From Desulforamulus ruminis DSM 2154 (GTDB lineage: Bacteria; Bacillota; Desulfotomaculia; Desulfotomaculales; Desulfotomaculaceae), in NCBI RefSeq assembly GCF_000215085.1, contig NC_015589.1, forward strand, positions 1,488,001 to 1,552,000: a stretch of DNA of 64,000 nucleotides, in the 5' to 3' direction. Each line of letters starts with the position of its first letter. The first letter of the stretch is position 1. Below are positions 1 to 64,000 of the stretch, in pieces. The position numbers were made by a program, and so were the translations under genes. The notes below the pieces were generated by a model. That model did not search any database. It had not been told where the DNA came from and saw only the letters and a program-made list of their open reading frames with translations.

Positions 1-10
1 GGCTTATAAA

Positions 11-1027
11 ATGTCTAAACCAACCATTGAGGATGTAGCAAAATTAGCTAAAGTTTCAACGGCCACAGTGTCTAGGGTTATAAATAAACAAGGTGGCGTT
101 CGGAAAGCCACCGAAGAGCGTATTGCCAAGGCGATCAGTCAGCTAGATTATATCCCAAACGCGGTGGCCAGAAGTATGGTCAAGAAGACAACCAAGACCA
201 TTGGGGTAATCATTCCGGATATCAATAACCCGTTCTTTCCGTTAGTTGTATCAGGGATAGAGCAGCAGGCCAGGGAAAAAGGCTATTTTACTGTTCTTTG
301 TAACACAAATGAGTCCCCTGAAATTGAAAGGGAATTAACTCAAATCCTGCTGGAAAGAAGTGTTGACGGCTTAATCGTTACAACTGCCGATGAGGATGGA
401 AAGCAACTTCAATCTGCCATTGACCGAGGTATTCCCATTGTTGCGGTGGATAGAGCAATTAAAAGTTTTGAGGTTGATACCGTTTTAGTGGGCAATATTG
501 ATGGTGCCTATCAAGCAACAAGACATTTGATCTTACAGGGTCATAAAAGAATTGCCATTATCTGTGGTCCCCAAAATACAACTCCGGGATATGAGCGTTT
601 TGTTGGTTTTAAGAAAGCGTTGGAAGAATATCAGATTCCTTTACCCGAAGATTTAGTGCTGGAAGGGGATTTTAAGGAAGAAAGCGGCTTCAAGCTGACC
701 CAAAAGTTGTATTCAATGCAGGAACGGCCTACAGCCATCTTTTCATCAAATAACCTGATGACTGTGGGTTGTGTAAAGGCCGTTATGGAGACCGGGTGGC
801 AGATGGGAAAAGAATTAGCCTTCATCGGTTTCGATGATGTTGATATTGCCACTTTTGTTACCCCTTCTCTATCTGTGGTTTCAAGGCCCATGAGACAGTT
901 GGGGGAGCTGGCGTTTGATATTCTTTATGAAAAAATGACCAGTACAGGTGAATGGGTAAGGCGGCACTATGTTTTATCCCCGGAATTAAAGATAAGGCAA
1001 TCATGTACCATTAAAAATACAAATTGA
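11..1027 (+). CDS. rbsR: LacI-family transcriptional regulator of the ribose operon
   Basis: A 338-residue protein with the LacI/GalR layout. An N-terminal helix-turn-helix covers about residues 4-50 (IEDVAKLAKVSTATVSRVIN) and a hinge ends near residue 60. A periplasmic-binding-protein-like effector domain follows from about residue 63 (GVIIPDINNPFF). It lies directly upstream of rbsD on the same strand with a 22-bp gap, so it is probably the local ribose-responsive repressor. The start at 11 gives a full-length family N-terminus; the promoter lies outside the window. Regulator class is clear; the ribose assignment rests on context. Confidence 0.9.
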   Translation: MSKPTIEDVAKLAKVSTATVSRVINKQGGVRKATEERIAKAISQLDYIPNAVARSMVKKTTKTIGVIIPDINNPFFPLVVSGIEQQAREKGYFTVLCNTNESPEIERELTQILLERSVDGLIVTTADEDGKQLQSAIDRGIPIVAVDRAIKSFEVDTVLVGNIDGAYQATRHLILQGHKRIAIICGPQNTTPGYERFVGFKKALEEYQIPLPEDLVLEGDFKEESGFKLTQKLYSMQERPTAIFSSNNLMTVGCVKAVMETGWQMGKELAFIGFDDVDIATFVTPSLSVVSRPMRQLGELAFDILYEKMTSTGEWVRRHYVLSPELKIRQSCTIKNTN

Positions 1028-1049
1028 TGGACAGAAAGGATGTTTCACC

Positions 1050-1448
1050 ATGAAAAAAGGCGGCATTTTAAATCCCGCACTGAACAAGCTAATTGCAGAA
1101 ACGGGCCACACGGATTACATTGTAGTAACCGATGCAGGATTGCCCCTTCCGGAGAATGTCAATACCCGCATTGACTTTGCGCTGAAACCCGGAACTCCAA
1201 CTTTTTTAGAGCTGCTCGATACGGTTCTTAGTGAACTAATTGTTGAAAGAATCATACTGGCCGAAGAAGTAAAGACGATCAGTCCGGAGATGCATGAAGA
1301 AATCCTTAAACGCTTTCCCGGGATTTCAGTTGAATATGTTCCCCATGTTCAGTTTAAACAAAAAACCAAGGAAGCCCGTGGACTGGTTAGAAGTGGAGAG
1401 TTTACCCCCTACGCCAATGTAATTTTAGTGGCTGGAGTTGCTTACTAA
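1050..1448 (+). CDS. rbsD: D-ribose pyranase
   Basis: A 132-residue protein matching RbsD over its whole length, opening MKKGGILNPALNKLIAETGH and ending in the conserved YANVILVAGVAY tail. RbsD interconverts the pyranose and furanose forms of ribose in the cytoplasm so that ribokinase can use the sugar. The catalytic histidine of the family is H20 (ETGHTD). The start has an AAAGGA site about 9 bases upstream. It sits between the regulator and the transporter genes, the usual rbs order in Firmicutes. Confidence 0.95.
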   Translation: MKKGGILNPALNKLIAETGHTDYIVVTDAGLPLPENVNTRIDFALKPGTPTFLELLDTVLSELIVERIILAEEVKTISPEMHEEILKRFPGISVEYVPHVQFKQKTKEARGLVRSGEFTPYANVILVAGVAY

Positions 1449-1475
1449 GCCTGTAGAGGGAAGGGGATATGCTCC

Positions 1476-2972
1476 TTGAATAAGACAGCTTTAAAAATGG
1501 TCGGGATCAGCAAATATTTCCCTGGTGTTAAGGCTTTGGATCAAGTGCATATAGAGGTTGCGGAGGGTGAAATACTTGCACTTTTAGGTGAAAACGGTGC
1601 CGGCAAATCAACATTAATGAAAGTGTTGGCCGGCGTTTACCAGCCGGATACAGGTGAAATATATATCCATGGCGACAGGACTAAAATTAATGGTCCCCGC
1701 TCTGCGCAGTCCCTGGGCATAAGTATCATCTATCAGGAATTCAACCTCATTCCCTATTTAAGTGTGGCTGAAAATATTTTTTTAGGGCGTGAGCCAAGGT
1801 TGGTAAAAGGCATACTGGATCTAAAACGCCTTTATAAAGATACTGAAGAGCTATTGCAAAGGGTTGGCTTAGAACGAATATCTCCAAAAACCTTGGTGGA
1901 TGAATTAACCATTGCTGAACAGCAGTTGGTTGAAATTGCCAAAGCATTATCCTTTGCCTCTAACCTTATTATCATGGATGAACCCACCGCAGCCCTGAAT
2001 GATGAAGATACGGATCGGTTATTAGGCATCATGGTCGGACTCAAGGAGCAGGGGAAGGCGATTATTTTTATTACACACAGGTTAGAGGAAGTAGAAAAGG
2101 TTGCCGACCGCATAACCGTCTTAAGGGACGGCCAATATATAGGCTCTGAGAGTACAAAGAGTATCTCTACAGACGATATGGTTCGTATGATGGTGGGCCG
2201 GGATATCAAAGACCTGTATCCTGTTCGGAATCATAAAATTGGTTCTCCTGTGCTTAAGGTAAATCATTTAAGTGTAAGGGATAAGCTAGAAGACATTACT
2301 TTTACTTTGCATGAAGGGGAAATTCTAGGGATAGGCGGCTTAATGGGTTCCGGCAGCAAAATTCTCTCTAAGGCCTTATTTGGGATTTACCAATGCAGCG
2401 GTGGAACCATTGAGGTTAAAAATCAGAACATTAAGACGATTAGAGACGCGATTGACGCCGGTATTGCATTAGTAACCGATGACAGGAAGAGTGAAGGACT
2501 TGTATTAACGATGTCTGTTTACGAGAATTTACTTCTTCCAACATTTTGTAAAATCTCCTTAATGGGTGTCTTAGTCAAAAGACTAAAGCAAAATCAAATT
2601 GTCAGTAACTGGGTGTCAAAACTCAGAATTAAGGTGCACAATCCTTTGGTGGAGGTTGGTACACTCAGTGGCGGTAATCAGCAAAAAGTAGTTCTGGGTA
2701 AATGGTTACAAATGAATCCCAAAATTTTGATTCTTCATGAACCTACCCGGGGCATTGACGTTGGTGCTAAAGCGGAAATTTATCAGTTAATGAAAAACCT
2801 TACAGAAGAGGGAATTGCCATTATTTTAATCTCCTCAGAAATGCCGGAGTTATTAGGCATGAGTCATCGGATTTTGGTGATGCACGAAGGAAGAATCACT
2901 GGCGAACTACCGATTCAAGAAGCTACCCAGGAAAAAATCTTTATCTATGCTACAGGAAGAGAGGTCGGCTGA
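1476..2972 (+). CDS. rbsA: ribose ABC transporter, double ATPase subunit
   Basis: A 498-residue fusion of two ABC ATPase domains, as in RbsA/MglA. The first domain has a good Walker A (GENGAGKST, near residue 39), a LTIAEQQ signature and a Walker B ending MDEPTAAL. The second has a degenerate P-loop region (GLMGSGSK), a proper LSGGNQQKV signature and HEPTRGIDVGAK, so nucleotide hydrolysis is probably carried mainly by the first half. The start is TTG with an AAGGGGA site about 9 bases upstream. It powers import of ribose through RbsC using the binding protein RbsB. Confidence 0.95.
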   Translation: MNKTALKMVGISKYFPGVKALDQVHIEVAEGEILALLGENGAGKSTLMKVLAGVYQPDTGEIYIHGDRTKINGPRSAQSLGISIIYQEFNLIPYLSVAENIFLGREPRLVKGILDLKRLYKDTEELLQRVGLERISPKTLVDELTIAEQQLVEIAKALSFASNLIIMDEPTAALNDEDTDRLLGIMVGLKEQGKAIIFITHRLEEVEKVADRITVLRDGQYIGSESTKSISTDDMVRMMVGRDIKDLYPVRNHKIGSPVLKVNHLSVRDKLEDITFTLHEGEILGIGGLMGSGSKILSKALFGIYQCSGGTIEVKNQNIKTIRDAIDAGIALVTDDRKSEGLVLTMSVYENLLLPTFCKISLMGVLVKRLKQNQIVSNWVSKLRIKVHNPLVEVGTLSGGNQQKVVLGKWLQMNPKILILHEPTRGIDVGAKAEIYQLMKNLTEEGIAIILISSEMPELLGMSHRILVMHEGRITGELPIQEATQEKIFIYATGREVG

Positions 2973-2974
2973 TA

Positions 2975-3964
2975 ATGGGTGCTTTAGATACATCAGCAAA
3001 GGAAACCGCTAAAGGGAATACAAGTGCTCTTTATCTGATGAACAAATATCGAGTATTTTTGATCTTTATTATTATTTGCGGTGTCGCAGGTTTGCTCTCG
3101 GAGGTTTTTTTTACCGTTAACAACATGCTGAATGTTGCCAGACAGGTTTCGATAACAGCCATTGTGGCTGCCGGTATGACCTTAGTTATCTTGATTGCCG
3201 GGATAGATCTATCCGTGGGTTCCGTTTTAGCCTTTACCGGAGCCATTATCGCGGGCATGTTGTCTGCTAAGGTAGCGTTGCCGGTAGCGATTCTCTGTGC
3301 CTTGCTGGTAGGCTTGCTTTTTGGCTTTGTTAACGGTTTCTTTGTGACGAAGATGGGGGTTCCTGCTTTTATTGCTACCCTTGCTCTCATGGTTATCGCC
3401 CGGGGTATGACCTTGGTATACACCAAGGGATATCCATTAGTGGTTAGTGAAACTTCCTTTAGTATTATTGGCAATGGAAAGATTTGGGGCGTTCCGCTGC
3501 CCATTCTTCTAATGATACTTATTTATGCCTTGATGTATTGGGTTTTACGTTATACAAGCTTTGGACGCTATATTTATGCCATTGGCGGCAATGAAGAGGC
3601 ATCCCGCTTATCCGGTATTGCTGTTGACCGTATTAAAATCGCTGTCTATGGAATAGCGGGTCTTTTCTCTGCCCTATCCGCTACGATCTATACTTCACGA
3701 CTAATGTCCGCACAACCCACAGCCGGAGTAGGGATAGAGTTAGATGCTATAGCTGCGGTAATTATCGGAGGAACGAGTTTATCCGGTGGAAGAGGGGGGA
3801 TCGTAGGAACTTTATTCGGTGCTTTGATTATGGGAGTTTTAGATAACGTTTTAAATTTAATGAATGTTTCCCCGTTCTATCAAAGCATTGCCAAAGGTCT
3901 GGTTATTCTGGTGGCGGTTGTGGTAGACAGTAAGTTTTCCAAGTTGAAAGTACAAAAATATTAA
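2975..3964 (+). CDS. rbsC: ribose ABC transporter permease
   Basis: A 329-residue polytopic membrane protein of the BPD_transp_2 family with about eight to ten hydrophobic segments starting near residue 28. It carries the conserved GIDLSVGSVLAFTG stretch near residue 75 and the permease motif ASRLSGI...K near residue 210. The gene starts two bases after the rbsA stop, which suggests translational coupling. It forms the membrane channel of the ribose importer. Confidence 0.95.
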   Translation: MGALDTSAKETAKGNTSALYLMNKYRVFLIFIIICGVAGLLSEVFFTVNNMLNVARQVSITAIVAAGMTLVILIAGIDLSVGSVLAFTGAIIAGMLSAKVALPVAILCALLVGLLFGFVNGFFVTKMGVPAFIATLALMVIARGMTLVYTKGYPLVVSETSFSIIGNGKIWGVPLPILLMILIYALMYWVLRYTSFGRYIYAIGGNEEASRLSGIAVDRIKIAVYGIAGLFSALSATIYTSRLMSAQPTAGVGIELDAIAAVIIGGTSLSGGRGGIVGTLFGALIMGVLDNVLNLMNVSPFYQSIAKGLVILVAVVVDSKFSKLKVQKY

Positions 3965-3976
3965 GGAGGAAGAGGC

Positions 3977-4936
3977 GTGAAAAAGAAAATTTGTGCAATT
4001 CTTGCCGGTGTATTTCTAATGGCAATTGCCTTAAACGGTTGTGGAAGCAAAGAAGCACCTGAAACAGAGGGCTCTAAGCAAGAAAGTAAAAAGCTAAAAG
4101 TGGGTCTTTCCATGAATACCCTTAACAACCCCTTCTTTGTCGCCGTTAAGGAAGGAGCAGAAGCGCAAGCAAAGGAAAGCGGGATTGAATTAATTGTTTC
4201 CGATGCCCAGAACAATCCCAGTCAGCAATTGGCAGATGTTGAAAACCTGATTTCCCAGAAACCGGACGTGTTAATCCTGGATCCTGCCGACAGCGACGCC
4301 ATTGTGCAGGCTGTTAAAAAAGCCAACGAGGCTAAGATTGCAGTATTTACCATTGACCGCCAAGCTAACGGTGGCGAAGTCTTAACCCATATTGGCTTCG
4401 ACGCCATTAAATCGGGTAACATTGCCGGCGAATATCTGGCCAAAGCTTTAAATGGCAAAGGGAAGGTTGTTGAGATTCAAGGCATCTTAGGTACTAACGT
4501 AGCGCAAGACAGAAGTAAGGGCTTTAACGAAGCAATTGCCAAATATCCGGATATCGAGATTATTGCTAAGCAAAGTGCCAATTTTGACCGTGGCCAGGCC
4601 TTAAATGTGATGGAAAACATTCTGCAGGCAAACCCTGAAATTGATGGCATTTATGCTGCCAACGATGAAATGGTAATGGGCGCACTTTCGGCAGTTGAAG
4701 CAGCCGGCCGTCTGGATAAAATTAACATGATCGGTTGCGATGCCATTGACCCCGCCCTGGAAGCGATCAAACAGGGAAAATTGGAGGCTACCATCGCAGA
4801 ACCTCCTTTCTTCCTCGGTAAAGAAGCGATCATAACCGCTGAAAAAATTGCCAAAGGTGAAAGCGTTGAGGAGTCGGTTATTCTTCCCTCTAATCTAGTG
4901 ACCAAGGAAAACATCGATCAAATCAAGACCCGCTAA
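3977..4936 (+). CDS. rbsB: ribose-binding lipoprotein
   Basis: A 319-residue substrate-binding protein with a lipoprotein signal (lipobox LNGC, Cys at residue 22) and a type I periplasmic-binding fold beginning KVGLSMNTLNNPFFVAV. It starts with GTG 7 bases after a strong AAGGAGG. It is anchored outside the membrane and delivers ribose to RbsC. The LNNPFF, DPADSDAIV and DRQANGG stretches are the usual RbsB sugar-contact regions. It is the fourth gene of the rbsDACBK-deoC run. Confidence 0.94.
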   Translation: MKKKICAILAGVFLMAIALNGCGSKEAPETEGSKQESKKLKVGLSMNTLNNPFFVAVKEGAEAQAKESGIELIVSDAQNNPSQQLADVENLISQKPDVLILDPADSDAIVQAVKKANEAKIAVFTIDRQANGGEVLTHIGFDAIKSGNIAGEYLAKALNGKGKVVEIQGILGTNVAQDRSKGFNEAIAKYPDIEIIAKQSANFDRGQALNVMENILQANPEIDGIYAANDEMVMGALSAVEAAGRLDKINMIGCDAIDPALEAIKQGKLEATIAEPPFFLGKEAIITAEKIAKGESVEESVILPSNLVTKENIDQIKTR

Positions 4937-4955
4937 TATATACGAGGTGGTACAA

Positions 4956-5885
4956 TTGGGAACTGTAACTGTAGTAGGAAGCTATGTTGTAGATTTAATG
5001 AGCAGAACTCCTCATATGCCTAAGGTTGGAGAGACCGTCCTGGGAGGCCCTTTCCGCATGGGGCCTGGCGGCAAGGGGGGAAATCAAGCTGTAGCTGCGG
5101 CAAGGCAGGGATCGCAAGTCACCATGGTGACCAAAGTCGGCAAGGATGATTTTGGTGTCATTGCCCGGCAGAACTTTAAAAGAGAAAATATTGATACTTC
5201 CTATGTCCTGGTTGATAATGTAGAATCAACAGGAGCGGCCTTAATCGCAGTGGATAACAACGGGGATAATATGATTGTGGTGGCCTTGGGAGCCTGCGGC
5301 AAGTTATCGGCGGAGGATGTTGCACAGACGGAGGAAGCCATCAAGAATTCCTCCATTGTCTTAGTACAGTTGGAAACAAACATTGAGGCAGTACAAAAAA
5401 CGGCTGAGATTACCAAAAGGCATAATATCCCCCTGATATTGAATCCGGCGCCATATCAAGAATTTCCCCGGGAGATTTTAAAAGCGGTAGCCTATATAAC
5501 ACCCAATGAAACAGAGGCAACCTTATTAACCGGTGTGAAAGTAACGGATGAAGGAAGTGCGCTTCAAGCGGCCAAAGTAATGTATGAGCTCGGCGTTCCC
5601 AATGTTATTATCACGCTGGGAGAAAAGGGCTGCTACTATTACAACGGCGGGGAAAAAGGTATTCTTTACCAGGGCTTCAAAGTTCAAGCCGTTGATACCA
5701 CCGGCGCCGGTGACGCCTTTAATGGTGGTTTGGCCCATGCTCTGGCTGAAGGGAAAAACCTTGAAGAAGCCATCAAATATGCTAATGCAGTGGCTGCCCT
5801 TTCAGTGACGAAAGTAGGTACAGCACCGGCTATGCCCAGTAAACAAGAGGTTGCAGATTTTTTAAAGTACTTTGCAAAGGATTGA
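4956..5885 (+). CDS. rbsK: ribokinase
   Basis: A PfkB-family sugar kinase of about 309 residues. It has the N-terminal GSYVVDL and GGKGGNQAVAAARQG motifs and the C-terminal signature DTTGAGDAFNGG holding the catalytic Asp. It phosphorylates ribose to ribose 5-phosphate. The TTG at 4956 is preferred because GAGGTGG (4944-4950) lies just upstream of it; an in-frame GTG at 4947 falls inside that site. The end overlaps the region where deoC begins. Confidence 0.93.
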   Translation: MGTVTVVGSYVVDLMSRTPHMPKVGETVLGGPFRMGPGGKGGNQAVAAARQGSQVTMVTKVGKDDFGVIARQNFKRENIDTSYVLVDNVESTGAALIAVDNNGDNMIVVALGACGKLSAEDVAQTEEAIKNSSIVLVQLETNIEAVQKTAEITKRHNIPLILNPAPYQEFPREILKAVAYITPNETEATLLTGVKVTDEGSALQAAKVMYELGVPNVIITLGEKGCYYYNGGEKGILYQGFKVQAVDTTGAGDAFNGGLAHALAEGKNLEEAIKYANAVAALSVTKVGTAPAMPSKQEVADFLKYFAKD

Positions 5886-5889
5886 GTTT

Positions 5890-6576
5890 ATGACTGTTCA
5901 TCTAGCCTCTATGATTGACCATACGGTACTAAAGTCGAGCACCACCGTGGAACAAATTCATCGTCTCTGTGCTGAAGCAGAGGAATTTGGGTTTGCCTCG
6001 GTCTGTGTCAATCCTTGCTATGTTCCCTTGGCGGCAGATTTACTAAAGGATTCTAAGGTAAAGGTTTGCACTGTCATTGGCTTTCCCTTGGGGGCGAATA
6101 CCACGGCCACCAAAATATTTGAGGCCAAAGATGCCATCCAACTGGGAGCAGATGAGCTCGATTATGTGGTCAATATAAGTGATGTACTCAATAACAGATT
6201 TGACCGGATCAAAAAGGAAATGGAAGAATTTGTGCAAGTACGCAGCACTGCTTCCAAGCCGGTGATGATAAAAATCATTTTAGAAACCTGTTACCTCACC
6301 GATGAACAAATCAAGAGATTATGTGAGTTGGCCAAGGAGAGCGGTCTGGATTTTGTTAAAACTTCTACCGGATTTGGAACAGGCGGAGCTACAGCCGCCC
6401 ACGTTCAATTAATGCGTGAAACGGTTGGCCCTAATGTTGGCGTAAAGGCTTCCGGGGGAATTCGCAATTACCAGGACGCTATGACCATGGTAGAGGCCGG
6501 GGCCAATAGAATTGGCGCCAGCTCGGGGATTGCCATCGTAACCCAGAAAGCCTCAGGTGAGAATAAGGGTTATTAA
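5890..6576 (+). CDS. deoC: deoxyribose-phosphate aldolase
   Basis: A 228-residue TIM-barrel aldolase of the DeoC family. It splits 2-deoxyribose 5-phosphate into glyceraldehyde 3-phosphate and acetaldehyde. The Schiff-base lysine is in the FVKTSTGFG motif and the second catalytic lysine in VKASGGIR. The ATG at 5890, just behind the rbsK stop, is chosen because AAAGG (5876-5880) fits it; an in-frame upstream ATG at 5872 would overlap rbsK. Its place at the end of the rbs operon suggests joint use of ribose and deoxyribose or nucleosides. Confidence 0.94.
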   Translation: MTVHLASMIDHTVLKSSTTVEQIHRLCAEAEEFGFASVCVNPCYVPLAADLLKDSKVKVCTVIGFPLGANTTATKIFEAKDAIQLGADELDYVVNISDVLNNRFDRIKKEMEEFVQVRSTASKPVMIKIILETCYLTDEQIKRLCELAKESGLDFVKTSTGFGTGGATAAHVQLMRETVGPNVGVKASGGIRNYQDAMTMVEAGANRIGASSGIAIVTQKASGENKGY

Positions 6577-6600
6577 GTATTAAAAAATCATAGAATCATG

Positions 6601-6646
6601 AATAGACTCAGGGGTGTATAAAAGAAACCCCTGAGTCTATTTTATT
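6601..6646 (+). terminator. rho-independent terminator after deoC
   Basis: A perfect 14-bp stem (AATAGACTCAGGGG at 6601-6614 pairing with 6628-6641) with a 13-base loop and a following T-rich run. It closes the ribose operon. Confidence 0.92.
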
Positions 6647-6699
6647 TATATCCCAATATAAGAATCTTTCTTTTTAGATTTTTATAAAAATGCAAACGC

Positions 6700-6789
6700 A
6701 AAGGCCAAAGCCAGATCATAATGAACTTACTGGGGTGGGAGGATTGCCGCTAATTGCACCGGCCTTCCACCGGGTTTTCTTTCCATGCT
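6700..6789 (-). pseudogene. fragment of a DUF4353 gene 3' end
   Basis: Read on the reverse strand, this stretch encodes a remnant such as RKPGGRP followed by a stop. It aligns base by base with 10580-10668, the last ~20 codons and 3' flank of the DUF4353 gene, with only scattered substitutions and one single-base gap. No upstream coding part of that gene is present here. It is a partial duplication in the same orientation as the intact copy and brackets the ABC exporter/TCS module. Seen directly; the history is inferred. Confidence 0.8.
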
Positions 6790-6791
6790 AT

Positions 6792-7526
6792 TTAGTGAAT
6801 GTTTTGATTTACATATTCTCTAAGACATAACAGCATTGATAGGGCAAAAATAGGAAGAAGCACGCTCCAAACAAAGGGTATGGAAGCTCTCCAGCCAATG
6901 GCATTCAATAAATAAAATACAGGTATCGAGGTAGGTACCAATGGACCATAAGTCGGAGATACTAAAGCGGCAAAATTCAAGAGAGTGAAACCCGTTGCTC
7001 CAACCAACGGCGGAATAAAGTGACGGGTTTTTATCCCAATATAAGCGAAAACGGGAATGAAACATAGTACCATGATGCCGGTAATTAGCGAAAGGGAACT
7101 AAGTCTAAGCAGGGTTTCGAAGGTTAAAGGGACACTGAGCATCAGCCGGCCTCCTATAAGCGTAAAAACCAGGCAGACAACAATTAACATTAGCAGGGTA
7201 CCGAGTACGGTGAACATTTTGGCTAGGAGTATCTTGGCACGGCTTTCCGGAAGGGTAAACAAGTTGATAATTGTCCGGTCCTGATATTCTTGAACAAAAG
7301 CATAGGCGCTCAGGGCCCCAAACAAAATGGGAAAAAGCAGTGATAGGTTGACTTGCAGGGCCACGGCAAAGAAACTGTCCCAATCCGCCGGAAGATTGCT
7401 GCCGTGCTGTTTGGAGTAAGCGGATACAGAAGCTACAAAAGGACCAATTAATGTAGTCGCTATCGCTCCCAATAAAATTTTGGATCTTTTCCATTTCATA
7501 AATTCAAGACGTATCATTTTAAACAT
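6792..7526 (-). CDS. ABC-2 type permease, bacitracin-export-like (BcrB-like)
   Basis: A 244-residue membrane protein with about six hydrophobic segments, beginning MIRLEFMKWKRSK, typical of ABC-2 permeases paired with BcrA/NatA-type ATPases. It has the usual AYAFVQEYQDRTI stretch after the second membrane segment. The start at 7526 has a GGGGGG site 8 bases upstream and overlaps the end of the ATPase gene by 8 bases, so the two are co-translated. The likely role is export of, or protection from, an envelope-active peptide; the substrate cannot be read from the sequence. Confidence 0.85.
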   Translation of the reverse strand: MFKMIRLEFMKWKRSKILLGAIATTLIGPFVASVSAYSKQHGSNLPADWDSFFAVALQVNLSLLFPILFGALSAYAFVQEYQDRTIINLFTLPESRAKILLAKMFTVLGTLLMLIVVCLVFTLIGGRLMLSVPLTFETLLRLSSLSLITGIMVLCFIPVFAYIGIKTRHFIPPLVGATGFTLLNFAALVSPTYGPLVPTSIPVFYLLNAIGWRASIPFVWSVLLPIFALSMLLCLREYVNQNIH

Positions 7527-8436
7527 GATCCTTGCCCCCCGTTAATCGCATAAATCTGTCTTCTAAAGTTTCGCTATATAGTGACAGATGGCTAATATCG
7601 ATGCCATTCTCGATAAGTATTCGATTGACAATCTCCGGCTGTATCTTAACATCGGGAATTTGAATAAGCCCATCCATTACTTGGCACCGGGTATTGAATT
7701 TGGAATTTAATAATTGGACAGCGCCTGTTTGATTGGAGGCTTTTAGTGCAATGAAATGTTTGCTTTCTTTCTTAAATTGTTCCAGTGTGAATTCATCTAC
7801 CAGCTTACCCTCGTGGATAATTGCCACTTTAGATGAGATCTGCTCCACTTCGGAAAGAATATGACTGGAAAAAAGTATGGTGATGCCTTTTTCTCTATTA
7901 AGTTTCTTGATCATTTCCCTGATCTCCTGAATTCCTGCGGGGTCCAATCCGTTGGTTGGTTCGTCAAGGATCATCAGTTCCGGCTCATGAAGTAAGGCTC
8001 TGGCTAAACCCAGCCGCTGCTTCATTCCCAGTGAAAATTCCCTGGTTAGTCGATTCGCCGCCTCTTTTAGGTCAAAGAGTTCAAGCATTTCATTCACTTT
8101 CCTGGTAGATAGATTCCTCATTTTAGCGCAGTATAAAAGATTCTCCCGGGCCGTTAAGTTCAAATAAAAGCCAGGATATTCAATGGTAGCCGCCATGCGT
8201 TTAAAAAGATCCGCTTTTAATTCTTTGTTTGTTTTGCCAAACAGCCGTATCTCACCGGAGGTAGGGCGGATTAAATTCATAATCATGCGAATCGTTGTTG
8301 TTTTTCCTGCACCATTTCTGCCCAAGAAACCAAAGATCGCACCGGGTGCTACCTGAATATTAAGGTTTTGAACCGCCCAGTGATCATCGTATCGCTTACT
8401 TAGATTGGATAAAGATAAAATTGCTTGTTGCGACAT
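7519..8436 (-). CDS. ABC transporter ATPase, bacitracin-export-like (BcrA-like)
   Basis: A 305-residue ATPase with Walker A GRNGAGKTT (near residue 39), a FSLGMKQRLGLARALL signature, and Walker B LMILDEPTNGLDP. A ~90-residue C-terminal extension is typical of the DrrA/BcrA group. A GGAGGAGGAG site stands just before the ATG. It is divergent from a response regulator gene across a 170-bp gap, the common arrangement for antibiotic-sensing exporters in Firmicutes. Confidence 0.9.
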   Translation of the reverse strand: MSQQAILSLSNLSKRYDDHWAVQNLNIQVAPGAIFGFLGRNGAGKTTTIRMIMNLIRPTSGEIRLFGKTNKELKADLFKRMAATIEYPGFYLNLTARENLLYCAKMRNLSTRKVNEMLELFDLKEAANRLTREFSLGMKQRLGLARALLHEPELMILDEPTNGLDPAGIQEIREMIKKLNREKGITILFSSHILSEVEQISSKVAIIHEGKLVDEFTLEQFKKESKHFIALKASNQTGAVQLLNSKFNTRCQVMDGLIQIPDVKIQPEIVNRILIENGIDISHLSLYSETLEDRFMRLTGGKDHV

Positions 8437-8515
8437 ATTTTCTCCTCCTCCTATGATTCAATGAATTGATTTGTGCAGTATACTCAATAAAAATTAAAAA
8501 CCAATCGTAGAAAAT

Positions 8516-8531
8516 CTTAAGAATCCTTAAG
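8516..8531. promoter_or_regulatory. candidate response-regulator box, two CTTAAG repeats
   Basis: Two CTTAAG hexamers (8516-8521 and 8526-8531) lie ten bases apart in the gap between the divergent ABC exporter and the TCS genes. The spacing and position suit an OmpR-type regulator binding as a tandem dimer and controlling both directions. Binding is inferred. Confidence 0.45.
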
Positions 8532-8609
8532 GTTTTACCGGAGAGGTTTATTGCCATTTGACTTTAGGTTAAAATAAAACGAATGCTGGAATAGGGAAGG
8601 TAAAGTTTG

Positions 8610-9296
8610 ATGGAGGGTAAGGTATTAATTATTGATGATGATCAAAAAATCCGGAGATTGATCTCCATCTATCTGGAGAATGAAGGTTTTAAAACCGTAC
8701 AAGTCAAGGACGCCCAAGAGGGGATGCAAGTTTTGCAGAACGAACTAATTGACATCATCCTTCTGGATGTTATGCTGCCTGATATGGATGGCATTGAAGC
8801 GTGCCTCAAAATAAGAGAAAACTTAAATATGCCCATTATCATGGTATCGGCAAAATCGGAGGATATGGATAAACTTCAGGGGATTACCTGTGGCGCTGAT
8901 GATTATATAACGAAACCATTTAACCCCATGGAATTGATTGTCAGGGTCAAATCCCAACTCAGAAGATATAAGAGATACAATAAAGCGGAACTTAAACAAA
9001 CAAATGTGATCGAGATTGGAGATTTAAGCATAAAAACCGACACACGGCAAGTATGGGTTGCTGATAAGGAAATCCGGCTTACGCCCAAAGAGTTTGATAT
9101 CCTGGAATTACTGGCCCGCAATAAAGGGATCGTGTTAAATACAAGCAAGATTTATGAGGCGGTGTGGAGGGAGGATTTTTTCAAATCCGATAACACAGTG
9201 ATGGTTCATATAACCAAAATCAGAGAAAAGATTGAATCAGATCCTAAAAAACCCCTGTACATCAAAACTGTTTGGGGGGTCGGTTACAAGATATGA
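8610..9296 (+). CDS. OmpR-family response regulator
   Basis: A 228-residue regulator with an N-terminal receiver (acidic pair DDD near residue 9, phospho-acceptor Asp in IILLDVMLPD, Lys in ITKPF) and a C-terminal winged helix (LTPKEFDILELLARN and VWGVGYKI). ATG 8610 is preferred to the overlapping TTG at 8607 because AGGGAAGG stands 9 bases before it. The stop overlaps the kinase start as ATGA, so both are translated together. It probably controls the divergent exporter. Confidence 0.92.
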   Translation: MEGKVLIIDDDQKIRRLISIYLENEGFKTVQVKDAQEGMQVLQNELIDIILLDVMLPDMDGIEACLKIRENLNMPIIMVSAKSEDMDKLQGITCGADDYITKPFNPMELIVRVKSQLRRYKRYNKAELKQTNVIEIGDLSIKTDTRQVWVADKEIRLTPKEFDILELLARNKGIVLNTSKIYEAVWREDFFKSDNTVMVHITKIREKIESDPKKPLYIKTVWGVGYKI

Positions 9297-10432
9297 AAGG
9301 GATTGCCCTGAAAAATAACATTGCCGTAAAATTGCTGGCGTTAATCGTTCTTAGCTTAGTGGTCTCAACCCTGACATTCTTGTTTTTAGGCCATCATTTC
9401 TCATTTCAATTTTGGACCGATCCAAGCCATTATGCAGGAAATTTGGTTATGAAATATAACAGCATCATCCTGTTGATTTTTTTGATAAGCATAGGCATTT
9501 TTATAGGGATCTTTATCTTTCCTGTGAATAAAAAGCTTACTTATATCAAATACCTCACCAATCAAGTAAGCAGAATATCGGAAGTCCATGAATTGGGTCT
9601 TGCGGTTGAGATCAAAGGGAATGATGAGTTAGCGCAATTAGCTTTGAGTATTAATGCAATGTCAAGGGAACTGCAAAGAAAATTTGAACGCGAAAGGGAA
9701 AATGAAAAGACAAAAAACGAGCTGATCACCAATCTATCTCACGATCTGAGAAGCCCGCTTACTTCAATTATTGGGTATATTGATTTAATTAAAAGGAACA
9801 AATTTAACCATGAAGACGAATTGACCGAGTACATTGATACCATCTACCATAAATCGCAAAACCTGAAAAAATTACTGGATGAGTTGTTTGAATATACTAA
9901 ACTGTCTAATCCGGGAATAAGGCTTGATTACCAGGAAATCGAGTTGGGCGGCCTGCTGGAGCAAATGATCGGGGAGTACTTGCCGATCTTTGAAAGAGAA
10001 GGATTAGCACTACAAAAAGATTTTCCCCGGGAAGATATTGAAATTGATTTAGATGTAGAGCAAATGGTAAGGGTTTTTACGAATCTTTTAGAAAACGCCA
10101 GAAAATACAGCATTAAGCCTTCGGAAGTACGGGTATCGCTGAATAAAGCCCCGGACCATGTGCGGATATCATTCATCAATGGGGTTAAGAAGTTGCCTGC
10201 GCAACAACCGGAGAAACTGTTTGAGAGGTTTTATAAAGAGGATTCTTCCCGAACAGAGGAAAGTGGCTCCGGGTTGGGACTGGCTATTGCCCAAAAAATT
10301 GTTGAGTTACATAAAGGCAGCATTGGAGTGGAATATTTGGCCAATGAGATTGAGTTTGTAATTGAATTACCCCTATCGCAGTATAGCGGGTTCACGCTTT
10401 CTGGCAGCAGCCGGTTTGAGCATGAATTTTAG
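9293..10432 (+). CDS. sensor histidine kinase
   Basis: About 379 residues. Two membrane segments (near residues 10-33 and 55-77) enclose only a short external loop of about 20 residues, as in intramembrane-sensing kinases that work with ABC exporters. A HAMP-like linker, an H-box (NLSHDLRSPLTSIIGY), an N-box (NLLENARKYS) and a G-box (GSGLGLAIAQK) follow. The short loop suggests that the signal comes through the transporter and not from direct ligand binding. The start at 9293 overlaps the regulator stop. Confidence 0.9.
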   Translation: MKGIALKNNIAVKLLALIVLSLVVSTLTFLFLGHHFSFQFWTDPSHYAGNLVMKYNSIILLIFLISIGIFIGIFIFPVNKKLTYIKYLTNQVSRISEVHELGLAVEIKGNDELAQLALSINAMSRELQRKFERERENEKTKNELITNLSHDLRSPLTSIIGYIDLIKRNKFNHEDELTEYIDTIYHKSQNLKKLLDELFEYTKLSNPGIRLDYQEIELGGLLEQMIGEYLPIFEREGLALQKDFPREDIEIDLDVEQMVRVFTNLLENARKYSIKPSEVRVSLNKAPDHVRISFINGVKKLPAQQPEKLFERFYKEDSSRTEESGSGLGLAIAQKIVELHKGSIGVEYLANEIEFVIELPLSQYSGFTLSGSSRFEHEF

Positions 10433-10515
10433 AAGATAATGCTGGATATTCAAACTTGTAATTTGACATTTCTTCAGGAAAGACACGTTTTTCATATATC
10501 CTGCCATAGATAAGT

Positions 10516-10556
10516 AAAGGCTGCCTCACAACGTAGGGTTGTGAGGCAGCCTTTGT
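10516..10556. terminator. rho-independent terminator between convergent genes
   Basis: A perfect 17-bp stem (10516-10532 with 10538-10554) and a 5-base loop lie between the kinase gene and the convergent DUF4353 gene. The stem ends are A/T-rich on both strands, so it can stop transcription from both sides. Confidence 0.85.
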
Positions 10557-10605
10557 CAAATGAATGTGAATCTATCGTAAAAACCAAAGATAGATCATAA
10601 TAAAC

Positions 10606-12558
10606 TTACTGAGTGGAGGGATTGCCGCCATTGGGCATCGGCCTTCCGCCGGGTCTTTTTTCCATGCCTCCGCCGCCGGGACCAGGCATGCCGCCCATGC
10701 GGCCGCTAACCTGGGAACCGTCGTCTGAGATGGCGGTAACTGTTCCGGAAATCGTCACATCGGTCAACTTGACGCCGGAGGAATAGGCGCCTCTGGTATA
10801 AAGTCCGTCGCTCAGGTTACCGCTGCAGCTTCCACCGGAGGAAAGGGTGTAGGTTTTGCCCTGCTTCAGATCCGGGGTGCTGATCACGATGGACTGATAA
10901 TCTTTGGCCGGGGAGAAGGTCAGAATGGACTTGCCGCTTTCATCTGCAAGGTTTACCAGGGTCCCGGCTTTCTGGATGGAGGAGTAATAAACAGTCAGGG
11001 AGTTCTGGGTGGAGGTGTTTCCGGGAGCCTGCGCCATACCGGAACTGCCGGCGATGGCAAGAGTCCCTCCGGTAACCTCGCAGGTACCGTCGTAGTCCAT
11101 AGCACCGTTTCCATTGCTGGTAGGACCGTTCACCAGTACGGTGCCGCCGTTGAAATAAAGCTTGCCGTTGGAGTCGATGCCGTCTCCGGAGGCATCAACG
11201 GCCACATAGCCGCCGGTGATGCGGATGAAATAATTTTCATTGGCGCTGAAGTTATTCTGTCCCGGCCTGCCGCCAAGGGAGGATCCATCGTTGCCTCCGG
11301 CTGCGTTCAACCCGTCGTCCCGGGCGGTCAGACGGATGGTTCCGCCGTTCACGGTGATCGACGCGCCTTCCAGGCCTTCATAACATTTGCTGATAAGGAT
11401 GGAACCATCGTCTACCGTCAGGGCGGAATCGGCATGGATGCCGTCATCCCCGGAGGTAATGGCAAATTCTCCGGATTTGATGACAAGGTTGCCGTTTGAA
11501 TGCACTGCATCATCCGAGGAGTCGATGGCAAAAACTCCGCCGGTAATGAGAATGCCGGTTCCCGCTTTGACGCCCTTGGCAGAGACGGTGTCCTCGGCGA
11601 CGTTATTTTCTTTCGCAATAGTTTCCCACTGACCCCGGCCGGGACGGGTCTCGCCGTTACTGCGGGTGCTGGCATTGGCGCTGCCGCCGCCGGTGGTGAG
11701 AGTGAATTCCCCGGCAGTGACCTGCAGCAGTGTTTCCGCCTGAATGCCGTCATTGCCCGCTGTAATGGTGAACTGGCCGCCGTCCAGGGAAATCCAGCCT
11801 TTTGTCCCGTCTTCGTCATTATTGGATTGAATAGCGTCTTCCCCGGCTTCAATGTTAAAGGTGCCGTCGTGAATGGCAATGGAATCCCGGCCGCGCAACC
11901 CGTCCTTGGCGGCTGTAATGTCCAGGGTGCCGCCGGTAATGATCAAGTTGTCCTTGGTACCAATGCCGTTGTTGAAATTGCCCTTGACCTTCAGAGAACC
12001 GGAACCGTTGATGGTCAGGTCGTCCTGGCTAAAAATAGCCGCGTCCGGTTCATCCTCTCCTTCAGCATAGGTGTAAGCGGTGCCGTCCTCCACGGTGTTC
12101 TTAGTACCATCGGCCAGGGTCAGGATCATTTTGTCCGCTTGTTTGGAATAAATCGGCGCACTGTCGGAGCAGGACAAATTGGCACCGTTGAGCACCAGCC
12201 TTACGGTATCGTCTTTCCCCGCGTCAACCACGATCTGGCCATCGGTCAAGGTGCCGTTAAACACATAGGTACCGGCGGCGGAGATGGTGAGAATACGGTC
12301 TTCGGCGGCAGCCCCCGTACCGTCTACGGCAAAGGAACTGCCCTTTAAGGTGATGGTCGTTGCGGTGGATGCATCCCAACTGCCGTCCAGATCCTCACGA
12401 CTGTATTCCACTGCGATGGGGTTGATTTCGGTTGCAGAATCCGTCACGGCAGCAGGGGATGAAACTGTATCCACGGCAGCCGCGCAGCCCGTAAATCCGG
12501 CGATTGTCATCAGAGCGGCAAGCAGCAGCGACAAATATCTCAAGGCCCTGTTTTTCAT
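10606..12558 (-). CDS. DUF4353 carbohydrate-binding-domain lipoprotein
   Basis: A protein of about 650 residues with a lipoprotein signal (MKNRALRYLSLLLAALMTIA, lipobox FTGC). Many short repeats of the type SDDGIHADSALTVDDGSI alternate glycine turns with beta strands, as in a right-handed beta-helix. The C-terminus is Gly/Pro/Met-rich (GGMPGPGGGG). The family is annotated as carbohydrate-binding (DUF4353). ATG 12558 is used because AAGGAGG fits it; the longer frame to 12603 only reads into duplicated upstream DNA. It is the last gene of the VTC/DUF4956/CotH cluster and is probably an exposed envelope protein. Confidence 0.85.
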   Translation of the reverse strand: MKNRALRYLSLLLAALMTIAGFTGCAAAVDTVSSPAAVTDSATEINPIAVEYSREDLDGSWDASTATTITLKGSSFAVDGTGAAAEDRILTISAAGTYVFNGTLTDGQIVVDAGKDDTVRLVLNGANLSCSDSAPIYSKQADKMILTLADGTKNTVEDGTAYTYAEGEDEPDAAIFSQDDLTINGSGSLKVKGNFNNGIGTKDNLIITGGTLDITAAKDGLRGRDSIAIHDGTFNIEAGEDAIQSNNDEDGTKGWISLDGGQFTITAGNDGIQAETLLQVTAGEFTLTTGGGSANASTRSNGETRPGRGQWETIAKENNVAEDTVSAKGVKAGTGILITGGVFAIDSSDDAVHSNGNLVIKSGEFAITSGDDGIHADSALTVDDGSILISKCYEGLEGASITVNGGTIRLTARDDGLNAAGGNDGSSLGGRPGQNNFSANENYFIRITGGYVAVDASGDGIDSNGKLYFNGGTVLVNGPTSNGNGAMDYDGTCEVTGGTLAIAGSSGMAQAPGNTSTQNSLTVYYSSIQKAGTLVNLADESGKSILTFSPAKDYQSIVISTPDLKQGKTYTLSSGGSCSGNLSDGLYTRGAYSSGVKLTDVTISGTVTAISDDGSQVSGRMGGMPGPGGGGMEKRPGGRPMPNGGNPSTQ

Positions 12559-12576
12559 TTTATCATTCCTCCTTAT

Positions 12577-12635
12577 CTCGAATGGCAGACCGCCCGCAAA
12601 CAATCTTAGATTTCCGTTGCGATCGCGCAGTCCAT
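12577..12635 (-). pseudogene. fragment of a DUF4956 gene 3' end
   Basis: About 59 bases align with 14644-14706, the last codons of the DUF4956 gene, in the same orientation. Shared blocks include GCCCGCAAACAAT and GCGCAGTCCAT. Only the 3' end is present. Together with the intact copy it brackets the cotH gene as imperfect direct repeats. Confidence 0.75.
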
Positions 12636-12689
12636 ATTGTGGTTTTTACTTGATCAATCCGTCTTTTTTAAGTGACAGAGAGGGAAGAT

Positions 12690-12758
12690 CCCTTTTGTCA
12701 TTTAAACTGAATTGCCCATAACAAAAGGGTTGCCGGCATAGGCCTACAGCCCTTTTGT
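12690..12758 (-). promoter_or_regulatory. three-part complementary segments in the cotH-DUF4353 gap
   Basis: The nine-mer CCCTTTTGT occurs at 12690-12698 and 12750-12758, and its complement ACAAAAGGG sits between them at 12721-12729. In the transcript the middle copy can pair with either outer copy, but not both, so two mutually exclusive hairpins are possible. No clear U-run follows either one. It may be an attenuator, a processing site or chance. Confidence 0.4.
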
Positions 12759-12807
12759 CGTTTATCATCTACAACCTAAAAGAATGCTTTGGAAGTAAAC
12801 GCAAGCT

Positions 12808-14616
12808 TTAGTGAGTTGCACGGCTTCCCTGAGACATTTTGAGCATTTGTGTGATTTGCTCGTCACTAATCCCCAAATCCAAAAGCTTTGTTCGCTGATC
12901 TTCGGTCAATTGACCATTTTCCGCCGACTGGATGATTTCCATGGCCGAGCGCAGCGCCTCTTGATTTATGCCTTCAGGTATTATGCCGCCTCCCGTAGGC
13001 TGACCATTGGGGGCTCCGCCGCCCTGGGTCCCCATAGCGGAAAGATTCACTGTAGAAGCGTCAACTAGTTTACCGGGATCAGCCTTCTGCCCTTCGGTTG
13101 TCGATGGGATGGTACCGCCAAGCTGCCCTTGAATGCTTTGGCTTCTTAGGGTACCAAATTTTTTCAGCTCTACCATTGCTTTCTGATATTCTTCATAGCT
13201 GTAACTAGCGGAGGGGTCATTTTTTATATGCTCCGAGATGAGTGTGTTAACCTCATCAACTTTCTGCTCAAATTTGTCATTTGCAAAGTAACCTTCTATA
13301 ATTTCCTGCAAATATTCATGGTATTTTTCCAAATATTCCGGGACCTCCAGCAGTTTGCCCAACAAAGGACGCTCATCCATACTCACTCCTGAAACCGGAG
13401 TGTCAATGGGGAAGTTTACCACGTCCCTTGCGTTGCGGGATTGGAACGCGCCAAAAGCGAGATTATAGTCCCACGGCAGCATACTGATCCGGCCGTCATT
13501 CTCATAAAGCAGATAATTATGCCCCATATTGGAGATATAGCTGTCCAAATTGACAACCACGGTGTGGGCTGCAAAGTATCTAAGCGTGGCGTCAACATCT
13601 ACGTATTTTTCTAAATCCTTTCCTTCATTTAATCCTTTCAATGCGGCAATGACTCTTTGGTGATCTTTTGTATCGGTCTTGGTTTTGGCGTTGTCAAAGA
13701 TGGCGGAGTAGCTGGATTCGTTATCGTCGGTATACACAAGGGAGACGCCATTGCCGGCCATATTGGGCATGCCGCCGCGACCAGCACCCGGTCCGTCGTT
13801 TCTTCTACCCGTTTCGCTTTCTTCTCCAACCGGACCGCTGGGAGGCGTTGGAGGCATTTTATCTGCGTTGCCTGCACCGGCCTGCGGTAACTTTTCAGTG
13901 CCGTCTGATGCAACCGGCGCAAAACGTCTAGATTCTCCCTCTTTTTGTCCGCCGTAATTATCCGGCTGTCCACCGCCCATGTCGTTATCCGGTTTGTAGA
14001 GTTCACCATCGTCATTCTTGGCACGTTCCTTATAGCTTCCGTCCAAATCTTCAATGGCCAGATAGAATCCCCAGTTTTTACCATTTACCCTTATGTCGGC
14101 GTATGCGAACAGCGGTGCATCGACACCGATATACCTCATAATGTCGTAGCTCAGATATTCCTTCATTGATGTTGCATCGGCATAATTGCCATTAAGTACA
14201 AGCTTGTCAAGCCCCATCCAGGTTTGCCCGTCCACATATTCGTCAAATTTAATTTTAAAGCTATAACGGTCTGTGGTTTCGTCACGGGCGATACTCGATA
14301 AGCTGGAATTGCCTTTGGCACGAATACCTGCATTCTTAATCAGTGTGCCATTTATGGTCACGTCCGCTTGGATGTATTCCTTATCGGTTGCGTTATCCAA
14401 CAAATACTGCCAATCGCTGTCATTGACGGATATTTCAATTGTCATAATTTTTGTTTGGTCAATTTCATCAGCGTAAGAAAGGGCGGCTGCTGCTCCAACC
14501 GCTTCACTGGAAGCAGCTTCCGCCCATTTTGGAGTTTGCCATGGGAAGCCCAATGCAGTTATGCTGCATAGGCATAGCAATAAAGGAACAAACGCAAACA
14601 GAATGATTTTTTTCAT
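12808..14616 (-). CDS. cotH: CotH kinase family protein
   Basis: About 602 residues with an N-terminal signal sequence (MKKIILFAFVPLLLCLCSI). The CotH fold follows from about residue 55, including LVLNGNYADATSMKEYLSYD, the HNYLLYENDGRIS strand pair and PWDYNLAFG with the metal-binding Asp of the kinase-like family. A Gly/Pro-rich, low-complexity insert occupies about residues 210-280 and another is near the C-terminus. CotH proteins in spores phosphorylate coat proteins; this one is secreted and lies in a VTC/DUF4956 cluster, so an envelope role is likelier. ATG 14616 is chosen for its GGGAGG. Confidence 0.87.
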   Translation of the reverse strand: MKKIILFAFVPLLLCLCSITALGFPWQTPKWAEAASSEAVGAAAALSYADEIDQTKIMTIEISVNDSDWQYLLDNATDKEYIQADVTINGTLIKNAGIRAKGNSSLSSIARDETTDRYSFKIKFDEYVDGQTWMGLDKLVLNGNYADATSMKEYLSYDIMRYIGVDAPLFAYADIRVNGKNWGFYLAIEDLDGSYKERAKNDDGELYKPDNDMGGGQPDNYGGQKEGESRRFAPVASDGTEKLPQAGAGNADKMPPTPPSGPVGEESETGRRNDGPGAGRGGMPNMAGNGVSLVYTDDNESSYSAIFDNAKTKTDTKDHQRVIAALKGLNEGKDLEKYVDVDATLRYFAAHTVVVNLDSYISNMGHNYLLYENDGRISMLPWDYNLAFGAFQSRNARDVVNFPIDTPVSGVSMDERPLLGKLLEVPEYLEKYHEYLQEIIEGYFANDKFEQKVDEVNTLISEHIKNDPSASYSYEEYQKAMVELKKFGTLRSQSIQGQLGGTIPSTTEGQKADPGKLVDASTVNLSAMGTQGGGAPNGQPTGGGIIPEGINQEALRSAMEIIQSAENGQLTEDQRTKLLDLGISDEQITQMLKMSQGSRATH

Positions 14617-14632
14617 GATTGCCTCCCTATAC

Positions 14633-15310
14633 TTATAATTCATCCCGACTGGCAGAGACCCGCCCGCAAACAATGTTCAAATTTCCGTTGCGGCAGCGCA
14701 GTCCATCCAGAAAATTCTTGTCTATGGCCGGTTCTTTAAGAACGATGTGGTAATGCAGCTCATACAGGCTGCCCATATTGGTGGTCTTAACCTGAACCAG
14801 TTCCGCGGTTTTGGTATAGGTGTTGAACAGATCGTCAAAGATGCCGGAGTAATCCAGATTTTCCGGAATGGTGATTTTCAGCAGCTTTTCAGTTTTCTTT
14901 TCTTCTCCAAAGTGGACGGTGGTTAAAAGGATGGACGCTAATCCGACAACGAGCAGGAAAATAAAAGCAATCCCCAGGTACCCCATGCCGGTGGCAAGTC
15001 CAACAGCCATGGCAAAAAAGATACTGCCGATTTCCCTTGCGCTGCCCGGAATGGACCGGAAACGTACCAGACTAAAGGCGCCCATCACCGCCAAACCGGT
15101 GCCCAGATTGCCGTTCACAAGCATAATCACGATTTGAACCATGGACGGAAGCAGGGCCAAAGTGACCACAAAGTTTTTGCTGTATGTATTGCGGTACATG
15201 TACACCATGGCCACTCCGATTCCGAGAACCAGGGAAGTTAAGGTACAGAAAAGCAGATTTTGCAGGGTAAAAGAGCTTGCTGTCATTAGATTTAAAATTG
15301 TATCAGGCAC
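14633..15310 (-). CDS. DUF4956 membrane protein
   Basis: About 225 residues. Membrane segments run from about residue 12 to 120 (LLFCTLTSLVLGIGVAMVYMY and four more), with the conserved GAFSLVRFRSIPGSAREIG loop. A soluble C-terminal domain of ~90 residues follows. The GTG at 15310 with AAGGCGGA upstream is preferred; the frame extends further but that part lies inside the upstream gene. The start overlaps the VTC gene stop by 8 bases. In many Firmicutes this family neighbours a VTC-domain gene, which suggests that the pair makes or exports polyphosphate or a related polymer; the exact function is unknown. Confidence 0.85.
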   Translation of the reverse strand: MPDTILNLMTASSFTLQNLLFCTLTSLVLGIGVAMVYMYRNTYSKNFVVTLALLPSMVQIVIMLVNGNLGTGLAVMGAFSLVRFRSIPGSAREIGSIFFAMAVGLATGMGYLGIAFIFLLVVGLASILLTTVHFGEEKKTEKLLKITIPENLDYSGIFDDLFNTYTKTAELVQVKTTNMGSLYELHYHIVLKEPAIDKNFLDGLRCRNGNLNIVCGRVSASRDEL

Positions 15311-16028
15311 AGATGATTCCGCCTTTCTTATACACATTGCGCAGGATGTGTTCTTTGTAACAGGTTCCATATTTAGAAAAGGAAGTAGGGAAAATTTCTA
15401 AATTAGAAAGAATGCGGCTGAGCCACAGGGGCATGGTTCCGGGAATTTTAATCTCCATCAAGACATTTCCCGATTTAAGCAGGGGATTTCCCCAGTCCCC
15501 TTTGGCTAGATCCAACTGAGACTGCCTCCAGCGGATGTTGCGGTCAAAGGTGATGCGCAGATCGGCATCCTCATTGCCATATAGAGCGAGACGGTCATAA
15601 GCGATGAATACTTTGGGAACCGGTTGATACATTTTCAGGAACCAGTCGATTTCCTGAAGAATCTGACCGGAGGATTCCGGATATTCACCCTGCAGGAGAT
15701 AGTGTCTGGATTTCTCCAGGGTGAGAGACGCCCGTCTTTTGTAGACTTCGCCTTTGAACTTCTTTTTCAGTTCCAGGAAAACGGTGCTGTTGGTCTTAGG
15801 CACACCATAACTGCGCAGCCGAAATTTTTCCTTATAGACCGGCTTTTCAATGGATGCCCGGATGAGTTCGTAGCTGTGGGTATCGAAATAAAGGTTGCAG
15901 ATGGTGTGCAGGCCGTAAAGGTCCTCTGTCATGGAGCCCTTTAGCCGTTCCATAAGGGCTTGATGCTGCCCCTGGTTTAACAGGTATTTTTTTTCATAAC
16001 GTTTAAATACATCTTGATACTGAGTCAT
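15303..16028 (-). CDS. VTC-domain protein (polyphosphate polymerase-like)
   Basis: About 241 residues matching the catalytic VTC domain, from FKRYEKKYLL through the basic beta-strand set (KFRLRSYG, FLELKKKFKGEVYKRR) to VLMEIKIPG and KYGTCY. Alternating Arg/Lys on strands lines the tunnel that binds polyphosphate in the yeast VTC complex. ATG 16028 fits a GGAGTG site. It is the first gene of a four-gene run on the reverse strand. A role in polyphosphate synthesis is inferred from the family and not proven for the bacterial branch. Confidence 0.85.
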   Translation of the reverse strand: MTQYQDVFKRYEKKYLLNQGQHQALMERLKGSMTEDLYGLHTICNLYFDTHSYELIRASIEKPVYKEKFRLRSYGVPKTNSTVFLELKKKFKGEVYKRRASLTLEKSRHYLLQGEYPESSGQILQEIDWFLKMYQPVPKVFIAYDRLALYGNEDADLRITFDRNIRWRQSQLDLAKGDWGNPLLKSGNVLMEIKIPGTMPLWLSRILSNLEIFPTSFSKYGTCYKEHILRNVYKKGGIICA

Positions 16029-16139
16029 AGGAAACACTCCATTTCCATTTATTTTCAGCTTCAGCCCGGTTATGCTTTGGTAAAAGAACTGTAGCATCGG
16101 GCAGCCTTGTTTTCCGTGCCTTTATCATACTGCCCGTAA

Positions 16140-16179
16140 CTGAAATTACCCTGAAAAGTTGCTTTCAGAGTAATTTCAG
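16140..16179. promoter_or_regulatory. dyad of TTTCAG tandem boxes between VTC operon and its TCS
   Basis: Two 17-bp arms with one mismatch (16140-16156 and 16163-16179) are separated by six bases. Each arm holds two TTTCAG (or CTGAAA) hexamers 11 bp apart, the spacing used by OmpR/PhoB-type tandem dimers. The site sits in the 277-bp gap between the divergent VTC operon and the response regulator, so one site could control both. Confidence 0.7.
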
Positions 16180-16305
16180 ATTTTCCTGATATGATGTGAC
16201 CAAAACAGGAGAGGGATCTCCTGGGATTTAGGAGCGATTTAAATGAATTCCCCGGCTGTGTTATGATACTGATGATGATACGATAAAGGAAAGCAAGGTG
16301 GGATC

Positions 16306-16983
16306 ATGCGGATATTAATTGTGGAGGACGAGATCCGTCTGGCGGAAGCCCTGGGTCAGATCATGAGCGAACATAAGTACGCGGTGGACATGGTCCATGA
16401 TGGCGCGGATGGTCTGGATTATGCCCTGAGCGGTCTTTATGATGTGATTGTGCTGGACGTGATGCTGCCGAAGCGAAGCGGTTTTGAAGTGGTGCGGGAA
16501 CTGCGCGCCAAAAAGGTTGCCACTCCCGTGCTTCTCCTCACAGCCAGGGATGAAATTACGGATAAGGTAATCGGATTGGACTGCGGTGCTGATGACTACA
16601 TGACCAAGCCCTTTTCTCCCGAGGAACTTCTGGCTCGCATCCGGGCTCTGGCCAGGAGGCAGGGAGAAGTGGTGCTGGAGGAGTTATCCTTTGCCGATCT
16701 GACGCTTAATTTGTCCACCCGTTGCCTTTGCTCCGGGTCAAAATCGGTGCACTTGGGATTTAAAGAGTTTGAGGTGTTAAAAATTTTAATGTCCAATCCC
16801 AAAATTGTGGTACCTAAAGAAGACTTGATCACCAAGGTCTGGGGGATGGAATCCAACGCGGAAGATAACAATGTTGAGGCTTATATCTCTTTCCTGCGCA
16901 AAAAGTTCTTTTTTCTTGGCTCCAAGGCCGGTATTGGCACGGTTCGTAAAGTGGGTTACCGGTTAGAGGCGGAAGAAATATGA
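16306..16983 (+). CDS. OmpR-family response regulator
   Basis: A 225-residue regulator. The receiver has EDE near residue 7, the phospho-Asp in VIVLDVMLPK and Lys in MTKPF. The winged helix (LGFKEFEVLKILMSN) ends in the usual VRKVGYRL hairpin. It is divergent from the VTC/DUF4956/CotH/DUF4353 cluster, and its stop overlaps the kinase start. It likely controls that cluster and itself through the TTTCAG dyad. Confidence 0.92.
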   Translation: MRILIVEDEIRLAEALGQIMSEHKYAVDMVHDGADGLDYALSGLYDVIVLDVMLPKRSGFEVVRELRAKKVATPVLLLTARDEITDKVIGLDCGADDYMTKPFSPEELLARIRALARRQGEVVLEELSFADLTLNLSTRCLCSGSKSVHLGFKEFEVLKILMSNPKIVVPKEDLITKVWGMESNAEDNNVEAYISFLRKKFFFLGSKAGIGTVRKVGYRLEAEEI

Positions 16984-18212
16984 TCCATAAGCTGCGCAGA
17001 AAATTCATTCTCATTAATATGACACTGGTCAGCCTGGTGCTGCTTATTGTATTTGCCGCCATCTGCTTTTTTAGCTATCAGCGAATGCAAATGGAAAGCT
17101 ACGACGCCATGCGGCGGGCTATTGCCCGTGAACCCAACATGGCGCCGCCCATAATGGAAATCGGGGGCAAGCGGCCGCAGAAGCCTGTACCGATGATTCC
17201 CATATTCAGCGTTGCGCTGGATGAAAATAAAAGGATTCATTCTATTAGAAGGGAAAATGTAGCCGTTTCCGATGAAGTGGCCGCCGAAGCAACAGAACGG
17301 GCGCTAGCTTCGGACAGCATGAGTGGTGTCTTGTTTGATCTGAAACTGCGCTATCTGGTAGCACAAACTCCCGATGGCGTAAAAATTGCTTTTGCCGATA
17401 TGGAAAGAGAACTAGGTTCTATGACCAGCCTGCTGATTACCTTATTGATGGTTGGCTTGGGCGGACTGGCCGCTTTCTTTTTTATCAGCCTATTCCTTTC
17501 CGGATGGGCCCTGCGGCCGGTGGAAAAAGCCTGGGAGCAGCAGCGGCAGTTCGTGGCCGACGCTTCTCATGAACTGAAAACGCCGTTAACGGTAATTTTG
17601 GCCAACATCGGCATTCTGCTTTCGAACCGCCAGGACACCATTGAACGGCAGATTAAATGGGTGGAATATACCCAAGCGGAAGCCAACCGTATGAAAAAAC
17701 TGACGGATGACCTGCTCTTTCTGGCTAAATCCGATACCATGCAGATGCCGGTACCGCAAACAAAACTAAATTTCAGCGACGCGGTTTGGAGCTGCCTGCT
17801 CCCCTTTGAATCAGTGGCCTTTGAACAGGGAATTGCTCTCAATAGTGAAATTGCTCCTGACATTACCCTGCTGGGGGATGAAAGCCAGCTTAAGCAACTG
17901 GTGGTGATTCTGCTGGATAATGCCTGCAAGTATGCCGGTAGAAATGGAGCTGTAACAATTACCCTGAAACGAATTCAGGAAAAGGTTCAATTATTCGTCA
18001 ATAACACCGGCCCACCCATCCCCGCAGATCAGCTTCTTCATATCTTTGAGCGGTTTTACCGGGTGGACGGTTCACGGGCTCGCGAACACGGCGGCTATGG
18101 ACTGGGACTGGCCATTGCTAAAACCATTGTGGAGAACTATCACGGAAAGATTTCAGTGGCTAGCAATGAGCAAGGGGGCACAACCTTTATCTGCACTTTC
18201 CCGATAAAGTAG
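16980..18212 (+). CDS. sensor histidine kinase
   Basis: A 410-residue membrane kinase. Membrane segment 1 spans about residues 11-33, an external domain of ~100 residues follows, and membrane segment 2 is near residues 155-180. No clear HAMP domain is seen before the H-box (DASHELKTPLTVILANI), N-box (LLDNACKYAG), and G-box (GYGLGLAIAK). The external part is Pro/Met-rich near its start (NMAPPIMEIGGKRPQKPV), an unusual composition also found in kinases of the window's other systems. It overlaps the regulator by four bases. Confidence 0.9.
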   Translation: MIHKLRRKFILINMTLVSLVLLIVFAAICFFSYQRMQMESYDAMRRAIAREPNMAPPIMEIGGKRPQKPVPMIPIFSVALDENKRIHSIRRENVAVSDEVAAEATERALASDSMSGVLFDLKLRYLVAQTPDGVKIAFADMERELGSMTSLLITLLMVGLGGLAAFFFISLFLSGWALRPVEKAWEQQRQFVADASHELKTPLTVILANIGILLSNRQDTIERQIKWVEYTQAEANRMKKLTDDLLFLAKSDTMQMPVPQTKLNFSDAVWSCLLPFESVAFEQGIALNSEIAPDITLLGDESQLKQLVVILLDNACKYAGRNGAVTITLKRIQEKVQLFVNNTGPPIPADQLLHIFERFYRVDGSRAREHGGYGLGLAIAKTIVENYHGKISVASNEQGGTTFICTFPIK

Positions 18213-18245
18213 GGGTTTTATAGCAGAGAATTAAACGGACCATAG

Positions 18246-18290
18246 AAGAGCCGCAGAGTACTTTTTTAGATACTCTGCGGCTCTTAAGTT
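18246..18290 (+). terminator. terminator-like hairpin after the kinase gene
   Basis: A perfect 15-bp stem (18246-18260 with 18271-18285) with a 10-base loop, 34 bases after the kinase stop. The downstream U-run is weak, but the stem itself starts and ends in AAGAG/CTCTT. Confidence 0.75.
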
Positions 18291-18347
18291 ATGTATTCAT
18301 TCATTTTATAATTTGCAAAGGAGTTTTTTTGGTAAACTAATCCATCA

Positions 18348-18377
18348 AATACAACATTATTGTAATTTTGTTGCATT
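18348..18377 (-). repeat. left inverted crossover-like site of the recombinase segment
   Basis: A 30-bp site that is the reverse complement of 19167-19196 with one mismatch; 26 bp match perfectly. It is itself a gapped palindrome with ~11-bp arms around an 8-bp centre. It lies 91 bp beyond the recombinase stop. Confidence 0.85.
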
Positions 18378-18468
18378 GGCATCTAGTAATTTATTTTATA
18401 TTTTTACCACAAAAATGTCAATGTTTTGGTGAAATATGGAATTATTTATTAAATTTTAAAAAAGCTTT

Positions 18469-19029
18469 TTATAGTTGAACAATAGAATAAAGCTCGTCTT
18501 TTTGATCTTGATTAATACCAATATAACGGAGTGTGATACTCGGGGAGCAGTGATTAAAGGTATCCATAATAAGCCCTATATTATATTTAGAAATTTTGTA
18601 AGTCCAATACCCCCAGGTTTTTCTTAAGCTGTGTGTCCCAAAGTTTTCAATGCCCATTATAGTGGCAGCTCCTTTCAGTACTCTGTAAACTTGGATTCTT
18701 CCAATATAACCCCCTTTTTGGCTGGGAAAAAGGTAATCCTCTAAAGCAAGATGCTGGGTTTTAACATAATGATGAAGGCACCTGCGCAAAGTATCATTTA
18801 ATTTAATTTTTTTCTCCTTTGCTGTTTTCCTTTCATTCAAGATTAGATATTCTTTAAAATGCCACTTCTCATTAAAGATATCATTTACTTTAATACAAAT
18901 GATATCACTTATCCTCAAGCCCGTATTAATACCAAATTTAAAAATTAACGCATATTTGGGATCACTTCCATTCAAGTATTGGTAGAGCTGCTTAATCTTA
19001 GACTTTTCTCTGATTGGTTCAACAGTCAT
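18469..19029 (-). CDS. short tyrosine recombinase (FimB/XerC-type)
   Basis: About 186 residues, the size of FimB/FimE-type invertases that consist almost only of the catalytic domain. Visible catalytic residues are Arg in NTGLRISD, Lys in the ERKTAKEKK hairpin, His-x-x-Arg in GTHSLRKTWGY, His in FNHCSPSITLRYIG and the nucleophile Tyr in that last motif. ATG 19029 is favoured; a GGGAGG lies 11 bases upstream, while the ATG at 19038 is too close to it. The gene lies wholly inside a pair of inverted 30-bp sites, so it may invert its own segment. The DNA around it is markedly A/T-rich. Confidence 0.88.
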   Translation of the reverse strand: MTVEPIREKSKIKQLYQYLNGSDPKYALIFKFGINTGLRISDIICIKVNDIFNEKWHFKEYLILNERKTAKEKKIKLNDTLRRCLHHYVKTQHLALEDYLFPSQKGGYIGRIQVYRVLKGAATIMGIENFGTHSLRKTWGYWTYKISKYNIGLIMDTFNHCSPSITLRYIGINQDQKDELYSIVQL

Positions 19030-19166
19030 TATTAGCATTACCTCCCAATGTAACTTTTGCATATTATATTATATAAAAAAGAACATGCTAGAATACAGTT
19101 AAAAATTGCAATAACTATTAAATGATTGTGCTGGTTCTTTTGAATCAAATAAATATTTAAACTTAA

Positions 19167-19196
19167 AATGCAACAAAATTACAATAATGTTGCATT
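19167..19196 (+). repeat. right inverted crossover-like site of the recombinase segment
   Basis: The site reads left arm AATGCAACAAA, an 8-bp centre ATTACAAT, and right arm AATGTTGCATT. The arms are inverted copies of each other with two mismatches, and the centre is nearly symmetric. This matches the arm-spacer-arm design of tyrosine recombinase core sites. Its partner is at 18348-18377. Confidence 0.85.
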
Positions 19197-19409
19197 AAAA
19201 AGCAAAATACTACTGGCCGAATGTTAATAAATAACGGGTTTAATGTTTTTTGATTTCAGCTAACGTGCGATAGTTTTGTAAAAATATGTGTAAATAATTC
19301 GTGTATTATCATTTGTTCACGGTTATTAAGATATGAGTTTTAAGATGGGTTGGAATGGTATGTCACTTTATCCGTTGATAAAGCAGGTCCATAGAAAGGG
19401 GTTAGGAAA

Positions 19410-20216
19410 ATGTCTGAAACCTTTGCCAAGAAAGACATCTACGACCAAAACGGTTTTTTGTTGCTGGCCAAAGGCCAAAGAACAACAGACGCGGTTATAG
19501 AAAAGCTGAAAAAGCGTGGCTGCTATGAGGAGGAGGCATTGATCCATTCCAATGCCAAACAAAGCGCAGCTACTTTCCCGGCTGTCTTGGAACTGGGAAA
19601 AAGAATGAATATACGGAACGACCGTATTCTCGAGCATACCAGCCAAGTACTAAGTACGGTTATCTTTGAGTCAAAAACAAAGCCCTGGTGGATCTATGTC
19701 AACGTGTTAAGCAATCACCTGGACTGGCTGTATACCCATTCAATCGATGTTGCCATTATTTCATTGATGATTGCAGTGGAATTGAGGTACAACGAGGATG
19801 AACTGTGGAATATAGGATTGGGTGCTTTTCTGCATGATGTAGGCGAACTGTTGATTCCTAAACCCATCATACAAAAACCCGGACCCCTGAACGATCTGGA
19901 AAGGAATTTTATTCGGCAGCATTGCGAATTGGGCAAAAGTTCTCTTGAACCCTATGGACTTCCTCAAGAATGTGTGGATATCGTGATGCAGCATCATGAA
20001 CGGCTGGATGGGAGCGGATATCCAAAAGGGCTAAAGGGAGACGAAATTTGCCGCAACGCCAAAATCGTCATGATTGCCGACGTTGTCGATGGAATTACCT
20101 CCGGCCGGCCTTATAAGCCCATTGGGGAAATGGATACGGCAATAAAGACTCTAAGAAGAGATAAAGAAAAATATTCTCAAGAATACGTTTCAGTGCTGGA
20201 GAAAATACTGGAATAA
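19410..20216 (+). CDS. HD-GYP domain protein (c-di-GMP phosphodiesterase)
   Basis: A 268-residue cytoplasmic protein. A ~95-residue N-terminal part of the kind often seen in Firmicute HD-GYP proteins is followed by the catalytic domain. The latter has HSIDVA, the metal pair in FLHDVGE, QHCELG, and HHERLDGSGYPKGL, with the ADVVDGITSGRPY tail. The domain hydrolyses c-di-GMP, so the gene would lower the second messenger. Its start is only ~210 bp from the right inverted site of the recombinase segment, so its expression could be phase-variable. Confidence 0.88.
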   Translation: MSETFAKKDIYDQNGFLLLAKGQRTTDAVIEKLKKRGCYEEEALIHSNAKQSAATFPAVLELGKRMNIRNDRILEHTSQVLSTVIFESKTKPWWIYVNVLSNHLDWLYTHSIDVAIISLMIAVELRYNEDELWNIGLGAFLHDVGELLIPKPIIQKPGPLNDLERNFIRQHCELGKSSLEPYGLPQECVDIVMQHHERLDGSGYPKGLKGDEICRNAKIVMIADVVDGITSGRPYKPIGEMDTAIKTLRRDKEKYSQEYVSVLEKILE

Positions 20217-20239
20217 GCATACGATTTTTCTTTACGATA

Positions 20240-20283
20240 AAAATCCGACCAGTGGCATAGGGTGCACTGGCCGGATTTTTTGT
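20240..20283 (+). terminator. rho-independent terminator after the HD-GYP gene
   Basis: A 14-bp stem with one G-U pair (20241-20254 with 20264-20277), then TTTTTTG. It also overlaps the 3' flank of the convergent MarR gene. Confidence 0.88.
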
Positions 20284-20285
20284 GT

Positions 20286-20723
20286 TCAACCTTTACATGT
20301 ATGAATGACCGACCGATTGTATTTGCGCAACAACCGACCGAACATTTCGCAGTCTTCGTCGGACCAATCCTTCACAATGTCTGTTATTCTGGCCAAGCGC
20401 GCTTGCCGGTGCTGGTCATAGGCCTTGATTCCCGAATCCGTTATTTGAAGGGAGTAGGCTCTCCCATCCACTGGGTTGGGAATCCTGTAGACATATCCTT
20501 TTTGTTCCAGGGCGGCTGCTTGCCTGCACACAGTAGAGATATCCAAACGGAATTCATCGGCCAGTGCTTTTATTCCAGCAGAGCCATGGGTGATTATTTG
20601 ATGTAATAAGAGATAGGCAGAACGGTCCAGATTGCCGGCTCTATGATGATGTGTAATGAATGAAGCACGGCGCAGGAGGATTGTCAATTCAAGTTCAATC
20701 ATTGCCAGTGAATGCTCGTCCAT
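20286..20723 (-). CDS. MarR-family transcriptional regulator
   Basis: A 145-residue winged-helix protein. The DNA-binding core is near residues 45-100, with ALADEFRLDISTVCRQAAALEQKGYV as recognition helix region and a wing (PNPVDGRAYSLQIT). It is convergent with the HD-GYP gene and divergent from the CBS-domain gene. The effector and targets are unknown; the divergent CBS/MFS genes are the natural candidates. Confidence 0.88.
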   Translation of the reverse strand: MDEHSLAMIELELTILLRRASFITHHHRAGNLDRSAYLLLHQIITHGSAGIKALADEFRLDISTVCRQAAALEQKGYVYRIPNPVDGRAYSLQITDSGIKAYDQHRQARLARITDIVKDWSDEDCEMFGRLLRKYNRSVIHTCKG

Positions 20724-20816
20724 GTTTTTGCTACCTCTCTTTTTTCTTACTATAGTCTATTTTAACAGAAAGTGAATCCTTTGGGACAACATCCCCGGCT
20801 GATAAAGTTTGTTGTC

Positions 20817-20845
20817 TTGACACTATGCAAAAGTACTTGTAGAAT
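20817..20845 (+). promoter_or_regulatory. sigmaA promoter for the CBS-domain gene
   Basis: TTGACA (20817-20822), a 17-bp spacer and TAGAAT (20840-20845). A dyad ACTTGTA...TACAAGT (20835-20841 and 20866-20872) overlaps and follows the -10 box, a fair candidate operator for the divergent MarR protein. Confidence 0.6.
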
Positions 20846-20893
20846 GCAACTATATACTTTTATAATACAAGTTGTTTGGCAAATTAGCAAATA

Positions 20894-21364
20894 ATGAGAA
20901 TGATGAAAATGCAGGCTTATGAAATTATGATGAATCGTACCTACAAAGTGAAGGAAAGCGACACGGTACGTTCCGTCATCGAAAAATTTATCGCCTATCG
21001 TATCAGCGGACTTCCTGTAGTTAATGACAGCAATGAAATTGTCGCTTATATAAGTGACGGGGACATTATGAGATATATAGGCAAATATAACGATTTTGTC
21101 ATTGATACTTTTTTCTTTGCCACGGTCATCAAAGGGGACGATGAGGATTTTTTGAAAAGAGCACAAAGACTGCTGAATCTAAATGTAATGGACATCGCTC
21201 AAAGAAAGGTTATTAAAGTTGCCTGGAATGAGGAAATTGAAAATATTGCCGCGATCTTAGGAAAAAAGAAGATTAAGAAAGTGCGGGTAGAGCGTAACGG
21301 CGTGTTGGTTGGAATCATCAGTCGGGGAGATGTCATTCGACATTCCTTTAAAGCCCTGCTGTAA
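20894..21364 (+). CDS. CBS-domain pair protein
   Basis: A 156-residue protein made of two CBS motifs (about residues 8-65 and 95-152), recognisable by SGLPVVNDSNEIVAYISDGDIMRY and the matching C-terminal VGIISRGDVIRH. Such stand-alone pairs bind adenine nucleotides and sense energy state. Several in-frame ATGs lie near 20894-20911 and no strong ribosome site decides between them. It is followed by the truncated MFS gene after 31 bp. Confidence 0.85.
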   Translation: MRMMKMQAYEIMMNRTYKVKESDTVRSVIEKFIAYRISGLPVVNDSNEIVAYISDGDIMRYIGKYNDFVIDTFFFATVIKGDDEDFLKRAQRLLNLNVMDIAQRKVIKVAWNEEIENIAAILGKKKIKKVRVERNGVLVGIISRGDVIRHSFKALL

Positions 21365-21395
21365 TATTTTTCCTATTCAGAAGAGAGGTAAAGGA

Positions 21396-21740
21396 ATGGC
21401 ATCTGTAACACAATCGGTATCCAAAACATCCATCACAACCACTGTGTCCACCCAAGAAAAAGCAAGCATGCTTAGACAATCGAGAGCAGTATGGGCGGTA
21501 TTTTTTGCTTGTATTATTGCCTTTATGGGACTGGGGCTTGTTGATCCGATTTTGCCTGCCATTGCCAAAGGTCTACACGCTTCCCCTAGCCAAGTAAGTT
21601 TGTTGTTCACTAGTTATAATGCTGCCATGACGGTAGCCATGCTGATTACGGGTTTGGTTTCATCCAGAATTGGTCTAAAGTGGACGCTGCTTGCCGGACC
21701 CATTGATGTCTGCACGGCGAAAAATGATTGCCCGGTGTAA
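21396..21740 (+). pseudogene. truncated MFS transporter (5' remnant)
   Basis: Only the first ~114 codons of a major facilitator survive. They include membrane segment 1 (AVFFACIIAFMGLGLVDPILPAI), segment 2 (VSLLFTSYNAAMTVAMLITGLV) and the start of the loop SRIGLKWTLLAG. A complete transporter would have about 400 residues. The frame then runs into unrelated sequence and stops. Start and AGAGAGGTAAAGGA site are intact, so the loss is a 3' deletion. Confidence 0.8.
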
Positions 21741-21774
21741 AAGGTTGCAAGGGCATTTGATTTTTTATTTTATC

Positions 21775-21805
21775 TTGACTTAAAGTTCACTCAAAGGTTT
21801 ATACT
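21775..21805 (+). promoter_or_regulatory. MerR-type promoter of the aldo/keto reductase gene
   Basis: TTGACT (21775-21780) and TATACT (21800-21805) are separated by 19 bp, the over-long spacing that MerR-family activators correct. The spacer holds an imperfect dyad (CTTAAAGTTCACTCAAAGG). No merR gene is adjacent. Confidence 0.65.
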
Positions 21806-21859
21806 CAATACTATAAAAATGCGATTGCAGTATTCGTTACCAAAGGGAGGAAAGAGTTC

Positions 21860-23011
21860 ATGTTATACAGGAAATTTGGCAAGACCGATGAAATGATTTC
21901 AAACTTAGGATTTGGCTGTATGAGGCTTCCGCTTCTTCCCGGGGGAGACCCTGCGCAGATTGATGAAGAACTGGCTATAAAATTGGTTCGTTATGCCATT
22001 GACCATGGGGTAAATTATATCGACACCGCCTATCCTTATCATGGTGCCGGTATGGGCAATGGGGGTCAGAGTGAACCTTTTGTAGGAAAAGCACTAAGAG
22101 ACGGATACCGGCAGAAAGTAAAAATAGCCACCAAGCTTCCCAGTTGGCTGATAAAAACCCGGGAAGATATGGATAAATACTTAAATGAGCAGTTAGCGCG
22201 GCTGGAGACAGACTTTATTGATTTTTATTTGGTACACAATATTAACAGCAATGTGTGGCCCGGGTTAAAGGAGCTGGATGTGGCAGGGTTTCTAGATCAA
22301 GCCATCCAGGACGGCAGAATTAAATATGCAGGATTTTCATTCCATGATAAACTGGATTTGTTTAAAGAAGCGGTGGATTATTATGACTGGTCTTTCTGTC
22401 AAATACAGTATAATTATTTAGACGAAGATTTTCAGGCAGGAAAAGAAGGACTGCAATATGCAGCGCAGAAGGGCTTAGGTGTCGTAATCATGGAGCCTCT
22501 GCGGGGAGGCAAGCTTGCCGGTGAGCTTCCGGAGGCTGCCCAAAATGCCTTTAATCAGGCCGATGTAAAAAGAACGCCCGCAGAATGGGCTTTAAGATGG
22601 GTCTGGAATCACCCGGAAGTATCTGTGGTATTAAGCGGTATGAATACAATGGAACAAGTGATGGAAAATCTAAAATCAGCCAATGAAGGGGAGGCGAACT
22701 CCCTAACGGCGGAAGAAGCGGCGATTATTGATCAAGTAAAAGGAATTTATAAAGAAAGAATTAAAGTGAATTGTACCGCCTGCGGCTATTGTATGCCCTG
22801 TCCTGCGGGCATAAATATTCCCACCTGCTTTACCATGTACAACAATCATCATGTGTTTGGCAAAGAAGACGGGTATCATCGCTGGCTAAATCCCCAGCAA
22901 AGAGCGTCCAATTGTGTGGAGTGCGGAGAATGTGAAGGGCACTGCCCGCAAAGTATTCCTATCCGCCAAGAATTAAAAAATGTTAAAGCAGTATTTGAAG
23001 CAAATATATAA
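21860..23011 (+). CDS. aldo/keto reductase with C-terminal 4Fe-4S region
   Basis: A 383-residue protein. The first ~290 residues form the aldo/keto reductase barrel, with GFGCMRLP, NYIDTAYPYHGAG (catalytic Asp and Tyr) and the DFYLVHN histidine. The C-terminal ~95 residues carry eight cysteines in two clusters, CTACGYCMPCPAGI and CVECGECEGHCP, which fit two [4Fe-4S] centres. This ferredoxin-tailed type is common in Clostridia; the substrate is unknown. A MerR-type promoter stands upstream. Confidence 0.9.
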   Translation: MLYRKFGKTDEMISNLGFGCMRLPLLPGGDPAQIDEELAIKLVRYAIDHGVNYIDTAYPYHGAGMGNGGQSEPFVGKALRDGYRQKVKIATKLPSWLIKTREDMDKYLNEQLARLETDFIDFYLVHNINSNVWPGLKELDVAGFLDQAIQDGRIKYAGFSFHDKLDLFKEAVDYYDWSFCQIQYNYLDEDFQAGKEGLQYAAQKGLGVVIMEPLRGGKLAGELPEAAQNAFNQADVKRTPAEWALRWVWNHPEVSVVLSGMNTMEQVMENLKSANEGEANSLTAEEAAIIDQVKGIYKERIKVNCTACGYCMPCPAGINIPTCFTMYNNHHVFGKEDGYHRWLNPQQRASNCVECGECEGHCPQSIPIRQELKNVKAVFEANI

Positions 23012-23022
23012 TTATTTCAGTT

Positions 23023-23059
23023 TTTTATAACGGCTTATTTTTAATAAGCCGTTATAAAA
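23023..23059. other. perfect 17-bp hairpin after the aldo/keto reductase gene
   Basis: Arms 23023-23039 and 23043-23059 pair perfectly around a three-base loop. The GC core is flanked by A/T runs within the stem, but there is no separate U-run after it. It probably limits read-through into larC. Confidence 0.6.
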
Positions 23060-23083
23060 TTAAGAAAGAAAAAGGCCAATAAT

Positions 23084-23100
23084 CATATAAAATTTATATG
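23084..23100. promoter_or_regulatory. perfect palindrome upstream of larC
   Basis: CATATAAAATTTATATG is a perfect 8+1+8 palindrome that ends 33 bp before the larC ATG. The half site TTTATATG recurs at 23107-23114. The position fits an operator overlapping the promoter of the lar cluster. The binding protein is unknown. Confidence 0.5.
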
Positions 23101-23133
23101 TAGCCATTTATATGTAAGCAAAGAGGGATAAAA

Positions 23134-24342
23134 ATGAAAATTTTATACTATGATTGTTTTAGCGGGATTAGTGGAGATATGAATTTAGGCGCTCTGGTGG
23201 ATCTGGGTGTGGATGGGAAATACTTAGCCGGAGAGCTATTAAAGCTCCAATTGGATGCCGAATATCAGATAACCATAAGAAAAGATGCTAAAAAAGGCAT
23301 AAACGGAACGAAAGTGGATGTCATTCTAACCCATCAGGGTCATAATCATGAACATGAGCATCACCATCACCATCGGAATTTGCAGGACATTGAAAATATC
23401 ATCAATGGAAGCAGCTTGAGTGATGCGGTGAAAAAATCCAGCCTGGATATGTTCATGAGAATCGCTCAAGCGGAGGCAAAGGTTCATGGAAAATCCATTC
23501 ATGAGGTTCATTTCCATGAAGTTGGCGCTGTTGATTCCATTGTGGATCTGGTGGGGGCGGCCATAGCCTTGGATTATTTAAAAGTGGATAAAATTATGGC
23601 TTCCCCTGTTCAGGTAGGAGGAGGATTTGTAAAGTGCGCCCACGGTCTTATACCGGTTCCGGCCCCGGCCACGGTTGAAATTTTAAAAGGCATTCCCATT
23701 CAGTCCGGGATGGTGCCCTTTGAGACCACCACACCCACAGGAGCGGCAATTTTGGCAGCCAATGTGGAAGAGTTTACAAACCAGATGGCCTTTTCTGTGG
23801 AGAAGATTGGCTATGGGCTGGGAACCCGGGACTTAGAAATCCCCAATGTTTTAAGAGTGTATTTAGGGAGGACCGAAGCCTCGGAAGCAACAGAAGAACA
23901 ATACCTGCTTGAGACCAATATTGACGATATGAATCCGGAATTGTACAGCTATGTGGAGGAACGGCTTTTTGAAAACGGGGCCCTGGATGTTTACAAAACA
24001 CCCATCATCATGAAAAAAGGAAGACCGGCCATCAAGCTGAGCATCCTGGTGAATAAAGAGCGGGAAAAAGAAATACTGGACGTTATTTTTAGAGAAACCA
24101 CTTCCCTTGGCATTCGAAAAGTGAAGGTTGAAAAAATGATGTTGGATAGGAATTTTTCAACCATTGAGACCCCATATGGCCCGGTTACCATTAAGAAGTC
24201 CTGTTATACTGGGAAAGAGATTAAATATAAAGCAGAATACGAGGATTGTAAAAAAATTGCAAAAGCAAATAATATCCCCATTACCAAGGTTTACCGGGAA
24301 GTGGACAAAGCCATGGAAAAAATGCTCCCAGGAAAGGGATAA
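23134..24342 (+). CDS. larC: nickel pincer cofactor biosynthesis protein LarC
   Basis: A 402-residue single-frame LarC, beginning with MKILYYDCFSGISGDM and ending in the CTP-dependent C-terminal domain. LarC inserts nickel to finish the nickel-pincer nucleotide (NPN). A histidine-rich run (near residues 70-80) suits nickel holding, and HFHEVGAVDSIVDLVG is the conserved core. In some lactobacilli the gene is split by a programmed frameshift; here it is continuous. It opens a five-gene run that also has larB but no larE or larA. Confidence 0.93.
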   Translation: MKILYYDCFSGISGDMNLGALVDLGVDGKYLAGELLKLQLDAEYQITIRKDAKKGINGTKVDVILTHQGHNHEHEHHHHHRNLQDIENIINGSSLSDAVKKSSLDMFMRIAQAEAKVHGKSIHEVHFHEVGAVDSIVDLVGAAIALDYLKVDKIMASPVQVGGGFVKCAHGLIPVPAPATVEILKGIPIQSGMVPFETTTPTGAAILAANVEEFTNQMAFSVEKIGYGLGTRDLEIPNVLRVYLGRTEASEATEEQYLLETNIDDMNPELYSYVEERLFENGALDVYKTPIIMKKGRPAIKLSILVNKEREKEILDVIFRETTSLGIRKVKVEKMMLDRNFSTIETPYGPVTIKKSCYTGKEIKYKAEYEDCKKIAKANNIPITKVYREVDKAMEKMLPGKG

Positions 24343-24411
24343 ATGCTGTCCGGGGGTGTTCCACCAGCAAACAAATTCTTGACACAATTAATCTGAAATG
24401 CGGTGAGGTAA

Positions 24412-25725
24412 ATGGATTATAAAGAAAAGGCTCATTTTTTAACAGAAATATTAAAATTAGGAGAGAAGAGAGACCGGCAGTGTATGGTCGGGGTTGAGAT
24501 TGAACATATTGTCGTGGATAAGAACTCATGGAATTCCATTCATTATTATCAAAAGGACGGCATTGAAACTATTCTCAAAAAACTTATGAGATTTGCTTAC
24601 AAGCCCAAATTTGAAGGGGATTCTTTAATTGGTCTGGAGCATGAAGACTATATTATAACCTTGGAACCGGGCGGACAATTAGAAATTAGTATCCGTCCCT
24701 GCAGTTCCCTGAAAAAAATTGAATTGATTTATTTTCAATTTTTGCAGCAAGTCATTCCTATTTTAGAGGAACAAAATCAATTTTTAATGGCTCTTGGTTA
24801 TCATCCCAAGAGCACCATTGCGGACATTCCTTTTATTCCCAAAAAAAGGTATCAATTGATGTCTGCTTATTTAAAAGAAAAAGGCAAATATGCTCACAAC
24901 ATGATGAAGGGAACGGCATCCCTTCAGATTTCCATTGATTATTATGACGAAGAAGATTTTATAAAGAAAATGAGGGTAGCACATTTTCTTTCGCCGGTAT
25001 TAGCCGTTATTTCCGATAACGCTCCTATTTTTGAAGGCAAGGATTATGAACAAAATAGTTTGAGAAGCCTAATCTGGCAAAACACCGATCCTGCCCGTAG
25101 CGGCACTATCCCGGGGGTTATGGATCAGTCCTTTGGTTATCAAGAATATGCCGATTACCTTTTAAATGTGGAGCCCATTCTCTTTTTAAAGGACGATCGG
25201 GCGCTGTCTGCAGGAAATAGGAAGATTAGCGACCTGCTGGATCAATATGTTTTTACCGTTCCAGAACTGGAGCATTTATTTTCCATGGTTTTCCCGGATG
25301 CCCGGGCCAAAAACTATATTGAAATACGAACCGGGGACAGCCTGCCCCATCCTTTTAGCTTTTCTTATATTGCCTTTATAAAAGGTCTGTTTTATAATCA
25401 AGCAGCTCTAGATTATTTATTTCAGTTAACAGAAACCGTGGATTCTGAAACACTGGAAAAATATAAGCAATCGATGATACAAAAGGGTCTGAAGGGCGAT
25501 TTTGCTTCTAAGACCCTAATAGACTTTTTACCTCCTTTGTTTGATTGGGCCAGGGAAGGTCTTCCGGTTGAAGAGATACATTATTTGCAACCCTTGGAGA
25601 ACTTGATTTTGTCACAGGAAAATGTTTTGCACAGGACGAGAGAAAAATTGGATAAAGAAGGACTGGATGGATTAAGATCGTGTATATTAAATGACTTGAT
25701 TCAGGAGGAATGTCTTTCATGCTAG
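24412..25725 (+). CDS. glutamate-cysteine ligase-like protein (GCS2 family)
   Basis: A 437-residue protein resembling the GCS2/EgtA group of glutamate-cysteine ligases. The family's acidic substrate/metal motif is visible as GVEIEHIVVD (near residues 28-37), and LEPGGQLEISIRPC and YIEIRTGDSLPHPFSF match its other conserved blocks. The enzyme class joins glutamate gamma-carboxylate to an amine, usually cysteine, using ATP. It lies between larC and an ATP-grasp gene, overlapping the latter by 7 bases. The substrate is not known here. Confidence 0.75.
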   Translation: MDYKEKAHFLTEILKLGEKRDRQCMVGVEIEHIVVDKNSWNSIHYYQKDGIETILKKLMRFAYKPKFEGDSLIGLEHEDYIITLEPGGQLEISIRPCSSLKKIELIYFQFLQQVIPILEEQNQFLMALGYHPKSTIADIPFIPKKRYQLMSAYLKEKGKYAHNMMKGTASLQISIDYYDEEDFIKKMRVAHFLSPVLAVISDNAPIFEGKDYEQNSLRSLIWQNTDPARSGTIPGVMDQSFGYQEYADYLLNVEPILFLKDDRALSAGNRKISDLLDQYVFTVPELEHLFSMVFPDARAKNYIEIRTGDSLPHPFSFSYIAFIKGLFYNQAALDYLFQLTETVDSETLEKYKQSMIQKGLKGDFASKTLIDFLPPLFDWAREGLPVEEIHYLQPLENLILSQENVLHRTREKLDKEGLDGLRSCILNDLIQEECLSC

Positions 25726-27053
25726 CAATGAATTTATTTAACCAATATCGGGCCCAGGTACTGGCAGATCCAGGCCGATATATCACTTCTTACAAGCAGG
25801 TGTTTGATGAAGTGCAGCGTTCTGCCGCTCAGTATAAGGGGAAACCGGTGGCTTTTCTTTATCAGCCGCTGTTCTTAAGCGAGGCCAATATCCAGCAGTT
25901 TGACCAATTGACCCAAAAGCTGTATGGCATTTTGGAGAAGGTGATTCAGCATTATCTGGCAGATAAAGGTTTTCGGGCCTATTTTGGATTTTCTCCACTG
26001 CTGGAAAAATTAATTTTAAAGGATCCGGGTTATAAAATTGATATACCCATCGCAAGATTTGACATATTTTATGATTTTGAAAGTGGCAGTTTCCAGTTTT
26101 GTGAATTAAATACGGATGGATCCTCTGCCATGGTAGAACAGCAGGAGTTAGCGAAAATCTTTAGCAATGCCCTGACCATTCAGGAATTTAAGAAGGATTA
26201 TAAAATTTATGATTTTGAATTGTTTGATTCACTGGTAGAAGTTATAAAAAGTAAATATAAGGAATTCAGTAAAGGCAGCAGCCAAAAGCCCCAGGTAGCC
26301 ATTGTGGACTGGTTGGAGGGAAAGGCTCCCAGTGAATTTGTGGAGTTCCAAAAAGCCTTTGAACGAGCCGGCTGCCAAGCCGTCATTGCTGATCCGAGAG
26401 GGCTGGCATATCGGGACGGAAAATTGTATTACCAGGATTTTAGAATTGACTGTATCTATCGCAGGGCCGTAACCTGGGAGATCATTGAAAAAGCAGATTC
26501 GGTGAAGGGTTTTATTGATGCCTATTTGAACGGGGATGTTTGTGTGGTTGGACCCTTACGGTCTCAAATTGCTCATAATAAAATTATTTTTGCCCTGTTG
26601 CATGATGCGGCAAAGACGCCTTTCTTAACCCAAGAAGAACGAAACTTTGTAAAAAACCACATTCCCTTCACAACCATTTTTGATTCAAATAATCCTGATC
26701 TAGTAGAGGATGCCATTGCCAATAAAGACCAAAGGATATTAAAACCCATGGATCGGTATGCTTCCAAGGGGGTTCGGGCAGGCCGGGATCATTCGGCTGA
26801 GGAATGGCTTAAGATTATACAGGAGGAAGCGAAGGAAGAATATCTGTTGCAAGAATTCTGCAGGGTTCCCAAAGTGCCCATGGCCTTTTTTAAGGATGGA
26901 GAAGCAAAGTTCAGAGAATGCGGCTTTACCATCGGCTTATTTATGTATGGTGGAAGCATGCAGGGAGTCTATACCCGGGCAGGGGTAGAGACCATCATTG
27001 GAAGCCTTACGGAAAGCTACTCCGTTCCGAGTTTTGTTTTTGTGGAGAAATGA
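25719..27053 (+). CDS. ATP-grasp ligase-like protein
   Basis: About 444 residues of a circularly permuted or glutathionylspermidine-synthase-like ATP-grasp protein. Visible motifs are FCELNTDGSSAM near residue 130, the nucleotide-binding Lys in RILKPMDRYASKGV, YLLQEFCRVP and the closing YTRAG. ATG 25719 is preferred since GGAGG (25704-25708) is ten bases before it; the stop of the previous gene overlaps as ATGCTAG. Next to a GCS2 protein it would be the second ligase of a two-step peptide or thiol pathway. That role is inferred. Confidence 0.72.
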   Translation: MLAMNLFNQYRAQVLADPGRYITSYKQVFDEVQRSAAQYKGKPVAFLYQPLFLSEANIQQFDQLTQKLYGILEKVIQHYLADKGFRAYFGFSPLLEKLILKDPGYKIDIPIARFDIFYDFESGSFQFCELNTDGSSAMVEQQELAKIFSNALTIQEFKKDYKIYDFELFDSLVEVIKSKYKEFSKGSSQKPQVAIVDWLEGKAPSEFVEFQKAFERAGCQAVIADPRGLAYRDGKLYYQDFRIDCIYRRAVTWEIIEKADSVKGFIDAYLNGDVCVVGPLRSQIAHNKIIFALLHDAAKTPFLTQEERNFVKNHIPFTTIFDSNNPDLVEDAIANKDQRILKPMDRYASKGVRAGRDHSAEEWLKIIQEEAKEEYLLQEFCRVPKVPMAFFKDGEAKFRECGFTIGLFMYGGSMQGVYTRAGVETIIGSLTESYSVPSFVFVEK

Positions 27054-27087
27054 ATGCCATAAACAAGGATGCTTTCGGAGGAAAAGA

Positions 27088-27834
27088 ATGAATAAAAGTG
27101 ATGTAAGAAGATTACTTGAGTCTGTAAAGGATGGCCGGATGGGCATAGAAGAGGCCTCAAAACAAATAGAGGATTTACCCTATAAAGACTTAGGTTTTGC
27201 TAAAGTCGACAACCATCGGGAGATCCGGGTTGGCTATCCGGAGGTCGTCTATTGTGCGGGAAAAACCGTCAAGCAAGTAAAAGACACCATTCAATTTATG
27301 CTTACCAAGGAGAATAACATTCTGGCTACCAGAGCCAATGAGGAGATGTATCAGGCCGTAAAAGAAATCTGTCCGGAGGCCGGGTACAATTCCCTGGGCA
27401 GAGTTATCACCATTAGAAAAAGGGAAGAACCTTTAACGGACAGCTATATTGCCATTGTTGCAGCAGGAACCTCCGACCTGCCGGTAGTGGAGGAAGCCGC
27501 CGAGACGGCAAGTTTATTGGGCAATCGAGTTGAGAAAATTGTTGATGTAGGGGTTGCCGGAATTCACAGGCTTTTTTCAAAAATGGAGGTCATTCGGGGG
27601 GCCAAAGTGGTGATTGTGGTTGCAGGAATGGAAGGAGCACTGGCCAGTGTGATCGGGGGTCTGGTGGATAAACCGGTCATCGCAGTGCCTACCAGTGTTG
27701 GGTATGGGGCAAACTTTGGGGGCCTTGCGGCCTTGTTATCCATGTTGAACAGTTGTGCCGGCGGGGTGAGTGTAGTCAACATCGATAATGGCTTTGGCGC
27801 GGCGTACAATGCTTCGATTATAAATAAGCTTTGA
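27088..27834 (+). CDS. larB: nickel pincer cofactor biosynthesis protein LarB
   Basis: About 248 residues. A LarB-specific N-terminal part is followed by a PurE/AIR-carboxylase-like domain (IAIVAAGTSDLPVVEEAAET, VIVVAGMEGALASVIGG, PTSVGYGANFGG). LarB carboxylates and hydrolyses nicotinic acid adenine dinucleotide in the first step of NPN synthesis. ATG 27088 with GGAGG at 27077-27081 is the real start; the frame upstream is inside the ATP-grasp gene. It is 34 bp behind that gene, in the same operon. Confidence 0.92.
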   Translation: MNKSDVRRLLESVKDGRMGIEEASKQIEDLPYKDLGFAKVDNHREIRVGYPEVVYCAGKTVKQVKDTIQFMLTKENNILATRANEEMYQAVKEICPEAGYNSLGRVITIRKREEPLTDSYIAIVAAGTSDLPVVEEAAETASLLGNRVEKIVDVGVAGIHRLFSKMEVIRGAKVVIVVAGMEGALASVIGGLVDKPVIAVPTSVGYGANFGGLAALLSMLNSCAGGVSVVNIDNGFGAAYNASIINKL

Positions 27835-27865
27835 TTATAAGTTGAAAAGTATGGAGGATAAATCG

Positions 27866-28504
27866 ATGGAAGTAAAAAAATGGCATAATGCAGCACTGGG
27901 TCAAAAGATTGTGGAGACTTTAATAAAAAATGAATTTGACGCCGTGTATTTATCAACGGTAAAGGAAGCCGCGGATTTTATTATGAAGCATGTGCAACCG
28001 GAATCCACCGTAGGCTTTGGCGGTTCTATGACCATACGAAATATGGGCATCCAGGATAAGGTAAAAGCGGTTGGCGGCAAAGTGCTGGATCATGGCGCAC
28101 CCGGTCTTAGCCGGGAGGAAGTGGTGGCTGTGGCCAGGAAAGAAATGCTAAGTGATTTGTATTTATGCAGCAGCAATGCAATTACGCTGGATGGGGCGCT
28201 GGTAAATATAGACGGCATGGGAAACAGAATCGCCGCCATGAATTTTGGCCCAAAAAAGGTAATCGTGGTAGTGAGTGTTGATAAAGTATGTAAGGATGAA
28301 GCGGCCGCCTTTGACAGATTGGAAACAATCGCCGCTCCTATGAATAATAAAAGACTGGAAACTTCCAACCCATGTATAAAAACAGGTATATGCGCTGATT
28401 GTCAGGGCAAAACCAGAATCTGCAGAATGTATTCCGTAACGAGAAAAAAACCTATGGCTACGGATATTACGGTGGTGGTTGTGGGAGAGTCCTGTGGATT
28501 CTAA
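27866..28504 (+). CDS. LUD-domain protein (LutC/YkgG-like)
   Basis: About 212 residues. It shows the LUD fold with VGFGGSMTIRNMG, the SSNAITLDGALVNIDGMGNR motif and a late cysteine cluster (NPCIKTGICADCQGKTRICR). LUD proteins belong to lactate utilisation complexes, although many stand alone. GGAGG 8 bases before ATG 27866 decides the start. It ends the larC-larB run, which hints at lactate or 2-hydroxyacid metabolism as the common theme. Confidence 0.85.
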   Translation: MEVKKWHNAALGQKIVETLIKNEFDAVYLSTVKEAADFIMKHVQPESTVGFGGSMTIRNMGIQDKVKAVGGKVLDHGAPGLSREEVVAVARKEMLSDLYLCSSNAITLDGALVNIDGMGNRIAAMNFGPKKVIVVVSVDKVCKDEAAAFDRLETIAAPMNNKRLETSNPCIKTGICADCQGKTRICRMYSVTRKKPMATDITVVVVGESCGF

Positions 28505-28662
28505 TCAACGAAACAAAAACTTAATGGAAACTTTCGTAGAAGAAGTTCTAAGCATCAGATTGGTAAATCCATCTGGGCCTTGGAACTTCATTTTTTTGCC
28601 CAGGAACCCGGTCAAGGGAAAAAACAATGGCGGTTGCGATGGGGTTCAATAGTAATTGCTTT

Positions 28663-28705
28663 AGTCAACAATATTAGTTGACTTTGTCAAATAAAATAAT
28701 ATAAT
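28663..28705 (+). promoter_or_regulatory. promoter with overlapping dyad for the MarR-GNAT gene
   Basis: TTGACT (28678-28683) and TATAAT (28700-28705) are spaced by 16 bp. A 7-bp perfect dyad, AGTCAAC (28663-28669) and GTTGACT (28677-28683), covers the -35 box. It is a good autoregulatory operator for the MarR half of the product. Confidence 0.6.
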
Positions 28706-28736
28706 AAAGTTATGTTGCAATGATAGGAGGAGCAAG

Positions 28737-29675
28737 ATGAATTCAATCTATAATCCCTTTATTCACGGCGTGCGAAGATTTAATCGCTTCTACACCAATA
28801 TTTTGGGGCTTTTGGATCAGCATATGCTGAACAGTGAATTTTCCTTGGCCGAAGCCCGTGTATTGTACGAAATTGGACACACAAAGAATTGTACTGCCAA
28901 AAGGCTGATTGAGGAACTAAAGATTGATCCGGGCTATCTAAGCAGGATGATCAAAGGTTTTGAAAAAAAGGGCCTTACCTATCGGGTACAATCCACCGAG
29001 GATGGCCGGCTGTATTATCTTTATCTGACCGATAAAGGAAAGGATACACTGGCCGGACTGGATGAACTCTCCGATAGCCAGATTGATCAAATGATGAGCT
29101 GCCTGCCGGCGCAAGAGCAAAAAAGGGTTGTGGAGAGTATGAAAAGCATTGAGCAAGTCTTATCCCAAGACCCGGTGCTGTCAGGGGAACGGGTTCACAT
29201 CCGGCGTGGGCTTAGGCCGGGAGACGTGGGGATTTTAATTCATCTGCACGGCTGGATTTATGATCAAGAATGCGGATACAACCATGGATTTGAAGGCTAT
29301 GTGTGTAAAACTTTTCATCAGTTTTTTGAAAATTACAGCCCGGATAAGGATCAATTTTGGTTTGTAGAAGTGAATGGCAAAATGGTGGGCGCCATTGCCG
29401 TTGTGGAACATTCACCTCAAAAAGCTCAATTGAGATGGTTTATCCTGCATCCGCAATTCCGGGGCAGAGGTTTTGGCCGTGACTTGTTCACAGAAGCCAT
29501 GCAATACTGCCGGGAGAGAGGTTACCGGAAAGTGTTTCTGGAGACCACCGAAGACCAAGAAACAGCCATTAAGATGTATATGAAAGCAGGATTCAGAAAA
29601 GTGGCGGAGCATAAAAGTAATGCCTGGGGAAAGGATTTAATTGAGCAGACCTATGAATTAAATTTACCGATATGA
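28737..29675 (+). CDS. MarR-GNAT fusion protein
   Basis: A 312-residue fusion. The first ~145 residues are a MarR winged helix (TAKRLIEELKIDPGYLSRMIKGFEKKG and wing STEDGRLYYLYLT). From about residue 155 an acetyltransferase of the GNAT fold follows, with the acetyl-CoA loop HPQFRGRGFGRDLF. It starts 6 bases after AGGAGG. Such fusions couple a regulator to an acetyltransferase; the substrate and ligand are not known. A dyad overlaps its -35 box. Confidence 0.88.
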   Translation: MNSIYNPFIHGVRRFNRFYTNILGLLDQHMLNSEFSLAEARVLYEIGHTKNCTAKRLIEELKIDPGYLSRMIKGFEKKGLTYRVQSTEDGRLYYLYLTDKGKDTLAGLDELSDSQIDQMMSCLPAQEQKRVVESMKSIEQVLSQDPVLSGERVHIRRGLRPGDVGILIHLHGWIYDQECGYNHGFEGYVCKTFHQFFENYSPDKDQFWFVEVNGKMVGAIAVVEHSPQKAQLRWFILHPQFRGRGFGRDLFTEAMQYCRERGYRKVFLETTEDQETAIKMYMKAGFRKVAEHKSNAWGKDLIEQTYELNLPI

Positions 29676-29921
29676 CTTTGGGGCGGTGAGTTTTATTATG
29701 CTTTAGCAAGTTTCAGGCGGAAGTGACAGGTTTCGGCTTGTATGCTAAAATGAAAAGAATGGGAAATGGAAATTTGAGATATAGATTATTTTTGGTATTA
29801 CTTGGAAGCATACTGAAAACGATAAATTAATTGCAGGACTGATAGGAACTTACTATAAGCATTTCCTTTTCCTAATTTTTCTCTGATTTTGTGGTACAAT
29901 AAAATAAATTTTTAAACCGTT

Positions 29922-30146
29922 GATTAAGAGTAGTAGCCATTACAGCGATTTTCAGAGAGCCGTCGTTTGGTGTGAGTACGGTATTTCAAGTTTTGGCGAA
30001 TGGACTTTGAGGGCAACCCGAAAGGTAATACTTAGTAGGCGTTGACGGAAGGCCCTGACCGTAACACAGGGAGCGCATGATGGTGCGTACTCATTAGGTG
30101 GCCTGCAGAATTTACTTCTGTCCTTTTGGGGACAGAAGTTTTTTGT
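29922..30146 (+). ncRNA. T-box leader, tryptophan-specific
   Basis: The leader has a stem I start (AGAGTAGTAG), the CAGAGAGCCG block, and a candidate specifier codon TGG at 30001-30003 in the context GAATGGACT. An AGGTGGC block near 30095-30102 offers TGGC to pair with the GCCA end of tRNA-Trp. It ends in a strong terminator (arms 30114-30123 and 30130-30139, then six T). Uncharged tRNA-Trp should favour read-through into trpS. The T-box itself is diverged from the usual GGTGGTACCGCG. Confidence 0.85.
30114..30146 (+). terminator. terminator of the T-box leader
   Basis: A 10-bp perfect stem with a 6-base loop followed by TTTTTT. It is the conditional terminator of the tryptophan T-box. Confidence 0.9.
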
Positions 30147-30166
30147 TTATAAAGGAGATGGTTTCT

Positions 30167-30187
30167 ATGAGTAATGGTTGGTGGTGA
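30167..30187 (+). CDS. tryptophan-rich leader peptide MSNGWW
   Basis: A six-codon frame (ATG AGT AAT GGT TGG TGG TGA) follows AAAGGAGATG with nine bases of spacing. It lies after the T-box terminator and 30 bp before the trpS start. Two consecutive Trp codons right before the stop are very unlikely in random DNA this close to trpS. A similar short leader with Trp codons controls anti-TRAP in Bacillus subtilis. Ribosome position here may control translation of trpS. Confidence 0.7.
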   Translation: MSNGWW

Positions 30188-30217
30188 ACAAAAAATATAT
30201 GTGAAAGGACTTTTATC

Positions 30218-31201
30218 ATGAAAAAGCGTATTTTAACTGGTGATAGAACCACCGGAAAGCTTCATTTAGGACATTTTATAGGCAGTTTACAAAATCGAGT
30301 AAAACTCCAAGATGAATATGATACCCTCATTCTTCTTGCGGATGTGCAGGCATTAACTACTCATTTTAGTAATCCACAACTTATTAATGCCAGTATTTAT
30401 GATGTTGCCATTGATAATCTTTCCGTTGGACTCAACCCCGAAAAAGTTACTTTTGTTCAGCAATCACAAGTTTCTGCCATTGCCGAACTTACAGTTTTTT
30501 ATTCTATGCTTGTTTCTGTTAATTCTCTAAGGCATAATCCAACAATAAAAACTGAGGCAAAACAGTATGGCTACGATGATTTGACATATGGATTTTTGGG
30601 ATATCCTGTCAGTCAAGCAGCAGATATAACTTTCTGTAATGCGGACCTTGTCCCTGTGGGAGATGATCAGTTGCCCCACATGGAGCAAGCAAGAAAAATT
30701 GTTCGGAGATTCAATGATCTTTATGGTGAAACCATAAAGGTTCCCAAAGAACTTTTAAGTGATACTCCCCGTCTTCCCGGAATTGATGGGAATAGCAAAA
30801 TGGGTAAAAGTTTAGGCAATGCAATTTATTTATCAGATGATAAAGATACTGTTATTGCCAAAATTAAATCTGCCTTAACAGATAAAAACAGAATTGCCAT
30901 TTCCGACCAAGGTAATCCGGATATTTGCACAGTTAGCCTATACCATAATGCCTTTAACTGCGAAGAATATCCTAATATATGCGATATGTGCAGAAAGGCA
31001 AAGATTGGATGTGTTGCTTGTAAAAAGGCACTTTATACTAAGCTTAATGCTATTCTTAATCCTTTTCGTGAGAGAAGGGCATATTATGAGCACCACAAAA
31101 GTGAAGTCAGAGATATAATCGTAAGTGGAACCAACCGAGCAAACGCAATTGGTTTGGATACCATGTTAAAAGTAAAAGAATCAATGAAAATATCTATTTA
31201 G
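30218..31201 (+). CDS. trpS: tryptophanyl-tRNA synthetase
   Basis: A 327-residue class I synthetase charging tRNA-Trp. The HIGH-type motif is LHLGHFIGS (near residue 16) and the KMSKS-type motif is KMGKSLGN (near residue 193). A Cys-rich CDMCRKAKIGCVACKK segment near residue 250 is found in one branch of bacterial TrpRS. It is preceded by a T-box and by a Trp leader peptide. T-box control suggests it is induced on tryptophan starvation, or is a second copy; only one is in this window. Confidence 0.94.
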   Translation: MKKRILTGDRTTGKLHLGHFIGSLQNRVKLQDEYDTLILLADVQALTTHFSNPQLINASIYDVAIDNLSVGLNPEKVTFVQQSQVSAIAELTVFYSMLVSVNSLRHNPTIKTEAKQYGYDDLTYGFLGYPVSQAADITFCNADLVPVGDDQLPHMEQARKIVRRFNDLYGETIKVPKELLSDTPRLPGIDGNSKMGKSLGNAIYLSDDKDTVIAKIKSALTDKNRIAISDQGNPDICTVSLYHNAFNCEEYPNICDMCRKAKIGCVACKKALYTKLNAILNPFRERRAYYEHHKSEVRDIIVSGTNRANAIGLDTMLKVKESMKISI

Positions 31202-31243
31202 CATGAAGGTTATGAGGATAATAATCTCGTTTTTATATCTGTA

Positions 31244-31315
31244 GCAAAGAAAGAGCAATCTCCGCCAGGGTATATAAACGGCTTCGCCGCCATGGCAGGA
31301 TTGCCCTTTCTTTGC
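31244..31315. repeat. large structured hairpin after trpS
   Basis: Outer arms of 17 bp (31244-31260 and 31299-31315) pair with one G-U. Inside, TCCGCCA pairs with TGGCAGGA-like sequence, and CGGCTTCGCCG forms a small inner hairpin. No U-run follows. It resembles an extragenic palindromic element or a small structured RNA more than a simple terminator. No second copy was noticed in this window. Confidence 0.55.
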
Positions 31316-31438
31316 CTTTGGGCGGTCATGACTTTGCACAGGTAGAAATAAGTGGTTATAATTACCTATAACAGATGGATAAGGAAACCAGCCTAACATT
31401 TATAGCAAATTAATCTTGGGCCAAAAGGGAGTGAAACA

Positions 31439-31906
31439 ATGTTTAAAGAAATGAGAAGAATGGACAAGCAACTGACGGAGGAAGAGAATATTGGCATTCT
31501 GCAGAAAGGGGAGTATGGGATTTTATCCACCATCAGTACCAATGGATACCCCTACTCAGTGCCTTTAAATTATGTTTACCATAACGGTTCTATTTATTTT
31601 CATAGCGCCCCGGAGGGGCACAAACTGGAGAACATAGCCATAAACGATCGAATCAGTTTTTGTGTTGCCACGGATGTGGAATTGCTGCCCCAGAAGTTTG
31701 ATAGCAAATATAAAAGTGTTATTTTGTTTGGCCGGGCTTCTTTGGTGGTGGATGCCAAGGAACATGAAGCAGCCCTGGTGGCGCTGGTGAAAAAATATTC
31801 CCCTCAGTACTTGGAAGCAGGAAGGGAATATATCGCCAGGGCCCAGGGCCAGGCTCGAATTGTAAAAATAACCATTGAACATCTCACAGGAAAAGCGGAG
31901 AAATAA
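31439..31906 (+). CDS. pyridoxamine 5'-phosphate oxidase-like FMN-binding protein
   Basis: A 155-residue split-barrel flavoprotein of the NimA/PNPOx-like group. The typical start of the barrel is GEYGILSTISTNGYPYSVPLNYVYHNGSIYFHSAPEGHK, read here in short pieces, with the HK pair used by nitroimidazole reductases. AAGGGAGTG stands 8 bases before the ATG. The role is probably flavin-dependent reduction of an unknown small molecule. It is convergent with tlp. Confidence 0.85.
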   Translation: MFKEMRRMDKQLTEEENIGILQKGEYGILSTISTNGYPYSVPLNYVYHNGSIYFHSAPEGHKLENIAINDRISFCVATDVELLPQKFDSKYKSVILFGRASLVVDAKEHEAALVALVKKYSPQYLEAGREYIARAQGQARIVKITIEHLTGKAEK

Positions 31907-31914
31907 AGATTGGC

Positions 31915-32142
31915 TTATTCGTAGCCGCGTTTTTTGTCCATGGCTTCATCGCGAATTTCTACCCGCATGGAATCAAGGGCTTCTTCTCTTCTATGGTTCT
32001 TTTCAGCTAAGATTTGTTTTTGTTTGGGATCATCGGTTAAAGACATGGTTTCCTCTGTACGCTCAATATTTTGGATGGTATGGTTGATATTGCGCTGTAT
32101 CTTTTCTACATTGTCCCTGCGATCATCGGCATGAGGTTTCAT
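31915..32142 (-). CDS. tlp: small acid-soluble spore protein Tlp
   Basis: A 75-residue, highly charged protein matching the Tlp family: KPHADDRRDNVEKIQ at the start, a middle NIERTEETMSL and KNHRREEALDSMR near the end. Tlp proteins are made in the forespore and stored in the spore core. GGGAG is 7 bases before the ATG. It is direct evidence that the organism forms endospores. Expression should depend on sigmaG; I could not verify such a promoter. Confidence 0.9.
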   Translation of the reverse strand: MKPHADDRRDNVEKIQRNINHTIQNIERTEETMSLTDDPKQKQILAEKNHRREEALDSMRVEIRDEAMDKKRGYE

Positions 32143-32291
32143 AACTAGTCTCCCTTCGGTTTACTTGGTTTTCATGGTTTAGTATTTTGAAATAAAAAGG
32201 GTTTTATTCAATACAAGATCATTTAGAATAAAAAGGAATGTGAAATACAACAAGCCTTTTATAAAATCAATGCTGGGGAAAGGAAGCCAAA

Positions 32292-32654
32292 ATGAAGTAT
32301 GCGTGGGTGGATGCCTATTGTCTTGCCAAAAAAGGAGTGCAAAAGGATTATAAAGTTGAGTGGGAAGCAACGAGATATATGATTAGAGGGAAAATGTTTG
32401 CCCTGCAGGGCGGAGACAAAGAAGGCAAGGCTATTATTACCCTTAAACTGGAGCCCATGATGGGTGAACTGTTGCGAAATCAATATGAGGATATTGTGTC
32501 GGGTTATTATATGAATAAAGAACACTGGAATTCTCTGTACTTAGATGGGAACGTTCCCGATGGGGTTTTAAGGGATATGCTGGATAAATCCTATCAACTT
32601 GTATTCCATTCGCTGCCCAAAAAGGTTCAGCGGGAAATAAACGGACCAGAATAA
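32292..32654 (+). CDS. MmcQ/YjbR-family protein
   Basis: A 120-residue protein of the MmcQ/YjbR fold. Recognisable parts are the opening AYCLAKKGV, WEATRYMIRGKMFAL, TLKLEP and HWNSLYLDGNVPDGVLRDMLDKSYQLV. The family has a double-wing fold related to DNA-binding domains, but its function is not settled. AAAGGAAG lies before the ATG. It stands alone between tlp and the pirin gene. Confidence 0.85.
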   Translation: MKYAWVDAYCLAKKGVQKDYKVEWEATRYMIRGKMFALQGGDKEGKAIITLKLEPMMGELLRNQYEDIVSGYYMNKEHWNSLYLDGNVPDGVLRDMLDKSYQLVFHSLPKKVQREINGPE

Positions 32655-32711
32655 CCGGCAATAATTTAGAAGTTTAAGTCAATATTTGCAGGGAAGAAAG
32701 GAGTAATCAGC

Positions 32712-33563
32712 ATGGCTATAAGAGAAATACGTAAGGTTTTGACCGGCCAAATCCAGTATGACGGCGCAGGGGTGAAATTGGTGCGGGTGATCGGGCGTGA
32801 CGATGTTTATGATTTTGATCCTTTTTTAATGCTGGATGCTTTTGATTCCCATGACCCTGCAGATTATATCAAAGGTTTTCCCTGGCACCCGCACAGGGGC
32901 ATTGAAACGGTGACCTATTTGATTCGTGGAAAGATTGAGCACGGCGACAGTTTGGGCAATAAAGGAAATATTTTGGACGGAGAGTGTCAGTGGATGACGG
33001 CGGGCAGCGGCATTCTCCATCAGGAAATGCCCCAGGCTGCCGAAAGAATGCTGGGGGTTCAACTCTGGCTGAACCTGCCCCGGCAGGATAAAATGACAGT
33101 ACCCCAGTATCGCGACCTTTCCGCAGCCAAGATACCGAAAATTCAAGAAGAAAACGCTACCGTGGGGGTCATTTCCGGTCACTATCAAAAAACCTCCGGA
33201 GCAATCCAGGGAGATTACGTGAAGACCTTGTTTTTGGATGTTGCCGTTCAGGCGGGAGCCTCCTGGCGGATGGCAACGGAAAAGGATTGGACGTTGTTTA
33301 TTTATATCCTGGAAGGAGAAGGGGCTTTTGATGCTGAAGGCCGTCAAATGATTCCGGGTAAGAGTGCGGTGCTCTTTACCGAGGGGGAAGAAATCTTTGC
33401 CCAGTCGGCGGACAAAGAGCTTCGTTTCCTTGTGTTTGCCGGAAAGCCGCTGAAGGAGTCCATCGCTTGGGGCGGGCCAATTGTTATGAACACCCAGGAA
33501 GAGCTGCAGCAGGCTTTTAAAGAAATTAAGGAGGGTACCTTCATCCGGGAAAACAATCAATAA
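32712..33563 (+). CDS. pirin-family protein
   Basis: A 283-residue bicupin. The N-terminal cupin carries the metal-binding set HPHRGIETVTYLIRG...HGDS and later E in HQEMPQ. The PFLMLDAFDSH motif near residue 37 is diagnostic. Bacterial pirins act as quercetin dioxygenases or as partners of metabolic enzymes. AAAGGAG is 9 bases before the ATG. A terminator follows at 33596-33638. Confidence 0.9.
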   Translation: MAIREIRKVLTGQIQYDGAGVKLVRVIGRDDVYDFDPFLMLDAFDSHDPADYIKGFPWHPHRGIETVTYLIRGKIEHGDSLGNKGNILDGECQWMTAGSGILHQEMPQAAERMLGVQLWLNLPRQDKMTVPQYRDLSAAKIPKIQEENATVGVISGHYQKTSGAIQGDYVKTLFLDVAVQAGASWRMATEKDWTLFIYILEGEGAFDAEGRQMIPGKSAVLFTEGEEIFAQSADKELRFLVFAGKPLKESIAWGGPIVMNTQEELQQAFKEIKEGTFIRENNQ

Positions 33564-33595
33564 AAAATGCTCGCATGTTCGTCGTTTTAAAGAGC

Positions 33596-33638
33596 AAAGA
33601 AGAAGCAAGGGGATGTTCCTCTTGCTTCTTCTTTTTGC
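33596..33638 (+). terminator. rho-independent terminator after the pirin gene
   Basis: A 14-bp perfect stem (33596-33609 with 33621-33634) with an 11-base loop, followed by TT after a T-rich stem end. Confidence 0.88.
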
Positions 33639-33728
33639 CAATAGCCCAGTGGGTATCCCTATTTATTATGGATTTTAATAAAAGCTCTGCCGGGGGATAC
33701 AATATTTTAGAGGAAAGGAGACGGGGAA

Positions 33729-34441
33729 TTGGATACTTATGTAATCATAACTTATCGTGTAATTTTTATTATGCTTTTGTTTTTAGTGGTGCATTGATCA
33801 CCGGACGCAGGCATATGGGGGAAATTCCTATTTTTGATTTTCTGGTTATTATTACTTTAGGCTCTGTTGTGGGGGCGGACATTTCTGAACCGGATATTGC
33901 CCATTGGCCCATTATCTATGCCATGCTCCTGATCATGCTGATGCAATATCTCTATGGCGTTCTAATTATAAAAAACAGAACCATCGGCAAGCTGCTTACC
34001 TTTGAGCCGGTTGTGGTAATTGAAAACGGGCAGTTTGTCAAGTCTAGCCTGCGCAAGTTGAAGTATAGCATGGACACGGTGCTGACCATGTTAAGGGAAA
34101 AGGATGTCTTTGACGTAAGTGAGGTGGAGTTTGCCATTATTGAATCTACCGGACAACTGAGCGTGCTTAAAAAATCCCAGTATCAGCCCCTTACCGCAAA
34201 GGAACTGAAAATTAATACGGATTACAAAGGGTTATCCATTCCTCTTATTGTGGAAGGAGAGATCTATGAACAGAATTTGCAAAATCTTCATTTAAGCAAG
34301 CAATGGCTGATGGAGCAACTCCATAAATCCAATTTGTATCATGAAAAGAATGTATTTTATGCGGCCATTAATACCGAGGGGAAACTTTATATCTCAAGGG
34401 GCATGGACAGCATAAAAGATATTCATAACATCCGGCACTAA
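33729..34441 (+). pseudogene. DUF421 (YetF-like) membrane protein with N-terminal frameshift
   Basis: A TTG at 33729 behind AAAGGAG starts a frame encoding MDTYVIITYRVIFIMLLFLV, a proper first membrane segment, which stops at TGA near 33795. The rest of the family protein (ALITGRRHMGE..., FDFLVIITLGS and the C-terminal DUF421 domain) continues in another frame to 34441. One missing base near 33785-33800 would join them. No slippery heptamer is in register. It is therefore a frameshifted gene or a sequence error; DUF421 proteins are membrane proteins of unknown role, some needed for spore features. Confidence 0.75.
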
Positions 34442-34469
34442 GACAATTTATAACCCCAAATAAGGATGA

Positions 34470-35120
34470 CCAGGGCAGAGACTTAAATTCAACAAGGGGC
34501 ATCTTGTCATCACCAGTACTGATTTGGATATCAGAAATCTAAGTCGAAACTTCCCTACAAAGGATATTAGTAACTATAAAATCAATAATTATTTAGTTAG
34601 AAATATTAGAAGGTAGCTTTAACCATAGCCCTGTAAATTGCGCCCATTGGTGATGAAAACTGCGATGTAAACGATGGCAGCAGTTTCAACCTGTTAGCCG
34701 GTGGCTCAACAATATTTACCCCCAGCGAACTAATGAAGTATGCACGAATCAGAGTATCATTTTTCTCCCCTGGGTGTTATAACGGTTACAGCCTCCGATC
34801 TAAATATCCGAAATCCCAAGGCTTTAGAAGATACCATAAGCATCACCGTACCTTCCGGAACGACCTATTTGTTGAAACATCGGTCAATATAGAGAAAACA
34901 GTTATTTTATAAGAAACAACGGTTCTTCCAGCATCACGGTTACGCTTCAAGTGGCGCCGGCAGATAATAACAATTATTATGTGGATAATTCAACTGGCAA
35001 AGTGTTTCGGCATCCAGTAATAACATTACGACCGTTACCGTACCCATGAAATTTGCAAGATTAAGGGTGGCGGCCTCAGACAGTACCAGTGCTGTTGCTT
35101 ATTATAATGGGCGTGCCTAG
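34470..35120 (+). pseudogene. decayed DUF6385-like repeat protein gene
   Basis: No frame is open here, but translated pieces in shifting frames are clearly protein-like: TDLDIRNLS, FTPSELMKYARIRV, VITVTASDLNIRNPK, then SSSITVTLQVAPADNNNYYV and VTVPMKFARLRVAASD before a TAG. The pairs TDLDIRNLS/SDLNIRNPK and FTPSELMKYARIRV/VTVPMKFARLRV show at least two copies of one domain. It resembles DUF6385-type domains of Desulfotomaculum-like bacteria. Several indels are needed to restore a frame, so the gene is dead. Confidence 0.65.
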
Positions 35121-35202
35121 CGCTGACGGCAATTTAAATACTTTTCCCGCCTCCGGACCATAATACTTTATAATATGGAATAATAGTTGGGAGGAATTGA
35201 GC

Positions 35203-37134
35203 ATGAATTTTTCTTCATTATTTTTACCAATAAAAATTGGCACCATGGAAGTTAAAAACCGGTTAGTAGTGCCGGCCATGGGGAGCGGCCTAGGAAACCC
35301 GGACGGCACCGTATCGCAGAGATTGATTGACTACTGGGTAGCCAGGGCCAAGGGCGGGTTTGGACTGCTGATTACAGAATTTGTGTTTGTAGATCCTCCG
35401 GGGAAGGCTGTTCCGGATCAACTGGGAATATGGAAGGATGATTTTATTCCCGGATTTAAAAAACTGGCCGAGGAAGTTCATAAACATGGCGCGAAGATCG
35501 CCCTGCAGATTCATCACGCAGGAAGGCAGACAAGCCAACAGCTAACCGGAGTTCAACCGGTGGCTCCTTCTCCACTCCCCTGTCCGGTGGGAAAGGAAGT
35601 CCCCAGGGAATTAACCACCGAGGAGGTATACCAGCTCATAGAAAAGTTCGGTGACGCTGCGCTGCGCGCTAAAAGGGCCGGCTATGACGCTGTTGAAATT
35701 CACGCGGGACATGGCTATTTGGTTACCCAATTTATGTCTTCTTACTCCAATCGGAGAATGGATGAATTTGGGGGCAGTCTCCATGGAAGAATGAACTTTG
35801 CCGTAAAAATTATAGAAAATGTTAAGACCAAGACAGGAAATGACTTCCCGGTGATTTTTAGAATGAGCGGCGAAGAACGGGTTCCGGGTGGCCGTACCAT
35901 TGAAGAATCAAGAGCTGCCGCGCGCATTCTCGAGGAAGCCGGCGCGGACGCCATTCATGTTTCCACCGGTGTTTACGCCAGCATGCCCTGGATTGTGGCT
36001 CCTGCCTCGGTGGCGCCGGGATATAATGTAAACGCGGCGGCAGAAATTAAAAAGTCGGTGGATATTCCTGTACTGGCCGTGGGAAGAATTAACGACCCTT
36101 ATCTGGCTGAAGATATTATAAGAACCGGAAAAGCAGATTTGATTTCCCTGGGCAGGCAGTCCATTGCCGATCCGGAATTTCCCAATAAAGTTGCCGCAGG
36201 CCTGATCGACGAAATATCTCCCTGTATTGCCTGTATGCAGAGATGCCAGGGGGAGAGAGTGGATGCAGAGGATACCGGAATTTCCTGCCTGGTAAACCCT
36301 TTCACCGGCAAGGAAGGTACGCTGAAAATTGAAAAAACCCAAGCGCCTAAAAAGATCATGATTATCGGAGCGGGTCCCGGCGGACTGGAGGCTGCCTGGA
36401 TTGCCGCCCAAAGGGGGCATAAAGTCACGGTATTTGAGAAACAGGCCTCTCCCGGAGGGCAATACCGTACCGGTGCCATTCCGCCTTTTAAACATGACAT
36501 TGCCAGGGCTATTAAATATTTTGTACAGATGGGAAAAAAGTTTGGGGTAGAGTACCGGTTTGGCACGGAAGTGACCGCAGAAATGGTGGCCAAAGAAAAG
36601 CCCGATGTGGCTATTATCGCCACCGGCAGCCAACCTGTAGTGCCTAAAATTGAAGGGATTGACGGTCCCCGGATTGTTCAGGCGGTGGACGTCCTGGAAG
36701 GGAAAGTGTATCCGGGGGAAAAAGTACTGATTATCGGCGGGGGATTAGTGGGGGTGGAAACCGCCGATTTCCTGGGAGAACGCCAGCATAAGGTGACCCT
36801 GGTGGACATGCTGCCGCAAATTGCCGCAGGCGAAAATCCTTCAACCAAATATTTTTTGTTTGAAAGGTTAAAAAACTATGGGGTTACTTTGCTGACGGAT
36901 ATAAAGGTAAAATCATTTCTGGAGGATGGCATCCTGTATGAAAAGGACCATCAGGAGCATAAACTAGAGGGTTTTGATTCCATTGTTCTGGCCATGGGAG
37001 TCAAAGCCTATAATCCTTTGGAGGAAAAAATAAAGGGACTGGTGCCCCAGGTCTTTGTCATCGGAGATGCCGTGAAGGCCAGAAAGGCCTTGGAAGCCAT
37101 TGCGGAAGGCGCGAGACTGGCGGTCAGCATTTAA
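35203..37134 (+). CDS. NADH:flavin oxidoreductase (old yellow enzyme / 2,4-dienoyl-CoA reductase-like)
   Basis: A 643-residue modular flavoenzyme. Residues ~1-340 form the FMN barrel (HHAGRQTS, EIHAGHGYLVTQFMS). A cysteine set CIACMQRCQGERVDAEDTGISC binds a [4Fe-4S] cluster (read in parts). From about residue 385 an FAD/NAD(P) domain follows with two dinucleotide motifs (IIGAGPGGLEAA and IIGGGLVGVETA). It reduces enoyl or related substrates using NAD(P)H. ATG 35203 fits GGGAGG at 35189-35194. Confidence 0.92.
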   Translation: MNFSSLFLPIKIGTMEVKNRLVVPAMGSGLGNPDGTVSQRLIDYWVARAKGGFGLLITEFVFVDPPGKAVPDQLGIWKDDFIPGFKKLAEEVHKHGAKIALQIHHAGRQTSQQLTGVQPVAPSPLPCPVGKEVPRELTTEEVYQLIEKFGDAALRAKRAGYDAVEIHAGHGYLVTQFMSSYSNRRMDEFGGSLHGRMNFAVKIIENVKTKTGNDFPVIFRMSGEERVPGGRTIEESRAAARILEEAGADAIHVSTGVYASMPWIVAPASVAPGYNVNAAAEIKKSVDIPVLAVGRINDPYLAEDIIRTGKADLISLGRQSIADPEFPNKVAAGLIDEISPCIACMQRCQGERVDAEDTGISCLVNPFTGKEGTLKIEKTQAPKKIMIIGAGPGGLEAAWIAAQRGHKVTVFEKQASPGGQYRTGAIPPFKHDIARAIKYFVQMGKKFGVEYRFGTEVTAEMVAKEKPDVAIIATGSQPVVPKIEGIDGPRIVQAVDVLEGKVYPGEKVLIIGGGLVGVETADFLGERQHKVTLVDMLPQIAAGENPSTKYFLFERLKNYGVTLLTDIKVKSFLEDGILYEKDHQEHKLEGFDSIVLAMGVKAYNPLEEKIKGLVPQVFVIGDAVKARKALEAIAEGARLAVSI

Positions 37135-37218
37135 AGGAATTTGCAGCTAATCACCCGGGCGCGATTTTAAAGTATAAGGAGGAAGCAGAGCAATCATGCT
37201 TCCTCCCGGAAAGAACCG

Positions 37219-37794
37219 CTATACGCCGGTTTTTTTCAATAACCAGGCCATATTTTGGCCTAAAACTTCAAAGGTTCTTTTGCCTTCCTCATCTTTTTCA
37301 AGATCCCCGATATCTCTGGAAAGAGTCATGTTCCAATAATTTGAGTTAGGTACAATCATTTGATTAATACCAAAAAAGAAGTTGATGGCCGCATAAGTAA
37401 AGTTTGTACCGGCTCTTCTGGCCGCTACCACCGCAGCGCCGGCCTTTCGCTTAAACAGGCCCCCGTTGGCAACGGAAACATAGCCTGAACGGTCAATCAA
37501 GGCTTTAACCTCTGTTGAGACATTGCCGAAATAAACCGGAGAGCCGATAAGAATTCCATCCGCTTCAATCATCTTGGCTATAAAAATATTCATATCGTCA
37601 TCGGTTATGGCGCAACGCTGATCCTGATTCTTTGAACAGCGGCCGCAGGCAATACAGCCCGACAGTTTTTTGCCCCCCAGTTGAATCATCTCCGTATCCA
37701 TGCCTTCCTGTTCAAGCTGACGAAGTACAATTTTTAAACTTCCATAGGTGTTGCCGTTTTTTCTGGGACTTCCGTTAAAGGCAATAACTTTCAT
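37219..37794 (-). CDS. flavodoxin-family NAD(P)H-dependent FMN oxidoreductase
   Basis: A 191-residue flavodoxin-like protein with FNGSPRKNGNTYGSL, a phosphate-binding loop for FMN, and SPVYFGNVSTEVKALIDRSG. A cysteine group CIACGRCSKNQDQRC in the middle is typical of the iron-sulfur flavoprotein-like subgroup. GGAGG stands 8 bases before the ATG. It is divergent from an HxlR regulator, the usual layout for redox-controlled reductases. Confidence 0.88.
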   Translation of the reverse strand: MKVIAFNGSPRKNGNTYGSLKIVLRQLEQEGMDTEMIQLGGKKLSGCIACGRCSKNQDQRCAITDDDMNIFIAKMIEADGILIGSPVYFGNVSTEVKALIDRSGYVSVANGGLFKRKAGAAVVAARRAGTNFTYAAINFFFGINQMIVPNSNYWNMTLSRDIGDLEKDEEGKRTFEVLGQNMAWLLKKTGV

Positions 37795-37887
37795 TTTATG
37801 ACCTCCATTAATTCTTTTTATTTACTCTTAGTCCTTTGAAATCGTCTTTATGTCAGTGAAATTAGTATATAATACAATGGAATAATA

Positions 37888-37916
37888 TTGGAGTACGCAC
37901 TTTAAAGAGATATAAT
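37888..37916 (+). promoter_or_regulatory. sigmaA promoter of the hxlR-like gene
   Basis: TTGGAG (37888-37893), a 17-bp spacer and TATAAT (37911-37916), in the A/T-rich gap between the divergent reductase and regulator genes. GTATA-containing half sites around it could bind the HxlR-type protein. Confidence 0.55.
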
Positions 37917-37961
37917 ATAAGATACCATACATAAGTATACTTTTTATATCGAGGTGGCGGT

Positions 37962-38339
37962 ATGGAAAAACAGCCAAGAGAATGTACGGAGGGTCCATGC
38001 CCGGTTGAGACAACCTTAAAAGTCATCGGCGGAAAATGGAAAGCAATGATTATTTATCATTTGCTGGACGAGAAAAAAAGATTTAATAAGCTAAAAAGAA
38101 TGATGCCGGACATTACACACCGGATGCTGACTCTGCAGCTCAGGGAACTGGAAAAGGACAATATTTTAACCCGAACGGTATTTCCCGAAGTTCCACCCCG
38201 GGTTGAGTATGAGTTAACCGTCCTGGGCAGGTCCATAGAGCCTATTATTATGGCCATCCACCGGTGGGGGGTGGCTTATCAGAAAAATATAGGAGATGCA
38301 AAAAACATCAAGGATGCGGAGGATTTTATACAAGTATGA
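37962..38339 (+). CDS. HxlR-family transcriptional regulator
   Basis: A 125-residue winged helix of the HxlR group with [22 protein letters not shown] (Cys near residue 12) and [16 protein letters not shown] as the recognition region. The N-terminal Cys is used by some members to sense electrophiles or oxidants. It is divergent from the flavodoxin-like reductase and its stop overlaps the M24 peptidase start (ATGA). Confidence 0.9.
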
Positions 38340-39529
38340 AAACTCAGGTTCCTTTCAACGAATTAAAAGGGAGAATGAACCGCTTTAGAACAAAAATGGA
38401 AACCTCAACCCCTGATTGGCAAATGGCGGTTATTTTTAGCAAAATCAATTTATATTATTTTACCGGCACCATGCAGGAGGGCATGCTGCTGATCCCCCGG
38501 GAGGATGAAGCGGTATTTTGGGTACGCCGCAGTTATGAGCGGGCAGTGGATGAATCATTATTTCCCTTTATACGCCCCATGGACAGTTTTCGTGAGGCTG
38601 CGGCCTCCCTGAAAAAGTTTCCCTCTGTGGTACACCTGGAGATGGAAGTGGTACCGCTGGCCTTGTATCAGCGGTTTAAAAAGTATTTTCCCTTTTCGGA
38701 AGCTCGTTCAGTGGATGGACAAATAGCAGCCCTCAGGGCGGTAAAAAGTGCCTATGAATTGTCCAGAATGGAGGAAGCCGGTAAAATTCATCAGCGGGTG
38801 CTGGAGCATCTTGTGCCCAAAATGCTTCGGGAAGGCATGAGTGAGGCGGAACTGGCCTCCCAACTGTTTTCCGTCATGATCCAAGAGGGACACCATGGGG
38901 TAACCCGTTTTGGCATGTTTGATACGGAGATGGTATTGGGACAAATTGGCTTTGGTGAAAGTTCCATTTATCCAACCTATTTTAACGGCCCCGGAGGCAG
39001 TTACGGGCTGGGTCCCGCAGTACCGTTGCTGGGCAGCCGCCAGCGGACTCTAAAAAAGGGAGATTTGGTCTTTGTGGATATAGGATGCGGGGTAGAGGGT
39101 TATCACACAGACAAAACCATGACCTATGTGTTTGGTAAATCCCTGCCGCCAGAAGTGATTTCAGCCCATCACCAGTGCGTGGACATTCAAAATAAAATCG
39201 CCGAAATGCTGAAACCCGGTGCTGTTCCTGCGGCGATTTATAACACCGTCATGAAGGATATTGAGCCGGATTTTCTTAATAATTTCATGGGCTTTGGCCA
39301 GCGTAAAGTTAAATTTTTAGGCCATGGCATTGGTTTGTTGATTGATGAATTACCCGTAATTGCCCAGGGATTTTCAGAGCCGTTACAGGAAGGCATGGCC
39401 TTTGCTCTGGAACCCAAGAAAGGCTTTGCAGGGATTGGGATGGTGGGCATTGAGAATACCTTTTTCGTTACGCCCCAAGGAGGCCGGTGCGTTACCGGAG
39501 ACAATCCCGGTTTAATTCAGGTTTTCTAG
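38336..39529 (+). CDS. M24-family metallopeptidase (Xaa-Pro peptidase-like)
   Basis: About 397 residues: a creatinase/prolidase N-terminal domain, then the pita-bread M24 domain. The metal ligands are visible as Asp in DLVFVDIGC, Asp in YHTDKT, His in GHGIGL, Glu near ALEPKKGF and Glu in GIENTF. It should cleave Xaa-Pro bonds or a related substrate. ATG 38336 overlaps the regulator stop, so the two genes form an operon. Confidence 0.88.
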
Positions 39530-39589
39530 TCCTATAAAAACCGGCAAAAAGTCAAAGTACAAATAAGTATTGCTTCATAGGGTAGATTA

Positions 39590-39625
39590 AAAAAGAGAAA
39601 GCCGAAAAGGACTTTCTCTTTTTCC
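39590..39625 (+). terminator. rho-independent terminator after the M24 peptidase gene
   Basis: A 12-bp perfect stem (39590-39601 with 39612-39623) and a 10-base loop. The downstream arm ends in TTTTT. Confidence 0.82.
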
Positions 39626-39667
39626 TTAAAAGAACACCAGGGAATGATTAAAAAATTGCCAAAACCC

Positions 39668-39698
39668 TTGACCCTGACGTAAGGGAATGGCTTATCAT
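39668..39698 (+). promoter_or_regulatory. MerR-type promoter before the merR remnant
   Basis: TTGACC (39668-39673), exactly 19 bp of spacer, and TATCAT (39693-39698). The spacer holds an imperfect dyad ACCCTGACGTAAGGGA-like. It is the autoregulated promoter form of MerR-family genes. Confidence 0.7.
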
Positions 39699-39720
39699 GG
39701 GCTGTGAAAGGGGTGAGTGC

Positions 39721-39813
39721 ATGGAACACACCATTCAGAAGGTTGCCCAGCTTGCGGGAGTAACGCTTAGAATCTTAAGATATTACGATAAGGTGGGGCT
39801 GGTGTTTGGTTAG
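39721..39813 (+). pseudogene. truncated MerR-family regulator
   Basis: Thirty codons beginning MEHTIQKVAQLAGVT and ending RILRYYDKVGL, then a stop. This is exactly the helix-turn-helix and first wing of a MerR protein; the rest (dimerisation helix and effector domain) is missing. A MerR-type promoter and an AAGGGGTGA site remain intact upstream. It is a deletion remnant. Confidence 0.82.
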
Positions 39814-39994
39814 GACCAAAACGTTTGAATTGTCATTGAATGATAACGTTGATATTATCCAAGGTAGAGTAGTTTCCTTATCTGCGCTTAATATTTGATG
39901 TTGTGTAAGCGTTGAAAATTTATATTAGGCGAGTTAAGGAATAAAATATATCCTCTCTTTTCCGCAAGTAAAATCAAGCAATGCAATTTCCATT

Positions 39995-40015
39995 ACTCTA
40001 TAATGACTATAGAGT
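39995..40015. promoter_or_regulatory. dyad upstream of the AraC-type gene
   Basis: ACTCTATA (39995-40002) and TATAGAGT (40008-40015) form a perfect 8-bp dyad with a five-base centre, 25 bp before the ATG. It could be an operator for autoregulation. Confidence 0.45.
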
Positions 40016-40039
40016 GGTTGAAACGAGGTGAACAGACGA

Positions 40040-41008
40040 ATGTACGAGTGGCACAAGCAAATCCAAATAATCGTTGATGAAATTGACGAGTGTATTAAAA
40101 ATCGTAACGGTGAAGCAATAACGCTACGATTTCTTTCTCGCAAGTTAGGTTATTCCGAATTTCATACTACGAGAAAATTTAAGGAAATATCGGGTATGCA
40201 ATTTAGGGATTATCTGCGGCATAGAAAGTTAGCCTTTGCACTAAAAGAGGTTCGGGATAGTGAAAAAAGCATTTTAGATATTGCTTTTGATTATGGTTTT
40301 TCATCACATGAAGCTTTTACCAGAGCTTTCAAGGGAACATACGGTGTAACTCCAAGTGAATACCGAAAAAAGCCTATGCCTGTCGCCCTTCGTACAAAAA
40401 TAAACCCTTTCGACCGCTACTTTTTCGGATTTGGAGAGATTGGCATGATGAAATCTACAGATGATGTTAAAATTTATTTTGTAACCATTCCCGCACACAA
40501 ATTTTTGCATATTAAAAACTATGAGAGTAATGGGTATTGGGATTTTTGGCAAAAGCAAAGCCTTATTCCGGGACAGGACTGCGAAACAATTTGCGGCTTA
40601 CTCGATAGTATCAAGGGCAAATTGGATGACGATGGTGGGAGCGAATCGAACAGCGGCAGCGGTCAGATTATGGCGTACATTAATGACCCGGACGGCAGAC
40701 TCTGCGATTGGGGTATTCCACGTACAGAGTGTTATGGTGTACGTCTTCCTTTTGATTATAAAGGCGAAGTACCACCACAAATGCTTATGATTGATGTTCC
40801 CGAAGGCGAGTATATTGTTTTTGAACATGGGCCATTCGATTATGAGCAGGAAAATCGCAGTGTGGAGGAAAAGATGGAAAAGGCAATGGCAACTTTTGAT
40901 TTTGCAGGCACCGGTTACTGCTTTGATACTTCCCCCGGCAGAATCATTTACATGTATCATAATCCGGAACGGTTTTGGAAGTATATCAGGCCTGTGCGGA
41001 AGTCATAA
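40040..41008 (+). CDS. AraC-family regulator with GyrI-like effector domain
   Basis: About 322 residues. Two AraC helix-turn-helix units cover residues ~25-115 (LRFLSRKLGYSEFHTTRKFKE and ILDIAFDYGFSSHEAFTRAFK, ending YGVTPSEYRK). A C-terminal domain of about 190 residues resembles the GyrI/Rob effector-binding fold, with EGEYIVFEHGPFDY. ATG 40040 is preferred to the GTG at 40028 because AGGTGA precedes it. The organisation matches regulators that sense small lipophilic compounds. A remnant of an IS end lies just downstream. Confidence 0.87.
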   Translation: MYEWHKQIQIIVDEIDECIKNRNGEAITLRFLSRKLGYSEFHTTRKFKEISGMQFRDYLRHRKLAFALKEVRDSEKSILDIAFDYGFSSHEAFTRAFKGTYGVTPSEYRKKPMPVALRTKINPFDRYFFGFGEIGMMKSTDDVKIYFVTIPAHKFLHIKNYESNGYWDFWQKQSLIPGQDCETICGLLDSIKGKLDDDGGSESNSGSGQIMAYINDPDGRLCDWGIPRTECYGVRLPFDYKGEVPPQMLMIDVPEGEYIVFEHGPFDYEQENRSVEEKMEKAMATFDFAGTGYCFDTSPGRIIYMYHNPERFWKYIRPVRKS

Positions 41009-41391
41009 TCAATAAAAAGCACCCGCCCAGTGAAGTGCACCCCAAATGTTGGAGAAAAAAACTAACATTTGAAGGTGCGCTTTACTACATATGATAACGT
41101 CTTGACACCGCTCCTCACAGATAATGACTTCCAAGCCAGTCAAAACAGATTAAGCAGGTAAGCAAGAGGTTGCGGCTATGTGCTGATGAAGAAAATAAGC
41201 AAACTGTAGTGTTGTCTCCGCAACCATATAGCCGCATGATTAGTTGGATTATCTGCGAATGGCATTAATTCTTAGTCCTACTTGACAGCATCTTACGACA
41301 AAATCGGATTACCGATTCCTTCTGCCAGAACCGAGGCCGGTTACGGAATTATTCCCAAGGAGACTTGACAACACGGATTGAACGGATGATA
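41009..41391. other. gap with IS3-family end remnant
   Basis: No gene is evident. GTGCACCCCAAATGTTGG (41035-41052) and CTAACATTTGAAGGTGCGC (41062-41080) form the inverted pair typical of the left end of IS150-type IS3-family elements, and the following TTTACT...ATGATAACG resembles the start of its first frame. The rest of the element is missing. Further on, GGTTGCGG/CCGCAACC and TGCGGCTAT/ATAGCCGCA make nested inverted repeats near 41171-41237. Confidence 0.5.
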
Positions 41392-41439
41392 CAGATTCTT
41401 ACGGATTTTAATTTTTTTATTAAAATCTGTAAGAATCCG
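41392..41439. repeat. long hairpin made of CGGATT-type repeats
   Basis: Arms of 21 bp (41392-41412 and 41419-41439) pair with two mismatches around six T. The next bases repeat the same words (GGAAATCTGTAAAATCCGCG). No gene is evident. The low-complexity CGGATT/AATCCG pattern recurs in intergenic DNA of many bacteria; its origin is unclear. Confidence 0.55.
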
Positions 41440-41586
41440 CGGAAATCTGTAAAATCCGCGTTCTATTTTTCTTTACTTTTGTTACGCAATCCAACCATTA
41501 TAATGGAATCACCATCTGATTATTTGCAGGTGGTGGTTTATTTTAATTATCGTAGATTACAAATTGCTTAATTGTTTGATAATTAA

Positions 41587-41615
41587 TTGACAAAAAAGTT
41601 AACCAAATTTATAAT
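41587..41615 (+). promoter_or_regulatory. consensus sigmaA promoter of the MarR-tatA operon
   Basis: TTGACA (41587-41592), 17-bp spacer, TATAAT (41610-41615): a full consensus match. The dyad AGTTAA/TTAACT (41597-41602 and 41614-41619) overlaps it and could be the MarR operator. Confidence 0.75.
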
Positions 41616-41644
41616 TAACTTAGCTAATATTTTGGAGAAAAATT

Positions 41645-42079
41645 ATGTTGAATAAAAGACAAATCATGATAGAATTGGATGGTTTATTTCAAAAAGTAGT
41701 GAAGGAAGAAAACTGCCAATTCAAAGAATTGCTGCACGAGAATATTACACCCGCTCAGTTTATGCTGTTAAAATTAATTTGTCATAAGGCGGAATGTAAA
41801 GCGGCGGATATAGCCCAGATACTGGAGGTTTCTCCTGCCGCCGCCACCAATATGCTGGAACGGCTCTATAAAAATGGCTGGATTGAAAGAGGAAGAAGTG
41901 AAAAAGACAGACGGGTTGTATGGCTGAAACTTACTCCTTCCGGCAAAGAACTTTTAACCGACGTGGAAGCCAGAAGAATTGACTTAATGCTGGAAAGGTT
42001 TAAAAATGTAACCGAAGAAGAGATGGTTTTTATTAAAAAAATTTTTCTTAATGTGCTGAATAATATGAAACCAGACTAG
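41645..42079 (+). CDS. MarR-family transcriptional regulator
   Basis: A 144-residue winged helix with AADIAQILEVSPAAATNMLERLYKNGWIERG as recognition region and the wing SEKDRRVVWLKLT. GGAG is 8 bases before the ATG. It is first in a run with a small membrane protein and tatA behind a consensus promoter, and probably represses that run. Confidence 0.9.
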   Translation: MLNKRQIMIELDGLFQKVVKEENCQFKELLHENITPAQFMLLKLICHKAECKAADIAQILEVSPAAATNMLERLYKNGWIERGRSEKDRRVVWLKLTPSGKELLTDVEARRIDLMLERFKNVTEEEMVFIKKIFLNVLNNMKPD

Positions 42080-42126
42080 AATTTTGCTAAAATAAAATTA
42101 GAGGATTTGACTGGAGGTTATCATTA

Positions 42127-42423
42127 ATGGAAAATGTAGTTGGTATAATAAACATACTAATCCTTTATATGGTTGTAAGAAGTGTATTTCGTTTCTTTTC
42201 GTTATCCAAGGCGGCTGCGGAGGCCCGGGCTAAAAATAATTTAGAGGCTGCTGCTGAACCTCAAGAAGAAGTAATGGAAGAAGCCATAGAAATGGTACAG
42301 GATGAGATTTGTAACCGTGCTATACCAAGGGCTAAAGCCTATATTGTGGTTCGCAATGACCAAGAACACTATTTCTGCAGTTGGGAATGTAGGCAAAAAT
42401 TTATTTCCGGCTTCCGGGCATAA
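42127..42423 (+). CDS. small membrane-anchored Cys-motif protein
   Basis: A 98-residue protein: one N-terminal membrane segment (VVGIINILILYMVVRSVFRFF), a charged, Ala/Glu-rich linker, and a C-terminal mini-domain with Cys at DEICNRAIPRAKAYIVV and HYFCSWECRQKF. The three cysteines resemble TRASH/YHS-type metal sites, as in the PP0621-like family. Function unknown. It lies between marR and tatA. Confidence 0.7.
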   Translation: MENVVGIINILILYMVVRSVFRFFSLSKAAAEARAKNNLEAAAEPQEEVMEEAIEMVQDEICNRAIPRAKAYIVVRNDQEHYFCSWECRQKFISGFRA

Positions 42424-42504
42424 CTTTCCGAGGAAAGTTATGTCTTAATATAAATGAGTTCTTGTTATTGCTTAAGTAACAACGGGAGCAAAGGAGGTAT
42501 TCCT

Positions 42505-42696
42505 ATGTATGGTATGTTTCAACCTTCCCACCTGATTCTAATTTTAATTGTTGTCCTGATTATTTTTGGACCTGGAAAAATGAAAGGCTTAGGAAAGTCC
42601 CTGGGAGAGTCCTTGCGTGATTTCAAAACGGAGATGAATAAAACAGGGGAGGACAAGGAAGAAAAGGCTGAAAACAATACAGAGTCTAAATCTTAA
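42505..42696 (+). CDS. tatA: Sec-independent translocase subunit TatA/TatE
   Basis: A 63-residue protein with the TatA layout: a short membrane helix ([18 protein letters not shown]), the FGPGK hinge, an amphipathic helix ([14 protein letters not shown]) and a charged tail. It forms the pore of the twin-arginine pathway. ATG 42505 sits behind AAAGGAGG; the longer frame is not needed. No tatC is in this window. The Rieske protein near the window end has a twin-arginine motif and is a likely client. Confidence 0.9.
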
Positions 42697-42735
42697 CAGA
42701 GACGGATTGGCCACAAAAGTGCTTCAATGAGCTTT

Positions 42736-42775
42736 ATAAGAGGTATGGGTTAAACCCATACCTCTTATCTATTTC
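42736..42775 (+). terminator. rho-independent terminator after tatA
   Basis: A 16-bp perfect stem (42736-42751 with 42753-42768), whose inner bases form a tight loop, followed by a weak T-rich stretch. Confidence 0.8.
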
Positions 42776-42826
42776 TATGCAGAAATGAGGGTTATTCTTA
42801 GCTAAAATCCGTAAAAAAGAGAATCA

Positions 42827-43510
42827 TTAAACGGTCTTATCAAAAATATTTCCCACTTGATCCACATCCGCGGAGTGACGGCTGTTAAATAGTGAGGTCA
42901 TCTCCTTTTGAAAATCTTCCAGTGTTAAATCCTGCTCTTCGATAATTGAACGAAAATTCTTGCCGGATTGCAGTTGGGTTTTCAGTTCGTCGGAAGAGAG
43001 ACCTAAAACCTCTGCTGCATCGGTATAGAATTGTTCAGAGGCTTTCTCCGGCGGCGGAGGCGGGGGTGGATTTTGAGAATCGTTGGTTTGCCGGAGTTCG
43101 GACATCTCCTGCTGGAACTCTTCCACCGTCATGTTTTGTTCTTCTATAATGGATTGTAAGTCACCGCCGGATTGCAATTGGGTTTTCAGTTCGTCGGAAG
43201 AAAGGCCCAAAACCTTGGCTGCATCCGTGAGGAACTGTTCAGGACCTTTTTTGTCACCGGTTTCCTGAGAACTGCCGGTATTTCTGTTGTTGCTTATGTT
43301 TTGCATCTGCGCTTCAATTTGTTGGATTTGCATCTGCAGCAGTTTAATCTTTTCTTCTTTGGTTTCTTCATCCTCTTCGCTTTGCTGGACGGTTTGCAGT
43401 TCCTTCTCCAGATCAATCTTTTGTTTTTTCAGCCTTGTTAATTCACTATCATTGTTTACACTGGAGTAAGCGTTGCTTGACGAAGATGAGACGGCTGAAA
43501 TACTCATATA
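42827..43510 (-). CDS. coiled-coil protein with two copies of a 45-residue helical domain
   Basis: About 227 residues, no signal peptide. The N-terminus is Ser/Asn-rich (MSISAVSSSSSNAYSSV), then a coiled coil follows (about residues 20-72), like FlxA-type proteins. Two domain copies come next (about 90-138 and 157-206), each with TDAA.VLGLSSDELKTQLQSG and a Phe-Gln-x-Glu-Met end, joined by a polyproline linker. The same domain occurs once in the lipoprotein at 47559-48005. GGAG lies 12 bases before ATG 43510. Function unknown; perhaps a secreted or surface-associated protein. Confidence 0.65.
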   Translation of the reverse strand, partial: YMSISAVSSSSSNAYSSVNNDSELTRLKKQKIDLEKELQTVQQSEEDEETKEEKIKLLQMQIQQIEAQMQNISNNRNTGSSQETGDKKGPEQFLTDAAKVLGLSSDELKTQLQSGGDLQSIIEEQNMTVEEFQQEMSELRQTNDSQNPPPPPPPEKASEQFYTDAAEVLGLSSDELKTQLQSGKNFRSIIEEQDLTLEDFQKEMTSLFNSRHSADVDQVGNIFDKTV

Positions 43511-43690
43511 AATCTCACACTCCTTTAATTTCTGCAAGATAAATGGTTTTTAAGAATTTTGGGCCTTTGGACAATGATTTAGAATTTTTTCTATAAGGTT
43601 CCACCTCCATTGAATGGTGATTTTTAAAAGACAAAAGAAGTTTTATAATCACTCCTATTATCGGGCGAATCCACTTTTAAAGATATAGTC

Positions 43691-43712
43691 AACCTGTGGC
43701 AAACCTGTGGCA
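43691..43712 (+). repeat. tandem 11-bp repeat AACCTGTGGCA x2
   Basis: Two perfect tandem copies (43691-43701 and 43702-43712) lie between the coiled-coil gene and the IS element. The period of 11 bp and the related GGCA words at 45084 and 45095, on the far side of the IS, suggest a response-regulator site. Confidence 0.5.
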
Positions 43713-43890
43713 AAAAAACAGAATCCAAAGAGGATTTTTTGGGTTCATCATTTGAATTCCCAGTGTGGATTTGTATTCAATTTGCTTTCTTAGACTCACC
43801 CTGTACTGCAATAATGACCTGCTCCCCGAAAACTGGTCCAAAGGAAATGTTAGTCCTGATGTAGTATAACTAAGTCAGGAGGGGACAGTT

Positions 43891-44154
43891 ATGAGAAAAC
43901 GTTTCACCGAAGAGCAGATCATTGGAATACTTAACTCCCATGAGAATGGGATGCCGGTAGCTGACATTCTTCGGCAACATGGCATTAGCGAACAAACCTT
44001 TTATCGCTGGAAATCTAAATACGGCGGAATGGAAGCAAGTGATGCGAAGAAACTTAAGCAGTTGGAAGAGGAAAACCGCAGACTTAAGCTACTCGTAGGT
44101 GAACTAACCCTCGACAACCAGGCTCTAAAGTGGGTTATTGAAAAAAACAAGTAA
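43891..44154 (+). CDS. IS3-family transposase, OrfA
   Basis: An 87-residue protein with a helix-turn-helix (FTEEQIIGILNSHENGMPVA and GISEQTFYRWKSKYGG) and a leucine-zipper tail (KQLEEENRRLKLLVGEL). It ends just past the heptamer A AAA AAC (44142-44148), which lies in frame for -1 slipping into OrfB. It binds the element ends. Confidence 0.92.
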   Translation: MRKRFTEEQIIGILNSHENGMPVADILRQHGISEQTFYRWKSKYGGMEASDAKKLKQLEEENRRLKLLVGELTLDNQALKWVIEKNK

Positions 44155-44996
44155 AGCCTGCTCGCAAGCGAAAGCTTGTTAAAGAACTCCAAGATACTTT
44201 TGGTATGAGTGAACGCAGAGCGTGCAGGCTTGTTGGTATCGGACGCTCCAGTCATAGATATGTTCCTTCTACTTCAGAAGAGAACGAGGCATTGAAAACG
44301 AGAATATCTGAACTTGCCTTTAAGTGGCGTCGCTTTGGATATAGACGAATCCATGCCTTACTTCAGCGTGAAGGACAGAAAGTTAACCACAAGAAAGTAT
44401 ATAGGCTATACCGGCTTGCTGGACTCGCTGTCCGTCGCCGCAAAAGAAAACGTGTTCTCTCTGGAAGGGGCCGCCCCCCCACAGTTACGCCTCAACCGAA
44501 TGTAAGGTGGTCTATGGATTTTGTTAGTGACTCAACAGCAACTGGGCAGCGATTTAGAGTTTTTGTAGTGATTGATGAAGCAACTCGAGAGTGTCTGGCC
44601 AGCGAAGTGGATACTTCAATAACAGGACGGCGTGTGACAAGAGTACTAGATAGAATTGCTATTTACAGAGGTTATCCCAAAGAAATCCTCTCTGATAACG
44701 GACCTGAATTTGCAGGACTGACCTTGAATCAATGGGCTTATGAACATAGGGTTATCCAACTGTTTATAGACCCCGGTAAACCAATGCAAAATAGCCATGT
44801 AGAAAGCTTTAATGGAAAACTCCGAGATGAATGCCTTAATGAACACTGGTTCAGAGGCGTAAGTGAGGCTCGTCGAATTATTGAAGAGTGGCGTCATGAA
44901 TACAATACAGTTCGTCCACATAGCGGACTGAGCAACAAAACACCAGTAGAATATGCTACAGATCTGGCTAAAAAAACCTGTGAACAAATTTCGTGA
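44145..44996 (+). CDS. IS3-family transposase, OrfB (made as OrfAB fusion)
   Basis: The frame has an independent ATG at 44205 but continues upstream to the slippery site, reading QVKPARKRKLVKELQ before MSERRACRLVGIGRSS. The integrase core has DDE residues in RWSMDFVSD, EILSDNGPEF and NSHVESFNGKLRDECLN. It is the catalytic part of the transposase, expressed as a -1 frameshift fusion. Confidence 0.92.
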   Translation, partial: KQVKPARKRKLVKELQDTFGMSERRACRLVGIGRSSHRYVPSTSEENEALKTRISELAFKWRRFGYRRIHALLQREGQKVNHKKVYRLYRLAGLAVRRRKRKRVLSGRGRPPTVTPQPNVRWSMDFVSDSTATGQRFRVFVVIDEATRECLASEVDTSITGRRVTRVLDRIAIYRGYPKEILSDNGPEFAGLTLNQWAYEHRVIQLFIDPGKPMQNSHVESFNGKLRDECLNEHWFRGVSEARRIIEEWRHEYNTVRPHSGLSNKTPVEYATDLAKKTCEQIS

Positions 44997-45161
44997 CTAA
45001 CATCCCCTGTGGTACAAAACCTGGGGGCAGGTCAATAACACTTCATTATTTCTGGATGGCTGAAGAAAATGGTACTAAAATGTGGCAAAATTAAGGCAAG
45101 AAAATTTCCTAATAAAATGGTTTTTTAAAAATGATAGAATAGCTCTGGGGGTGAAAAATCC

Positions 45162-45857
45162 ATGGGGAGAAAATTGATCTATATTGCAGATGATGAAATG
45201 AATATATGCAACATTATTAAGTCCTTTCTAATGAAAGAGGGATATGATGTGGAAACTTTTCAGGATGGACGTTCTATTTATGAAGCCTTCAATAGGAGAA
45301 CCGCGGACATGCTGATAATCGATATCATGATGCCTAAAATGGATGGATACGCTATTTGTTCGTTGATTCGTCAAAAAAGCAGTGTACCCATCATCATTAT
45401 ATCGGCTAAAGATACTGAAGCGGATAAAATAGCCGGGCTTAACCTGGGAAGTGATGACTATCTAACCAAACCCATCAGCCCCATGGAACTGATGGCCCGG
45501 GTAAAGAGTATTTTTAGAAGGATTGAATTGGATAAAAATCACCTTGGCAGCCATCCGGGAATCAGGATTTCGGATGTTACCATCAACCCCGATACCAAAC
45601 AGGCGGAATTAGAGGGTAAAAGCCTTGGACTTACAGGAATGGAATTTTCATTGCTTTATTATCTAGCTGTCCATCGAAACAGGGTGGTTAGCCGCGCCGA
45701 GCTTTTAGACAAGGTTTGGGGGTTTGAGAATGTAGTGGAGACCCGGGCAACGGATGATATGATAAAAAGAATTCGCAAAAAACTATTTGAGGCAGGCTCC
45801 CTTTTAAAGATCGATACGGTGTGGGGAGTGGGTTTCAGAATACAAGATAAGGAATGA
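45162..45857 (+). CDS. OmpR-family response regulator
   Basis: A 231-residue regulator with receiver (DDE near residue 9, phospho-Asp in MLIIDIMMPK, Lys in LTKPI) and winged helix (LTGMEFSLLYYLAVH, VWGVGFRI). GGGGGTGA is 8 bases before the ATG. Words with GGCA at 11-bp spacing (45084, 45095) precede it. The IS element 130 bp upstream has separated it from the divergent coiled-coil gene. It is followed by its kinase after 4 bp. Confidence 0.92.
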   Translation: MGRKLIYIADDEMNICNIIKSFLMKEGYDVETFQDGRSIYEAFNRRTADMLIIDIMMPKMDGYAICSLIRQKSSVPIIIISAKDTEADKIAGLNLGSDDYLTKPISPMELMARVKSIFRRIELDKNHLGSHPGIRISDVTINPDTKQAELEGKSLGLTGMEFSLLYYLAVHRNRVVSRAELLDKVWGFENVVETRATDDMIKRIRKKLFEAGSLLKIDTVWGVGFRIQDKE

Positions 45858-45861
45858 TGTC

Positions 45862-47325
45862 GTGCAGAGAAATACCATTAAATGGAAAATTTTTAAATAT
45901 AATCTTCTGTTAATGATTCTATTAGTTGCATTGACCACCATCATCTTTAACATTGCTGTTCGTAAGTACATGGAAAAAGAGGTTCTTGGACAATTGAGTA
46001 AAATTGCCTCCCGCACGGAAGATACCGCACTGCGGCAGGGACCGGATTTTTTCCCGGAGCCCGGCGAGATGCCGCCCCCACCTCCTCCACTAGCACAAAC
46101 CGATCAAAAGGATAAAGATCTTTTTCGATTCTATTTTATGTTGGACCGTTCCTTAAGAGAGCCCTTGAGTGTTTTAAACGCAGATTATATTTTATTAGAT
46201 AGCGACAAAAACCGCATAACCCCCTTTCCGGAAGACTTCTTCACACCATCCGATGAAGTCTTGCAGCAAATTACCGACGAGCTGAAAGCAAAAAGTTTAA
46301 AGGATGAATCTTACCTGAATTTTCATTTAGCTAATACGGAATACATCGCCATTGTTAAGCCCGTATCTCAAAAAAATTCCTTTGGATTAGGCTGGATTAT
46401 TATTTATTCCAGTCTGCAAAAGGTGAATCAATTGCAGTTGACCATCAATATGATTCTTTTTACCATTCTTATTTTTTCAGCGTTTATCATTTTGCTGTTT
46501 TCCTCCCTGGTGTCAAAGAAAATCTACGGGGTTATTTTATCTCTTAGCCAGCCCATTCGAGCCATGGCCGAAAGAAATTTCGGCCAAAAAATTCCCATGC
46601 CTGTAGAAGATGAGCTGCAAGATCTTGTGAGCAATATTAATATCATGTCTGAAAAACTTGCAATATACGATAACGCCCAGAGGACTTTTTTGGAAAACGC
46701 ATCTCATGAATTCAGAACACCGCTGATGGCCATTCAAAGTTATGCCGAGGGTGTAAAATATGATGTTGTGGATAGCGGCACTGCGGTGGATATTATTATT
46801 GATGAGGCCAAACGGATGACTTATCTGGTAGAAGATCTGCTATATTTATCACGCCTGGATACCATAGAGGAAGAAGATTACTTTAAGAATTTAAATTTAA
46901 ATGAATTAATGGAGGGTTGTATTGAACGCATGAATGGGATCGCCGGCAAAAATAACAAACAAATTATAATCCATCCCTTTCATGAAAGCATTGAAATCCT
47001 TGGGGATGAAGAAAAACTTTCCCGGGCCATTACAAATGTTATCAGCAACTGTATACGCCATGCGAACCGGACGGTTAGGGTGGTCCTGGAGAGGATGGAA
47101 AATAATAAAGTAAAGATCACCATTTTCGATGACGGTCCGGGCTTTGAACCGGATGAGCTTCCTTATATATTTGAGAGATTTTATAAAGGCAAAAAGGGGA
47201 ATTACGGACTGGGTCTGGCCATCAGCCGGAATATTATTGAAAAACACCACGGAAAAATTACCGCTGAAAATTCTGAGACCGGCGCCAGTTTTATCATGGA
47301 GTTACCCGTTACCCAGGTTTATTAA
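45862..47325 (+). CDS. sensor histidine kinase
   Basis: A 487-residue kinase starting with GTG 8 bases after AAGGA. Membrane segments lie near residues 12-32 and 190-215, enclosing an external domain of ~155 residues with a polyproline stretch (EMPPPPPPLA). A HAMP-like linker, H-box (NASHEFRTPLMAIQSY), N-box (VISNCIRHANR) and G-box (GNYGLGLAISRN) follow. The external Pro-run recalls the Pro-rich proteins encoded nearby, which may share an extracellular setting. Confidence 0.9.
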   Translation: MQRNTIKWKIFKYNLLLMILLVALTTIIFNIAVRKYMEKEVLGQLSKIASRTEDTALRQGPDFFPEPGEMPPPPPPLAQTDQKDKDLFRFYFMLDRSLREPLSVLNADYILLDSDKNRITPFPEDFFTPSDEVLQQITDELKAKSLKDESYLNFHLANTEYIAIVKPVSQKNSFGLGWIIIYSSLQKVNQLQLTINMILFTILIFSAFIILLFSSLVSKKIYGVILSLSQPIRAMAERNFGQKIPMPVEDELQDLVSNINIMSEKLAIYDNAQRTFLENASHEFRTPLMAIQSYAEGVKYDVVDSGTAVDIIIDEAKRMTYLVEDLLYLSRLDTIEEEDYFKNLNLNELMEGCIERMNGIAGKNNKQIIIHPFHESIEILGDEEKLSRAITNVISNCIRHANRTVRVVLERMENNKVKITIFDDGPGFEPDELPYIFERFYKGKKGNYGLGLAISRNIIEKHHGKITAENSETGASFIMELPVTQVY

Positions 47326-47348
47326 AATTTAATTTACTTTTGTTTATA

Positions 47349-47396
47349 AAAACAGCATTCATAGGAATTTTATCTATGTATGCTGTTTTCTTTTCT
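47349..47396 (+). terminator. rho-independent terminator after the kinase gene
   Basis: A 15-bp stem with one mismatch (47349-47363 with 47375-47389), followed by CTTTTCTT. Confidence 0.85.
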
Positions 47397-47427
47397 TCAG
47401 GTTTTTGCCTTAAAGAATTTAAAAGAT

Positions 47428-47466
47428 ATTAAGGAAACACTCAGGAGCAGTTCAGGATCTTTTCAA
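47428..47466 (+). promoter_or_regulatory. array of TTCAG-type boxes before the small lipoprotein gene
   Basis: ATTAAG, ACTCAG, GTTCAG and TTTCAA start at 47428, 47439, 47450 and 47461, exactly 11 bp apart. They match the stronger arrays at 48166 and 50465, so the same response regulator probably acts here. Confidence 0.55.
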
Positions 47467-47558
47467 CTTTTTTATTTAAGATAAAAAACAGAGGTTAAAT
47501 TTACCAATTGAAAGGTGTTGGAAATATTTTGGCTAAGGATGCAAAAGGAGTGGTTGCT

Positions 47559-48005
47559 GTGAAGCGGGTTGCCAAGAAGATTTTATTATTGATTGGTATT
47601 GGAGTTATCATTACCACTTTCATTGCCGGATGCGGCAACTCAAATTCCACCGGTGACACTTCAAAGGAGCAGAATCAGCAGCAAAATGTCGGCGATACTA
47701 ATCAGGCTGACCCCAAACAGCCCGATGATACTGAGAAGCCGGGAGAGCCGCCAAAGGGTGGTCCGGATCATGACCTGACCCAGGATACAACTTTTCTTAC
47801 CAATGCTGCCAGCGCTCTTGGAATAACCGCTGACGAACTGAAATCAGCATTCGAATCAGGCAAAAAATTAGATCAAATTATAACGGATCAGGGCATGACC
47901 ATGGAGCAATTCCGCCAAAAGATGCCTGAGCCCCAACAGAAGCCGCCCATGAAGGATAATGGCGACAAGCCGGAGGCCGCTCCCGGCAGTACGGCAACCA
48001 ATTAA
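47559..48005 (+). CDS. lipoprotein with the 45-residue helical domain
   Basis: About 148 residues. GTG 47559 is used because AAAGGAG is 8 bases upstream. The signal peptide ends in the lipobox FIAGC. A Gln/Asp/Pro-rich linker leads to one copy of the domain seen twice in the coiled-coil protein: FLTNAASALGITADELKSAF and TMEQFRQKM. The C-terminus is Pro/Lys-rich. It lies just ahead of a TCS and an efflux operon with related promoter boxes. It may be an external sensor or ligand-binding partner; this is a guess. Confidence 0.75.
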   Translation: MKRVAKKILLLIGIGVIITTFIAGCGNSNSTGDTSKEQNQQQNVGDTNQADPKQPDDTEKPGEPPKGGPDHDLTQDTTFLTNAASALGITADELKSAFESGKKLDQIITDQGMTMEQFRQKMPEPQQKPPMKDNGDKPEAAPGSTATN

Positions 48006-48018
48006 GTTAAAGCATCTT

Positions 48019-48048
48019 CGGAGCAGGTACAGCCCGTACTCTGCTCCG
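48019..48048 (+). other. hairpin after the small lipoprotein gene
   Basis: CGGAGCAG and CTGCTCCG pair (48019-48026 with 48041-48048), extended by GTAC/GTAC. No U-run follows, so termination is uncertain. Confidence 0.5.
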
Positions 48049-48165
48049 AAAGGATTTACAGACAATCTTATGCAGGGAAGCCATGGCTGCTTTGGTATCT
48101 GCCGCATCCCTTTAAGAACGGTCCTTTGCTTTGAAATATAAATAATGGAAGGATATTTAATAAAC

Positions 48166-48209
48166 TTTCAGTATTTTTTCAGTTTACTTTCAGCTATGGG
48201 CTGGATAAT
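48166..48209 (+). promoter_or_regulatory. three TTTCAG boxes at 11-bp spacing plus -10 element
   Basis: Perfect TTTCAG hexamers start at 48166, 48177 and 48188; GATAAT follows at 48204-48209. The last box takes the place of the -35 element, as in PhoB-type promoters. It points to autoregulation of the downstream TCS. Confidence 0.75.
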
Positions 48210-48244
48210 AGAAGAGAATGATACCATGAAGGGATCGGTTGTGG

Positions 48245-48928
48245 ATGCAGCAATTAAAGGGAATTAAGATATTATTGGTGGATGACGAACCCAATATCCT
48301 GCAATTTTTAGAGCTCGGTCTGCAAAATGAAGGATTTGAAGTACAGACGGCTCAAGACGGCATGACGGCCATTACTCTGATGAGACAATTCCAGCCTCAT
48401 GTGGTTATATTGGATGTTATGATGCCGGGAATGAATGGTTTTGAAGTGTGCCGAATGTTAAAGAAAATAGAGAATGTGGCTATTATCATGTTGACGGCCA
48501 AGGATGAAGTGGATGACCGGGTGAAAGGCCTTACCCTGGGAGCCGATGATTATGTAATAAAGCCCTTTAGTTTTGAGGAACTCCTGGCCAGGATCTATGC
48601 CCGGGTCCGTAATCAATTTCCTAACTTATTTGGAGAAGTGGTGATCGGGCCCTTTCAAATTGATGATCGCCGCAAAGAAATCCGCATGGAAAACCGGGTT
48701 TTGGAACTGTCCCCCACAGAGTATGAGTTGTTAAAATTTTTAGTTCTTAATCACGGACTGGTTTTAAGTAAAACCATGATCCTGGATAAAGTATGGGGCT
48801 ATGATTTTGCCGGAGAAGAAAATATTGTTGAAGTATACATTCGTTCCCTGCGGGATAAATTGAACGACAAAGATCACCAGTTAATACGAACCTTGCGCGG
48901 TTCGGGATACCGGGTTGACGTGTCATGA
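48245..48928 (+). CDS. OmpR-family response regulator
   Basis: About 227 residues. The receiver (LLVDDEPNIL, phospho-Asp in VVILDVMMPGM, Lys in VIKPF) and winged helix (LSPTEYELLKFLVLNHG, LRGSGYRV) are complete. ATG 48245 has GGGA ten bases upstream; a TTG at 48239 is a less likely start. The TTTCAG array upstream suggests autoregulation, and the related array at 50465 suggests control of the efflux operon. It overlaps its kinase gene by four bases. Confidence 0.9.
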   Translation: MQQLKGIKILLVDDEPNILQFLELGLQNEGFEVQTAQDGMTAITLMRQFQPHVVILDVMMPGMNGFEVCRMLKKIENVAIIMLTAKDEVDDRVKGLTLGADDYVIKPFSFEELLARIYARVRNQFPNLFGEVVIGPFQIDDRRKEIRMENRVLELSPTEYELLKFLVLNHGLVLSKTMILDKVWGYDFAGEENIVEVYIRSLRDKLNDKDHQLIRTLRGSGYRVDVS

Positions 48929-50376
48929 AGCGGGAGGTCGGGACCGGGCTAAAGTCTCTTTTGGCTCCCAACTCACTCCGTATTCAACTGTTATTCCAGT
49001 CACTGCTAATCCTTGCGGTTCTGCTGGTGCTCATTGGCCTGTTTCAATATGTATTTATGAAGGATGTGATTTATAGAAATAAGGCTGAAAGCCTTAAGAG
49101 TCAGATTATGTCCGTTTCTCCTGCGTCTTGGCGGCAATTCGGCATGGGTCAGGAAAATGGCCGAGGGCTCCCGCCGAATCTTTTTTTCCCGGAGTTAAGT
49201 TTAGCTCTGATCGACGTGCAGGGGAACTATCACTTATTGTCAAACTGGCACTACCTTGTGGAACCGCCACGGTTGGAGGACCAAGAATATCAGGACTCAT
49301 TAAATAAGAGAACGGGCCTAAACTATAAAATCATAGAGGCATCCGGAGGAGAGGAACAATTGGTGGTGCTGCATCCGGTCTTTGACCGCGGGCAGCCTCT
49401 TGGCATCGTTCAAATTACCACCATGACCAGTCCCCTTAAGGAACTGTTGATTCGTCAGATGCTCACTTTTTTCGTGCTGGCCCTTATCGCCATGCTGGTT
49501 GGTTTGTTTTGCTTTTTACCAACCCTAAAAAAAACCCTGGTTCCCTTATTTAACATGGTGGATACTGCCGAACAAATTGACGCCGGCAATTTAGCCAGGC
49601 GTTTTCCAACCCAACAAGGACAAACGGAGATGGATCGTTTGGCGGAATCCTTTAATGGAATGCTGGAGCGGCTGGAAGCTTCTTTTAAAGCGGAACGGGA
49701 AACCAAGGAACAAATGCGCCGTTTTATCGCGGATGCTTCTCACGAGCTCCGCACCCCCTTAACCTCCATTCACGGTTTTTTGGAGGTGTTGCTTCGGGGT
49801 GCGGTTAATCAGCCGGATCAGCTCAATAAAGCTTTAAAAAGCATGCACAGTGAGTCGGAGCGCCTCAACAAACTGGTGCGGGATCTTCTTTTCCAGGCCA
49901 AACTGGACCGCGCACCTTATATTCATCTTACAGAAGGATTGCTGGACGCGGTTATCCGGGAAATGGAACCGCAGCTTCGTATTCTAGCCGGCAACCGTAA
50001 GCTTGATTTACAAATCGAACCAAACATGAAATGTAAGTATGATACGGACAAAATGAAACAAGTGATCTTAAATTTGTTTCATAATGCCGTGCAGTACACC
50101 GATCCGGAAACGGGCTGTATTGTAATTTCGCTGTTGCCAAAGAACAACGGCGTACAGTTATCCATTCAGGATAACGGGCCGGGAATTAGTAAAAACCATC
50201 TCTCCCGGATTTTTGACCGTTTTTACCGTATCGATTCCTCCCGGACCCGCAGATATGGTGGAGCCGGTTTAGGATTATCCATCACCAAATCCATCGTGGA
50301 TGCTCACGGAGGAACCATTGGCGTTGAAAGCCGGGAAGGGGAAGGCAGTTCCTTTCATATCTGGCTTCCTAAATGA
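48925..50376 (+). CDS. sensor histidine kinase
   Basis: A 483-residue kinase. Membrane segments at about 18-42 and 175-197 flank an external domain of ~130 residues. A HAMP domain, H-box (DASHELRTPLTSIHGF), N-box (NLFHNAVQYT), and G-box (GGAGLGLSITKS) follow. The ATGA overlap with the regulator indicates coupling. Its likely output is the lipoprotein/MacAB-like operon next door. Confidence 0.92.
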   Translation: MKREVGTGLKSLLAPNSLRIQLLFQSLLILAVLLVLIGLFQYVFMKDVIYRNKAESLKSQIMSVSPASWRQFGMGQENGRGLPPNLFFPELSLALIDVQGNYHLLSNWHYLVEPPRLEDQEYQDSLNKRTGLNYKIIEASGGEEQLVVLHPVFDRGQPLGIVQITTMTSPLKELLIRQMLTFFVLALIAMLVGLFCFLPTLKKTLVPLFNMVDTAEQIDAGNLARRFPTQQGQTEMDRLAESFNGMLERLEASFKAERETKEQMRRFIADASHELRTPLTSIHGFLEVLLRGAVNQPDQLNKALKSMHSESERLNKLVRDLLFQAKLDRAPYIHLTEGLLDAVIREMEPQLRILAGNRKLDLQIEPNMKCKYDTDKMKQVILNLFHNAVQYTDPETGCIVISLLPKNNGVQLSIQDNGPGISKNHLSRIFDRFYRIDSSRTRRYGGAGLGLSITKSIVDAHGGTIGVESREGEGSSFHIWLPK

Positions 50377-50408
50377 CCCGGGAGTTTCTCCATAGGGTCC
50401 CTTTCGTG

Positions 50409-50451
50409 GGGCATTTATGCAGGGTTTATCCTTGTATAAATGCCCTTTTCT
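50409..50451 (+). terminator. terminator after the kinase gene
   Basis: GGGCATTTAT (50409-50418) pairs with ATAAATGCCC (50436-50445), followed by TTTTCT. Confidence 0.82.
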
Positions 50452-50464
50452 ATTGCCCGGAATC

Positions 50465-50525
50465 TTTCAGCATACCTTCAGCCATTATTCAATTAACATT
50501 CAGTTAGCCTTAAGGGACCCTTCAG
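50465..50525 (+). promoter_or_regulatory. six TTCAG-type boxes at exact 11-bp spacing
   Basis: TTTCAG, CTTCAG, ATTCAA, ATTCAG, CTTAAG and CTTCAG start at 50465, 50476, 50487, 50498, 50509 and 50520. All six are in phase on one helix face. The array stands before the efflux operon and matches the boxes before the adjacent TCS. It is the clearest regulator-binding array in the window. Confidence 0.75.
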
Positions 50526-50536
50526 CCAAAGGAGTT

Positions 50537-50578
50537 ATGATGATGAAAAATCAGGAAATCGATGGGGTGAAAGGATGA
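50537..50578 (+). CDS. 13-codon upstream frame coupled to the efflux lipoprotein gene
   Basis: AAAGGAG (50528-50534) precedes ATG ATG ATG and a frame reading MMMKNQEIDGVKG. Its TGA overlaps the start codon of the next gene (ATGA at 50575-50578). It may only serve translational coupling; a peptide function is not suggested. Confidence 0.4.
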   Translation: MMMKNQEIDGVKG

Positions 50579-51150
50579 AGCGTAATAAACTTTTATGGAT
50601 GTTACTCCTTGTTTTCATTGCAGCCATTACGGCGGGTTGTCAGAGCAGTGATGCGGAGGAAGGGCAAAAGGCGTCACCGGGTATGGCAGAAAGTGAAAAA
50701 GTGACTCTGCCGCAGGGAGAACCGGCTTTAATCGGCAAGGTTAAAGAGATTATTGGCAATGAGGTGACGGTATATATTGCTCAAGCTGCCCAGAATGGAG
50801 AAACAGACAAACCGGCCGATCAAACAGAAACACAGAATCAGGAGCATAAGGGTGAAAGAACCGGGACCCTGGGTGGTGAAGTCACTTTTAGCGAGGAGAC
50901 CGAGACTTTTCTTATCCCGGTAGGAGTTCCTATGGTGGCCATGCAAAGCGGCAGGAATGAAGCCGGTGAGATTGAACTCACCAAGATTACAGCGGATGCT
51001 ATTTTAAGAATATGGAAAACAGACGGTGCCATTTCCTTTGTTCAAGTAACCAATAGCAATAAGGCCAAAAGTACCGGGCAAAATCAAGAAAAAACAGGAC
51101 AAGGAACAGGGAACCCTCCGGATATGGGCGGGCCTCCTCCGGGGATGTAA
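50575..51150 (+). CDS. lipoprotein of the efflux operon
   Basis: A 191-residue lipoprotein (signal MKRNKLLWMLLLVFIAAITA, lipobox ITAGC). A strand-rich middle part (ALIGKVKEIIGNEVTVYI, TFLIPVGVPMV) is broken by a Gln/Glu/Thr-rich insert, and the C-terminus is PDMGGPPPGM. It opens the operon with the ATPase, adaptor and permease, so it is probably an external accessory factor of the exporter. Family not recognised. Confidence 0.7.
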   Translation: MKRNKLLWMLLLVFIAAITAGCQSSDAEEGQKASPGMAESEKVTLPQGEPALIGKVKEIIGNEVTVYIAQAAQNGETDKPADQTETQNQEHKGERTGTLGGEVTFSEETETFLIPVGVPMVAMQSGRNEAGEIELTKITADAILRIWKTDGAISFVQVTNSNKAKSTGQNQEKTGQGTGNPPDMGGPPPGM

Positions 51151-51151
51151 C

Positions 51152-51841
51152 ATGGAAAATAACTTAAATTGTATTATTGACGGCTGTAATTTGGTTAAAG
51201 TTTATCAGAACGGCATTGAGGAACTCAAAGTCCTGGACAATATCAATATCCGGGTGAATAATAGCGATTTCATAGCCATTTTAGGACCTTCGGGCTCCGG
51301 CAAATCCACTTTAATGAACATTTTAGGCTGCTTGGATGTCCCTACCTCCGGGCAGTATTACATAGACGGTTTAGACGTGCTCAAGGCCTCGGATAATGAA
51401 TTGGCAGAGATTCGCAATAAAAAAATAGGTTTTATCTTTCAAAAATTTAATTTGTTACCCAGATTAACGGCAGTGCAAAATGTAATGCTTCCTTTGCTCT
51501 ACCGAGGGGTGGAAGAGGAGGAAGCAAGGGAATTGGCCAGGGAAAAATTAACGATTTTAGGTCTAGGGGAGAGGCTTCAGCACCGGCCCAATGAACTATC
51601 CGGAGGACAGCAGCAAAGGGTAGCCATAGCCAGGGCCATTGTTGGCAATCCCCAATTGCTGCTGGCAGATGAGCCCACTGGAAATCTGGACAGCAAGTCA
51701 AGCGAAGATGCGATGGAAATTTTCAAGGAGCTTAACCGGCAGGGAAATACCATTGTTCTCATTACCCACGATATTGAAGTGGCCGAGCAGGTAAAAAAAG
51801 TCGTAACCATACGGGACGGGAGGATCCATGAAAGTCATTAG
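51152..51841 (+). CDS. MacB-type ABC transporter ATPase
   Basis: A 229-residue ATPase with Walker A GPSGSGKST, the LolD/MacB insertion FIFQKFNLLPRLTA, signature LSGGQQQRVAIARA and Walker B LLLADEPTGNLD. It begins one base after the lipoprotein gene and overlaps the adaptor gene. With the FtsX-like permease it forms a mechanotransmission-type exporter for peptides or similar compounds. Confidence 0.93.
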   Translation: MENNLNCIIDGCNLVKVYQNGIEELKVLDNINIRVNNSDFIAILGPSGSGKSTLMNILGCLDVPTSGQYYIDGLDVLKASDNELAEIRNKKIGFIFQKFNLLPRLTAVQNVMLPLLYRGVEEEEARELAREKLTILGLGERLQHRPNELSGGQQQRVAIARAIVGNPQLLLADEPTGNLDSKSSEDAMEIFKELNRQGNTIVLITHDIEVAEQVKKVVTIRDGRIHESH

Positions 51842-53015
51842 AGACTGGGGGCGCAAGCGCTTAACCCGGCTAAACAGTAAAAAAGGTCTTGGGCTGGCGT
51901 TGCTATCCGTGCTGATATTGGCCGGTGGATCGGCTTGGTGGCTCCAAAAGCAGGGAAATGATAAAAGCTCGGAAGTTCAGTACGAAGAGGTTAAGGTTCA
52001 AAAGGACGATATTATTGTGGGGTTAGATTCCGATGGAACGATTAATTTTTCTAAAGTGAATTTAAGATTTGATGTAAAAGGGACCATTGCTGAAATCCTT
52101 GTGGCGCAAGGCGATGAAGTGGAAAAAGGCCAGATTATTGCCAAGTTAGACGACCGGGATTATCAGGATCAATATCAGTTGGCTTTGGTAAAGCTGCAGG
52201 AAGCGGAAGAAGAGGAGGTAACCAGCCTTCTGGACAGTGAACTGGGGCTTAAGCAGACGGAGGCCGAGCTGGAAGAGCTAAGAGACCAGTATCAGGAGAT
52301 GGAAGCCATTACCGATGCCTTTTCAGCCAATGAGTTAAAAATGAAGAAAAAGGAACTGGACAGTAAAGAAACGGAATACCAAAACCTGCTGCAAAAGTAC
52401 GAACTGCTAAAGTCTCAGGGTTTAAGCCAGAATGAATTGGAAGCGAAAATGGCCAAAGAAGATTTGGAGGATACCATTTTATATGCACCGGTTTCGGGCA
52501 TTGTCTTAGACCTGGCCAATAAAGCAGGGGAAAGTCTTACGGATGAGGATGACTTTGCCACCATTCATGAAGAAAATAAGATCAACGCCCTGACTCAAGT
52601 TATTGAGTATGATATTGGTCAAATTAAAGTGGGACAAAAAGTCTATATTACGGCAGAAGCCCTGCCGGACCGGAAATTTAGCGGGGAAGTAAGCAAGATT
52701 AATGCTCTGCCCAGCGAAGATTCCAGCGGCCTGGTTAATTATGAAGTAGAAATCCGTATTAAGGATGCCCAATCCGAATTAAAGGATGGCATGACTTGTG
52801 CCGTTTCCTTTGTTCTCAAAGAAGTGAAGAATGCTTTCATCCTGCCTTATCAAGCCGTTAAAATGGTAAACGGCAAACAAGTGGTTACCGTGCTTGAGGA
52901 CCAGGGGGAAAGGGCTGAAAGGCAGATAAAGACCGGGTTTACCGATGGTGTCAATGTAGAAATTATAGAGGGTCTTCAGTTAAATGATCGGGTTGTTTAC
53001 GAAAAAAGCAGGTGA
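51828..53015 (+). CDS. HlyD/MacA-type efflux adaptor
   Basis: A 395-residue protein with one N-terminal membrane anchor (about residues 18-36). A biotinyl-lipoyl-like domain (GTIAEILVAQGDEVEKGQII) is split by a coiled-coil hairpin (about 125-205), then a beta-barrel region and membrane-proximal domain follow. GGGAGG stands before the ATG. It links the ABC exporter to the outside of the cell and the cell wall. Confidence 0.92.
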   Translation: MKVIRDWGRKRLTRLNSKKGLGLALLSVLILAGGSAWWLQKQGNDKSSEVQYEEVKVQKDDIIVGLDSDGTINFSKVNLRFDVKGTIAEILVAQGDEVEKGQIIAKLDDRDYQDQYQLALVKLQEAEEEEVTSLLDSELGLKQTEAELEELRDQYQEMEAITDAFSANELKMKKKELDSKETEYQNLLQKYELLKSQGLSQNELEAKMAKEDLEDTILYAPVSGIVLDLANKAGESLTDEDDFATIHEENKINALTQVIEYDIGQIKVGQKVYITAEALPDRKFSGEVSKINALPSEDSSGLVNYEVEIRIKDAQSELKDGMTCAVSFVLKEVKNAFILPYQAVKMVNGKQVVTVLEDQGERAERQIKTGFTDGVNVEIIEGLQLNDRVVYEKSR

Positions 53016-54208
53016 AAATCTTGAAGCTGAAACAATTACTAAAGCTCATTTTAATTAATATTACCCAGAATAAGGTTCGTACCTTTCTGACTACCCTGGG
53101 AGTGATTGTGGGTACCGCCACCATTTTTTTGGTCATTGCCATCGGGAAGGGTGGAGAAGCTCAGGTTAACGAACAGTACTCTAAGCTAAATGTAGGTACC
53201 ATCATGGTTATGCCGGCCATGCGGGGAAAAGTGGCGGACCCGTTAACCAAAAAAGACGCTCAATTGTTTTTAGAAAGTGAAAATATTGCCCAGGCCTTTC
53301 CGGTTTTAAGCGGCAGCGGAGATATTAACTATAATAACTTTTCAACCAACGCCAGTTATACGGCCATTCAACCGGAGTTCCAGGGAAATAATAATTTAAT
53401 TGTGCAGCAGGGCAGAGCCCTGGATGAAGAAGATGAAAACCAAGAAAATAAGTGTGCGGTTATCGGTGCGGGACTGGCGGATACGCTTACAGACGGCAAT
53501 CCTTCTGAAATCCTGGGTCAAAGCCTTCGTATCAATCAGAGGAAGTTTGAAGTTGTGGGCATCTACAATCGCATCGGAGATTCCGGCTCGGGCATGAGCT
53601 ATGATGATACGGCCTTTGTGCCCTATTCCGTGGGAGAAAAATATTTATTGGGCACCAGAGCCAACCCTACTATTACGGTGCTGGCCACCGATTTGGATAC
53701 AGTTCAGTTGGCCATCGAGGATATTACCGCCACCTTGAATGAAAACCACCGGGCCGGAGGAGCCGATCAATTTCGCATTATGGATGCAGGAAGCAGATTG
53801 GCTTCGGCACAGGAATCGGCCAAAACCATGTCGCTGCTTTTGCTGGCTGTGGCCGTGGTGGTGTTGATTGTAAGCGGAATTGGCATTATGAATGTTATGT
53901 TTGTAACCGTAAAGGAAAGAACCAAGGAAATTGGGACCCTGAAAGCCATTGGAGCGAAAAAACAGGAAGTATTAAATCAGTTCCTCATTGAGGCGGTGAT
54001 GATTAGTCTGGCAGGCGGAGTGATCGGTGTAATGGCTGGGTTCCTGACCCTGCCTGTATTGGCTCACTTTGAACTGGCGGCCCTTTCGTCCCTAAGCGGA
54101 GTTTTGTTAGGACTAACCTTTTCCGTAGTCACCGGTGTGTTTTTTGGATTCTATCCTGCCTGGAAAGCGGCTGATTTAAGTCCTCTGGAAGCCTTAAGAT
54201 ATGAATAA
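53012..54208 (+). CDS. MacB-type ABC transporter permease
   Basis: A 398-residue FtsX/MacB permease: membrane segment 1 near 22-42, a large external domain (about 45-270) and three C-terminal membrane segments (LLLLAVAVVVLIVSGIGIMNV and two more), ending YPAWKAADLSPLEALRYE. The GTG at 53012 overlaps the adaptor stop; TTG 53021 behind AGGTGA is an alternative start. It is the last gene of the efflux operon. Confidence 0.92.
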   Translation: MKILKLKQLLKLILINITQNKVRTFLTTLGVIVGTATIFLVIAIGKGGEAQVNEQYSKLNVGTIMVMPAMRGKVADPLTKKDAQLFLESENIAQAFPVLSGSGDINYNNFSTNASYTAIQPEFQGNNNLIVQQGRALDEEDENQENKCAVIGAGLADTLTDGNPSEILGQSLRINQRKFEVVGIYNRIGDSGSGMSYDDTAFVPYSVGEKYLLGTRANPTITVLATDLDTVQLAIEDITATLNENHRAGGADQFRIMDAGSRLASAQESAKTMSLLLLAVAVVVLIVSGIGIMNVMFVTVKERTKEIGTLKAIGAKKQEVLNQFLIEAVMISLAGGVIGVMAGFLTLPVLAHFELAALSSLSGVLLGLTFSVVTGVFFGFYPAWKAADLSPLEALRYE

Positions 54209-54341
54209 AAGATGAAACCTGTACGGTTTTTACTGGCGTAGGGACAGCCCTTTTATAATTTTATCCGCCACTTTTTTATCATCCCGTATAGTCAGGATAG
54301 ATAAAACTGTGTATACGCTTAGGATGCGTATTAGAAGCCCG

Positions 54342-54383
54342 GTCGCTGTGGAGGATCACTCCAGCAGCGACTTTCTTTTTTTG
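54342..54383 (+). terminator. rho-independent terminator downstream of the efflux operon
   Basis: GTCGCTG...GGAG pairs with CTCC...CAGCGAC (54342-54370), followed by TTTCTTTTTTT. It is 130 bp after the permease stop; a smaller hairpin (ATACGC/GCGTAT near 54313-54331) precedes it, so a leader element is also possible. The remaining bases to 54555 hold no other clear feature. Confidence 0.8.
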
Positions 54384-54555
54384 GTTCAGGCATCTTAATT
54401 GCATTAATTTTAAAATAAGACATTTAAAATTACATGCTAGCTTATATTTAATCCGTTTGTGGAGGAATGTGCGGTGTGACTGGTGAAACTTTGGTACAAT
54501 GCAAGGGATAAATTTTATCATCCAATAAAACATTTGGCGGATCGGAGGGACCGGG

Positions 54556-56400
54556 GTGAAAAAAATTGCCGTTGGTTTCAAACCGGCGGATTGCATAATT
54601 CAAATTGAAGCCGGCAAAACCATACTGGATGTTGCCCGGGAATTCGGATTAAGTGCTGTCAACCTAGCATCTCCTTGCGGAGGGCAGGGCCTTTGCGGCT
54701 GTTGCCGGGTGAAAGTAACAGGGGATCATTTCTCTCAGCGAACAAAAGCAGAAATAAAGTCACTTTTACCGGAGGAACTGGCCCAGGGCTATCGTTTGGC
54801 CTGCCAGGCTAGGGTTTGGGGACCCGGGGAGGTTGAAATATCCCCTCAAGCAGCCGGCGAAGTACAGTTCTTGGAAATCCAGGGGCTGATCCTTGCAGTG
54901 CAACCCAATCCACCCGTGGCAAGCTACACAATTGAACTGGAAAAGGGTTCTTGGCCATGTTCGCAGCTTGCCTGGCAAGAAATAAAGAATTGTTTAGCAA
55001 CGCAGTATGATTTGGGGCGGCTAAAAATTGATCCGGAATTGTATAGAGAAAAATGCCCTGTAAAATTAACAAAAGAAGCCGTGGTTACCGTTCGGGAGCG
55101 TGAAATTATAAACTGCTTTTTTGGCAGTTCGCCATCTCCGCCGGTTGGGTTGGCAGTGGACCTGGGAACCACAAAAATTGCAGGCTATCTGATCAATTTA
55201 GAATCAGGAGTTGTTCTGGCCGGCGGGACTATCGTCAATCCCCAAAGGGTCTACGGATATGATCTAATGTCTCGCCTCTCCTACGCACTGGAGAGTGAGG
55301 CCAAATACCGCCGACTCAACCGGGACGTGATTGATAGCATCAATCACCTGGCAGCGAATCTAGCAGGCCAGGCGGGATTAGGGGTAAAAGATATTGTCGA
55401 GGCCGTGGTTGCCGGCAACACAGCGATGCACCACCTGTTCCTGAGACTGCCGGTTGATCAGCTTTCCCGGGCCCCTTACCTGCCTGTGGTGACGACCTCT
55501 GTGGAGATAAAGGCGAGGGAAATCGGACTTGTTATTAGTCCCGGAGCTTACGTGTATGTCCTTCCGCCGGTTGCGGGTTTTGTCGGAGGAGACCATGTGG
55601 CAATGATTTTAGGGAGTCAGCTTGATCGGACCGATAAGGTGTCGCTGGGGTTGGATATAGGTACCAATACAGAAATTGTTCTATGTTACGGCGGGCGAAT
55701 GCGATCTTGCTCCTGCGCTTCCGGCCCGGCCTTTGAAGGAACTCATATCCGGCATGGGGTACAGGCCGTCCGGGGAGCGATTCGATCTGTACGCCTGGGC
55801 CGGGATGGCCTTGAAGCCCAGTTGGAAACAGTGGGGGATACGGCCCCGCTGGGTATTTGCGGTTCCGGAATATTGGATGCGGTAGCCGAATTATACCGTA
55901 CAGGCGTAATCACCCGGCAGGGTCGGTTGAACCGCAGTCATCCCCGGGTGCGGCTGTCCGAAATGGGGCTGCAATATACATTGGTACCGGCATCAAAAAG
56001 CGGCACAGGAAAAGAATTAGTGATCACTCAGCAGGATATCGAAGAGATCATGCTGGCCAAGGCTGCTATTGCCACAGGAATCCGGCTCATGTTGCAAGCG
56101 GTTGATCTTACTTGCAAAGATATACAAGAGGTGGTGGTGGCAGGGGCCTTTGGTACTCAGCTCAAAGTGACCAGTGCCATGGTTGTTGGCATGTTCCCCA
56201 ATTTATCCCAGGAACTCTTTCGTCAGGTGGGCAATGCAGCCGGTGCCGGGTCACAGGCCGTTTTAGTTTCTCTGGCCGAGCGGCGGCGGGCGGAGAAAAT
56301 TGCTGCCGTCATAGAACATCTGGAACTAAGCACCATGTCTTCTTTCCAGGAGGTCTATTTTTCCTCTCTCACCTTGCCGCCGCTGAGGAATGCAGAATGA
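54556..56400 (+). CDS. corrinoid-protein reductive activator (RACo-like, DUF4445)
   Basis: A 614-residue protein. The N-terminal ~85 residues form a plant-type [2Fe-2S] ferredoxin (SPCGGQGLCGCCRVKV plus a later Cys in YRLACQ). The ASKHA domain follows, with the nucleotide motifs AVDLGTTKIAGYL and GLDIGTNTEIVL and a conserved ASGPAFEGTHI block. RACo enzymes use ATP and an electron to return inactive Co(II) corrinoid to Co(I). GTG 54556 fits GGAGG at 54544-54548. It heads an operon with a corrinoid protein and two UroD-family proteins. Confidence 0.92.
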   Translation: MKKIAVGFKPADCIIQIEAGKTILDVAREFGLSAVNLASPCGGQGLCGCCRVKVTGDHFSQRTKAEIKSLLPEELAQGYRLACQARVWGPGEVEISPQAAGEVQFLEIQGLILAVQPNPPVASYTIELEKGSWPCSQLAWQEIKNCLATQYDLGRLKIDPELYREKCPVKLTKEAVVTVREREIINCFFGSSPSPPVGLAVDLGTTKIAGYLINLESGVVLAGGTIVNPQRVYGYDLMSRLSYALESEAKYRRLNRDVIDSINHLAANLAGQAGLGVKDIVEAVVAGNTAMHHLFLRLPVDQLSRAPYLPVVTTSVEIKAREIGLVISPGAYVYVLPPVAGFVGGDHVAMILGSQLDRTDKVSLGLDIGTNTEIVLCYGGRMRSCSCASGPAFEGTHIRHGVQAVRGAIRSVRLGRDGLEAQLETVGDTAPLGICGSGILDAVAELYRTGVITRQGRLNRSHPRVRLSEMGLQYTLVPASKSGTGKELVITQQDIEEIMLAKAAIATGIRLMLQAVDLTCKDIQEVVVAGAFGTQLKVTSAMVVGMFPNLSQELFRQVGNAAGAGSQAVLVSLAERRRAEKIAAVIEHLELSTMSSFQEVYFSSLTLPPLRNAE

Positions 56401-57299
56401 CAAAAGCGGAAAGGGTTTATCATGCCATTGGCCGCAGGGGGGTAGACAAGGTACCCAAAGGGGAATGGCACCTATCCAAGGGACTGATTGCCGGTATTCT
56501 AGGCAAAAAAGGTGCCCTGGGATGGGAGGAGGAAGCCGCCGTAAGGGAGTTTTTAGGGATGGATCTGGTGGCTTTGGGGACAGACGCCGACGTGAATGGC
56601 TCCGGGCCGGATGATCACCGTTTCCGCTGCTGGCGGACAGAAACGGATTTTTTTATATTTGCGGTCATTGACGGTCCATTCCAGGGGGCGGCACGGCAGG
56701 TGGGCATTGTCGATTTCCTCCTGAGGCTGGATCGCCGGGATGGAAGGATGAAAGAACTGGCTGCTAAACAGGCTGAGAGGAACCTGGAAACCGCCCGGCG
56801 CTGCCTAAGAAGCGGCGCTCACGGAATACTGCTGGCCGATGACGTTGCCTATACCGACGGTCTTTTCGTTCAATATCCGCTATTGCGGGACATTTTTGTT
56901 CCTTTATGGAAATACCAGGTCAGCGCATTAAAAAGTGAGAAAGTACCTGTCTTTTTTCATTCGGACGGCAACATTAACAGTCTGCTGCCGGATTTGATTA
57001 CAGCCGGATTTACCGGCCTTCATGCTTTAGAGTCCACTGCCGGTATGGATATAGCACGGGTTAAAAAAGTCTACGGGTCGGACCTCTGCCTTATGGGCAA
57101 TATGGATCTGGGCTTTTTAGTAAAGGCCACTGAACAGGAAATTACAACGGAAGTAAAAAAGCTGATGAAGGTGGCGGCACCGGGGGGCGGGTTCATTTTT
57201 TCTACCAGTTGCGGCTGCCTGGGGGATGATGTCCCCCCGGCCAAGGTGATTGCTCTGTATCGGTGTGCCGAAAGGTATGGCGTTTATGCAAAGTCTTAA
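56397..57299 (+). CDS. uroporphyrinogen decarboxylase-family protein (methyltransferase-like) 1
   Basis: About 300 residues of the UroD/MtaA fold, beginning MTKAERVYHAIGRRGVDKVP. Where MtaA-type enzymes have the zinc motif His-x-Cys-Gly-Asn, this protein has FFHSDGN, keeping His but with Asp for Cys. A late cysteine is kept in STSCGC. The ATG overlaps the RACo stop. In a corrinoid operon it should transfer a methyl group to or from the corrinoid protein. Which substrate it uses is unknown. Confidence 0.85.
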   Translation: MTKAERVYHAIGRRGVDKVPKGEWHLSKGLIAGILGKKGALGWEEEAAVREFLGMDLVALGTDADVNGSGPDDHRFRCWRTETDFFIFAVIDGPFQGAARQVGIVDFLLRLDRRDGRMKELAAKQAERNLETARRCLRSGAHGILLADDVAYTDGLFVQYPLLRDIFVPLWKYQVSALKSEKVPVFFHSDGNINSLLPDLITAGFTGLHALESTAGMDIARVKKVYGSDLCLMGNMDLGFLVKATEQEITTEVKKLMKVAAPGGGFIFSTSCGCLGDDVPPAKVIALYRCAERYGVYAKS

Positions 57300-57448
57300 T
57301 GTCTCTAAAATCAGGGGATTTTCGAAGGAGGAAGAAGGATAAATATCAAGAATTTAGTTTCAAATTCCAAGTAGCTAATTTCCTTATCCTATAGAAAAAA
57401 TTAAATCCACTTCCGGGCAAAACTTGCAGAAGGGGGGGCCCAGGAGAC

Positions 57449-58111
57449 TTGACGGAAAAGATTCCCAACACAAGGGAGTTAGTAGTCGCAATCACAGAGG
57501 GCAATAACTTGGAGGCTGTGGCCTTAGCCCGGCGGCTTCTGGACCATGGGCTTGATCTGGAAACCGTAGTGGAGGAGGGACTGACCAAGGCCCTTGAATC
57601 ACTTAGCGATAAATGCGGCAACGACCAATTTAGTTTATTGGAAATATTGCTGGCTGGACGGGCTATGATGGATGTAATGGAGCAGGTTGTCAGTAAGCAT
57701 GTTTGTTTTTCAACTCTGGCCATGGGCAAAGAGCAGCCTGTTTTTGTTATAGGTACCATTAAGGGAGATATGCATGATTTGGGAAAAAATATTGTCAGCA
57801 TGATGTTAAAAGTAGCGGGCTACCGAGTCATTGATTTGGGTAAAGATGTGGAACCGGCAAAATTTATAGAAACAGCAGCCGCAGAACAGGCGCGATACAT
57901 TGGTATCAGCAGTCTGATAACCACCACCATACCCTATGTAAAAGAAGTAAAGCATCTAGCTGTGCAGGAGGGCATGTCGGATGTAAAGGTGCTGGCCGGC
58001 GGTGCTGCTTTGCGTCAGGCGGAACCCGAACAGTTGAATGTGGATTTTGTGGCCCAGAATGTTTTTCATCTGTTAGGGTACTTAAAAGAAGAGGATGAAG
58101 CAAAAAGATGA
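57449..58111 (+). CDS. methyltransferase corrinoid protein (MtaC-like)
   Basis: A 220-residue protein: a helical cap (residues ~1-90) and a cobalamin-binding Rossmann domain with the base-off motif GDMHDLGKNI, SSL in GISSLITTT and GG in VLAGGAALR. The His in DxHxxG is the lower cobalt ligand. It carries the methyl group between the two methyltransferases and is reactivated by the RACo protein. TTG 57449 is the best start, ten bases behind AGGGGGG. A 149-bp gap precedes it. Confidence 0.92.
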   Translation: MTEKIPNTRELVVAITEGNNLEAVALARRLLDHGLDLETVVEEGLTKALESLSDKCGNDQFSLLEILLAGRAMMDVMEQVVSKHVCFSTLAMGKEQPVFVIGTIKGDMHDLGKNIVSMMLKVAGYRVIDLGKDVEPAKFIETAAAEQARYIGISSLITTTIPYVKEVKHLAVQEGMSDVKVLAGGAALRQAEPEQLNVDFVAQNVFHLLGYLKEEDEAKR

Positions 58112-59142
58112 AAATGAATTCTCTGGAAAGGTTCACCGAAACTCTCCGGTGGCAGCCAACAGACCGCTGTTGCTGCCTGCCTTTGGTTTTTGGCTATGCA
58201 GCCAATATCGCAGAGATTGAAATAAAAGATGCGATTTCGGACACAGAGGCTTTGGTATCTTCCCAGCTTTTGGCTCAGCGGCTTTTTGGATACGATGCAG
58301 TCTATGTTTATGGCGGCAACGCGGTAGAAATAGAGAGCCTGGGAATACCCCTTGTGTTTCCGGACGGGGATTACCCTTATCCGGACCCCCGGTACGATTT
58401 GAAAAACCCGGATGAACTGCTGGCGAAGCCCCTCCCCGATCCTGTCAGCCACGGCAGGATACCCAAGCTGCTCAGTGCAGCAGGGAAGTTGCGGCAGGAG
58501 GTTGACGGCAGCGTGCCGGTGGTGGGTGTCATTGCCGGACCGTTCACCATCGCGGCTCAGGTTCTGGGCCTGGAGAAACTGCTGCTTTTACTGGTGGATG
58601 ATCCTGATAAAATTCAAAAACTTTTACATAATGTGTCCATATTGTCCCAAAACTTTGCCCTGGCCCTGTTAACGGCAGGAGCGCAGGTTATCATGATCAT
58701 GGACCCTGTATCCTCTCAAAGTATTATCACACCGGGTATCTTCCGGAACTTCTCATTTCCTTTGCTCAGGGGGATTTTTAAAGGCTGCCGGAGGGCCGGG
58801 GCTCTGGCCTGTTGGTTGGCTATTACCGGGAGAACCGATGGTTTTTTCAAGTTATATCCTGATACCGGCGCAGATCTGGTTACCCTGGACTATGAAGTAT
58901 CTATGGAGAGAGCCTTTTCTTTGCTGCCCCGCTTGGTGATACAAGGAAACATCAGACCTTTTGACTTTGTGGAACGCGGTCCCGGGGAAATAAGAAGAGA
59001 ATGTCTGGATTTGCTCCAACTGGCCCAGGCACGGCCCGGATATATTTTGGGCACCGGCTGTGAACTGCCGCTCAACAGTAAGCAGGAGAATTTAGAGGCC
59101 ATGATGGACGTTCTTTCGTTGCCGTTCCAAGGGAAGGGGTGA
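58108..59142 (+). CDS. uroporphyrinogen decarboxylase-family protein (methyltransferase-like) 2
   Basis: A 344-residue UroD/MtaA-fold protein. The region matching the MtaA zinc motif reads LAITGRTD, so both His and Cys of His-x-Cys are missing; the late Cys is kept in LGTGCELP. It overlaps the corrinoid gene by 4 bases. It is probably the partner methyltransferase that binds a different acceptor or donor, for example tetrahydrofolate or a methylated substrate. Confidence 0.85.
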   Translation: MKMNSLERFTETLRWQPTDRCCCLPLVFGYAANIAEIEIKDAISDTEALVSSQLLAQRLFGYDAVYVYGGNAVEIESLGIPLVFPDGDYPYPDPRYDLKNPDELLAKPLPDPVSHGRIPKLLSAAGKLRQEVDGSVPVVGVIAGPFTIAAQVLGLEKLLLLLVDDPDKIQKLLHNVSILSQNFALALLTAGAQVIMIMDPVSSQSIITPGIFRNFSFPLLRGIFKGCRRAGALACWLAITGRTDGFFKLYPDTGADLVTLDYEVSMERAFSLLPRLVIQGNIRPFDFVERGPGEIRRECLDLLQLAQARPGYILGTGCELPLNSKQENLEAMMDVLSLPFQGKG

Positions 59143-59147
59143 GAGCG

Positions 59148-60473
59148 TTGCCCCAAACTAAAAAAGCTCAAATGGCAGCCCTAATTAAAATTAATAATAT
59201 AACCGGCTACCTGCCCTTGAATTTACAGGAGGTGCTGCGGACCGTCGGGAAGGAAATGGAGGGGCTTTTTCAACCGTACAAAGCTTATTTCCACCTGGAC
59301 TGTGCGGAACTCAGTCTGAATCAGACAGGGAACGGTTTTGAAGATAATATAAGCTATCATCATTCAGACATAAGAGAAAACTGCAGGGCCATTAAGGAAC
59401 AGTTGCCGGTGATTGTTTATGATTCCCAAAGGGAAAACTGCGGGGTTTGCAAGCATACGGACCAGCATCAGTCACATATTTGTGTTCCATTGGTTTCCGG
59501 TTTTCAGGTATTTGGCACCCTTTCACTTAAAAGCTGCACAAGGATCGAGCTGGAAAGGGAGCAGTTGGAATTATTACTGGCGATTACCAATCAAACTACG
59601 GCCACCATTCAGCGGGCCAGATTATTCAACCGGTTGGAACAGGAAAAAGAGATGCTGGAAAAGGCGAACAGGGACAATGAAATTTTAAATCAGAACTTGA
59701 AAAATACCATCCGTCAATTAAAAGCAGCACAGCACCAATTGATTCTTTCCGAGCGTTTAGCCGCGGCCGGACATCTGGCGGCCAATTTTGCCCATGAAAT
59801 CAACAACCCTACGGGAAATATTCTTTCACGCCTGGAATGCCTGGAATTAGAGGCGGAGGAAAACCCACTGCCGGAGACACTGCGCAGGGATCTGGCGATT
59901 ATAAAAAAACACGTCAACCGCATTGCCAAAATTACCCATGGACTGTTGGTTTTCTCCAGGCAGTCACTGCAGCAGGTGGTCCCTGTTCGAATCAATGAAT
60001 TAATTTTAGAAACGGTGGATTGGCTGGAGCAGCAGTTCTCCCGTAAAAATATATGTTTTACCGTGCAGTTGGGGGATTTGCCTCCCATCAAAGGCAATCA
60101 GGAACAACTGCATCAGGTTTTGGTCAATCTATTGACTAACGCTCGGGATGCCATGCCGAAGGGCGGCGTTATTAAAATTATCACTACCGTCAATACCGAA
60201 AAAAAAGAATTGGTAATTGATATATGTGACAGGGGAAGCGGTATTTCAGCCCGGCACATGGATAAAATATTTGATCCTTTTTTTACCACCAAAGAGGCGG
60301 GTAAAGGGACCGGGCTGGGGTTATCCATTAGTTACAGCATTGTACAGGAACACGGCGGGCGTATTGAAGCAGAAAGTGTAGAAGGAGTTGGGACAACTTT
60401 TTCAATCAAGCTACCGCTGAGTGATGAAGGGGATCTAAACGATGTCAGGAAAAAGACGGATTTTAATCATTGA
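59148..60473 (+). CDS. soluble sensor histidine kinase with GAF-like domain
   Basis: About 441 residues with no membrane segment. An N-terminal GAF-like domain (about 25-165, counted from GTG 59139) holds a cluster C101, C104, H106, H110, H113, C115. A coiled linker leads to the H-box (NFAHEINNPTGNI), N-box (NLLTNARDAM), and G-box (GTGLGLSISYS). TTG 59148 behind AAGGGG is a likely start, GTG 59139 the longer option. It phosphorylates the NtrC-type regulator encoded next and probably senses a cytoplasmic redox or cofactor state. Confidence 0.88.
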   Translation: MPQTKKAQMAALIKINNITGYLPLNLQEVLRTVGKEMEGLFQPYKAYFHLDCAELSLNQTGNGFEDNISYHHSDIRENCRAIKEQLPVIVYDSQRENCGVCKHTDQHQSHICVPLVSGFQVFGTLSLKSCTRIELEREQLELLLAITNQTTATIQRARLFNRLEQEKEMLEKANRDNEILNQNLKNTIRQLKAAQHQLILSERLAAAGHLAANFAHEINNPTGNILSRLECLELEAEENPLPETLRRDLAIIKKHVNRIAKITHGLLVFSRQSLQQVVPVRINELILETVDWLEQQFSRKNICFTVQLGDLPPIKGNQEQLHQVLVNLLTNARDAMPKGGVIKIITTVNTEKKELVIDICDRGSGISARHMDKIFDPFFTTKEAGKGTGLGLSISYSIVQEHGGRIEAESVEGVGTTFSIKLPLSDEGDLNDVRKKTDFNH

Positions 60474-61833
60474 TGATGAAGACGATATGCTGGAAACCTC
60501 CAGCAGACTGCTGCGGCGGCTGGGTTATGAATGTGCCACCTTAAACGACAGTACCCGGGTGGCGGAATCCCTGGCCGAGGTGCAGCCTGAAATCATTCTT
60601 TGCGACTTGGTAATGCCCAAACTGGATGGCCTTGAGGTGCTCAAAACCACCCGGAAAATGCTGCCGGACTCCCTGGTTATTATTATAACCGGCTTTGCAA
60701 CCGTTGAGTCCGCTGTTAATGCCATTAAAGAAGGGGCTTTCGATTATCTGCCCAAGCCCTTTACCTTCGATCAACTGGAGGTAACCGTCCGGCGGGCGGA
60801 AGAAAAATTAAACTTGAAGGCAGAGAACCAAATTTTACGTTCCCAGTTGGAGGAGAAGTACAATTTTGATAACATTATCGGGGCCGGCGGCGGGATGCAG
60901 CCGGTTGTTGAAACCATCCGTAAAATATCCGCCAGCAATACCAACATTCTTATCCTGGGGGAAAGCGGCACCGGAAAAGAATTAATCGCCCGCAGCATCC
61001 ATGCCAACAGCAGGAGGAAACACGGCCCCTTTGTGGCCGTAAACTGTGCTTCATTGCCCAATAATCTTCTGGAGAGTGAACTTTTCGGGCATGAAAGGGG
61101 TGCCTTTACCGGCGCCCATACCAGCAAAGCCGGTTTAATGGAGGTGGCGGACCGGGGAACCCTGTTTCTGGATGAGGTGGGGGAGATGAGCAGGGAACTG
61201 CAGGCAAAACTGTTGAGGGCTTTGGAACTGCACTCCTTCCGGCGGGTGGGAGGGACGAAGGAAGTTCAGGTTGATATAAGGATTCTGGCGGCTACCAACC
61301 GGGACCTTGAAGAGGCCATTGTAAAGGGTGAATTCCGGGAGGATCTTTACTATCGCCTGAACGTCCTCACCATTTATCTGCCGGCTTTACGGGAACGGGC
61401 ACAGGATATTCCTTTGTTGTCCCTCCATTTCCTACAGTATTTTTCCGAACGGGCAGGCAAACCCATTGGCTCCATTGCACCGGCTGCTATAGAACTTCTT
61501 CAGCGGTACAACTGGCCGGGAAATGTCCGAGAACTGAAAAACATTATCGAACGAGCAGTGGCTTTGTGTGAAACAAAGGAAATTATGGACGGAGATTTAC
61601 CTGAACGGTTGAATGGAAAAAGGGGTAGCCTCTTCCAGTCCGCCCCGAATCTGGAGATGCCTTTTCACCAGGCCAAGTCCGAATGGATTGAAACCTTTGA
61701 AGTGAAATACCTTCAGGGGCTGCTGGAGAAGCACGGAGGAAACATCTCGGAGGCTGCCCGGGAATGCGGCGTGGACCGGAAAACCATTCATCGATTACTG
61801 GCAAAGCACAAACTGAAATATCATGATTCATAA
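60442..61833 (+). CDS. NtrC-family sigma54-dependent response regulator
   Basis: A 463-residue activator. The receiver has D55 (ILCDLVMP) and K105; the AAA+ domain has Walker A GESGTGKE (173-180), the sigma54-contact loop GAFTGA (220-225) and Walker B LFLDEVGE (241-248). A Fis-type helix-turn-helix closes the protein (SEAARECGVDRKTIHRLLAKH). It overlaps the kinase gene. Its probable targets are the two divergent sigma54 promoters 650-830 bp downstream, which flank a perfect inverted repeat. Confidence 0.94.
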   Translation: MSGKRRILIIDDEDDMLETSSRLLRRLGYECATLNDSTRVAESLAEVQPEIILCDLVMPKLDGLEVLKTTRKMLPDSLVIIITGFATVESAVNAIKEGAFDYLPKPFTFDQLEVTVRRAEEKLNLKAENQILRSQLEEKYNFDNIIGAGGGMQPVVETIRKISASNTNILILGESGTGKELIARSIHANSRRKHGPFVAVNCASLPNNLLESELFGHERGAFTGAHTSKAGLMEVADRGTLFLDEVGEMSRELQAKLLRALELHSFRRVGGTKEVQVDIRILAATNRDLEEAIVKGEFREDLYYRLNVLTIYLPALRERAQDIPLLSLHFLQYFSERAGKPIGSIAPAAIELLQRYNWPGNVRELKNIIERAVALCETKEIMDGDLPERLNGKRGSLFQSAPNLEMPFHQAKSEWIETFEVKYLQGLLEKHGGNISEAARECGVDRKTIHRLLAKHKLKYHDS

Positions 61834-61856
61834 AATCATGCTACCCGTTTTTTAAG

Positions 61857-61891
61857 TAGAGACTGCTAACCGGCAGTCTCCACTTTTTTTA
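61857..61891 (+). terminator. terminator of the corrinoid/NtrC operon
   Basis: GAGACTGC (61859-61866) pairs with GCAGTCTC (61873-61880), followed by CACTTTTTTT. It overlaps the 3' end of the convergent lipoprotein gene. Confidence 0.85.
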
Positions 61892-62426
61892 GGTCAAGGT
61901 CAATCTTTAACCCGTTTCCAAGGGGTTGATTGGCCTGATCTACAGCAGCGGGAAATTTTATAGTTAGATGGTTGAATTCTTCGGGAGTTTTTTCTCCCAA
62001 GGGGAAAATGATAAAGCCCCGCATCACTCTCTGTGGAGGATAAGTACCACTCATTTCCTCAGAAATCGTTACATCAGGCAGCAGGATTTTTCCGGAAGAA
62101 TTACTGATGGTTATTTGTTCCGGAAAATAACGGACCTCCTGGTCACCGGTATTGGCAATTTCCAGCCCCAGCGCGATTTGGCCCTTTTCTTTTGCTCTGG
62201 ATTCATCAAACCTTACCACGCCGACATTGACAATTCTTATTTTTACGGGGTCCAACTCAAGGATGCGCTGAATGTCGTAAACCATGCTATGTCTTTGGCT
62301 TGCTTGACTGGACGCCGGGTTGTTGTCCCGGGCGGGTGGGGAAGGTTCCTGACTGCAGCCAGTTAGAGCAAGAACGCCTACCACCATGAACAAAAGAACA
62401 AAAGGGTTAAACTTTTTAAGCCGCAT
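61866..62426 (-). CDS. hypothetical lipoprotein
   Basis: About 186 residues. The signal peptide ends in the lipobox ALTGC (Cys near residue 23). The mature part is a beta-rich domain of the kind with NTGDQEVRYFPEQITI, like DUF4352-type or FixG-like Ig folds. ATG 62426 is chosen for AGGAGG 8 bases upstream; the frame goes on far upstream but without sense. A near-consensus sigma54 promoter precedes it. It is divergent from the cytochrome operon, so it may be an assembly or accessory factor of it. Confidence 0.75.
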   Translation of the reverse strand: MRLKKFNPFVLLFMVVGVLALTGCSQEPSPPARDNNPASSQASQRHSMVYDIQRILELDPVKIRIVNVGVVRFDESRAKEKGQIALGLEIANTGDQEVRYFPEQITISNSSGKILLPDVTISEEMSGTYPPQRVMRGFIIFPLGEKTPEEFNHLTIKFPAAVDQANQPLGNGLKIDLDLKKVETAG

Positions 62427-62484
62427 CAAAATTCCTCCTAAGCAGGTATGTTTTTTATCCATTGGTAACCCCCGGTCTTTATAC

Positions 62485-62500
62485 TGCAAGAGCAATGCCA
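62485..62500 (-). promoter_or_regulatory. sigma54 promoter of the lipoprotein gene
   Basis: On the reverse strand the sequence is TGGCATTGCTCTTGCA, with GG and GC exactly ten bases apart as sigma54 requires. Transcription would start near 62475, about 50 bp before the lipoprotein ATG. Confidence 0.75.
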
Positions 62501-62564
62501 AGGCTTCTTTTAATGAATGATGCGGATTGTTGAGGATATGCGGCGGGGTGGAGATGGGACACAT

Positions 62565-62606
62565 ATACCCCACAACCGGGACGGAAATGTCCCGGTTGTG
62601 GGGTAT
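62565..62606. promoter_or_regulatory. 18-bp perfect inverted repeat, candidate NtrC-type activator site
   Basis: ATACCCCACAACCGGGAC (62565-62582) is repeated perfectly inverted at 62589-62606 around six bases. No U-run follows on either strand, so it is not a usual terminator. It lies about 66-107 bp upstream of one sigma54 start and 90-131 bp upstream of the other, the distance of an upstream activating site. Confidence 0.75.
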
Positions 62607-62645
62607 GATCATGCCGAAAGGGACCTGTTCAAGCCCCTTTTGAGA

Positions 62646-62661
62646 TGGCACAGGTTTTGCG
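62646..62661 (+). promoter_or_regulatory. sigma54 promoter of the cytochrome c / Rieske operon
   Basis: TGGCACAGGTTTTGCG: TGGCAC (62646-62651), five bases, TTGC (62657-62660), with the required ten bases between GG and GC. Transcription would start near 62672, 46 bp before the cytochrome gene. Confidence 0.8.
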
Positions 62662-62717
62662 ATAGTAAATCCAATAGGCTTATAAAAGTAAAAATAAAGT
62701 TAAATGGGGGGTGAACA

Positions 62718-63029
62718 ATGGTTTTAAAGAAAACACTTGCCGGAACCATGATGCTTGTAGGAATGATCATGGGACTTATGTTTGTTTCCCCTTATGCCGT
62801 TCCCATTCCGCAAGCCCAGGAGGCCAGTGCGGATACCCCCGGGGCACAGGCCTTTGCCTCCGTCTGCAACACCTGCCACTCAACCGACAGGATCAGAGAT
62901 TACCAGGGGGATAAGAGTTGGGGCGAAATTATTACCTTGATGAAAAGCTTTGGGGCCCTCCTGAGCGAGGATCAGGCCAAAGAGATCGAACAACATCTGC
63001 AAACGACCTATCCCAGGGATAAGAAATAA
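62718..63029 (+). CDS. monohaem c-type cytochrome
   Basis: A 103-residue exported protein: an N-terminal signal or anchor (about 7-32), then a small cytochrome domain with one haem-binding motif CNTCH near residue 50. The frame ends LQTTYPRDKK. GGGGGG stands just before the ATG. It is the first gene of a run with a small membrane protein, a Rieske protein and cytochrome b, so it likely takes electrons from that complex. Confidence 0.88.
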   Translation: MVLKKTLAGTMMLVGMIMGLMFVSPYAVPIPQAQEASADTPGAQAFASVCNTCHSTDRIRDYQGDKSWGEIITLMKSFGALLSEDQAKEIEQHLQTTYPRDKK

Positions 63030-63035
63030 GGGGTG

Positions 63036-63350
63036 ATGGCGAAAAAGATGAATTTCCTAGGGTTTATAAGGTCTAAAGACGAAAAAACCGGCAGTTTACA
63101 GGAGGCCTGGGCCATGGACACTGCTGTCGAAGACAAAGGATTTTTTGCTGGAATAACGGTTTTGGGTCTGACTTCCTGGGCCTCCCTAAGTTTGTTGTTT
63201 ATGCTCGGAAGGAGCTGGGCTGCAGCGAATTGGGACTGGGTGGCCATTTTGAGCGGTTTGCTGTGTTTCAGCGCTTCGCTGGCCATCTGTGCCTGGAGGT
63301 CGGTGGCTCTGGATTTTGGAGAAAGAGGTGATGAGGATGGAGCCCACTAA
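63036..63350 (+). CDS. small two-helix membrane protein of the bc operon
   Basis: About 104 residues with two membrane segments (FFAGITVLGLTSWASLSLLF and WVAILSGLLCFSASLAICAW) and no recognised domain. ATG 63036 is preferred to the overlapping GTG 63033. It overlaps the Rieske gene by 14 bases. Its place suggests a small subunit or assembly factor of the quinol:cytochrome c complex. Confidence 0.65.
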   Translation: MAKKMNFLGFIRSKDEKTGSLQEAWAMDTAVEDKGFFAGITVLGLTSWASLSLLFMLGRSWAAANWDWVAILSGLLCFSASLAICAWRSVALDFGERGDEDGAH

Positions 63351-63780
63351 AAAATATCTTTCCCGGCGGAAGTTTTTAAGTTACCTGTTTACTTTTCCGC
63401 TGGCAGTAGGGGTTGTCACCCCTCTGGCCCTTAGCGCCGGTGTACTTTCTCCGCCACTTTCTTTAAAACCGCTCCCCCCCCGTATGGGAGTGGCCAATGT
63501 TAAGGATATTCAAGAAAAACCCATAGAATTTATCTATGATGGATATCCGGCTATTTTATTTAAATCAGGCCGGGAATATAAGGCCTTTTCCAGGGTATGC
63601 ACCCATTTGGGTTGTATCGTTTCCTGGGATGAACAGAAAAAACAGTTCCATTGCCCCTGTCACGGCGGGATATATGATGCCGGGGGGAACGTTGTTAGCG
63701 GTCCGCCGCCGGCACCCTTAAACCGCCTGAAGGCCTGGGTGGATAAAGATGTGGTTATGGTTCAGCGGGAGGTGGTATAA
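63337..63780 (+). CDS. Rieske [2Fe-2S] protein of a menaquinol:cytochrome c reductase
   Basis: About 147 residues. The N-terminus has a twin-arginine motif (SRRKFLSYL) before a membrane helix, so export by Tat is expected. The cluster ligands are CTHLGC and CPCHGG, and the GPPP loop follows. ATG 63337 is preferred, as GAGG lies 8 bases upstream. It passes electrons from menaquinol to cytochrome c. Confidence 0.93.
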   Translation: MEPTKKYLSRRKFLSYLFTFPLAVGVVTPLALSAGVLSPPLSLKPLPPRMGVANVKDIQEKPIEFIYDGYPAILFKSGREYKAFSRVCTHLGCIVSWDEQKKQFHCPCHGGIYDAGGNVVSGPPPAPLNRLKAWVDKDVVMVQREVV

Positions 63781-63783
63781 GCG

Positions 63784-64000
63784 GTGAGTACACCAAGCCG
63801 GGATGTCGATGTTAAAACAATGCTGCAGGAAGTGGCAGCCCACCCTGTACCTGAATATGCCAGAAAATTTTACTATTGCTTTGGAGGACTCACCTTTTTG
63901 ACCTTTGTGATACAGGTCCTTACAGGGATCCTGCTGGCCGTCTATTACAAACCCACTCCGGAAGCGGCCTATGAGAGCGTAAAATTCATTACGGATGAGG
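63784..64000 (+). CDS. cytochrome b subunit (b6/QcrB-like), 5' part
   Basis: The first 72 codons of a cytochrome b gene, cut by the window end. It starts with GTG 63784 behind GGAGG and reads VPEYARKFYYCFGG, then a membrane segment with LTFVIQVLTGILLAVYYKP-like sequence and TPEAAYESV, which is the conserved first helix and Qi-side start. It should form the core of the complex with the Rieske protein. Confidence 0.9.
   Translation, partial: MSTPSRDVDVKTMLQEVAAHPVPEYARKFYYCFGGLTFLTFVIQVLTGILLAVYYKPTPEAAYESVKFITDE

Follow-up and report, generated by a model that had tools for sequence, protein, structure and literature searches.

The intergenic site considered here lies in a 64,000-nucleotide stretch of Desulforamulus ruminis DNA (the window) and is predicted from its sequence to be the control region of a nitrous oxide (N2O) respiration (nos) operon in a strictly anaerobic bacterium. 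The predicted regulator, an NtrC-type sigma54 activator (EBP), is encoded in a module with a histidine kinase (HK), an MtaA-like protein and a corrinoid protein (CorP), and it travels across bacterial families with this vitamin B12 protein, perhaps the long-missing N2O sensor. The whole account, with its last step read loosely (a compound reactive with Co(I), chiefly N2O, as the signal), is given a probability of about 0.6.

N2O is a strong greenhouse gas for which the microbial N2O reductase is the main biological sink, and it is in addition a poison of B12 enzymes, which many anaerobes need. The detection of N2O in anaerobes is largely obscure, and the literature searched names Crp/Fnr-type regulators and no sensing cofactor. 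A corrinoid sensor, if true, would detect the poison through the very reaction that causes the damage. The module supplies concrete genes, DNA sites, and predictions for culturable N2O-reducing Firmicutes and could flag genomes that switch on N2O removal in response to N2O itself.

The Nitrous Oxide Reductase Operon and the Divergent Lipoprotein

The plus-strand genes were described in the first-pass annotation as a menaquinol:cytochrome c reductase, and Rieske and cytochrome b genes are indeed present; however, they are only the start of a nos operon running past the window end, with the order cytochrome c, small membrane protein, Rieske, cytochrome b, subunit IV, cytochrome c, NosZ, NosB, NosD, NosL, NosY, and NosF. 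Within the window this operon comprises a small exported c-type cytochrome (CNTCH; 62718–63029, +) with orthologues in close nos loci, an open reading frame for the small membrane protein (63033–63350, +) with orthologues in other nos loci, the Rieske iron-sulfur protein (63289–63780, +; NF010001, 2.8e-21), and cytochrome b (63784–64000, +), which continues together with the operon into the next bases (L023). There NosZ (L023:13433–15337, same operon) scores 905.5 bits with TIGR04246 against a cut-off of 625, and NosD (L023, same operon) scores 404.8 bits with TIGR04247 against a cut-off of 300; curated models were used only for these two, and NosB, NosL, NosY, and NosF are named by position and similarity among loci. 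Having a TIGR04246 NosZ, nosB after nosZ, nosDLYF, and Rieske/cytochrome genes, which characterize clade II (Sec) nos operons, the plus-strand operon is predicted to be a complete nos operon of the clade II, Sec type that also encodes its own quinol-oxidising Rieske/cytochrome b module. A genome-contig scan with the 103-residue cytochrome as query gave no matches.

Since NosZ was found in only 1 of the 10 family genomes searched, namely, the window genome itself (G000), the operon was probably acquired by transfer. According to the D. ruminis genome paper nitrate is not used, and a search of it for N2O and nos terms gave no mention of either (PMC3569383). The nos operon suggests that D. ruminis is a non-denitrifying N2O respirer.

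Divergent from the operon is an open reading frame for a lipoprotein (LipoP; 61866–62426, −), which had no match in Pfam and NCBIfam and is left without family assignment. Its orthologues occur in 7 further module-linked genomes, where the gene is conserved and, at many of these nos loci, divergent, and its product may have a part in the maturation of N2O reductase or in signalling. Between the convergent EBP and LipoP genes lies an intrinsic-terminator-like hairpin with a T tract (61859–61880, +), the one match of a terminator scan that gave 1.4 on average in shuffled sequence. In most relatives genes for an FtsX-like permease, an ABC ATPase, and a small membrane protein stand between the LipoP and cytochrome genes (L078:7209–9742, L079:5837–8193, and others), an insert that is missing from the window operon.

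Predicted Sigma54 Promoters and Activator Dyads

Divergent sigma54 promoters with GG and GC doublets ten bases apart had been noticed at first reading, and both were found again: TGGCACAGGTTTTGCG at 62646–62661 (+) before the nos operon, with a predicted start at about 62672, and TGGCATTGCTCTTGCA at 62485–62500 (−) before LipoP, with a predicted start at about 62474. They point outwards and flank an inverted repeat. The pattern TGGCAY-N5-TTGCW is enriched in the genome, with 22 matches versus 3 for the reversed control pattern; the LipoP promoter is one of the 22, and the nos promoter departs from the pattern in the last base (G) only. One copy of rpoN (PF04552, 1.2e-63) and 16 strong sigma54-activator domains are encoded in the genome. 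As for sigmaA boxes, the alternative named in the first-pass annotation, a scan of the intergenic region found no sigma70-type promoter, and sigma70 control of this region was ruled out for lack of a box. Upstream of the nos genes a sigma54 promoter of the TGGCAY-N5-TTGC type is present in all 12 of the module-linked nos loci, and a divergent one precedes LipoP at most loci that carry this gene.

The perfect 18-bp inverted repeat reported between the promoters (62565–62606) was recovered exactly, with 18-nt arms at 62565–62582 and 62589–62606 that are 100% complementary and separated by a 6-nt spacer. The proposal of an activator site at this place is strongly supported by comparative genomics, but not as a single site: the repeat appears to be a composite and is better read as two tandem 16-bp activator dyads, 22 bp apart, each with 1 mismatch to GRGACA-N4-TGYCYC. 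Dyad A, GGGACACATATACCCC (62556–62571), is centred at −108 to the nos start and −90 to the LipoP start, and dyad B, GGGACGGAAATGTCCC (62578–62593), at −86 and −112, respectively; read in this way, the repeat would join dyad B to the half of dyad A that faces it and to a mirrored half-site.

The perfect 18-bp stem could fold as a hairpin, but it is extremely improbable that the repeat serves as a terminator, is mobile, or arose by chance, as it has no T tract, was not called by the terminator scan, lies outside both predicted transcripts, and contains a dyad unit that is found at the same place in other genomes. Moreover, it is single-copy at up to 3 mismatches in the 3.97-Mb genome, which rules out a genome-wide repeat and argues against a mobile one; a search of viral contigs also gave none.

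The evidence for activator dyads comes from a motif derived by comparing four loci (window, G194, G392, and G353) and applied to 12 nos promoter regions of 11 genomes, G194 giving two promoters. The dyad with at most 1 mismatch was present in 10 of the 12 regions, which none of 2000 scrambled dyads equalled, and its density was 5.3 per kb in nos promoter regions versus 0.06 per kb across whole loci. It was present in all six loci outside the motif derivation (G406, G412, G414, G466, G415, and G435); the G426 nos promoter region had no recognisable dyad and that of G404 weak dyads only. The centres in other genomes are mostly at −86 to −144 from the nos start (−216 in G412), and paired dyads are frequent among nos promoters, with a spacing of 21–22 bp, that is, two helical turns. 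Thus conservation in related genomes, which had been named as a check of the palindrome, holds for the dyad unit, which recurs at the matching place in nos promoters of other genomes. Among the 22 sigma54 sites of the window genome, the nos region is the only one with a dyad outside coding sequence. Two perfect dyad matches elsewhere were judged to be chance or unrelated: one lies inside coding sequence of hydrogenase type, as does the sigma54-like match there, and the other at a gene junction of an ABC-transporter locus, next to which none of the listed sigma54 sites falls. In G194 a second sigma54 promoter with paired dyads stands before the cytochrome gene.

The Corrinoid Protein Module

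The genes upstream of the intergenic region, all on the plus strand, begin with a RACo/AcsV-like reductive activator of corrinoid proteins (54556–56400; PF14574/PF17651/Fer2; NF040756 at 419 bits, below cut-off), which is present in some copies of the module only, in four genomes (window, L095, L139, and L137). It is followed by a first URO-D/MtaA-like protein (UROD1; 56394–57299; PF01208), elsewhere seen in L095/L133 only, in which the His and the last Cys of the zinc site are kept and the middle Cys is Asp. The conserved part consists of the MtaC/MtbC-like CorP (57449–58111; PF02310/PF02607; PDB 1y80, E 2.8e-31), the MtaA/CmuA-like URO-D-fold protein UROD2 (58108–59142; PF01208; best PDB match MtaA 4ay7; TIGR01463 at 114.8 bits, below the cut-off of 235), the cytosolic GAF HK (59139–60473; PF01590, PF00512, PF02518, and alignment), for which the Pfam search matched no membrane domain, and EBP (60442–61833). 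The latter had been picked out as the nearest activator with a GAFTGA loop, and its receiver, GAFTGA AAA+ domain, and Fis-type HTH are all present. A Cys cluster (NC...CxxC...ICVPL) is seen in the GAF domain of most HK copies, being lost in G415 and G426, and is possibly an Fe-S or metal site.

These genes had been taken for a corrinoid methyltransferase operon, which is right as to the corrinoid and MtaA-like genes but most likely not as to a methyl pathway. In CorP the B12-binding domains are present and the cobalamin motif DxHxxG-SxL-GG is intact in 15 of 15 copies. In UROD2, on the contrary, two of the three MtaA zinc ligands (the His and the first Cys) are lost in all 15 copies and the last Cys alone is kept, so that the His-x-Cys...Cys arrangement of MtaA/CmuA zinc sites reads A-I-T...C in the window and no copy has His-x-Cys; this loss does not prove that all catalysis is gone. 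The ligands are those of the 4ay7/4ay8 structures and agree with the alignment numbering. An intact corrinoid-binding motif together with lost zinc ligands suggests a sensor rather than an enzyme.

As an alternative, CorP and the MtaA-like protein could form a working methyltransferase (e.g., an O-demethylase) giving electrons from methyl groups, with HK sensing the methylated substrate and N2O reductase co-regulated as the acceptor. In Clostridia sigma54 control has been predicted for an MttB corrinoid methyltransferase (PMC12316311), UROD1 retains two zinc-site residues, the His and a Cys, and RACo is encoded in the window; nevertheless, this alternative is unlikely, because neither in the window nor in the other nos loci is a substrate-specific methyltransferase conserved in the module, UROD2 has lost its two ligands throughout, and the constant partner across loci is N2O reductase and no methyl-substrate gene. 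Since conserved substrate methyltransferases and two of the UROD2 zinc ligands are missing, the corrinoid gene set is most likely the input end of the nos regulatory system and not part of a nearby methyl metabolism.

A 10/11 sigma54-like match, AGGCATCTTAATTGCA, was observed at 54388–54403, about 150 bp before the RACo gene, with no dyad seen nearby, and the corrinoid-protein/kinase/regulator module may have its own sigma54 promoter there.

Linkage of the Module to nos Genes across Genomes

Control by the adjacent NtrC-type regulator, as originally suggested, is strongly supported by comparative genomics, for the module is linked to nos in at least four families. CorP, UROD2, HK, and EBP stand directly upstream of nos in the window and at L078, L079, L080, L095/L133, L131, L132, L134, L137, and L142, and this gene order is common to the window and nine other nos loci. 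In G415 a RACo gene is inserted into the module, in G435 some 25 kb separates the module from nos, and in G464 they lie on different contigs. The module also accompanies a different nos cluster in G415 and G404 (NosZ 47–50% identical), and in G426 (L138:10329–14857) HK and EBP with a sigma54 promoter are found upstream of a clade III lactonase-type L-NosZ (869.5 bits), where the contig ends before the CorP/UROD2 region and these genes are therefore not visible.

Orthologues of EBP near nosZ in three other genomes are 71%, 55%, and 55% identical, and same-genus genomes without NosZ have only EBP paralogues of at most 47% identity. In one order of 74 genomes HK occurs in 10, all of which have NosZ (Fisher p 9e-11, shared ancestry uncorrected); two more NosZ genomes of this order fall below the HK threshold, and G404, one of these two, carries the module with an HK that has diverged further. 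Full-length HK was found in few of 397 genomes, and two Peptococcaceae MAGs were added when genome contigs were scanned for the kinase, the other matches being generic kinases. Since the nos loci of G197 and G401, from the same phylum, are without the module, it is not universal in Firmicutes.

Proposed Sensing Mechanism

From sequence features, conservation, and linkage we infer a route that includes DNA binding, phosphotransfer, corrinoid state as the signal, and N2O as the trigger. EBP would bind the tandem dyads at 62556–62571 and 62578–62593 and, when bound, would drive sigma54 RNA polymerase at both the nos operon and the divergent LipoP gene, a step that is considered highly probable. 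EBP would be phosphorylated by the cytosolic GAF HK encoded beside it, the pairing being read from gene adjacency, and HK would in turn likely get its signal from CorP held by the MtaA-like protein. The corrinoid would be maintained in the Co(I) state, with the RACo-type activase doing this in some hosts; N2O would oxidise the Co(I) of CorP, and the changed CorP would activate, or cease inhibiting, HK, with the result that the presence of N2O would lead to expression of the nos genes.

A Co(I) corrinoid is proposed as the detector because N2O oxidises Co(I) cobamides (PMC10960958) and is the sole thing common to clade II and clade III nos clusters. For the oxidation of the Co(I) corrinoid by N2O as the HK trigger the chances are put at about even, as the chemistry is known and the sensing step is one that we infer.

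Module Copies without nos Genes

A search of the class to which G378 belongs revealed module copies without NosZ. In G472 (L151:7690–13780) the module, with a perfect sigma54 promoter at 9171 (−), adjoins genes for a reductive dehalogenase and a NosR/RdhC-like FMN-binding membrane protein; this dehalogenase scores 160.8 bits with TIGR02486, barely over the cut-off of 160.35, and has PceA and NpRdhA-type PDB matches at 1e-28. Organohalides likewise react with Co(I), and the G472 copy is in keeping with detection of compounds that react with Co(I), not of N2O alone. In G378 (L141:4125–11236) and G468 (L152) the module has no NosZ neighbour and lies beside genes for a DUF1646 permease and an Mrp antiporter, the sigma54 sites of G378 having weak dyads. 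Because these two copies adjoin ion transporters, the signal may be wider than N2O, and they urge caution.

The copies that lack nos and adjoin ion-transporter or dehalogenase genes, as well as the Cys cluster of most HK copies, are also compatible with HK sensing redox state by means of its Cys-rich GAF domain or with the corrinoid pair gauging general corrinoid oxidation (by any oxidant or by lost reducing power) and not N2O itself. This is, however, rather unlikely: the GAF cysteines are not conserved in G415 and G426, the association with NosZ lineages that diverge as far as L-NosZ indicates N2O, and many NosZ-free relatives should carry a sensor of general redox state, whereas full-length HK is rare, as described above. 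Detection of N2O or related Co(I)-reactive compounds by the corrinoid is thus preferred. In its broadest form, offered tentatively and with chances somewhat below even, the proposal is of a new gas-sensor class, in which a pseudo-methyltransferase/corrinoid pair would use the reaction of Co(I) with N2O (organohalides in other copies) to trigger a sigma54 two-component switch for production of the enzyme that removes the compound detected.

Relation to Known Systems

Control of nitrogen-oxide genes by an NtrC/NorR-type sigma54 activator is known from NorR-norVW, in which the GAF domain of NorR itself is the direct sensor of NO. The present system resembles NorR-type systems in the sigma54 promoter, the GAFTGA activator, the tandem upstream dyads, and the regulator gene adjoining its target, but it targets N2O reductase, and its input appears to come from a separate HK and from a corrinoid protein paired with an MtaA-like one. 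The corrinoid as a sensory group is shared with CarH-type B12-dependent regulators and corrinoid riboswitches; CarH, however, is itself a light-responsive DNA-binding repressor with adenosylcobalamin and involves neither Co(I) chemistry nor a kinase.

Among regulators of clade II nos genes, Wolinella NssC of the Nss family responds to N2O (PMC6682613) and nosZ in Nitrosophilus is under Crp/Fnr control (PMC11539149). These regulators likewise switch on clade II nos genes, NssC doing so upon N2O, but they are single-protein Crp/Fnr-type regulators of Campylobacterota without sigma54, kinase, or corrinoid protein. The same type of nos operon is found in the clade II clusters of Desulfitobacterium and Desulfosporosinus (PMC11096178, PMC3306737), from which some of the compared loci probably derive, and text searches of these two papers gave no mention of a regulator or of corrinoid genes beside nos.

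In the open-licence literature nothing was found on sigma54 with N2O reductase and Desulfitobacterium, nor on N2O with corrinoid or cobalamin sensing, which is weak evidence of novelty. The first-pass annotation knew of no described case of a menaquinol:cytochrome c reductase and a divergent lipoprotein under sigma54 control tied to methyl-corrinoid metabolism. With the MttB record (PMC12316311) the combination of sigma54 and corrinoid genes is by itself no novelty, and key-term searches of papers on these nos clusters and genomes gave no mention of the module. The nearest gene set to the module is the mec cassette of dichloromethane degraders, where HK, response regulator, corrinoid protein, and MtaA/CmuA-family protein genes are clustered (PMC9768040) and the substrate is a halogenated methane; unlike the module, the cassette has a kinase with a PocR domain, methyltransferases that are thought to be catabolic enzymes, and no nos genes (PMC9768040).
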